From NCBI GenBank assembly GCA_903827245.1, contig CAIKHO010000052.1:1-32228 (forward strand): a stretch of 32,228 bases of DNA, read 5' to 3'. A program made the position numbers and the translations under genes. This document shows, in pieces, positions 1 to 32,228 of the stretch. A model generated the notes under the pieces. It was not told where the DNA came from. It ran no database searches and was given only the letters and a program-made list of their open reading frames with translations. The stretch's first letter is position 1; every line of letters starts with the position of its first letter. The DNA comes from an uncultured Opitutia bacterium (GTDB lineage Bacteria > Verrucomicrobiota > Verrucomicrobiia > Opitutales > Opitutaceae).

Positions 1-491
1 GTTTTGGGGCCGGTAAGCCGGATTCTGTTCCTCCCGCTCGCGCGGGATTCGGTCGTCATTTCTCTCAACTCCGCCTCGCGGCGGACTTGTCCTGCGTAGC
101 CCCGCTTGGCCCGGCTTGCGCCGGGCTTCGCAGGGCGAAGCGGGATGCGGCATACCCGTGGCTATGGGACGGGCCGTCCAGCCACCTATTTTGCCTTGCA
201 CCGGACGGGGTTTTTCGTGCCGCCAACGTCGCCGTTGGCGCGGTGGGCTCTTACCCCACCTTTTCACCCTTGCCCTGAGCGAGCCGCCTTGCAGCGAGTC
301 GAACCGGGCGGTTTATTTTCTGTGACACTGTCCGTCATCGCGCCTTGAAACGCGACGCCTGCGCTCGCCTTGCGGCTGGCGCAGCATCCTGCCCTGTGGT
401 GTCCGGACTTTCCTCTCCGAACTTCTATCGGGCGCGGCATTACCCGCGCCTTGGGATCAAAGAACTCGGAGCGACGACCAGGCCCCAAAAC
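1..491 (-). ncRNA. rnpB: RNase P RNA, bacterial type A
   Basis: This is the catalytic RNA of RNase P, which cuts the 5' leader from pre-tRNAs. Read on the minus strand, the first 11 bases (491-481) and the last 11 (11-1) are perfectly complementary and form helix P1. The conserved 5' core GAGAGGAAAGTCCGG lies near 418-402. AAGGGTGAAAAGGTGGGG lies near 272-255 and is followed by the GTAAGAG block. GCAAGGCAAAATAGG lies around 199-185, and the 3' core GAACAGAATCCGGCTTACC lies at 30-12. These match the order and spacing of E. coli M1 RNA. Helix P1 closes at base 1 of the window, so the mature gene seems complete. ORFs across this stretch on both strands are shadows. Confidence 0.96.
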
Positions 492-549
492 CAAGGAGGC
501 CGACGCTAGGAAGCGTCCGGGCAAATGCAAGTCCGCCCCCGGCCCGGCA

Positions 550-765
550 ATGGTCGAGTTTGGGATCAATCCGACCGAGCCGGTTTCGCGCCGAGACGCA
601 AAGCCGCGGAGTAAGGCCGGAGGTTGGGCTCGGAACCCGGATTTTCACAAAGAGGCACGGAGGACACGGAGTGGTTCGCCGATGATTGATCTCTGCGTCC
701 TCCGTGCCTCTGTGTGAAATTGTCTTTTCTCCCCGTGTTTGCGTCTTTGTTTGAAACGGCACCAC
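550..765. repeat. Composite nested palindromic element, copy 1
   Basis: The inner inverted repeat has ~30-bp arms at 641-671 and 691-720, built from CACAGAGGCACGGAGG, around a 19-bp centre. The centre sequence CCGATGATTGAT also occurs in the second copy at 30425-30504. Outer arms near 579-612 (GCCGGTTTCGCG...CGCAAAG) pair imperfectly with 724-762. The left part, GAGTTTGGGATCAATCC (557 onward), recurs near 3028. The element sits between rnpB and the kinase gene and is not part of either. Confidence 0.85.
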
Positions 766-810
766 TACCCCCGCGGCCCGGTGGTACCCCGGTTTCGCCG
801 TCCTTGGTTC

Positions 811-905
811 AAAATCGTTCTCGTTCTCATTCTCGTTCCTCATTCTCGGGTCGGTGTTCGGATGGGGAGAACGAGAAAGAGAACGGATAACGAGAACGAT
901 AAGGT
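811..905. repeat. Inverted array of hexamers (GTTCTC type), copy 1
   Basis: The left arm reads ATCGTTCTCGTTCTCATTC and continues in 6-bp steps to about 850. The right arm, from about 866, reads GAGAACGAGAAAGAGAACGG and continues to 905 as the inverse. The two arms can pair over about 35 bp with mismatches. A second copy with the same arms lies at 20514-20597, upstream of the sulfatase gene. Confidence 0.8.
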
Positions 906-1011
906 CGGATCAAACCGTGGAACTGGACACCACCTCCCGCTCTCCCCCGCCGCCATCCTTGACCCGACTGCGGCGCCGGCCGACATTGCGGCAGGATAAA
1001 TCCACCCCTTC

Positions 1012-2121
1012 ATGCCTGATCAAAAGCCACCCTTGGCCCCCGAACGCCCCTTGGCCGACTCATGGGCGTTGGTCTGGCTGACGGCTCCACCACGGCAAAG
1101 CCGGGTCCAGTCGACGTTGGTGATCGTCGGCATCGTGGCGGCTCTCGGCTGGGTGGATTATGTCACGGGCATCTGGTTTTCGCTGCAGCTCTTTTACCTT
1201 ATTCCCATCATGCTCAGCGTCGCATGGCTGGGTTGGAAGGAGGGTTGCGCCATGGCCACGTTTTGCGTGGTGGTTCGCACCGCGGGTGACCTTGCCGACG
1301 GCATCCTCGATCATGTCGAGCCTTTCGCCGTCTTCTGGAACCGGCTCGTCGACGTCGGCATATCCCTCACCCTCGTGTGGGTCTTTCATTCCCTGATCTC
1401 CCTCAAGCGGCAGCTCGAGGCGCGCGTCCAGCGGCGCACCGCGGCGCTGGAGCAGTCCAGCCGCACCCGCGAGCGGCTCGAACGGGAGCTGCTCAACATC
1501 GCCGCCAGCGAACGGAACGCCATCGGCCGGGAACTGCACGATGACCTCTGCCAGCATCTCGTGGGCACGGCGTTTGCCACGAAGGTGCTGGCCGAGCACC
1601 TGGCCGCCAGCCACGCCGACTCGGCGGCGCGCGACGCCCAAGCCATCGTGGGCTACGTGGAGGAGGGCATTGCCAAGACCCGCGGTCTCGCCCGCGGCCT
1701 GCTGCTCGCCAGCATCGAGCCCGCCAATCTCGCCGGCGAACTGACCAATCTCGCGATGAAAGGCAGCGAGGGCGGCGTGCCCTGCCGCTTCCGGATCGAA
1801 GGCCGGCCGGTCATCATGGACGCCGCCGCCGCCCAGTTGTTCCGCATCGCCCAGGAAGCCATGCGCAACGCCCTGCGCCATTCCGAGCCCCAGCGCGTCG
1901 ACATTGTCCTCGCCGGCAATGACGAGGCCACTTTCCTCATGGTCCACGACGATGGCCGGGGCCTGCCGCCACCGGATGCCCGCAACGCCGGACTGGGCCT
2001 GCAAATCATGGAGCATCGGGCCGCGCTCATCGGCGGGACGCTGTCCGTCGTCCCCGCGCCCGGCGAGGGCACGCGCGTCATCTGCCACATCCCGCAACCC
2101 GCGGCGGAATCCCTCCCGTGA
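1012..2121 (+). CDS. Membrane sensor histidine kinase, HisKA_3 (NarL/UhpB-type)
   Basis: A 369-residue sensor kinase that should autophosphorylate on His and pass phosphate to the response regulator encoded next. Four hydrophobic segments, about 33-53, 56-75, 79-95 and 112-130, place the N-terminus in the membrane. There is no recognisable periplasmic or PAS domain, so sensing is probably through the membrane segments. A coiled linker (132-165) leads to the HisKA_3 H-box ERNAIGRELHDDLCQ with His176. The ATPase domain shows the N-box (Asn286 in QEAMRNALRH), the G1 box DDGRG (313-317) and the G2 box GLGLQ (327-331). The stop overlaps the start of the next gene by 4 bp, so the two are translationally coupled. 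The start has the context ACCCCTTCATG with no Shine-Dalgarno, the same context as gyrB. The signal is unknown. Confidence 0.93.
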   Translation: MPDQKPPLAPERPLADSWALVWLTAPPRQSRVQSTLVIVGIVAALGWVDYVTGIWFSLQLFYLIPIMLSVAWLGWKEGCAMATFCVVVRTAGDLADGILDHVEPFAVFWNRLVDVGISLTLVWVFHSLISLKRQLEARVQRRTAALEQSSRTRERLERELLNIAASERNAIGRELHDDLCQHLVGTAFATKVLAEHLAASHADSAARDAQAIVGYVEEGIAKTRGLARGLLLASIEPANLAGELTNLAMKGSEGGVPCRFRIEGRPVIMDAAAAQLFRIAQEAMRNALRHSEPQRVDIVLAGNDEATFLMVHDDGRGLPPPDARNAGLGLQIMEHRAALIGGTLSVVPAPGEGTRVICHIPQPAAESLP

Positions 2122-2780
2122 ACCCTCCCGCCCGGCTGCGCATCTTCATCGTCGACGACCACCCGCTCGTCCGCGAATGGCTCGGCAGCTTGCTGCGCTT
2201 GCAGCCGGATCTCGAGGTGTGCGGTGAGGCGGGCGATCCAGTCCACGCCCTTGCGGCCATGACGGCCGCCCCGCCCGACGTGGCGGTGGTGGATCTTTCG
2301 CTCGAGCACGGCTCCGGCCTGGAACTCATTAAGGACCTGCGCAACCAGCTGCCCGCCGTGCCGGTGGTCGTGCTTTCGATGCACGAGGAGATCAGCGACA
2401 TCGAGCGGGCGCTGCGCGCCGGTGCCCGCGGATACGTGATGAAGCGCGAGTCCACCAGCCAGATCGTGACCGCCATCCGGCAAGTGCACGCCGGGAAAAT
2501 CTACGCGGAGGCCTCGGTCCTTGCCGCCCTCGCCGAACGCATGGTGGGCCGGTCACCGGAGGAAAACACCGCCTCGCCGGAGGTCCTGAGCGACCGCGAA
2601 CTGGATGTCTTCCGACGCCTGGGCGAGGGCCATTCCACCCGCCGGATCGCGGATGACCTGAGGATCAGCCTCAAGACGGTCCAAACCTACTACGCGCGCA
2701 TTCGCGAGAAACTCGGCCTCGCGGATGCCTCCGAGTTGATCCGCGCCGCCGTGCGCTGGCAGGAAGGCAAAAAGCCCTGA
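2118..2780 (+). CDS. NarL/FixJ-family response regulator
   Basis: A 220-residue two-domain transcription factor. The receiver domain (about 7-122) has the acidic pair Asp13/Asp14, the phosphoacceptor Asp59 (AVVDLSLEHGSG) and the conserved Lys109. The LuxR-type helix-turn-helix lies at about 156-213 (LSDRELDVFRRLGEG, then IADDLRISLKTVQTY). It starts with GTG inside the stop of the kinase gene (GTGA overlap), so the two proteins are made together and almost certainly form a cognate pair. No target can be read from the sequence; the adjacent rnpB and glycosyltransferase genes are not obvious candidates. Stop TGA at 2778-2780. Confidence 0.95.
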   Translation: MNPPARLRIFIVDDHPLVREWLGSLLRLQPDLEVCGEAGDPVHALAAMTAAPPDVAVVDLSLEHGSGLELIKDLRNQLPAVPVVVLSMHEEISDIERALRAGARGYVMKRESTSQIVTAIRQVHAGKIYAEASVLAALAERMVGRSPEENTASPEVLSDRELDVFRRLGEGHSTRRIADDLRISLKTVQTYYARIREKLGLADASELIRAAVRWQEGKKP

Positions 2781-3020
2781 ACCGGGCTCAGGCCATGAGG
2801 GGTCACCATAAAAAGCACCAAATATACGAAAAGAATGCTGGGAGAGAAAAATCTGATTCGTGCTGGCACACCCTACCGGGCCTCTCCTGGTAAAATGGAT
2901 TACGCTCCAACTTCATTCTTTCGTGCGTCTCGTGTCTTTCGTGGTCAACCGGCGCTTCGAGGAAACAGCGATTGTTCGTAATCCCGACTGAAGCCGGGAC
3001 TGCGAACGCGGTGATCGGTA

Positions 3021-3081
3021 ATGGTACAGTTTGGGATCAGTCCTACCAAGCCGGTTTCGCGCAGCGGCGCAAAGCTGTACC
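3021..3081. repeat. Short palindromic element sharing sequence with the 550-765 composite
   Basis: GGTACAG (3023-3029) pairs with CTGTACC (3075-3081). Between them, GTTTGGGATCAGTCC and GCCGGTTTCGCG repeat the sequence at 556-588 almost exactly, in the same order and orientation. It looks like a solo left half of the composite element. Confidence 0.8.
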
Positions 3082-3158
3082 ACCATCCGGCGGTCCTGTT
3101 TCTTACCGTCACGCGCCAACCGCGTTTTACGGCCTGGCTGGCTGACACCACCGGGTTT

Positions 3159-3177
3159 GTCAGGTGACGCCTGACAG
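3159..3177. promoter_or_regulatory. Inverted repeat TGTCAGG-N5-CCTGACA
   Basis: Perfect 7-bp arms separated by 5 bp lie about 55 bp upstream of the glycosyltransferase start. The size and symmetry fit an operator for a dimeric regulator or a small hairpin. No regulator is assigned, and it may simply be another repeat family. Confidence 0.4.
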
Positions 3178-3232
3178 GAAATTCCAATCGCGGCGGACAT
3201 ACACGGGAACGGACAAGAGATAGGATGAGGAA

Positions 3233-4111
3233 ATGCCCCTATCCACTTCCTTGACCAAAGGTGTGATCAACCATTACGAAACCGCCGTCACCCCACGCCG
3301 TTTCACCGCGACCGTCCATACGATCCGGCCCCACCGACTCGAGCCGCCAGGACTGACCCCCATCAGCGCGACCGTCATTACCAAGAACGGCTCGGCCCAC
3401 CTCGAGCAGGTGCTGGCCGCCTTGCATTGGTGCGACGAGGTGGTGGTCCTCGATACCGGCTCGACGGATGACACGATGGCCATCGCGCAGCGGCATCCCA
3501 ATGTTCAACTGTACCGGCTGGAGGGAGCCTTCCCCGGTTTTGGCCGCGCCCACCAGCAGGCGGTGGCTCTCGCCCGGCATGACTGGGTGCTGTCGGTGGA
3601 CAGCGACGAGGTCGTATCTGACTCGCTCGCCGCCGAGATCAAGGCCCTGCCCCTGGACCCGCGCATCGTTTACGCGATTCCGTTTCACAACTACTTCAAC
3701 GGGCGGCGCATCACCTCCTGTGGCTGGCACCCCGACCGTCACGAGCGGCTGTTCAACCGCCGCACCACCAATTTTTGCGGGAGCGAGGTGCATGAGCGCG
3801 TGCAGACCGAAAACCTTTTCGTCCGGCGGCTGCGCCAGCCCATCCGGCATTACTCCTACGGGTCGGTCGACGATTTCCTGCGCAAGACCCGGGAGTACAG
3901 CCGGCTGTTTGCCGAGCAGGAGGCCGGCCGCACGTCCGCGGGGCCGGTGAAGGCGCTGGCGCGCGGGACCTGGGCGTTTTTCAAGAGCTATGTGCTCCAG
4001 CGCGGCTGCCTGCAGGGTGGCGAGGGATTCACGATCAGCGCCTTCAAGGCCCAGCTCGTGTTCTGGAAATACCTCTACTTGCACGAGACCAATCGCCGCC
4101 GCTTCGCATGA
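3233..4111 (+). CDS. Family 2 glycosyltransferase (WaaE/KdtX-like)
   Basis: A 292-residue cytoplasmic or peripheral-membrane sugar transferase for lipopolysaccharide core or another surface glycan. The GT-A domain starts at about 43 (ISATVITKNGSAHLEQVL). DTGSTDDT (75-82) contacts the nucleotide sugar, and SVDSDE (121-126) is the DxD-like metal motif. The later blocks GWHPDRHERLF and SEVHERV are typical of the WaaE/KdtX branch, which adds glucose to core heptose in Proteobacteria. The acceptor here is unknown. The first ~42 residues are not conserved-looking, so a start downstream (for example GTG 3260) is possible. GAGGA stands only a base or two before the ATG. The stop overlaps the next ATG (ATGA), coupling it to the deacetylase. 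Confidence 0.88.
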   Translation: MPLSTSLTKGVINHYETAVTPRRFTATVHTIRPHRLEPPGLTPISATVITKNGSAHLEQVLAALHWCDEVVVLDTGSTDDTMAIAQRHPNVQLYRLEGAFPGFGRAHQQAVALARHDWVLSVDSDEVVSDSLAAEIKALPLDPRIVYAIPFHNYFNGRRITSCGWHPDRHERLFNRRTTNFCGSEVHERVQTENLFVRRLRQPIRHYSYGSVDDFLRKTREYSRLFAEQEAGRTSAGPVKALARGTWAFFKSYVLQRGCLQGGEGFTISAFKAQLVFWKYLYLHETNRRRFA

Positions 4112-4836
4112 GACTGCTCGCCCTGATGTACCATCGCGCGCGCGCCGGCCGGCTGGGCAATTCGCCCCGCATGCTGGATGCGCATTTCGCCCATATCGCC
4201 GCCCAGCACGCCTGCATCCTGCCGGGCGAGGTGCTCGATTCCCGCCGGCTCAATGTCTGCCTGACGTTCGACGATGGGTACTTCGATTTTTACGCAGTCG
4301 TTTTCCCCCTGCTGAAAAAGCACGGGCTCCGCGCGGTGCTGGCCGTCCCGCCCGTGGTCCTGCAGGAACAGGCCGAGGCGTCCGCCGAGGTCCGCCTGCA
4401 GGCCGAGCCGGACGTGAACTTCACCCATCCCAATTACGTCGGATTCTGCACCTGGACGGAATTGCGCGAGATGGCCCGGAGCGGACACGTCACGATCGCG
4501 GCCCATGGCTTCACCCATTGCCGGCTCGATGGCGAAAGCGTGGACCTGCACACCGAGATCGTGGTGCCGCAGACCGTCCTGGCCTCCCGTCTCGGGCAAT
4601 CCGTGGACAGCTTTGTCTTTCCCTACGGTCGCTTCTCCCCGCCCGCGCGGCAGCGCGCCCAGGAATGCTACCGTCACGTCTTCCGGATCGGCGGGGCCGA
4701 CAATCCCGGCTGGGACACCCCCCTGCTCTACCGGGTGAATGCCGACGGGATGGAGGCGCCCGATGCGTTGTTCACGAGCGCCCGCCGCACCCGCTACCGC
4801 GCCCGCCATCTCTGGAACCGCCTGCGAGGGCGGTGA
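4108..4836 (+). CDS. Polysaccharide deacetylase (NodB/CE4-type)
   Basis: A 242-residue hydrolase likely to remove N- or O-acetyl groups from a sugar polymer or a lipid-linked glycan. The NodB domain begins at about 48 with the metal motif TFDDGY (Asp55/Asp56). HGFTH (His133, His137) supplies the metal-binding histidines, and FVFPYGR (about 168-174) is the third conserved block. No signal peptide is visible (MRLLALMYHRARAG), so it probably acts inside the cell on the product or precursor of the glycosyltransferase it is coupled to. The substrate cannot be told from sequence. The start overlaps the upstream stop by 4 bp. Confidence 0.9.
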   Translation: MRLLALMYHRARAGRLGNSPRMLDAHFAHIAAQHACILPGEVLDSRRLNVCLTFDDGYFDFYAVVFPLLKKHGLRAVLAVPPVVLQEQAEASAEVRLQAEPDVNFTHPNYVGFCTWTELREMARSGHVTIAAHGFTHCRLDGESVDLHTEIVVPQTVLASRLGQSVDSFVFPYGRFSPPARQRAQECYRHVFRIGGADNPGWDTPLLYRVNADGMEAPDALFTSARRTRYRARHLWNRLRGR

Positions 4837-4845
4837 GCGGCGGAT

Positions 4846-4925
4846 CGGAGTTAGTCGCTTGGAATTGGGACGGTTGCCCGGTTTCAGCACCAATAACAAA
4901 TTCCCCATTACCAACTCCTCGCCAG
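4846..4925. repeat. Inverted heptad-like array
   Basis: Four 7-bp steps run CAATAAC, AAATTCC, CCATTAC, CAACTCC (4891-4918). An imperfect inverse (GAGTTAG...GGAATTGGG) lies at 4848-4869. A related array lies at 12811-12838. It occupies the gap between the convergent deacetylase and zinc-ribbon genes. Confidence 0.6.
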
Positions 4926-4937
4926 CAGCCGCTGGCG

Positions 4938-5651
4938 TCAGCTTTCCCAGTACAGGATCCGCCCGCACTGGTCGCAGACCGGCAGCTTGATGTCCGGGTT
5001 CTTGCCGCGGGAGGCGGACTCGGCCTCGCTGGAAACCTTGAGGTGACATCCGCCGCACTTGCCCCCGTGCAGCGGCACGCAGACGGGCTGCTTCTGCTGC
5101 GCGATGCGGTCGTAAACCCGCAGCACCGGCTCCTCCAGCGGGCTGCGCGCGCTGGTCACGTCGGCCTGGGCGGTCTTGAGCTCGACGGCCACGTTGACTT
5201 CACGCTCGCGCAGGGTGCGGATGCGCATCTCGTGGCCGGCGATGTTCTGTTTCAACAGGGCCTCGGCCGCCGCGAACTTCTTCTTCGCCTCGTCGATCGC
5301 ATACATTACCTGCAGTTCCTGCTCCTCGAAGGCACCGATCGCGGACTGGGTCGTGGCGATCTCGTGGCCGAGGGCCTGGAACTCGTCGTTCTTCCGCACC
5401 TGCATCTGCTGGTTCTTGTACTTCGCCAGCTTGTCCTCGGCGGAACCAATCTCGGTCTCGATTAGCTTTTTCTTCGACTCGAGCTCCCGCAGCTCCAGGC
5501 GGGCCGTCTCGATGGCCGCCTTTTCCCCGGCGATCTTCTGCTCGACCGCCAGGATGTCCCGCGGCACCGCCTTGAGCTGCCCCTCAAGGCTCAGGCGCCG
5601 CGTGTCGCGGTCCTGCAGGATTAGGAGCTTTTCAAGCAAGGGGGTGGGCAT
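4938..5651 (-). CDS. Coiled-coil C4 zinc-ribbon protein (COG1579/DUF164 type)
   Basis: A 237-residue cytoplasmic protein of a widespread family with no firmly known function, sometimes suggested to bind nucleic acid. Residues ~5-175 are almost entirely heptad-like, Lys/Glu-rich coiled coil. The C-terminus forms a zinc ribbon with CGGC (Cys199, Cys202) and CDQC (Cys226, Cys229). The ending RILYW is typical of the family. It lies 12 bp after the Rrf2 regulator on the same strand, so the two form a short operon transcribed away from gyrB. Length and architecture match the family. Confidence 0.88.
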   Translation of the reverse strand: MPTPLLEKLLILQDRDTRRLSLEGQLKAVPRDILAVEQKIAGEKAAIETARLELRELESKKKLIETEIGSAEDKLAKYKNQQMQVRKNDEFQALGHEIATTQSAIGAFEEQELQVMYAIDEAKKKFAAAEALLKQNIAGHEMRIRTLREREVNVAVELKTAQADVTSARSPLEEPVLRVYDRIAQQKQPVCVPLHGGKCGGCHLKVSSEAESASRGKNPDIKLPVCDQCGRILYWES

Positions 5652-5663
5652 AAAGGGAGCGGA

Positions 5664-6077
5664 TCAGATGTAATACATCTCCTCAACCTCGCGGCTGACG
5701 AGCATGTCGAGGGTGTGGCGCTTGGTTTCCGCGATCAAGGCGGACCGCACGACCAGCCAGGCCTGCTGCACGCGGCGGCCGGAACGCCCCTTGCCGTCGA
5801 CGCCAAAATCCAACACCTCCCCCTCGACCAGGGTCAGGATGTCGTACAGGGAGATGTCTTCCGGGGGACGGGCCAGGGCGTAGCCGCCCGTCTTGCCCCG
5901 CCGGCTGGTGATCAGCCCGCCATCCCGAAGCTCGCTCAGGATCTGCCCCAGGTAGTTGGGCGGCACGGCCTCCACCCGGGCGAGGTTTTCCACGTGCGCC
6001 AGCTCCCCCGTGCCATGCATCCGGGCGATCTGGGCCAGCACCCGGCAGGCATAAACGGTTTTGACGGACAGCTTCAC
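5664..6077 (-). CDS. Rrf2-family transcriptional regulator
   Basis: A 137-residue winged-helix regulator. The N-terminal helix-turn-helix covers about 1-80 (MKLSVKTVYACRVLAQIARM, then IPPNYLGQIL-like VPPNYLGQILSELRDGG and the wing GKTGGYALAR). Its only cysteine is Cys11, so it lacks the three-cysteine cluster site of IscR and NsrR and should sense something other than an Fe-S cluster, or nothing. It starts with GTG at 6077-6075 and faces gyrB across a 220-bp divergent region. Autoregulation from that region is plausible but unproven. Confidence 0.9.
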   Translation of the reverse strand: MKLSVKTVYACRVLAQIARMHGTGELAHVENLARVEAVPPNYLGQILSELRDGGLITSRRGKTGGYALARPPEDISLYDILTLVEGEVLDFGVDGKGRSGRRVQQAWLVVRSALIAETKRHTLDMLVSREVEEMYYI

Positions 6078-8854
<2,777 letters not shown>

Positions 8855-8856
<2 letters not shown>

Positions 8857-8886
8857 GTAGCGAGTAGTGGGTAGCGAGTAGCGAGC
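8855..8886. repeat. GAGTAGC heptad array, left flank of the four-helix-bundle gene
   Basis: Four consecutive 7-bp units (GAGTAGC, GAGTAGT, GGGTAGC, GAGTAGC) and a partial fifth fill the whole space between the gyrB stop and the ATG at 8887. The inverse array lies at 9253-9284. Confidence 0.9.
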
Positions 8887-9252
8887 ATGGCAAACCAATC
8901 GCAATCCTTCCGGGATGTCGTCGTGTGGCAGAAGGCTCACGCCTTCACGCTGGCGATCTATCGCGTCACCGAGGCGTTCCCCAAGCACGAGCTCTTCGCC
9001 CTCACGTCGCAGCTGCGCCGGGCCGCGGCCAGCATTCCGTCGAATTTCGTCGAGGGCTTCCGCAAGCGCACCAAACCCGATAAGGCCCGATTCTACAACA
9101 TCGCTCAAGGCTCGGCCGACGAGTGTCTCTACCAACTGATCCTCGCCCACGATCTCCGCTACACGGACACGACCACTCTTCAAGCCGACCTCGAAGAGGT
9201 CTCCCGCCTGCTCCAAGGCTACATCAACGGCCTCGAGCGCCGAAGTTCCTGA
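8887..9252 (+). CDS. Four-helix-bundle protein (23S rRNA intervening-sequence family)
   Basis: A 121-residue all-helical protein of the bIVP/TIGR02436 type. It has the family's hallmarks: FRDVVVWQKAH at 8-18, then YRVTEAFPKHELFALTSQLR, RRAAASIPSNFVEGF (about 44-58), a middle helix FYNIAQGSADECLYQL, and a C-terminal helix with RLLQGYI. Relatives are encoded in intervening sequences of some 23S rRNA genes or stand alone, and Avd of diversity-generating retroelements has a similar fold. The molecular function of stand-alone copies is not established. Here it interrupts gyrB-gyrA and is bracketed by inverted heptad arrays, so it looks like an inserted cassette rather than a gyrase component. Because gyrA has no visible promoter, the cassette is probably cotranscribed. 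Confidence 0.92.
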   Translation: MANQSQSFRDVVVWQKAHAFTLAIYRVTEAFPKHELFALTSQLRRAAASIPSNFVEGFRKRTKPDKARFYNIAQGSADECLYQLILAHDLRYTDTTTLQADLEEVSRLLQGYINGLERRSS

Positions 9253-9284
9253 CTACTCGCTACCCGCTACTCACTACCCGCTAC
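9253..9284. repeat. CTACTCG heptad array, right flank of the four-helix-bundle gene
   Basis: CTACTCG, CTACCCG, CTACTCA, CTACCCG and CTAC form the reverse complement of the left array with few differences. The array begins directly after the TGA of the four-helix-bundle gene and ends 7 bp before the gyrA start. Confidence 0.9.
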
Positions 9285-9291
9285 TTTCCCC

Positions 9292-11769
9292 GTGTACACC
9301 GCCAACGAAAAACTCTCCTCGGCCAACATCACCGACATCATGCAGACGGCCTACATCGAGTACTCGATGTCCGTCATCATCTCGCGGGCCCTGCCCGACG
9401 CCCGCGATGGCCTGAAGCCGGTCCAGCGCCGCGTCCTCTACGCGATGCTCCGCGAAGGCCTGGTGCACAACCGCCCGTTCGACAAGTGCGCCGGCGTCGT
9501 CGGCGAGGTGCTCAAGAATTACCACCCGCACGGCGACTCGTCCGTCTACGACACGCTCGTCCGCATGGCGCAGCCCTGGGTCATGCGCTACCCGCTCATC
9601 GATCCGCAGGGTAACTTCGGCTCGGTCGACGGCGATCCGCCCGCGGCCTACCGTTACACCGAGGCGCGCCTCAAGGACATCGCCGAGGACCTGCTGAAGG
9701 ACATCGAGGAGGACACCGTCGACTTCGTCCCCAACTACAAAGAGTCGACCACCGAGCCCACCGTCCTCCCTTCCGCCCTGCCGAACCTGCTGATGAACGG
9801 CTCGACCGGCATCGCCGTCGGCATGACGACGAACATCCCGCCGCACAACCTCGACGAGATCATCGACGCCACCGTCGCCATCATCGACAACCCGCGCATC
9901 TCCCTCGACGAGCTCTGCACCATCGTCAAGGGCCCCGATTATCCGACCGGGGGCATCATCTCTGGCCGCGAGGGCATCCTCAGCTACCTGAAGACCGGCA
10001 AGGGGATCGTCCGCACCCGCGGCAAGGCCCATACCGAGGAGATGAAGGGCGGCATGGAGCAGATCGTCATCACCGAGATCCCGTACAACGTTAACCGCAA
10101 CACGCTCGTCCTCCGCATCGCCGAGCTCGTCGGCGAGAAGCAGATCGACGGCATCCGCGACCTGCGCGACGAGTCCGACGAGAACACCCGCATCGTGATC
10201 GAGCTGAAGCGCGGCGAGCAGGCGAAGGTCGTCATCAACCAGCTCTTCCAGAAGACCGCCCTCGAGTCCTCCTTCGGCGTCACCCTGCTCGCGCTCGACA
10301 AGAAGCGGCCGAAGCAGATGAACATCAAGGAGCTCATCGAGTGCTACATCGAGCACCGCCGCGATGTCGTCACCCGCCGCACCAGGTTCCGCCTCCGGGA
10401 GGCCGAGGACCGCGCCCACATCCTCGAGGGCTACATCATCGCCCTCGATAACCTCGATGACTTCGTGAAGATCATCCGCGCCTCGTCCAACCGCGACGAG
10501 GCCAAGGTGCGGCTGATGACGAAATATCCCCTCTCCGAGCGCCAGACCGACGCCATCCTCGAGCTCCGCCTGTACCAGCTCACCGGCCTCGAGCGCGGCA
10601 AGATCGAGGCGGAATACCTCGCGCTGGAGAAGCTCATCCTCGAACTGCGCGCCATTCTCGAATCCGAATCCATCCTGATGGCGCTCATCAAGAAGGAGCT
10701 CGCCGAAATGAAGGCGAAGTACACCTCGCCCCGCCGCACCGAGATCGTGGCCGCCGCCGGCGATTTCCGCATGGAGGACGTCATTCCCAACGAGGGCTGC
10801 GTCATCACCGTCTCCCATCTCGGTTTCATCAAGCGCACCCGCGTCGCCGACTACCGCTCGCAGAAGCGCGGCGGCAAGGGCGTCATCGGCGCCGAGACCT
10901 ACGAGGAGGATTTCGTGGAGAACCTCTTCACCGCCTCCACCCACGACTACATCCTCTTCCTCACCAGCACCGGCCAGTGCCACGCGAAGAAGGTCTACGA
11001 TGTCCCCGAGGGCACCCGCACTTCCAAGGGCAAGTCCGTGTCGTCGTTCCTCCGCCTCACCGAGACCGAGAAGATCGCCGCCATGCTCTGCGTGAAGGAC
11101 TTCGCGCCGGGCCAGTTCCTCGTGATGGTCACCCGCAACGGCATCACCAAGAAGACCAGCCTCACCGACTACGCCAACACCACCCGCGAGGGCGGTCTCA
11201 TCGGCATCAACCTGGAGGAAGGTGACGCCCTCGTCGGCTGCGTGCTGACGAACGGCGAGAACGAGATCATCCTCATCAGCCACAAGGGCCAGGCCGTCCG
11301 CTTCAACGAAAGCGACCTCCGCGACCAGGGCCGCGGCACCGTCGGCGTCACCGGCATGCGCTTCAAGTACGACGGCGACTTCGTCAAGGCCATCGAGGTC
11401 TGCGATCCCGCCGCCCGCCTGCTCGTCGCGCGCGAGGATGGCATCGGCAAGCGCACCCCGTTCGAGGACTACCGCCTCACCAGCCGCGGCGGCTCGGGCG
11501 TCATCGCCATCGACCTGCCCGACGACGCCTCCGTGAGTGTAGCCGGTGCGCTCAGCGTCCACGACACCGACGAGGTCATGCTTCTCACCGCCAAGGGCCA
11601 GAGCATCCGCACCCGCGTGGCGGAGATCCGCGAGACCGGCCGCGGCGCGAAGGGCGTGAAGCTCGTGACCCTCGCCGAGGGCGACAAGCTCCTCGGCATC
11701 GCCCGCATCGTCGAGACGGAGGAAGAAGGCGGCAGCGATGCGCCCTTCGTCCCAGCCGCGGCCGGCTGA
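9292..11769 (+). CDS. gyrA: DNA gyrase subunit A
   Basis: An 825-residue DNA-cleaving subunit of gyrase. Numbering matches E. coli: Tyr122 in [10 protein letters not shown] is the catalytic tyrosine, and the quinolone region [10 protein letters not shown] keeps Ser83 and Asp87, the susceptible-type residues. The C-terminal beta-pinwheel carries the GyrA box QKRGGKG at 524-530, which separates gyrase from topoisomerase IV ParC. The translation start is a GTG (9292) preceded by TTTCCCC without a Shine-Dalgarno. The N-terminus [20 protein letters not shown] aligns with the family there. It is separated from gyrB by the four-helix-bundle cassette. Confidence 0.97.
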
Positions 11770-11771
11770 CA

Positions 11772-11865
11772 GGTGGAACGCGTTGACCCCAACGCGTTGG
11801 TTGGCTCCGTCAACGGATAACCAAGGACAGAGGTTTTCAGCGCGTTGAGGTCAACGCGCTCCACC
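11772..11865. repeat. Long inverted repeat after gyrA (GGTGGAACGCGTTGACC type)
   Basis: Arms of 28 bp (11772-11799 and 11838-11865) pair with three mismatches. The element begins 2 bp after the gyrA stop. There is no T-run behind it, so it is a possible mRNA-end stabiliser rather than a clear intrinsic terminator. A single related arm lies at 26236-26257. Confidence 0.85.
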
Positions 11866-11944
11866 CTCTCGTATTCCGCCCTTGCCAACGTTTCCGCCCG
11901 GGCCTCATTTGTCCTTGCCCTCCCCGCCGAACCCCCGCGTTTGC

Positions 11945-12421
11945 ATGGCCGGAAAAATCTCCCAGCTCCTCGATCCTTCGCGCATCTTGCTGCACGTGCA
12001 GTCGGGCCAGCGCGTCGCCGCGATCACCGAGGTCGCCCGCCTGCTCGCCGGTCATCCGGACGTGACGGACTTCGCCGGCTTCCATGCCGAGCTGCTTGAG
12101 CGCGACCGCCTCGACACCACCTGCCTCGGCAACGAGGTCGCCCTGCCCCATGCCCGCACCGGACACGTGAAGTCCATCGTCCTGGCCGTCGGTCGCAGCG
12201 ATGACGGGATCCCGTTCGAGAACGGAAATGAAACCGTCCGTCTCCTCTTCATGCTCGGCACGCCCAAGACCAAGCCCGGCGACTATCTCCTCGTCGTCAG
12301 CTCGCTCTGCAAGCTCCTCAAGGACCCCGCCAACCGCGAAGCCTTCCTAGCGGCGGCCACACCCGAGGAATTCATCCAGGCGGTCGTCGCCGCCGAGGAC
12401 AAGCTGCTGGTGCCGGTTTGA
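11945..12421 (+). CDS. Stand-alone PTS EIIA domain protein (fructose/mannitol, PtsN-like)
   Basis: A 158-residue protein that would accept phosphate from HPr on His69 (LGNEVALPHARTGHVKS). It matches the EIIA type 2 fold throughout: the start region ISQLLDPSRI, the phosphoacceptor loop, then VRLLFMLGTP and the helix VVSSLCKLLKDPANREAFL. No EIIB, EIIC, HPr or EI gene is nearby. A regulatory role like that of PtsN (PTS-Ntr) is more likely than sugar import. The ATG at 11945 was preferred over an upstream in-frame ATG at 11882 because the added residues (MPTFPPGPHL...) are unlike the family. It lies 175 bp after gyrA, beyond a palindrome, so cotranscription with gyrA is uncertain. Confidence 0.88.
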   Translation: MAGKISQLLDPSRILLHVQSGQRVAAITEVARLLAGHPDVTDFAGFHAELLERDRLDTTCLGNEVALPHARTGHVKSIVLAVGRSDDGIPFENGNETVRLLFMLGTPKTKPGDYLLVVSSLCKLLKDPANREAFLAAATPEEFIQAVVAAEDKLLVPV

Positions 12422-12475
12422 GGTAGGGCGAGGGCCCCCGCCGAGCCGCGCTCTTGAATCGTAAGGATATCGAAC

Positions 12476-12496
12476 GGCTCACCCGGAGGGTGAGCC
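12476..12496. terminator. Strong short hairpin, possible terminator without U-tract
   Basis: GGCTCACCC and GGGTGAGCC form a perfect 9-bp stem with a 3-nt loop, 54 bp after the EIIA stop. No T-run follows on either strand, so it is either a weak or factor-assisted terminator or a REP-type element. Confidence 0.4.
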
Positions 12497-12573
12497 CTGC
12501 CAAAATTCCCGGGCCCAGAATTCGTTCATCCCTAACGCACGGGTCACAGCCGGGGAGCCTGGCTCCTACCCTC

Positions 12574-12643
12574 CTCGGTTTGCCCTCGGATCGCCTCCTG
12601 CAAATTTTCCAATCCCTATCCGTTGCATAGGAGACAAGCCGAG
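12574..12643. repeat. 70-bp structured element, copy 1
   Basis: The outer arms CTCGG/CCGAG and inner arms CTCCTGCAA/TTGCATAGGAG are both shared with the copy at 18572-18639, together with GGATCG and ATCCC between them. Most differences between copies fall outside the arms or keep pairing (see findings). It lies in the EIIA-glcF convergent spacer. Confidence 0.75.
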
Positions 12644-12728
12644 GCCGATCCAAGCCGGCTCATTTTGTCATTGGATAACGCCACGACTGAAAATGGGGAA
12701 TCGTTCGGTTGTTCCAGGTAGGAGCCGG

Positions 12729-12774
12729 CTTGCAGGCGATTTCAACTCGGTCCGCGTTGCTCATCGCCTGCAAG
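12729..12774. repeat. Inverted repeat (CTTGCAGGCGAT)
   Basis: Arms CTTGCAGGCGAT (12729-12740) and ATCGCCTGCAAG (12763-12774) are perfect and separated by 22 bp. The element is preceded by GGTAGGAGCCGG, a start shared with other GTAGGAGC-type intergenic repeats such as 18823-18847. Confidence 0.75.
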
Positions 12775-12810
12775 ACCGTTGCTACAACGGAATGACCCCG
12801 GCTCAGGCCC

Positions 12811-12838
12811 AATTCCCAATTACAAACTACCAACTACT
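12811..12838. repeat. Heptad array at the 3' end of glcF
   Basis: AATTCCC, AATTACA, AACTACC and AACTACT run in exact 7-bp steps. The glcF stop codon (12836-12834) lies inside the array. The same type of array is seen at 4891-4918. Confidence 0.7.
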
Positions 12839-14102
12839 TCTCCCGGCCCTCATACGCATCCCGCAGCACCTGCATCGTGTGCCGTACGCGTAGCGCAGAC
12901 CCCGATTTGGCCAGATGCGCCTGCAGCTGCGTAAGGCAGCCGATGTTCCCCGAGGCCACCAGTTCCGCCCCCGTTGCTGCCACCGCCCGCGCTTTCTGCT
13001 CACCGAGTGACGCGGCCAATGCGGGCTGGTCGAGATTGTAGGTCCCCGCGCTGCCACAGCACAGGTGGCCCTCCGCAATTTCGTACAGCTCGACACCCGG
13101 GATCGCCCGGAGCAGCTCACGCGGCTCACACCGGACGTTCTGCGCATTCGCGAGGTGACAGGCGTCGTGGTAGGCGATGCGCTGCCGGCGTCCCGTGTCC
13201 GGGGGAGTCTCGCGCAGGCCGAGGCGGATCAGGAACACGCTGACATCCACCACCCGCCGCCGGAACGCATCGGCCCGCGCCTCGTCGGGAGTGCCGCGCA
13301 GGATGAGGTGGTACTCGTGCATCGCCGAGCCGCAACCGGCCGCGTTGGTCAGGATCGCATCGACGTCGGCCGGGAACGCATCGAGGTTCCGCCGCGCGAA
13401 CGCCTGTGCCGCCGCCAGGTCGCCCGTGTGCCAGGCGAGGCCGCCGCAGCAGCCCTGCGCCGGGGGCAGCACCACCTCGATGCCGTTGCGCGTCAGCACG
13501 TCGATCGTCGCGGTATTGATGTCCGGGTCGAGCACCTGCTGCGCGCAGCCGGCCAGCAGTGCCACACGTGCGCGGCGCAAACCATGCGCGGGCGTGACCG
13601 GTGCCCAGCTTTCGGCCGGCGGCACCGCAGCGGGCGCCAGCTCCAGCATCGGCCGCAGCACGCGCGGCACTAGCGGCCCCAACCACCGCCCGACCCGCGC
13701 CGCACGCAGGGCCAGCCGGAAACGCCCGGGAAAGGGGATCGTCTGTCCCGCCAGCCAGCGGCGGAGTCGCTCGACGGGCGTCCGCTTGAAGTGCGGCTGT
13801 GCCAGCGCGCGGAAGGGGCTGATGAGATCGCGGTACGGCACGCCGCTCGGGCACGCGGGCTCGCACGCCAGGCAGCCGAGGCACCGGTCGACATGCGGTT
13901 GCGCCGCCGTCCACGGCAGGTTGCCCTCCAGCACCTGCTTCATCAGCACGATGCGCCCGCGCGGCGTGTCCATCTCCTGCCCCAGCTCATGGTACGTCGG
14001 GCACGCCGCGAGGCAGAACCCGCAGTGCACGCAGGCCTGCACGGCATGGGCCATCGGCTCGCCCAGCGCGCCGTGTTCCCCGGGTTTGATGGTGTGCAGC
14101 AT
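12834..14102 (-). CDS. glcF: Glycolate oxidase iron-sulfur subunit
   Basis: A 422-residue electron-transfer subunit of glycolate oxidase, the GlcDEF complex that oxidises glycolate to glyoxylate and passes electrons to the respiratory chain. Two 4Fe-4S motifs lie at Cys24/27/30/34 (CVHCGFCLAACP) and Cys74/77/80/84 (CLGCLACEPACP). Two CCG domains follow: QGCCGG at about 231-236 and HLCCGSAGTYN near 360. The ATG at 14102-14100 gives the family's normal N-terminus. It is last in the minus-strand glcD-glcE-glcF order, 160 bp after glcE with a strong hairpin in the gap. Confidence 0.93.
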   Translation of the reverse strand: MLHTIKPGEHGALGEPMAHAVQACVHCGFCLAACPTYHELGQEMDTPRGRIVLMKQVLEGNLPWTAAQPHVDRCLGCLACEPACPSGVPYRDLISPFRALAQPHFKRTPVERLRRWLAGQTIPFPGRFRLALRAARVGRWLGPLVPRVLRPMLELAPAAVPPAESWAPVTPAHGLRRARVALLAGCAQQVLDPDINTATIDVLTRNGIEVVLPPAQGCCGGLAWHTGDLAAAQAFARRNLDAFPADVDAILTNAAGCGSAMHEYHLILRGTPDEARADAFRRRVVDVSVFLIRLGLRETPPDTGRRQRIAYHDACHLANAQNVRCEPRELLRAIPGVELYEIAEGHLCCGSAGTYNLDQPALAASLGEQKARAVAATGAELVASGNIGCLTQLQAHLAKSGSALRVRHTMQVLRDAYEGREK

Positions 14103-14164
14103 GGTTGGATCGTTTTCCTCGTCAAAGGCCTACCGCCCTTAATTTCCCCGCCGCTCCGCCGCTC

Positions 14165-14198
14165 CGCGGTTTGTCACCCAATAGGTGACAAACGCGGG
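14165..14198. terminator. Strong hairpin between glcE and glcF
   Basis: CGCGGTTTGTCACC, loop CAATA, and GGTGACAAACGCGG form a near-perfect stem of about 14 bp with one bulged base. It lies inside the glcE-glcF gap. Without a U-tract it is better read as an attenuator, processing or stability element than as a full terminator, since glcF downstream needs transcription through it or its own promoter. Confidence 0.5.
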
Positions 14199-14262
14199 GC
14201 CAGGGATGGCTGGGCTTCCTCGTGCGAAAATGAAAATCTTCTTCGCGGTGGTGATGGGAAAG

Positions 14263-15348
14263 CTAGTCATCGAGTGAGGGAAATCGGTTCTGCGGATCGA
14301 GCGCGGCCTTCACCGCCGACGCAATCGCGGGTTTGTCCCGGCCCGCAGGCCAGAGCGGGGCGTCGCCGCGCAGCGTGAGCGCAGCGATCCCGAGCGCACG
14401 CAGGCCTTCGCCCAGCCGGGCTGCATCCAGTGGTGTCGGCAGCGAAAGAAAGGCCGCGTTGCCCCCGTTGGTCGCCCTGAGGCGGGCGCCCGCGAGATTG
14501 CGCCCGAGCGCGGAGAGCGCCGGCAATTGCGCGGGCGTGAGCGCCACCTTGACCAGCACGCCACCGGGATGCGCCCAGCTGAACTCCGCCGCTTCGCTCC
14601 ACGTTGTTTGCGCCTCCTCGGGCGACAGCTTTCTGCCGGGCCAGCGGGCGAGGATTTCCCCGGCGAGCGCATCGATGGCCGGCACCGGTCCCGCGAGGCG
14701 CGTACACACGGCGCTTTCATCGAGCGATGCGTCCAGCGCGTCCAGTTCCCAGCGGGTGCTGGCGGCTGCGGTCAGGATGCGCGTGACACCGGCAGCATCC
14801 TCCGCGGGCAGCCGCAGCGTGAGGGTCGAGGCGGGCCGGGGAAAGACCTTGAAGGTAATTTCCGCGAGGACGCCAAACCGGCCGAGGCTGCCCGTGAAGA
14901 ATTTCGGTAGGTCGAAACCCGCCGCATTCTTGACGACCTTGCCGCCCAGGCGCAGCAGACGGCCCGAGCCGTCCACAAAGCGGACCCCGAGGATGAAATC
15001 GCGCACCCCGCCATAACGGAACCGGCCCGGCCCGTTCAGGCCCGCCGCCACCGTGCCGCCCAGCGTCGCGCCCGCTTCGCCCAGCATCGGATCGAAAGGC
15101 AGGTACTGCCCCTTCTCCCCCAGCGCCGCCGCGATCTCGCGCACGGGTGTGCCGGCCAGCGCCGTGAAGGTGAATTCCGTCGGGTCGTACTCGATGATGC
15201 CGCGCAGACCCGTCATCGAGAGGAGTGCCACGTCCGGCACGGCCGAGAGCCGCGGCTTCGTGCGCGCGCCCACAACCAACACACGCGGGGTCGAGCGCAC
15301 GGCCTCGACCAGTTCGTCAAGCGAAGCGGGAGTCAGCAGTGGATTCAT
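14263..15348 (-). CDS. glcE: Glycolate oxidase FAD-binding subunit GlcE
   Basis: A 361-residue subunit with a PCMH-type FAD-binding domain. Characteristic blocks are GATLGGTVAAGLNGPGR, GGVRDFILGVRFVDG and GGKVVKNAAGFDLPKF, the last being a GlcE hallmark. The protein is shorter than GlcD and lacks the full GlcD C-terminal substrate domain, as expected for GlcE. It begins with an ATG at 15348 without a Shine-Dalgarno. It lies between glcD (133 bp upstream, across a long palindrome) and glcF. Confidence 0.92.
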   Translation of the reverse strand: MNPLLTPASLDELVEAVRSTPRVLVVGARTKPRLSAVPDVALLSMTGLRGIIEYDPTEFTFTALAGTPVREIAAALGEKGQYLPFDPMLGEAGATLGGTVAAGLNGPGRFRYGGVRDFILGVRFVDGSGRLLRLGGKVVKNAAGFDLPKFFTGSLGRFGVLAEITFKVFPRPASTLTLRLPAEDAAGVTRILTAAASTRWELDALDASLDESAVCTRLAGPVPAIDALAGEILARWPGRKLSPEEAQTTWSEAAEFSWAHPGGVLVKVALTPAQLPALSALGRNLAGARLRATNGGNAAFLSLPTPLDAARLGEGLRALGIAALTLRGDAPLWPAGRDKPAIASAVKAALDPQNRFPSLDD

Positions 15349-15361
15349 CCGGTCGGGGAAT

Positions 15362-15465
15362 TTTTAACCACAGATTGCACCGATGGGCACGGATTGAACG
15401 GCAAGGACACTCTGGCCGCATGCTGTCCGGTTATTTGTGCCCATCGGTGCAATCTGTGGCTAAAA
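15362..15465. repeat. Long inverted repeat between glcD and glcE
   Basis: Arms of 29 bp (15362-15390 and 15437-15465) have a single mismatch and contain CCACAGATTGCACCGATGGG in ~10-bp steps. It fills the glcD-glcE gap. It belongs to the same general class as the CACGAA and CACAGAGG elements elsewhere in the window. Confidence 0.9.
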
Positions 15466-15481
15466 TGGTTTTCTTCCAGGG

Positions 15482-16930
15482 TCATTCGCGGGAGATAAGG
15501 CCGGCCTTTTCCAGCGGGTGCAGGCCGTGCTGCACGAGCGCCAGCGCGCCGGCCACGGGGAACATCTTGCCGGGATTGGCGATGCTGCAGGGATCGAAGG
15601 CCGCCGCGATCCGCTTCATGCAGTCGATCTCGTCCACGGAGAACATGTCCGGTAGATACTGGCGTTTCTCGACGCCGACGCCGTGCTCGCCCGTGATCGA
15701 GCCGCCCATCGCGACGCACATCTTCAGGATGCGGCCCGCCAGCGCCTCGGCCCGCTCCAGCGCGCCTGGCACGCGGCCGTCATAGAGGATGAGCGGATGC
15801 AAGTTGCCGTCGCCCGCGTGAAACACGTTCGCGCAGCGCACGCCCATCTCGCGCGACCAGGCGTTAATGTGGCGGAGCGCCTCGCCGAGCCGCCGGCGCG
15901 GCACCACGCCGTCCTGGACAATGAAATCCGGCGACAGCCGGCCCACGGCGCTGAAGGCGCTCTTCCGGCCCTTCCAGATCGCGAGCCGCTCCTCCGCGTC
16001 GCGCGCCGGGCGGGCCTCGACCGGCCCGCTCGCGGCAATGATTTCATCCAAACGCACGCGCTCGACCGCCACCGTTTCGCGCGGACCCTCCAGCTCGACG
16101 ATCAGCACCGCCTCGCAACCCGGCGGATACTCGGCGTGCACGGCGGCGCTGGCCGCCTCCAGTGCCAGCGCGTCCATGATCTCGATCGCCCCCGGCAGCA
16201 GGCCGCTCGCCACGATCGCCGAGACCGCGTCGCCCGCCTGCTCGAGCGTCCGGTAACCCGCGAGCACGGTGTGAAAACATTCCGACTTCGGCAGGAGCTG
16301 GAGCGTGATCTCAAGCGCGATGCCGAACAGTCCCTCGTTGCCGACAAAGAGCCCGCACCAGTCCGGCCCCACCTGCTCCCGGCTCGCGCCGCCCCACTCG
16401 ACCACCTCGCCGGTCGCGAGCACGGCCTTGATGCCCAGCACGTGGTTCGAGGTCATGCCGTGCTTCAGGCAATGGGCGCCGCCGGAATTAAACGCGACAT
16501 TCCCGCCTATGGTGCAGATCGACTGGCTCGACGGGTCCGGCGCGTAATGCAGTCCGTGCGGCGCCGCGGCGACCGAGACCTGCGCATTGATCACCCCCGG
16601 CTGCACGACCGCGAAGCGCTGTGCGGGATCGAGCCGCAGGATGCGATTAAGGCGGTTCAGGGTGATGACAATGCCCTCCTTGATCGGCAGCGACCCGCCT
16701 GAAAGGCTCGTGCCGCTCCCGCGCGCCACGAACGGCAGACGCTCCGCATGGCAGAAGCGCACGAGCGCGACGACTTCGTCCGCCGTCTCCGGCACCGCCA
16801 CGGCGAGCGGCCGCTCCTGAAACGCCGTCAGGCCGTCGCTCTCGTACGATGCCAGCTGTGCCGGCCCCGTCAGCAACCGCCCGGCCGGCAGCAGCGCGGC
16901 GAGGCGGGTGAGGATGGGGGAAAGCGACAT
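15482..16930 (-). CDS. glcD: Glycolate oxidase FAD-linked subunit GlcD
   Basis: A 482-residue catalytic flavoprotein. The N-terminal PCMH FAD domain shows [20 protein letters not shown] and [14 protein letters not shown]. The C-terminal domain shows the substrate and flavin motifs HAGDGNLHP and [10 protein letters not shown]. The reading frame is open a further 257 codons upstream, but that part runs antisense through the HAD phosphatase gene. The family N-terminus [15 protein letters not shown] begins at 16930, which I take as the start. It is first in the glcDEF order; a divergent promoter region and a palindrome separate it from the HAD gene. No glcC-type regulator is present. Confidence 0.93.
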
Positions 16931-16990
16931 GGGCGCGGATGATGACGGTCGGGACGAAGAAGAAAAGGTGGTTCTGAAAAGATCGACCCG

Positions 16991-17057
16991 TAGGGGCGTT
17001 CCTTGCGGACGCCCACCGTAATCGCGCGGGCCCGGGCGGCCGCAAGGAACGCCCCTA
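16991..17057. repeat. Inverted repeat in the glcD/HAD divergent spacer
   Basis: Perfect 18-bp arms (TAGGGGCGTTCCTTGCGG at 16991-17008 and its inverse at 17040-17057) are separated by 31 bp. It lies between two divergent genes, where promoters are expected. It could affect both, but nothing shows this directly. Confidence 0.85.
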
Positions 17058-17122
17058 TGATGAGACCTGAATCCGTTGTTTTTTTGTGTCCCTTCGGCCC
17101 TCACCACCGCCAACCTCGACCC

Positions 17123-17770
17123 ATGATCCGCGCGCTCGTTTTCGATTTTGACGGTCTCATCCTCGACACGGAAACCCCACTCATCGATTCCTACGGCGAT
17201 GTGCACCTCGCCCATGGCGTGCCGTTTGACCGGGCCGTATTCCTGCGCAGCGTCGGCCACGCCGACTATGCGTTCGATCCCTGGCACGGCTTCAGCCCGC
17301 ATGCCGACCGCGCCGCGCTGGAGCTCGAGCGGCGGGCGCGGAAGGACGAGCGAATCCGGCGGCAGTCCGTACTGCCCGGGGTCGTCGCCCTGCTGGATGC
17401 CGCCCGTGAGCGCGGACTCCACGTCGGCCTCGCGTCCAATTCCGAGCACGCCTGGGTCGAGCCACACCTCGCACGCGTCGGCCTGCGCGACCGTTTCGCG
17501 TTCCTCGCCTGCCGGGACGATGTGGCCTCGCCCAAGCCCGAGCCCGATCTCTACAAACTCGTGCTGAACCATCTTGGCCTGCGCGGCCATGAGGCAATCG
17601 CCTTCGAGGATTCGCACACCGGCTCGCTCGCCGCCAAGCGCGCCGGCCTCTGGACGGTCGCGGCCCCCAACGTCTCGACGGCGCACCACGATTTCACCCA
17701 TGCCGACCTGCGGGTGGCTTCGCTCGCGGATTGCCCGTTGCCCGGCCTGCTCGCAAGATTCGGCGCATGA
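17123..17770 (+). CDS. HAD-superfamily phosphatase (beta-phosphoglucomutase-like)
   Basis: A 215-residue soluble phosphatase or phosphomutase. Motif I is [10 protein letters not shown] with nucleophile Asp8 and acid/base Asp10. Motif II is the Ser in ASNSE, motif III is the Lys in SPKPEPDLY, and motif IV is AFEDSHTG. A helical cap lies between I and II. The subgroup acts on small sugar phosphates or phosphoglycolate-like compounds. Divergence from glcD makes phosphoglycolate an attractive guess, but the motifs do not decide it. The ATG at 17123 gives the family N-terminus [11 protein letters not shown]; the frame is open upstream only through the palindrome. It is ATGA-coupled to the next gene. 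Confidence 0.88.
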
Positions 17771-18546
17771 ACCGTCCGTCCGTCCCGCGCTACAACGTCC
17801 TCGGCGTGGGCGTATCGGCGCTTACGCTGACACAGACGAGGGACCTGGTGCTCGGCGTGCGCGGCACGCGGCACAACGGCTACGTGTGCCTCGCCACCGT
17901 CCACGGCCTGGACGAGGCGCGCCGCGACCCGGCGTTCCGGCGGATCCTCAACGAATCGTGGCTCACGACGCCGGACGGCATGCCGCTCGTGTGGCTCGGA
18001 CCGCACGGCGTGGAGCGCGTGTACGGGCCCGACTTGATGCTGGCGGTGTGCGACGCGGGCCGGGCCCGGGGGCTCAGGCATTATTTCTACGGTGGCGCCC
18101 CGAATGTCGCCGAGGCCCTGCGCGAAAGCCTGGGCCGGCGGTTTCCCGGGCTGCAGGTCACCGGCACGTACACGCCCCCCTACCGCCCGCTGGAACACGG
18201 CGAGGTCGCCGCGCTGCGGGCCGACATCGCCCGCGCACAGCCCGACATCCTCTGGGTGGGGCTGGGCACACCGAAGCAGGAGCGCTTCATGGCCGAGCAC
18301 TGGCCGACGCTCGATGCCGGCCTGCTCATCGGCGTGGGCGCGGCCTTCGATTTTCATTCGGGCTGCGTGCGGCAGGCCCCGCGCTGGATCCAGCGCAGCG
18401 GCTTCGAGTGGCTGTTCCGCCTCTGCATGGAGCCGCGCCGGCTGGGGCCGCGCTATTTGAAGACGAATCCCGTCTTCGTCCTGCGCGCGCTCGCGCAGCT
18501 TACGGGGCTCAAAAAATATCCACTGGATAAAAACGACCTTGGGTAA
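17767..18546 (+). CDS. WecG/TagA/CpsF-family glycosyltransferase
   Basis: A 259-residue transferase of the GT26 family, which adds N-acetylmannosamine or related sugars to undecaprenyl-linked glycans at the inner face of the membrane. The family signature begins at about 68 with TPDGMPLVW (Asp70 is the conserved acidic residue), followed by [14 protein letters not shown] and [12 protein letters not shown] (about 170-185). A C-terminal block rich in Arg/Trp ([16 protein letters not shown]) is typical and thought to bind membrane. The start overlaps the HAD stop (ATGA), and an upstream in-frame ATG at 17731 is less likely. The operon with a sugar-phosphate phosphatase fits surface polysaccharide synthesis. 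Confidence 0.92.
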
Positions 18547-18571
18547 TCCGGAATAAAAATGACGATGCCTT

Positions 18572-18639
18572 CTCGGTTTATCTTGGATCGACTCCTGTAA
18601 AATCCGGATCCCAATCCATTGCACAGGAGGCGGGCCGAG
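18572..18639. repeat. 68-bp structured element, copy 2
   Basis: It shares the arms CTCGG/CCGAG and CTCCTG/CAGGAG with 12574-12643, and GGATCG and ATCCC between them. It starts 26 bp after the WecG-type gene stop, a position that would also suit a 3' end hairpin. Confidence 0.75.
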
Positions 18640-18822
18640 TGAAAGCCGAGGCAAGGAAATCCGGGGCTGGTGAGCGGCAGGTCCTATAGCGATGGATTAC
18701 CGACGTTAGGGCCTGCCTGTCTCTGGTTTTTCGCACGCCGCGAGCTGGCTCACGCATTTTAGGCACCTGCGAGCAGGCGGCCTGCGCGTTCAAATGGAAG
18801 GACTACGCTGACCTGGCCCAAA

Positions 18823-18847
18823 CATCGCGGCGTAAAGCCGCTCCTAC
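18823..18847. repeat. GTAGGAGCGGC-type hairpin
   Basis: GCGGC GTAAA GCCGC forms a tight stem-loop, and the minus strand reads GTAGGAGCGGCTTTACGCC. Partial relatives (GTAGGAGCC...) occur near 12558-12570 and 12718-12729. It lies 18 bp beyond the stop of the sulfatase gene. Confidence 0.65.
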
Positions 18848-18864
18848 ATTTCAGAGTCGTGCGA

Positions 18865-20472
18865 TCACACTGTATGGGGCTTGCCGAGGTTGGCGGCGCA
18901 TTTCCGGGTCATCGCCGACAGCTCGGCCCGCACTTGGGCGTACTGCGGGTCGTCGGCCAGATTCTTCAGCTCCAGCGGATCGGCCTTCGGGTCGAGCAGC
19001 ATCGCCCCGTTGACGCCCTCAGGGCCATATTCGGCATACCGCCATTTCTCGGTGCGCACCGCGACGCCATGCAACGTCCGTCCGTCCTCGCTCCACACGC
19101 TGTAGGCCGGACGGTCCCAAGCGGCCGCCGGGTCGCGCAGGAGCGGCGTCAGGCTCACGCCCTCGCCGCCCGGAGGCACGGCCAGGCCGCAGAGTTCGCA
19201 AAGGGTGGAGTAAATATTGATCGACTGCACGGTCCGGTAGCAGCTCCGGCCGTTGCCGGCCATCCCCGGAGCGGAGACCATGAGCGGCACGCGGGTGCCC
19301 ATCTCGAAGAGCGAGCCGGCCTTCGACCACTTGCCCTTCTCCCCGAGCTGGTAGCCGTGGTCGACGATGAAGACGATGATCGTGTTGTCGCGCAGCCCGA
19401 GGCGGTCGAGTTCGGCGACGACGCGGCCGAGATTCCAGTCCGCGTAGGTGATGGAGGCGATGTAATGGCGGATGGTTTTCTTCGCCTCGTCCTCGCTCGC
19501 CCCGCGGCCGATGAAGAGATCGGCGTTGTGCCGGCGGATCGCCGCGCTGGGGAAGCCGGGCGGCACCGTCGGCCAGGGCGCAAAGTCCGGCGTCAGCTTG
19601 ATCTTGTCGAGGTCGTACAGGTCCAGGAATTTCTGCGGCGCGCACAGCGGGCTGTGCGGCTTCACGAAGCCGCAGCCGAGGAAGAACGGCTCGTCCTTGT
19701 GGTCGCGGAGGTACTGGATCGCGGTATCGGCCGTGTGATAGTCGGGATGACCCTCGCCGTTCCCGTCGAGGACGATGAGCTGGTCGGATTCCGCTGCGCG
19801 GCTGACATCCCCCGCCAGCGCGGGCAGTACATACTGTGTGGCGGAGTCGGCGGAGCGATAGTCGGGCTCGTTCGCTTTGCCGGCGTCGACGATCCGCAAT
19901 TTGTCCGAAGCCACCGAATGAGGCAGGCCGCTGGGCGGACGCGGAACGACCATCTGCTTGCCACCCGCGCCGCCGCTGCCGGTGGGCTCATCGTGGCCCT
20001 TTGTCCAAGCCTTGGGGTCGTCAAATCCGCCGTGGAAAATCTTGCCAGCGCGCAGCGAGACATAGCCGTTCTGTTGGAACAGCTGCGGCAGGCTGACCAG
20101 GTCCGGATTGGTCACGCGAAAATTCGTCCCGTTGCCCAGGACCTGCGTCGTGGTCGGGTGCCGGTTGGTCAGCAGCGAGGTCCGCGATGGATTGCAAATC
20201 GGATACTGACAGTAGTTGCGGTCGAAGCGCACGCCGGCGCGGGCCAGCGCGTCGAGGTTCGGCGTCTGCGTGCCGAACATGCTGTTGTAGCAGCCGAGCT
20301 CGACGCGCATGTCGTCCGCCATGAAGAACAGGACATTGGGCTTGCGGGTACCCTTGGCGGAAGATTGCCCGCGCAGGATCTGCGGCAGCGAGGCCGCCGC
20401 GGCGGCGCCGGCGACCTGGCCGAGGAAACGGCGGCGCGTGACAGTGGATTTGGACCGGGGCGGAATTTTCAT
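18865..20472 (-). CDS. Tat-exported sulfatase, iduronate-2-sulfatase-like (S1)
   Basis: A 535-residue sulfate-ester hydrolase. A twin-arginine signal (RRRFLGQVAGAAAAASLP, about 13-30) directs export of a folded protein. The metal site begins with ADD (Asp53/Asp54). ICNPSRT holds the C-x-P-S-R motif with Cys93 converted to formylglycine by an unlinked enzyme. DHGYQLGEKGKWSK (from Asp371) is the second metal/sulfate block. KPHSP and the spacing match the iduronate-2-sulfatase branch. The frame is open 236 codons further upstream into the fucosidase antisense region, but the start at 20472 places the Tat signal at the N-terminus. Residues 189-215 and 229-255 form an internal duplication. Substrate unknown; a sulfated plant or algal glycan is plausible. 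Confidence 0.92.
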   Translation of the reverse strand: MKIPPRSKSTVTRRRFLGQVAGAAAAASLPQILRGQSSAKGTRKPNVLFFMADDMRVELGCYNSMFGTQTPNLDALARAGVRFDRNYCQYPICNPSRTSLLTNRHPTTTQVLGNGTNFRVTNPDLVSLPQLFQQNGYVSLRAGKIFHGGFDDPKAWTKGHDEPTGSGGAGGKQMVVPRPPSGLPHSVASDKLRIVDAGKANEPDYRSADSATQYVLPALAGDVSRAAESDQLIVLDGNGEGHPDYHTADTAIQYLRDHKDEPFFLGCGFVKPHSPLCAPQKFLDLYDLDKIKLTPDFAPWPTVPPGFPSAAIRRHNADLFIGRGASEDEAKKTIRHYIASITYADWNLGRVVAELDRLGLRDNTIIVFIVDHGYQLGEKGKWSKAGSLFEMGTRVPLMVSAPGMAGNGRSCYRTVQSINIYSTLCELCGLAVPPGGEGVSLTPLLRDPAAAWDRPAYSVWSEDGRTLHGVAVRTEKWRYAEYGPEGVNGAMLLDPKADPLELKNLADDPQYAQVRAELSAMTRKCAANLGKPHTV

Positions 20473-20513
20473 GGGGATTGGGGGTAGAATAGGGCTGACC
20501 GACAGGCATCCGG

Positions 20514-20597
20514 AAAAATCGTTCTCATTCCTCGTAATCGTTCTCCTCCTGATTCCGGGCGAGAACGAGAAAGATAACGAGGAACCAGAACGATTTT
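20514..20597. repeat. Inverted array of hexamers (GTTCTC type), copy 2
   Basis: The left arm AATCGTTCTCATTCCTCG (20517 onward) and the right arm GAGAACGAGAAAGATAACG (20561 onward) repeat the element at 811-905. It fills the gap between the fucosidase stop and the sulfatase start, so a shared transcript would contain it. Confidence 0.8.
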
Positions 20598-20606
20598 GAA
20601 CCCGAC

Positions 20607-22298
20607 CTACGCCGAAAGCAGCCCGTTGATCCGCAGGGCGAAGGCGTGCTCGCCCGGGGCCTGCACAGGCAGCTTGACCGAGAGTCCGCGGCCATCCTGC
20701 GACCACTCCAGTTTGCCACCGTAACCCAGCAGGGAAACGTCCGTGATTTTCCGGCCGGCCACATTGGCGGAATCGGTCGAGAGGCTCTTGATCAGCACGC
20801 TCCGCGATTCCGGCCACGCGAGGACGTAGGCATAGAGCGCGCCGGCCTTGGTCGTGAAGCGGATGTCCTCGGGGGTGTAGGGTTTGTTTTGTTCGCGACC
20901 CGAAAGCTGGGTCGGGCCTTCGCCGTAAATTTTCCACGGCCGGCTGGCGAAAATGCCCTCGCTGTTGATGTCCATCCACGCGGTCAGCCCTTCGAGGAAG
21001 GCAACCTCCTGCTCGTCGATCGAGCCGTCGCCGCGGACCGGGATGTTGAGCATCAGGTTGCCGTTTTTGCTCACGACGTCCGCCAGCATGCCGACGACCT
21101 GCCGGACGGTCTTGTAGCCGTTCTTCTCCGCCAGCGGGCGGCTGTAGTGCCAGTCGCCGATGCAGGTGTCGGTCTGCCACGGCTCCGGCCGGATCCCCTG
21201 CGCGGTGCCGCGCTCGATGTCCTCGACGAACGAGCCGATGTGGTCGGGCTTGATGTGCTTCCCATTGACCACAACGTCCACCTTGCCGCTGCGGGCCACG
21301 CTGGAGTTGTAATAGTGCGCAACCACATCGAGCCCGGTCTGGCCGAGGGGCAGCTCGTTGGTGTCAAAATACACGATGTCGGGGGCATACTTGTCCATCA
21401 TGTCCTGGCAGCGGATGAACCAATTCTCGCAGAAGCTCGCCACGGGCATCGGATTGCTTGCGCCCAAGCTGGTGTTCTTGTTCAGCCAATCGCGCACGGC
21501 CTGCGCGCTGGTCAGGCCGTCGGGCATCACCACGGAGGGGCCGGTGTAGAGGTCCTGCGGGTCGAGGCCGTCCCACCATTTGCCGCGGCCATCGGCCTTG
21601 GTGAGCGTGTAGGCGTCGTAGCGCACGCCGGCCAGCGGGCCCTCGCCGTCGTAGGCGTAGGCGGGCTGGAGCCAGCGCGGGGCCCAGGAGGAGTGATTGC
21701 TGATGCCAAAGCGCAGGCCGTGCTCGCGCACGATTTTGGCCCAGGTGCCGACGATATCCTTCTTCGGCCCGATGTTCACGGAATTCCACGCGTGGTACTT
21801 CGAGTCATAGGCATCGAAGTTGTCGTGGTGCGTGCCGAGGGCGAAAAAGTACTTCGCTCCGGCGCGCTTGTAGCGCGCGATCATTTTCTCCGGCTCCCAG
21901 CGGTCGGCCTTCCAGAGGTTCTGGATTTCCATGAACCCGAACTTCGACGGATGGCCGTAGGTCTTGACGTGGTAATTATAGTCGGCCTCGCCCTGGATAT
22001 ACATCTTGCGTGCATACCAATCGCCCTGCTCAGGCACGCACTGCGCCGTCCAGTGCGCCCAGATGCCGAACTTCGCGTCGCGGAACCAGTCGGGAAACCG
22101 GTAGTTCTGGACGAGCGATTCCCACGTGGGCTGGAACGGCCCCGGCATGATCCGGTGGCTGCCGCCCGTTGGGGCGAGGGCGGCATCCGTGGCGAGGGCG
22201 GCGCGGAGCCGCGACTGCCAGAGCGGGGCGGCCAGGCCCGCGCCGGCGACCACGGCGGAGTTCTTGAGGAAGGCACGGCGGGAGAGAGGGGATTTCAT
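20607..22298 (-). CDS. Tat-exported alpha-L-fucosidase-like glycoside hydrolase (GH29-type)
   Basis: A 563-residue enzyme expected to release terminal L-fucose from glycans outside the cytoplasm. The Tat signal SRRAFLKNSAVVAGAGLAAP covers 6-25. The catalytic (beta/alpha)8 barrel covers about 60-450, with KFGIWAHW (76-83) and GTHHDNFDAYDS (155-166) as in GH29 enzymes. DIVYFDTNELP supplies the likely nucleophile Asp312. A C-terminal beta-sandwich follows. The acid/base residue of GH29 is not conserved in position and I do not assign it. It lies upstream of the sulfatase on the same strand with 134 bp between, so the two are probably cotranscribed and may act on the same fucosylated, sulfated glycan. 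Confidence 0.85.
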   Translation of the reverse strand: MKSPLSRRAFLKNSAVVAGAGLAAPLWQSRLRAALATDAALAPTGGSHRIMPGPFQPTWESLVQNYRFPDWFRDAKFGIWAHWTAQCVPEQGDWYARKMYIQGEADYNYHVKTYGHPSKFGFMEIQNLWKADRWEPEKMIARYKRAGAKYFFALGTHHDNFDAYDSKYHAWNSVNIGPKKDIVGTWAKIVREHGLRFGISNHSSWAPRWLQPAYAYDGEGPLAGVRYDAYTLTKADGRGKWWDGLDPQDLYTGPSVVMPDGLTSAQAVRDWLNKNTSLGASNPMPVASFCENWFIRCQDMMDKYAPDIVYFDTNELPLGQTGLDVVAHYYNSSVARSGKVDVVVNGKHIKPDHIGSFVEDIERGTAQGIRPEPWQTDTCIGDWHYSRPLAEKNGYKTVRQVVGMLADVVSKNGNLMLNIPVRGDGSIDEQEVAFLEGLTAWMDINSEGIFASRPWKIYGEGPTQLSGREQNKPYTPEDIRFTTKAGALYAYVLAWPESRSVLIKSLSTDSANVAGRKITDVSLLGYGGKLEWSQDGRGLSVKLPVQAPGEHAFALRINGLLSA

Positions 22299-22361
22299 GG
22301 GGAGAGGGGTTGGAGGATCGGGCGATCAGTTCGCAATCGGCGGGGCGACAGATGCGGAATC

Positions 22362-22495
22362 ACTCAGCCGGAACGATGCAGTTGAACCACAGCGATCGGC
22401 GTAGCAGCCGACGTGAGGAGGCTGGGTATGGCGACTCACCTCAAACCAGCCTCCTCACGTCGGCTGCTACCGGCGACTGCATCGTCCCGGCTCAG
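22362..22495. repeat. Nested long palindrome
   Basis: Inner arms of 25 bp (22401-22425 and 22446-22470) are perfect. Outer arms about 22363-22382 and 22474-22495 pair with a few mismatches (CTCAGCCGGAACGATGCAGT). The whole could fold into one ~60-bp hairpin. It lies upstream of the fucosidase gene. Confidence 0.9.
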
Positions 22496-22547
22496 TTGAA
22501 CCACGAATGAACACGAAATGACACGAATGGAAGCCCCGGATAATCGG

Positions 22548-22637
22548 TCAATTTGAGATTTTACCGTAGGCCGCTTGCTTGCAGGCACTGGCCCCAGAGC
22601 GCGAGCAAGCTCGCGGCCTACGGAATACCTCAAACTG
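22548..22637. repeat. Long imperfect palindrome (CCGTAGGCCGC)
   Basis: CCGTAGGCCGC (22564-22574) and its perfect inverse (22612-22622) are extended outward by TCAATTTGAG/CTCAAACTGA and inward by GCTTGC/GCAAGC-like bases. Confidence 0.8.
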
Positions 22638-22704
22638 AGCTGCCACCGCCGAGCCAGCCCGGCATCGAGCCGTGACGATCTTGGTGCTGTTGGAGCCCGC
22701 AGGA

Positions 22705-23601
22705 TCAGGGCTTCTGCAGGGCCAGGGCCGTCTTCAATTTCCCGGCCAAGCCGGTCGCGGTGCCGCGACCCCAGTAATGCAGGAAGAGCATCCGCGGCGT
22801 CTCGCCGGTCATGTGCTGGTGGATCGCCACCACATAGATTCCGGCGCCCGTGAGGGACTTGAGGACCGGCTGCAATTCCTCCTCGCGCACGACAAAATCG
22901 CCGTCCACCACCGCACTTTCGTCCGTGCCGGCAAAGACCGCCCAGGTGTTCACGCCCATGTCGGCCCCGGCCTCGCAGCCGCAGTCCATCGTCGTGGTGC
23001 GGCCGATGACCGCCTTGGCCATGCCGCTGTTCGCCTGCAGCTTCACGCCAAGGAGCAGCTCAAGCGGAGCCGGGGTGATCTGGTTCGTCGCCGGCAAGGG
23101 CGGGAGGCCGTACGATTTCGCGGGCTGTGGCGCAGCGGCCCGCACCGTCTTCACCGCGTCCAATAGGGCCCGGACGCCACCGGCCAGGCCGTCAAGTTCG
23201 CCCTCGCCGCCGATGTGCATGAAAAACACGTGCGGGTCGTCGTAGAAAAAATGGTTGTGCAGCGCCGTCACGGTGAGCCCGTGAGTGAGAGCCGCGCTCA
23301 TCGCCGGCAGCACCTCGTCCTGAAAGAGCACGAAGTCGCCCATGACCATTGCGGGCACCTTGCCATTGGTGGAAAATCCCGCCCAGGAGGTGAGCCCCAT
23401 GAACGGGGGCATCGCCCGGCCGTCGACGGTGACCGGCACGTCGGTGCGGGGCGAGGTGACCTTGAAGACCTCGCCGTTGAGGGCGCCCTTCAGTCCGGTG
23501 AGCTGTTCGATGCGGGCACCGTCGGGCGGCGCGGCGTTGATCTGGACAGAGAGAAGCAGTCCTCCCGCGAAACCAACCAGCAGGCGCATATAGGGTGTCA
23601 T
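22705..23601 (-). CDS. Secreted LppY/LpqO-family protein (DUF1259)
   Basis: A 298-residue protein of a family known from mycobacterial lipoproteins and many Gram-negatives; its biochemical function is not established. A signal peptide covers 1-23 (MRLLVGFAGGLLLSVQINAA, starting at residue 5 if the internal ATG is used). It is built of two similar halves: DFVLFQDEVLPAM...TALHNH at 89-117 and DFVVREEELQPVL...VAIHQH at 235-263. Each is followed by a phe/leu-rich strand and His (FFMHIGGEG, LFLHYWGRG). The paired histidines could bind metal, which is my inference. No operon partner is evident; an unrecognised secreted protein lies upstream on the same strand 437 bp away. Confidence 0.85.
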   Translation of the reverse strand: MTPYMRLLVGFAGGLLLSVQINAAPPDGARIEQLTGLKGALNGEVFKVTSPRTDVPVTVDGRAMPPFMGLTSWAGFSTNGKVPAMVMGDFVLFQDEVLPAMSAALTHGLTVTALHNHFFYDDPHVFFMHIGGEGELDGLAGGVRALLDAVKTVRAAAPQPAKSYGLPPLPATNQITPAPLELLLGVKLQANSGMAKAVIGRTTTMDCGCEAGADMGVNTWAVFAGTDESAVVDGDFVVREEELQPVLKSLTGAGIYVVAIHQHMTGETPRMLFLHYWGRGTATGLAGKLKTALALQKP

Positions 23602-24038
23602 GGGCGGACCTTATGTGCCGGCATGGTAAGTTCAACCTGAGAAGCGCCGGGGACGAAAAGATGCGCCTGATAGACTGCGGCTCCAGCGAGACCGGGCGAT
23701 TGACTGGCCTGTGACTATCAAACGTGTGCCAATGGAACCGAAAGTACTCTGAGGGCGCGCGCATCGACGGGTGGCGGGAAATGTATTTCGGCCAACACCA
23801 TCTGTCGGCTCAGAGCGACAAATTGACATGACAGCGCAGGATGCATGTGCCGCCAATTTCCCGCGAGGCCTCGCCCAGGTTCACGTTCAAGTCGTCGTGC
23901 TCCTTCGCGGTGAAGGCCGCGACGAAGTAGCGGCTCTTCGTGAGGAGATGGGCGTCTGCATGGGCTCGTTCCCGGTGGACGCCAGGCCTCGATCCCTGGC
24001 GTTCGCCGAGCCCTAGCCCTGTCCTCCGATCCCGCCAG
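23602..24038. other. Gene-poor spacer, possible decayed coding sequence
   Basis: No clear gene is present. On the minus strand about 23970-23813 reads a plausible protein tail (KSRYFVAAFTAKEHDDLNVN, ending HVNLSL) that does not match the surrounding codon pattern of shadows. It has no start outside the neighbouring gene. It may be a gene remnant, but I cannot identify the parent. Confidence 0.3.
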
Positions 24039-24815
24039 TCAGCGCTTGTCCGCACCGACAGCAGCATTAGTCTGGGTACCGGCATCGAGCGAGACTGCAG
24101 CGGGCTGCACATGCGGCGCCGTGGCGGCTTCCACTCGGGCCATGGCGGAGGCATAAGCCTCGTAGTCCGCGGCGAGGCTGTCGCGGTCCTTGCCCCAGGT
24201 TTCCTCCGAGCCCTTGCGCGCCGACTTGGCGCTTTTCTTGAGCTGCTTCGCGCGGGCGTCGGCGTCCTTCACCGCCACCTTGAACTCGGCCTGGGCGGAG
24301 GCATCGAGCAGTTTGGCGCGTTCCTTGAACTCCACCATCGCCTTGGCGCCGGCGTCCATGCGCTGGTCCACATCCGTCGTCAATTGCTCGCGCGTAGTGA
24401 ACGTCGCAGAGCGGATGGTCGTCGCGGTCGGGCCGGCATCGAGTGCGACGCTGACGGAGTGTGCATCGGTGGCGGCGAGGCCGGGGGCGAACGCGGTGCC
24501 CTGCCCGTTGGCGTTGGCCTCGGCGCGCAGGCGGTCCTGACGCATGCCGATCGTTTCGATTTCACCGGCGTTGCCGGCGCCGCTCACCCCGCTATTGAGG
24601 CCGGATCCGGCCGCGGCATTGCTGCCGCCGGGGCCGGTGTTCGCGGCCCCCGCGACACCGCCGAGCGCCGCCGCGGGACGGACGGCCGGGGCACCGGCCA
24701 CACCACCGGCTGCACCCACCACCCCGCTGACCGGCGGAACGGCCGGGGCGCCATGCGCTCCAGCGAGAAACAAAAACAAGGGAAGAACCGACAGATAACG
24801 TTTGGTGATTTTCAT
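24039..24815 (-). CDS. Secreted Ala/Gly-rich protein with helical C-terminal domain, unrecognised
   Basis: A 258-residue protein I do not recognise. A clear signal peptide (MKITKRYLSVLPLFLFLAGA, cleavage probably after AHG-A) is followed by a low-complexity Ala/Gly/Pro/Asn segment (about 23-85). A charged Lys/Glu/Ala-rich region, about 145-235, should be a long helix or coiled coil (for example KERAKLLDASAQAEFKVAVK). It is probably periplasmic or surface-associated. The start at 24815 was chosen over an open upstream extension because it gives the signal peptide and is preceded by AAAGGA, one of the few good Shine-Dalgarno sequences here. It diverges from the serine hydrolase gene. Confidence 0.7.
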   Translation of the reverse strand: MKITKRYLSVLPLFLFLAGAHGAPAVPPVSGVVGAAGGVAGAPAVRPAAALGGVAGAANTGPGGSNAAAGSGLNSGVSGAGNAGEIETIGMRQDRLRAEANANGQGTAFAPGLAATDAHSVSVALDAGPTATTIRSATFTTREQLTTDVDQRMDAGAKAMVEFKERAKLLDASAQAEFKVAVKDADARAKQLKKSAKSARKGSEETWGKDRDSLAADYEAYASAMARVEAATAPHVQPAAVSLDAGTQTNAAVGADKR

Positions 24816-25013
24816 GGTAATCCTTTCGTTGGGTTCGCCGCGATAGTACGGGGCCGGACAGAAAAGTTTCCGGGAAAACGATGAAGCCGCGACGAAACGA
24901 CCCAGCCCCTTCAAGGCCCGGGGAGGGGCAATGTACCGGAGCGCCCCCGGGCGGTCCTCCGATGGATCGGCTTGAATTCAATTTCTTCATCGCCCACCGT
25001 GCGCGCATATCCC

Positions 25014-26204
25014 ATGCGCTTCCCCCGCCTGCTTTGTTGTGTCGCAATTGCCTCCGCCGCGCTGACGGCTTCGGCCGCGCCGGAATTGCCCGGCGTCGCC
25101 GCGGCGATGCAGGCGACCGTCGATGCCCATGAAGTCGCGGGTGCGGTTGTCGTGGTCGCCTCCAAGGACGCAATCCTGCACGTCGGCACCACCGGCCTGG
25201 CCGACATCGCGGACCACAAGCCGATGACACCCGACGCGTTGTTCTGGATCGCATCGATGACGAAGCCTGTCACCAGCACCGCCATCCTGATGCTGCAGGA
25301 TGAGGGCAAGCTCAACGTCAGCGATCCCGTGGCCAAGTACCTCCCGGAATTCGCCGCGCTGAAAACCCCCTCCGGCCAGCCCGCCAATATCACCATCAAG
25401 CAGCTGCTCACGCACACGTCCGGCGTGGCCGACCCGCGCGCCGCCGCCACCCCGCCGGTGAAGAACCTGCATGAGCTGGCGGCGTTCCTACTGACACAGC
25501 CCATGCAATTCGAGCCGGGCTCGACGTGGCGCTACACCAGCTCGGGCTTCGATGTCGCAGGGCTGATCGTCGAGGTCGTGTCCGGCCAGCCTTTCGAGAC
25601 GTTCCTCCAGCAGCGCCTGTTCGATCCGCTCGGCATGACGGACACGACCTTCTACCCCAGCGACGCCCAGCGCCTGCGCATCGCCCATACCTACCGCGCG
25701 AATCCCGCCACCGGTGCCTTCACGATTCAGGAAGGCCTCGGCGCGAACGGGCCGATCCCGACCAAGGGCGAGGCCGTCCCGCACGGCGGCGGCGGGCTGT
25801 TTTCCACCGCACGCGACTACGCCCGATTCGGCCAGATGCTGCTCAACTCCGGCACGCTCGATGGCCGGCGCTACCTCCGCGCGGACACCTGCCGGGCCAT
25901 GGCCACGGTGATCACCGGCGACCTGCCCACCGGATACACCAAGACCAAGCTCAACCACGAACTCGGCTGGGGCCTCGGCGTCGCCGTGGTCCACGAGCAG
26001 GGTGCGGGTGTTTCGGGCCAGCTTTCCCTCGGCAGCTTCGGCCATCCCGGCGCCTTGGGCACCGCGGCCTGGATCGACCCGGTCAAGGGCGCGGTCTACA
26101 TCATGATGGTGCAGCGCGCCAACATGCCGGACAATTTCGAGAACCCCCCGGCCCTCGCCTTCATCCGCGCGGCCAGCGCCGCGCTGGCCAAGCCGGCGCG
26201 TTGA
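25014..26204 (+). CDS. Secreted serine hydrolase, beta-lactamase/class C-fold
   Basis: A 396-residue enzyme of the beta-lactamase/penicillin-binding-protein-like family (Pfam Beta-lactamase), which in bacteria includes esterases, D-aminopeptidases and carboxypeptidases. A Sec signal covers about 1-21 (LLCCVAIASAALTASA). The S-x-x-K motif is Ser81-Met-Thr-Lys84, and the second motif is Y-x-S at Tyr174 (YTSSGF) in place of Y-x-N. HTSG at 134-137 is the usual conserved block, and HPGALGTAAW replaces the K-T-G-like strand. True beta-lactamase activity is unlikely. The frame is open to a TTG at 24972, but ATG 25014 gives a proper signal peptide. It is convergent with the GH28 gene. Confidence 0.87.
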   Translation: MRFPRLLCCVAIASAALTASAAPELPGVAAAMQATVDAHEVAGAVVVVASKDAILHVGTTGLADIADHKPMTPDALFWIASMTKPVTSTAILMLQDEGKLNVSDPVAKYLPEFAALKTPSGQPANITIKQLLTHTSGVADPRAAATPPVKNLHELAAFLLTQPMQFEPGSTWRYTSSGFDVAGLIVEVVSGQPFETFLQQRLFDPLGMTDTTFYPSDAQRLRIAHTYRANPATGAFTIQEGLGANGPIPTKGEAVPHGGGGLFSTARDYARFGQMLLNSGTLDGRRYLRADTCRAMATVITGDLPTGYTKTKLNHELGWGLGVAVVHEQGAGVSGQLSLGSFGHPGALGTAAWIDPVKGAVYIMMVQRANMPDNFENPPALAFIRAASAALAKPAR

Positions 26205-26235
26205 CCAGGCCGGGCTGACTAAAAAATCCAAACCA

Positions 26236-26257
26236 GCGCGTTGGATCAACGCGCCCC
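26236..26257. repeat. Solo arm of the post-gyrA palindrome family, at the GH28 stop
   Basis: GCGCGTTGGATCAACGCGC is itself a near-perfect palindrome and resembles one arm of 11772-11865. It contains the GH28 stop codon (26248-26246) and lies 31 bp after the serine hydrolase stop, so it could serve as a shared 3' end hairpin for two convergent genes. Confidence 0.6.
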
Positions 26258-27730
26258 GCCGGCTGCGCCGTTCGTCGAAGCACCTTGAGCTGGCTCCGGC
26301 GGCACCCCGCGGATGATCGCCTCGCCCGTTGCCACCTTGAGGTCCAGACCGGATAGATCGGGGTCCTGCACGTTCGAGAGGGCGAGCCCGCGCTGGACGG
26401 TCAGTTTGCAGTTCTCGATTCGCAGGTCCTGGATCGGGCTGCCCTTCAGGCCCTGGATCACGCCGGCCGACTGGGCCGTGCCGGTGATATTGATGAGCCG
26501 CACGTTGCGCACGACCGTCAGCACCTTGGCCGGCGGCGCGACCGGGGGCACCATTCTCCACTCCAGCTCGAAACTGATCGCCCGGGCCACATCCGTGACC
26601 TCGAAGTCGCGATAGACGATGTCCTCGATCACGCCCCCGCGGCTCGGCTGCGACTTGATCCGCGCAGCCGAGCCGGAGCCGGTGAACTTGCACCGCTGCA
26701 CGAGCACGTGGCGTACCCCGCCGCTGACTTCCGAGCCCATCGCCACCCCTCCGCCCGTGCCAAAGATGCAGTCGCTGATCGTGATGTTCTCCGCCGGCCG
26801 GTTGACCCGCAGCCCGTCCTCGTCCTTGCCGGCCTTGATCGAGATGTCGTCATCGGTGCACGCGATGTCGCAGCGGGAGATGCGCACGTCCCGGGACGAG
26901 CAGATGTCGATCCCATCGGAGCTGGGGATGTAGTCGTCCAGGCGGACATTCAGGTCTTCCGCGACGACGCCGCTGCAGTAAATGAACACAAAACCCCAGC
27001 GAGCCTGGTTCTTGAGATGCAGGCCGGACACGCGGACATTCGTGCAATTCTGAAAAACCAGGGCGCGCGGGGGCGATACGCGGCCGGCGCCGCCCGGCAG
27101 CGCCAGACCGGCGGCGTTGATCGGCGGCAGATGATCCGCGTCTGGCGCGAAGTTGATCGCGGTGGTCGTCGGCAACGGGAACCGGTAGACGTCCGCGACC
27201 TTGGGCAGCGGAGCGGCGGTGGCCGTCGGCCTGGGCGGCGCCGGCGGGCGCGCACCGGCGGCACCCGCGCCGCGTGGGCTCCGCGGTCCACCCCAGCCAA
27301 GGCCGGACCCGTCGATCGTGCCCTCGCCGCTCACGGTGACGTCGTTCATCCCGACAAAGTTCAGGAAGGCCGAGCTCCAATAACGCTCATAGCCCTCCCA
27401 GCTCGTGTACAGCGGTGGGAAGTCCGCCATCACGGTGGTGCTCTTCAGTACCGCGTCCTTCTGCACTTCGAGGTTCACGCCTGGCTTGAAGTAGAGCGCA
27501 CCGCTCACGAAAACCCCTTTTGGCACGACGACCACGCCGCCTCCGGCCGCCGCGCAGAGGTCGATCGTGCCCTGGATGGCCTTGGTGTTGACCGTGGTGC
27601 CGTCACCGACCGCTCCGTGGTCCGTGACGAGGTACGAGGTGGGCGCCCGCCCGTTGGAAACACATGAGGCGGAAAAGGCCGCGAGTAGCAAAACCGCAAG
27701 GAGGGAAAGACGTGGGTACAGAGAGCGCAT
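26246..27730 (-). CDS. GH28 glycoside hydrolase, rhamnogalacturonan-hydrolase-like
   Basis: A 494-residue pectin-backbone hydrolase with a right-handed beta-helix fold. An N-terminal signal (LLAVLLLAAFSASC) ends in a Cys that could be a weak lipobox. The helix begins with TDHGAVGDGTTVNTKAIQ. Active-site blocks are SSDGIDI (in place of N-T-D), CTDDDISIKAG (acidic D-D) and ARIKSQ (the R-I-K motif). The usual G-H-G reads GGG in FGTGGGVAMGSE, so the conserved His is missing. As I recall, fungal rhamnogalacturonases show a similar SGGCAMGS, so I favour rhamnogalacturonan over homogalacturonan as substrate. A Pro/Ala-rich insert (about 150-185) interrupts the fold. It is cotranscribed with the CE12 acetylesterase 67 bp upstream. 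Confidence 0.9.
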   Translation of the reverse strand: MRSLYPRLSLLAVLLLAAFSASCVSNGRAPTSYLVTDHGAVGDGTTVNTKAIQGTIDLCAAAGGGVVVVPKGVFVSGALYFKPGVNLEVQKDAVLKSTTVMADFPPLYTSWEGYERYWSSAFLNFVGMNDVTVSGEGTIDGSGLGWGGPRSPRGAGAAGARPPAPPRPTATAAPLPKVADVYRFPLPTTTAINFAPDADHLPPINAAGLALPGGAGRVSPPRALVFQNCTNVRVSGLHLKNQARWGFVFIYCSGVVAEDLNVRLDDYIPSSDGIDICSSRDVRISRCDIACTDDDISIKAGKDEDGLRVNRPAENITISDCIFGTGGGVAMGSEVSGGVRHVLVQRCKFTGSGSAARIKSQPSRGGVIEDIVYRDFEVTDVARAISFELEWRMVPPVAPPAKVLTVVRNVRLINITGTAQSAGVIQGLKGSPIQDLRIENCKLTVQRGLALSNVQDPDLSGLDLKVATGEAIIRGVPPEPAQGASTNGAAGGAR

Positions 27731-27797
27731 GGTAAATATTTTTGGCTGGAGAAAAGGAATCGATTAAAAACACCGCGTTAAAGCGAAGCGCGACCGT

Positions 27798-29195
27798 CTA
27801 GGGGCTCTTCGGCGGGCGAGCGGGTTGGGCAGGTGCGGCGCCAGCGGGGCGCGGTTCGAGCGGCACCTTGAAATCGGCCGGCAGCGGCTGCGGGTGCTTC
27901 GGGTCGAACGTGCCGGCGTCGTCCACGAGGTAGTCGGCGAGGCCGAGCTTCGCCTGCCGGATGCCCTCGACGATGCAGCGGGACAGCAGGTAGCCGCCGT
28001 AGGTATCGCTGTGCGTGCCGTCCACGGAACACAGGGGCGCGAGTTTCGGGCCGAGGCTGGTCGCAACATCGACACTCATGGCGTAGAGATCGATCGAGGC
28101 GACCCCGGCCAGCTTGGCGGCGGCCATCGCGGCCTGGGGATACTCGCCCAGGCTGTCCGTCGGCACGCCGGTGGTCAGATTGATCCGGGTCATGGGCGAC
28201 ACGATCACCGGGATGCCACCGCGGCGCTTCACCTCGACCGCATAGGAGGCCAGCAGCCACTTGTAGTCGGTGTTCGCGTCGACACCCGTGTTCGCCCAGT
28301 CCCCCATCGTGTCCTCGACCGGCCACATGCGGTTGTGGCCGGTGGTCTTGGGATCGTTGTGGCCGAACTGCATGAAGACATAATCGCCGGGTTTCATCTC
28401 GCTCATGACCTTGAACCACCGGTTTTCCATGCGGAAGGCCTTCATCGTCTCGCCTGACTCGGCATGGTTGGCGATGGCGACCGGCGGCTTGAACCAGCGC
28501 GGCAGCATCTGGGCCCACGTGCCGAAGGGCTCGCCGACCTGGTCGGTCACGGTGGAATCGCCAATGACGAAGACCGTGATGGCGTTGTCGACCTTTTCGA
28601 GCTCCACCGCGCAGACCGCGGGTTTCGCGTCGCTGAACTGGAGCGTGAGCTTGTCGTCCCAGGTCGGCGTGAGGATCTCGTGCGTCCGCGCGTCGATCTC
28701 GCGCGAATCGAGCTTGAGCACATTGCCGGGCGACAGCTCCGGGGTGCGCATATTGACGATGAAGGTGCGGGTCGTGAATTCCCCCGCCCCGGTGTGGATG
28801 CGCTCGAGCGCGAGCCGGCGCGTCTCCGCCTTCACGGTCGTGGTCGACTCGCCCTTCGCGTCGCCCAGCACCACCGTCACGCGGTAATTGCCTGCCGGCA
28901 CGGCGACCGAAAAACGGAAATACGACTCCCCCGTGACGAATCCGGCATGCAGAGGATCGGCGCCGTCCCGGGCCACGGCCTCGACCTTCGCGCCCGGCTC
29001 GAAGCCGTAGCCGCGCTCCTTGCTGTAAACCATGGCCGGCGTCACCGCCGTATAACCGGGAGCCACCGCCGCCGGGCCGAAGGAGAACCGATAATGCGAC
29101 GCCGTCGTCTCCGCGGCAAAAGCCGGGGCGGCATCCAACGCCATCACCATCGCCGCGATGGCGAAGCCGCGGTGGTCAAAGAGGGATATTTTCAT
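27798..29195 (-). CDS. Rhamnogalacturonan acetylesterase (CE12, SGNH hydrolase)
   Basis: A 465-residue secreted esterase that removes acetyl groups from pectic rhamnogalacturonan so that hydrolases can reach the backbone. A signal peptide covers about 1-28 (FAIAAMVMALDAAPAFAAET). A beta-rich N-terminal domain (about 33-200) resembles carbohydrate-binding or malectin-like modules. The SGNH domain follows with GDST (Ser214), the Gly/Asn blocks NHAESGET and QFGHNDPK (Asn280), and the C-terminal DGTH (Asp392, His395). A Pro-rich tail ends the protein. ATG 29195 is used; the TTG four codons upstream is not needed. It is first in a two-gene operon with GH28 and divergent from the alpha/beta-hydrolase gene. 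Confidence 0.93.
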   Translation of the reverse strand: MKISLFDHRGFAIAAMVMALDAAPAFAAETTASHYRFSFGPAAVAPGYTAVTPAMVYSKERGYGFEPGAKVEAVARDGADPLHAGFVTGESYFRFSVAVPAGNYRVTVVLGDAKGESTTTVKAETRRLALERIHTGAGEFTTRTFIVNMRTPELSPGNVLKLDSREIDARTHEILTPTWDDKLTLQFSDAKPAVCAVELEKVDNAITVFVIGDSTVTDQVGEPFGTWAQMLPRWFKPPVAIANHAESGETMKAFRMENRWFKVMSEMKPGDYVFMQFGHNDPKTTGHNRMWPVEDTMGDWANTGVDANTDYKWLLASYAVEVKRRGGIPVIVSPMTRINLTTGVPTDSLGEYPQAAMAAAKLAGVASIDLYAMSVDVATSLGPKLAPLCSVDGTHSDTYGGYLLSRCIVEGIRQAKLGLADYLVDDAGTFDPKHPQPLPADFKVPLEPRPAGAAPAQPARPPKSP

Positions 29196-29476
29196 GGTAA
29201 GGGGCAAAACCCGGGCGCGGACGGTTCACGGGGAACTGCCGCGACTGGGAGGTGAATGGGGGGATAAGAAACGGGGTGGATCCGGTTCCGGCCCTGCGCT
29301 GGAACCTCGGGACTGCACAGCCCGACGTCTTGCCCGGGAAAAAGTGGCTGAGCATCTGAGTAAAAACCGATTCCAAGGGGGCGCGCCGCACCTTATTCTA
29401 TTCCGTCGCGTCTATGCTGAACGGCGCCGTTGCTGTTCTGCCCTCTTTGCCGGCTTCGGTCCCCATCTCCCGCCCC
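29196..29476. promoter_or_regulatory. Divergent upstream region of CE12 and esterase genes
   Basis: This 281-bp spacer must hold promoters for the pectin operon and the esterase. No repeat element stands out, unlike most gaps of this size in the window. I could not place operators or -35/-10 boxes with confidence. Confidence 0.45.
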
Positions 29477-30349
29477 ATGAAAAAATCCCTCGCCCTGGCC
29501 CTCTTGCTCGCAATCTGCCCCGCGATCCACGCCGCGCTCACCCAGGACATCGAATATGCCAACGTCGGCGGCGTGAGCCTTCGCCTCGATGCCTTCGTGC
29601 CCGATGGGCCCGGTCCCTTCCCCGCCGTGATCATGGTGCACGGTGGCGGCTGGAACTCGGGCGATAAATCGGGCGGCCGGACCAAGGGCTACATGGCCCC
29701 GATGGACGATTCGTTGTCCCGCGCCGGCTTTGTCTGGTTCGAGATCAACTACCGGCTGACGCCCAAGTTCCTCTATCCGGCCTGCATCGACGACGTCGAA
29801 ACGGCGATCCGCTGGGTCAAGGCGCATGCCGCCGAGTATCACCTCGATCCGAGCCGCATCGCGCTCGCCGGCGAATCCTCGGGCGGCCATCTGGTCGACT
29901 TAGCGGCGGCGCGCGCGGACAAGTCGACGCGGGTCGCCGCAGTGGTCTCGTTCTACGGTGCCTACGACCTGGTCTATCAGGCGAAGGCCAAGCCGGCCGA
30001 CGCCAACGTGCGCGGGCTCTTCGGTATCTCGGTGGTCGACGAAAAGACGATCCCCCTCCTGCAGGCGGCTTCGGCCTCAGCCTACCTCAAGCCGGGGCTG
30101 CCGCCGTTTCTCCTCGTGCACGGCGACCTCGACCCGAAGGTGCCCTACGACGAGGATGTCGCGTTCCGCACCAAGCTCCTCGCCCTCGGCGTGCCCTGCG
30201 AATTTATCACCATTCACGGCGGAGGCCATGGCATGAATACCTGGGACAAGGTCGCGCCGGGGTACAAGGACGAGGTGGTCGCCTGGCTCCAGAAAACGAT
30301 GCCCCCGCATCCCTGGCGCTACCGACTCCACAAGCTACTGGGAATATGA
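29477..30349 (+). CDS. Secreted alpha/beta-hydrolase esterase (BD-FAE/acetylesterase-like)
   Basis: A 290-residue secreted esterase. The signal peptide is MKKSLALALLLAICPAIHA. HGGGW (55-59) forms the oxyanion hole, GESSG holds nucleophile Ser134, HGDLDPKVP holds the acid Asp219, and HGGGHGM holds His251. The family includes acetyl-xylan and feruloyl esterases and general carbohydrate esterases. Location beside CE12, GH28 and PL22 suggests that it removes acetyl or other ester groups from pectic chains, but the bond is not shown by sequence. ATG 29477 is preferred over an open upstream ATG at 29414 because it begins the signal peptide. Confidence 0.9.
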   Translation: MKKSLALALLLAICPAIHAALTQDIEYANVGGVSLRLDAFVPDGPGPFPAVIMVHGGGWNSGDKSGGRTKGYMAPMDDSLSRAGFVWFEINYRLTPKFLYPACIDDVETAIRWVKAHAAEYHLDPSRIALAGESSGGHLVDLAAARADKSTRVAAVVSFYGAYDLVYQAKAKPADANVRGLFGISVVDEKTIPLLQAASASAYLKPGLPPFLLVHGDLDPKVPYDEDVAFRTKLLALGVPCEFITIHGGGHGMNTWDKVAPGYKDEVVAWLQKTMPPHPWRYRLHKLLGI

Positions 30350-30364
30350 GCCGGGAGCTGCGTG

Positions 30365-30504
30365 CTGGCACGCGAGTAGAGGTACGGTTTCGCGCAAAGG
30401 CGCAAAGACGGGGCGAGAAGGCAGGTTTCACACAGAGGCACGGAGGACACGGAGTGGTATTGCCGATGATTGATCTCTGTGTCCTCCGTGCCTCTGTGTG
30501 AAAT
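30365..30504. repeat. Composite palindromic element, copy 2
   Basis: The inner arms CACAGAGGCACGGAGG at 30426-30454 and inverse at 30475-30503 are nearly perfect, with a 20-bp centre. They match copy 1 at 641-720 even in the centre (CCGATGATTGAT). The preceding GGTTTCGCGCAAAGGCGCAA echoes the outer part of copy 1. It fills the gap between convergent esterase and lyase genes. Confidence 0.85.
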
Positions 30505-30513
30505 TCCGGGTTT

Positions 30514-31848
30514 TTACGGAGTCGTGGCCTTGGCGACCTCGACCGCGAAGGCGTAATCGGGCCCGAAGATGTTCGCCCGGAAGATCACGTACTTCTGGTC
30601 CGGCGTGAACATCGGGTTCGGCTCGAGACGGTAGTTCTGCGCACCGTGAATCGCGGTCTTGGACATGTTGACCAGGCGTTCGACCTTCAGCGAGCCGCCA
30701 GCGATCAAGTTCGTCCCGACGGTGTGGTCGTTCGCATTCGGCACCGGGTAGCAGAGGAGGATCCACGGGTTGCCGTTGTTGCCGTCGCCGCAGAAGATCT
30801 TCCCGTCCGGCGAGCTGTTGTGGTGGATCGAGCCCGCGTCGACGCTCTGATGGTACCAGACGCGCGCGCCCGTCTTCACGTTATAGGCCGAAATGAAGCT
30901 CGCACCGGCAACGTTGCGGGGAAACTGGAGTTGGTACCAGAGGGTGTCGCCATCCGCGCCCCACCATTCGTGGCCGGCGATTTCCATTTCCATGATGCGG
31001 TGGTGGACCAGCTGGTTCTGCGTGCCGTCGGTGCGGATGGTCCAGATGCGGTCGACCTGATGCCAGGCGCCCTCGTGGCAGTACATCAGCAGGGTCGGAT
31101 CCGACGGGGAGAACTGGAAGTGGTTCAGCCAGTCGGTGCTGTGCTCGATCAGCTTCGTGATGGCCCCGGTCTGCAGGTTAACCGTGAAGAGCGTGTTCGG
31201 CAGCTTGGCCGCCAGGCGCATCGCCATATTCTGCCCCTTGTTCTCGGGTTCGCCGAGGTTCTTTTCGCCCATGCGGTTTTGCTGGACCATTTTTCCTCCG
31301 TAGACGCCCGGTCCGACGATGTCGCCCTCGATGTAGGAGCCGGCGCCGAGGGTCTCGTCGGCATTGATCGTCACCACACTCGCACGCCGGGGAAGGTCAG
31401 TGATCTTCCGGATCTCGCCCGTGTCGATGTTGGCCGCCCACAGCGAGAGATGGAACGAGTCCTCGTTTTCCTTGGTGAAATAGATCGTGGGGGTCTTGTG
31501 TCCGACCACGATCGCCCGCGTGATGCCCTTGGCCAGCGGCCGGGCCTCGAAATTGGACAGCTTCACGACCATGAGATTCCCGTCGGAGGTCGTGTAGATC
31601 ATCTCCTTCCCGTCCGGCGTGAACGCGTTGAAATTGAAATAAAAGCTGTCCGAGCCCGGCTCGTTGGTGATGCGGATGACCCGGTGGCCCGTGTCCGGAT
31701 CGATCCAGGATTTCGGCGGCTCCTTGCCGGAGTCGGGCGTCCAGTCCGTGTCGGCGGCATGCACGGCGACTGGCAAGGCTGCGGTAAGAATGAGGCTCGC
31801 GAGCATGTTTAACACGCGCAAGCCGAAGAATGATTTGGCAGTATTCAT
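30514..31848 (-). CDS. Oligogalacturonate lyase (PL22), with signal peptide
   Basis: A 444-residue beta-propeller lyase that cleaves short, often unsaturated galacturonate oligomers from pectin. Recognisable PL22 blocks are WIDPDTGHRVIRIT (48-61), LNHFQFSPSDPTLLMYCHEG (241-260, with His243 the likely catalytic His) and WHQVDRIWTIRTDG (262-275), followed by IAGHEWW (290-296) and IHHNSSPDG (341-349). The N-terminus MNTAKSFFGLRVLNMLASL, then AALPVAVHAADTDW, looks like a Sec signal peptide, unusual because characterised PL22 enzymes such as Ogl are cytoplasmic. ATG 31848 gives this signal; the open extension above it is not protein-like. It is convergent with the esterase and divergent from the last gene. 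Confidence 0.92.
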   Translation of the reverse strand: MNTAKSFFGLRVLNMLASLILTAALPVAVHAADTDWTPDSGKEPPKSWIDPDTGHRVIRITNEPGSDSFYFNFNAFTPDGKEMIYTTSDGNLMVVKLSNFEARPLAKGITRAIVVGHKTPTIYFTKENEDSFHLSLWAANIDTGEIRKITDLPRRASVVTINADETLGAGSYIEGDIVGPGVYGGKMVQQNRMGEKNLGEPENKGQNMAMRLAAKLPNTLFTVNLQTGAITKLIEHSTDWLNHFQFSPSDPTLLMYCHEGAWHQVDRIWTIRTDGTQNQLVHHRIMEMEIAGHEWWGADGDTLWYQLQFPRNVAGASFISAYNVKTGARVWYHQSVDAGSIHHNSSPDGKIFCGDGNNGNPWILLCYPVPNANDHTVGTNLIAGGSLKVERLVNMSKTAIHGAQNYRLEPNPMFTPDQKYVIFRANIFGPDYAFAVEVAKATTP

Positions 31849-31938
31849 GGGGTATGGGAGAAGAACTATGCAGCCAGACGCAGATTGGCGAGGTTGGTTG
31901 TGCTTCTGCCGCCTCGGCAATCCCGGCATGATCCCACC
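31849..31938. promoter_or_regulatory. Divergent upstream region of PL22 and final gene
   Basis: A 90-bp gap with no repeat. It must contain both promoters or overlap the coding regions. No boxes assigned. Confidence 0.35.
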
Positions 31939-32228
31939 ATGATGAAACGACTCCTATTCCTTGTCCTGATCGCGATTTCCGGTCCGGCGCGGGCCGGGGA
32001 CCTGACGCTGGTCCAGACGATCCCGCTGGAAAACGTGGACGGCCGGATCGACCACTTCGCGCTGGATTCCGGCCGCCATCGCTTGTTCATGGCCGCGCTG
32101 GGCAATGACACGGTCGAAGTGATCGACCTGTCGTCGCAAAAGCGGGAGCGCACGCTCACCGGCTTTGGCGAACCGCAAGGCATCGCCATCGGCGTTGCCG
32201 TCAATCGCATGGCGATCGCCAACGGCAA
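31939..32228 (+). CDS. Secreted beta-propeller-like protein (YVTN/SMP-30 type), 3' end cut
   Basis: An incomplete gene; 96 full codons are visible before the window ends. A signal peptide (MMKRLLFLVLIAISGPARAG) is followed by TLVQTIPLE, GRIDHFALDSGRHRLFMAAL and NDTVEVIDLSS, typical first blades of YVTN-repeat or SMP-30/gluconolactonase-like propellers. Either ATG at 31939 or 31942 could be used. Function beyond a periplasmic propeller cannot be told; its position beside PL22 is compatible with carbohydrate metabolism but not evidence for it. Confidence 0.75.
   Translation, partial: MMKRLLFLVLIAISGPARAGDLTLVQTIPLENVDGRIDHFALDSGRHRLFMAALGNDTVEVIDLSSQKRERTLTGFGEPQGIAIGVAVNRMAIANG

Follow-up and report, generated by a model that had tools for sequence, protein, structure and literature searches.

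A dispersed palindromic DNA repeat of Opitutaceae that probably works like a small non-autonomous mobile element

The repeat pair in the window (the whole 32,228-nucleotide stretch analysed, from contig CAIKHO010000052.1 of an uncultured Opitutia bacterium) consists of two copies of an 81-base mirror-image (palindromic) DNA repeat. We consider it likely that this repeat is a REP/MITE-like palindrome of Opitutaceae, non-coding and dispersed, and that it acts as a small mobile element of the non-autonomous kind; on the best reading, it behaves like mobile or selfish DNA and not like an RNA gene. The original prediction, made from the letters of the window, had described a recurring element of 68-70 bp with conserved pairing arms and had offered a small RNA, a 3'-end structure, or a REP-like repeat as its identity. 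Both copies were indeed present where they had been placed, with the ends and inner arms given for them, and the recurrence of a repeat with pairing arms was borne out. The extent was not, as outer arms (CTCGG / CC(G/A)AG) lengthen the element to positions 12574-12654 (81 bp) in copy 1 and 18572-18650 (79 bp) in copy 2. Among the three identities offered, a REP-like repeat was right in kind, while no support was obtained for a small RNA or a 3'-end RNA structure. The copies and their half-units are as follows.

12574-12654, + strand: copy 1, inward ("A") form, 81 bp; 76.5 bits to profile R1, in which the copy itself is included
12574-12601, - strand: left half-unit of copy 1, reading GCAGGAG-N5-CCGAG-N6-CCGAG on the - strand
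12627-12654, + strand: right half-unit of copy 1, ATAGGAG-N5-CCGAG-N6-CCAAG
18572-18650, + strand: copy 2, 79 bp; 63.7 bits over 18574-18650 to profile R1, which includes copy 2
18623-18650, + strand: right half-unit of copy 2, matching the half-unit motif exactly

Each copy is made of two inverted half-units, ACAGGAG-N5-CCGAG-N6-CCGAG, the three boxes of which (ACAGGAG, CCGAG, and CCGAG) are spaced by about 11 bp. In the 81-bp consensus, position p stands opposite position 82-p in a single register over about 32 positions, mismatched stretches included. Conservation across 48 copies is blocky: the inner blocks CTCCTGT / ACAGGAG (consensus positions 22-28 and 54-60) are 98% conserved and the two CTCGG / CCGAG block pairs 90-92%, compared with 62-76% for the letters between blocks and 85% for the loop. 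Terminal inverted repeats of the MITE type are present, the arms of the element facing each other. The two halves usually differ, with TGTAAAA on the left and TTGCACA on the right, and the element therefore has an orientation. Pairing takes place between the halves: none of the four half-units tested folded better as its own hairpin than shuffled sequences did, and the inverted doublet is able to form one hairpin. When folded as DNA, inward copies outperformed their shuffles (z -1.5 to -5.0; six strands from four copies), and one outward copy from the related genome G001 reached a z of -8.0.

This outward form has the half-units in the opposite order: ACAGGAG lies outside, and their inner ends are separated by 12-19 bp. 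Thirty-four such pairs were found in the stretches examined, 23 in G001 and 11 in the own genome (G000); these stretches were selected by the motif, and the numbers are not a full census. Among the stretches read in G001, the outward form was commoner than the inward one. With regard to the arrays of alternating units that mark BIMEs, both half-unit orders occur here and a few left-right-left chains were noted (contig C21), but no long regular arrays of half-units were seen. Besides the inverted doublets, single half-units and tandem clusters were observed.

Copy 1, used as a DNA query, had 28 matches within the own genome, of which 18 were at E < 1e-3. With a sequence-only profile of 19 aligned copies (alignment A3), the yield was 145 matches at E values up to 1, corresponding to at least 48 near-full places, a lower bound given that 150 of 1688 first-look candidates were scored. 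Partial matches and opposite-strand matches at the same place were excluded from this count, the latter arising because the element is nearly palindromic. The counts of covariation, placement, flanks, and conservation use all 48 copies; a further alignment of 39 of them (A4) served for reading only. The arm motif read backwards had no match in any genome searched. Recurrence is far beyond chance, and the search for further copies that had been proposed for the own genome and its relatives was productive in both. Clustering within the own genome is weak, with 12 pairs of copies within 10 kb versus 6.3 expected.

Copy number among relatives is patchy and burst-like. Profile matches were found in 7 of 57 near genomes, the own genome included, the match in G008 being weak (E 0.003, without the half-unit motif); copy numbers in these near genomes are lower bounds, as no more than 81 candidates were scored per genome. 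The exact half-unit motif was present in 12 of 200 sampled genomes of the family, with 40 occurrences in the own genome, 44 in G001, 27 in G005, and one to five in each of the other nine. The sister genome G002, which is 98% complete, contains one exact half-unit versus the 40 of the own genome. In a sample of the phylum, the motif was detected in 3 of 387 genomes, all inside the family, and it was found in none of the 350 sampled genomes outside the family. A search with the exact arm pattern matched one named genome, that of an uncultured Opitutae bacterium, with records near the own genome possibly excluded. Six viral contigs carry the motif. Four have a common stretch in which the paired element is missing, the match in a fifth falls inside a predicted gene, and one contig (L203) carries a real paired copy. 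On these matches, phage carriage was rejected as an explanation.

Relatives also differ in the presence of the element at matching loci. Gene order matches that of G002, G001, or both at five loci, and in all eight comparisons made there the relative lacked the element: window copy 1 (G002), window copy 2 (G002 and G001), C55:32832 (G002), C55:39327 (G002 and G001), and C33:11692 (G002 and G001). At C55:39327, both relatives have a clean short spacer without the element, and the other four spacers are also rearranged, with extra genes or repeats. The G001 stretch that faces window copy 2 contains one partnerless half-unit-like match with four mismatches, of a kind that occurs in coding DNA too. 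Absence from the relatives could reflect loss.

Genome G005 is a single contig of 5,957,605 bases, in which 14 of 15 near-full DNA-search matches lie on one strand within 78 kb (in stretches L101-L104, 4.425-4.520 Mb), the 78-kb interval having been picked after the cluster had been seen. The profile adds one more match outside the cluster, at 3.32 Mb. This one-stranded concentration, together with boxes that are kept at steps of about 11 bp across genera while the letters between them vary, would be consistent with binding sites of a chromosomal protein (nucleoid, partition, or replication) that contacts the phased boxes on one helix face. However, a chromosomal role is hard to align with the single exact half-unit of G002 and with the mixed orientation of copies in the own genome. 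Furthermore, no shared gene neighborhood was found for the G000 and G005 stretches that were compared: a tblastn search of 286 predicted proteins from 21 G000 stretches against seven G005 stretches returned nothing at E 1e-10, the best match being at 8e-10. We regard this reading as improbable. An integron attC identity, prompted by the G005 cluster, was discarded because the attC end boxes were missing on reading. The G005 cluster sits amid other dispersed repeats, and the stretch between its first copy and the rest holds proteins that look phage-like by eye.

All 48 copies in the own genome lie outside predicted genes (codon-based gene calls), so that the high copy number and extragenic location that define REP sequences are both found here. 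The window copies stand between the following genes.

11945-12421, + strand: PTS EIIA-like gene, upstream of copy 1
12834-14102, - strand: gene with CCG and Fer4 domains, labeled GlcF-like, convergent on copy 1
17767-18546, + strand: WecG/TagA/CpsF glycosyltransferase gene, upstream of copy 2
18865-20472, - strand: sulfatase gene, convergent on copy 2

As originally described, both window copies therefore occupy convergent spacers downstream of plus-strand genes, and this setting is enriched among the copies of the own genome. The 48 copies fall into 19 convergent, 22 tandem, and 6 divergent spacers, with one copy at a contig end; this last has no gene-pair class, leaving 47 for the spacer statistics. 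Convergent spacers accounted for 19 of 47 with the element versus 31 of 213 without it (p = 0.00015), and divergent spacers were fewer (6 of 47 versus 56 of 213, p = 0.058). Control spacers were of at least 100 bp, lacked the element, and came from the same stretches (by subtraction, 31 convergent, 126 tandem, and 56 divergent). In the spacers between tandem genes, 11 copies run along and 11 opposite to the genes, i.e., there is no strand preference. A weak promoter-like site was noted near copy 1, at 12665-12694.

The earlier argument for structure included a C-to-T change in the left arm of copy 2 that was thought to turn a G-C pair into a G-U pair and so keep pairing. The direction of this change proved to be the reverse, T being present in 46 of 47 copies and C being private to copy 1, where this T-to-C change disrupts the T-A pair that the main register has there. 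Pair-breaking changes, which had been named as evidence against a structured element, do occur in part: the pair 14-68 is C-G in 33 copies, C-A in 9, T-G in 5, and T-A in 1. Overall covariation was absent from the 48 inward copies. When right arms were dealt out anew among the copies in 5000 shuffles, 1045.1 +/- 8.05 positions matched, compared to 1049 observed, a number reached in 1716 shuffles. The outer variable 5-mer was slightly above chance (75 versus 66.6 +/- 4.1; reached in 129 of 5000 shuffles) and the inner one below it (109 versus 116.8). Likewise, RNAalifold returned a covariation term of -0.01, with a two-sided change in 2 of 13 pairs.

In the outward form of G001 (21 pairs), the 5-mers next to the core were coupled (81 versus 69.3 +/- 3.2; 8 of 5000), an upper estimate because two near-identical tandem copies were left in, and the 6-mers were uncoupled (51 versus 62.6). 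The 11 outward pairs of the own genome lean the same way but unclearly, both for the 5-mers (33 versus 27.0 +/- 3.9; 421 of 5000) and for the 6-mers (32 versus 26.3; 486 of 5000). A pooled test of both genomes gave 122 versus 97.9 +/- 5.7; the within-genome test was relied on instead. Coupling of the outward form in G001 would also be expected from a structural role.

An element that works as RNA, as a 3'-end hairpin that stops transcription or shields mRNA in the way proposed for E. coli REP/BIME, would thus gain from this coupling, and likewise from the excess of convergent and shortage of divergent spacers and from the folding of inward copies beyond that of their shuffles. However, the missing overall covariation and the 11:11 strand distribution in tandem spacers argue against it, as does the fact that the element was not kept at the matching loci compared in the sister genomes. 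Transcription termination fares no better: no intrinsic terminator was found in the arms of either window copy, and the outward form is mostly TTTT-stem-AAAA, the reverse of a terminator. A terminator-like site of five pairs (12643-12660) shares 12 bases with the end of copy 1 and is not built by the arms of that copy; one such site near copy 1 compares with 0.6 expected from shuffles, and copy 2 has none. The intrinsic terminator was rejected, the arms of the window copies forming no GC stem with a T run. A small RNA or other RNA motif was rejected on the lack of an Rfam match, of overall covariation, and of strand bias; Rfam matched only RNase P in the window, and positions 12400-18800 were empty up to E 5. 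Altogether, we think it quite unlikely that the element works as RNA.

Blocky conservation, phased boxes, mirror arrangements, patchy bursts, and differences in presence and absence all fit a non-autonomous mobile palindrome. The half-unit would then be recognized by a putative DNA-handling protein acting in trans, either a transposase or a recombinase; this would explain why the arm blocks are kept at 90-98% mean identity while the intervening letters drift. A copy may be moved in the form of an inverted pair, the DNA probably being folded. Copies that land in genes or promoters would presumably be lost, so that survivors would accumulate at 3' ends and within spacers belonging to other hairpin repeats. 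The flanks of the 48 copies gave no clear signal of target-site duplication: abutting direct repeats were near the lengths found in shuffled flanks, with a small excess of 6-nt repeats (2 of 48 copies versus 0.6% of shuffles). As a clear duplication is absent, insertion is not proven and the element boundaries are soft.

A classical MITE would be a DDE insertion sequence reduced to its ends, without the gene. The size of 81 bp, the inverted ends, and the intergenic location would agree with such an origin, and insertion sequences that target REPs exist (PMC1525189, consulted in part). However, in addition to the unclear duplication signal, no half-unit pair spaced like the ends of an insertion sequence was seen by eye among the matches listed, and the opposite-order form is hard to account for. 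A classical MITE is therefore a doubtful identity for the element.

Another candidate is a strict REP or REPIN, for which the mover would be a REP-associated tyrosine transposase (RAYT) or TIRYT, its relative flanked by TIRs. Short units arranged as inverted doublets, intergenic and hairpin forming and accompanied by single half-units and tandem clusters, are what REPINs look like in the consulted part of Bertels and Rainey (2011, PMC3116915). GTAG-tagged hairpins are moreover common in the spacers of the own genome, and Y1_Tnp, the RAYT domain and the sole transposase family searched, is present in 10 of 12 near genomes. However, the element has no GTAG or CGTC tag and its half-unit is no hairpin of its own. 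Y1_Tnp was not found in the own genome (97.4% complete), and of 21 Y1_Tnp matches spread over five carrier genomes, none was flanked on both sides by half-units, allowing up to three mismatches. Overall, 0 of 30 Y1_Tnp loci were flanked in this way at this threshold, with about 1.5 kb examined on each side and some flanks shortened by contig ends. One Y1_Tnp locus has an exact half-unit at a distance of about 1 kb; its inverted ends are its own and unrelated. Identity with RAYT or TIRYT terminal repeats was accordingly rejected, the loci not being bracketed by half-units. RAYT is unlikely to be the mover, and we judge the strict REP/REPIN reading as a whole to be very unlikely.

The palindrome shares its surroundings with other repeats, and the spacers of the own genome are mosaics of them. 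Two GTAG-tagged repeats in the window are given here.

12718-12785, no strand: inverted repeat beside copy 1 with GTAG outside both ends, GTAGGAGCC...GTTGCTAC; 23-nt arms, 83% complementary
22401-22470, no strand: intact GTAG-tagged REP dimer "X", with a 25-nt arm, a 20-nt spacer, and a 25-nt arm

The first of these looks like a GTAG-tagged REP dimer when compared with the families in the consulted part of PMC3733652. Dimer X consists of GTAGCAGCCGACGTGAGGAGGCTGG, a spacer of 20-25 nt (in 8 of the 9 dimers listed), and its inverse. It was detected in 11 of 48 spacers with the element versus 9 of 243 others, with a p value (4.5e-5) that is too kind because X was chosen from the flanks of the element. 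At C55:32832 and C33:13913, the element lies inside the X spacer, both times with offsets of 12 nt on the left and 7 nt on the right, which together are about the normal length of an X spacer; at a third locus, the offsets are 12 and 51. These fixed offsets suggest, on small numbers, insertion into X or a composite of the element and X. A general link between the element and GTAG-tagged hairpins was rejected, as their density is lower beside the element (0.89 per kb) than in element-free spacers (1.78 per kb, same detector), where shuffled sequence gives 0.53 per kb. It is a speculative and on balance unlikely proposal that the palindrome preys on REP dimers, entering a set position in the spacers of GTAG-tagged, REPIN-like hairpins; a putative enzyme independent of tyrosine transposases would read the 11-bp phased boxes and move it, and it could be rebuilt in two mirror arrangements of one half-unit. 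The intact dimer X occurs in a genome without detectable Y1_Tnp.

The nearest known kinds are REP/BIME, REPIN, and MITE-like repeats, and the element is a member of none of them; the comparisons that follow are with the consulted parts of the sources. GTAG- and CGTC-tagged REP/BIME repeats have been described with Opitutus terrae named as GTAG rich (Di Nocera et al. 2013, PMC3733652). Like these, the element is intergenic, palindromic, and of high copy number, forms dimers in both orientations, and favors convergent and unidirectional spacers. In contrast to them, it lacks a GTAG or CGTC tag next to the stem, its unit is not a self-hairpin as the REP unit of 20-40 bp is, and it is longer (81 bp for the pair). 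No constant tag was seen by eye in the flanks of the 48 copies; a few have CGTC directly before CTCGG, and the ends of the element are CTCGG / CCGAG. The missing tag is the one argument against identity with the O. terrae families GTAG-17, -19, and -20 of the same source. With REPINs it has in common an inverted doublet as the unit, conserved ends, a variable middle, tandem clusters, and single half-units (PMC3116915). However, a linked RAYT was not found for it, and compensatory changes, which are common in REPINs according to that source, are missing overall from its inward form.

Likewise, the element resembles ERIC, Correia/NEMIS, RUP, CIR, and YPAL (Delihas 2007, PMC2229807) in being shorter than 200 bp, non-coding, intergenic, and taxon bound and in having inverted arms, but, unlike them, it has neither TA ends nor a clear duplication, and its half-unit occurs in two opposite arrangements. 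Two copies lie at identical offsets within a GTAG REP dimer spacer, which recalls the REP-targeting insertion sequences (PMC1525189); compared with these, the element is far too small and non-coding, with most copies outside detectable REP dimers. Literature on palindromic or interspersed repeats of Opitutus terrae, Opitutaceae, and Verrucomicrobia, including the string ACAGGAGG, yielded no description of the family among the papers listed. As the defining features of REP (tag, hairpin unit), REPIN (RAYT), and MITE (duplication) fail, we place the element in a family of its own, new within the broad class "bacterial dispersed palindromic repeat."

The intergenic DNA of bacteria is shaped by small palindromic repeats, and the movers of many of them are obscure. 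This repeat lends itself to testing how REP-like sequences spread in the absence of RAYT because it combines a sharp, searchable half-unit and boom-and-bust copy numbers with a single-contig carrier (G005) and a carrier without a detectable RAYT. It also cautions annotators that repeated 3'-end hairpins in such genomes need not be RNA genes.

Further features were noted in the window. A bacterial RNase P class A RNA gene (Rfam RF00010) lies at 2-490 on the - strand, and a PF05635 (23S rRNA-intervening-sequence protein) gene (8887-9252, + strand, E 5e-35) stands between gyrB (6298-8856) and gyrA (9292-11769). A separate repeat of about 95 bp at 11771-11865, between gyrA and the PTS gene, has dozens of matches listed in G001 and G002, some of which fall on both strands at one place. 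Short dispersed repeats were also observed at 12420-12510, with several matches in G002, and at 16990-17058, with four matches in G001.
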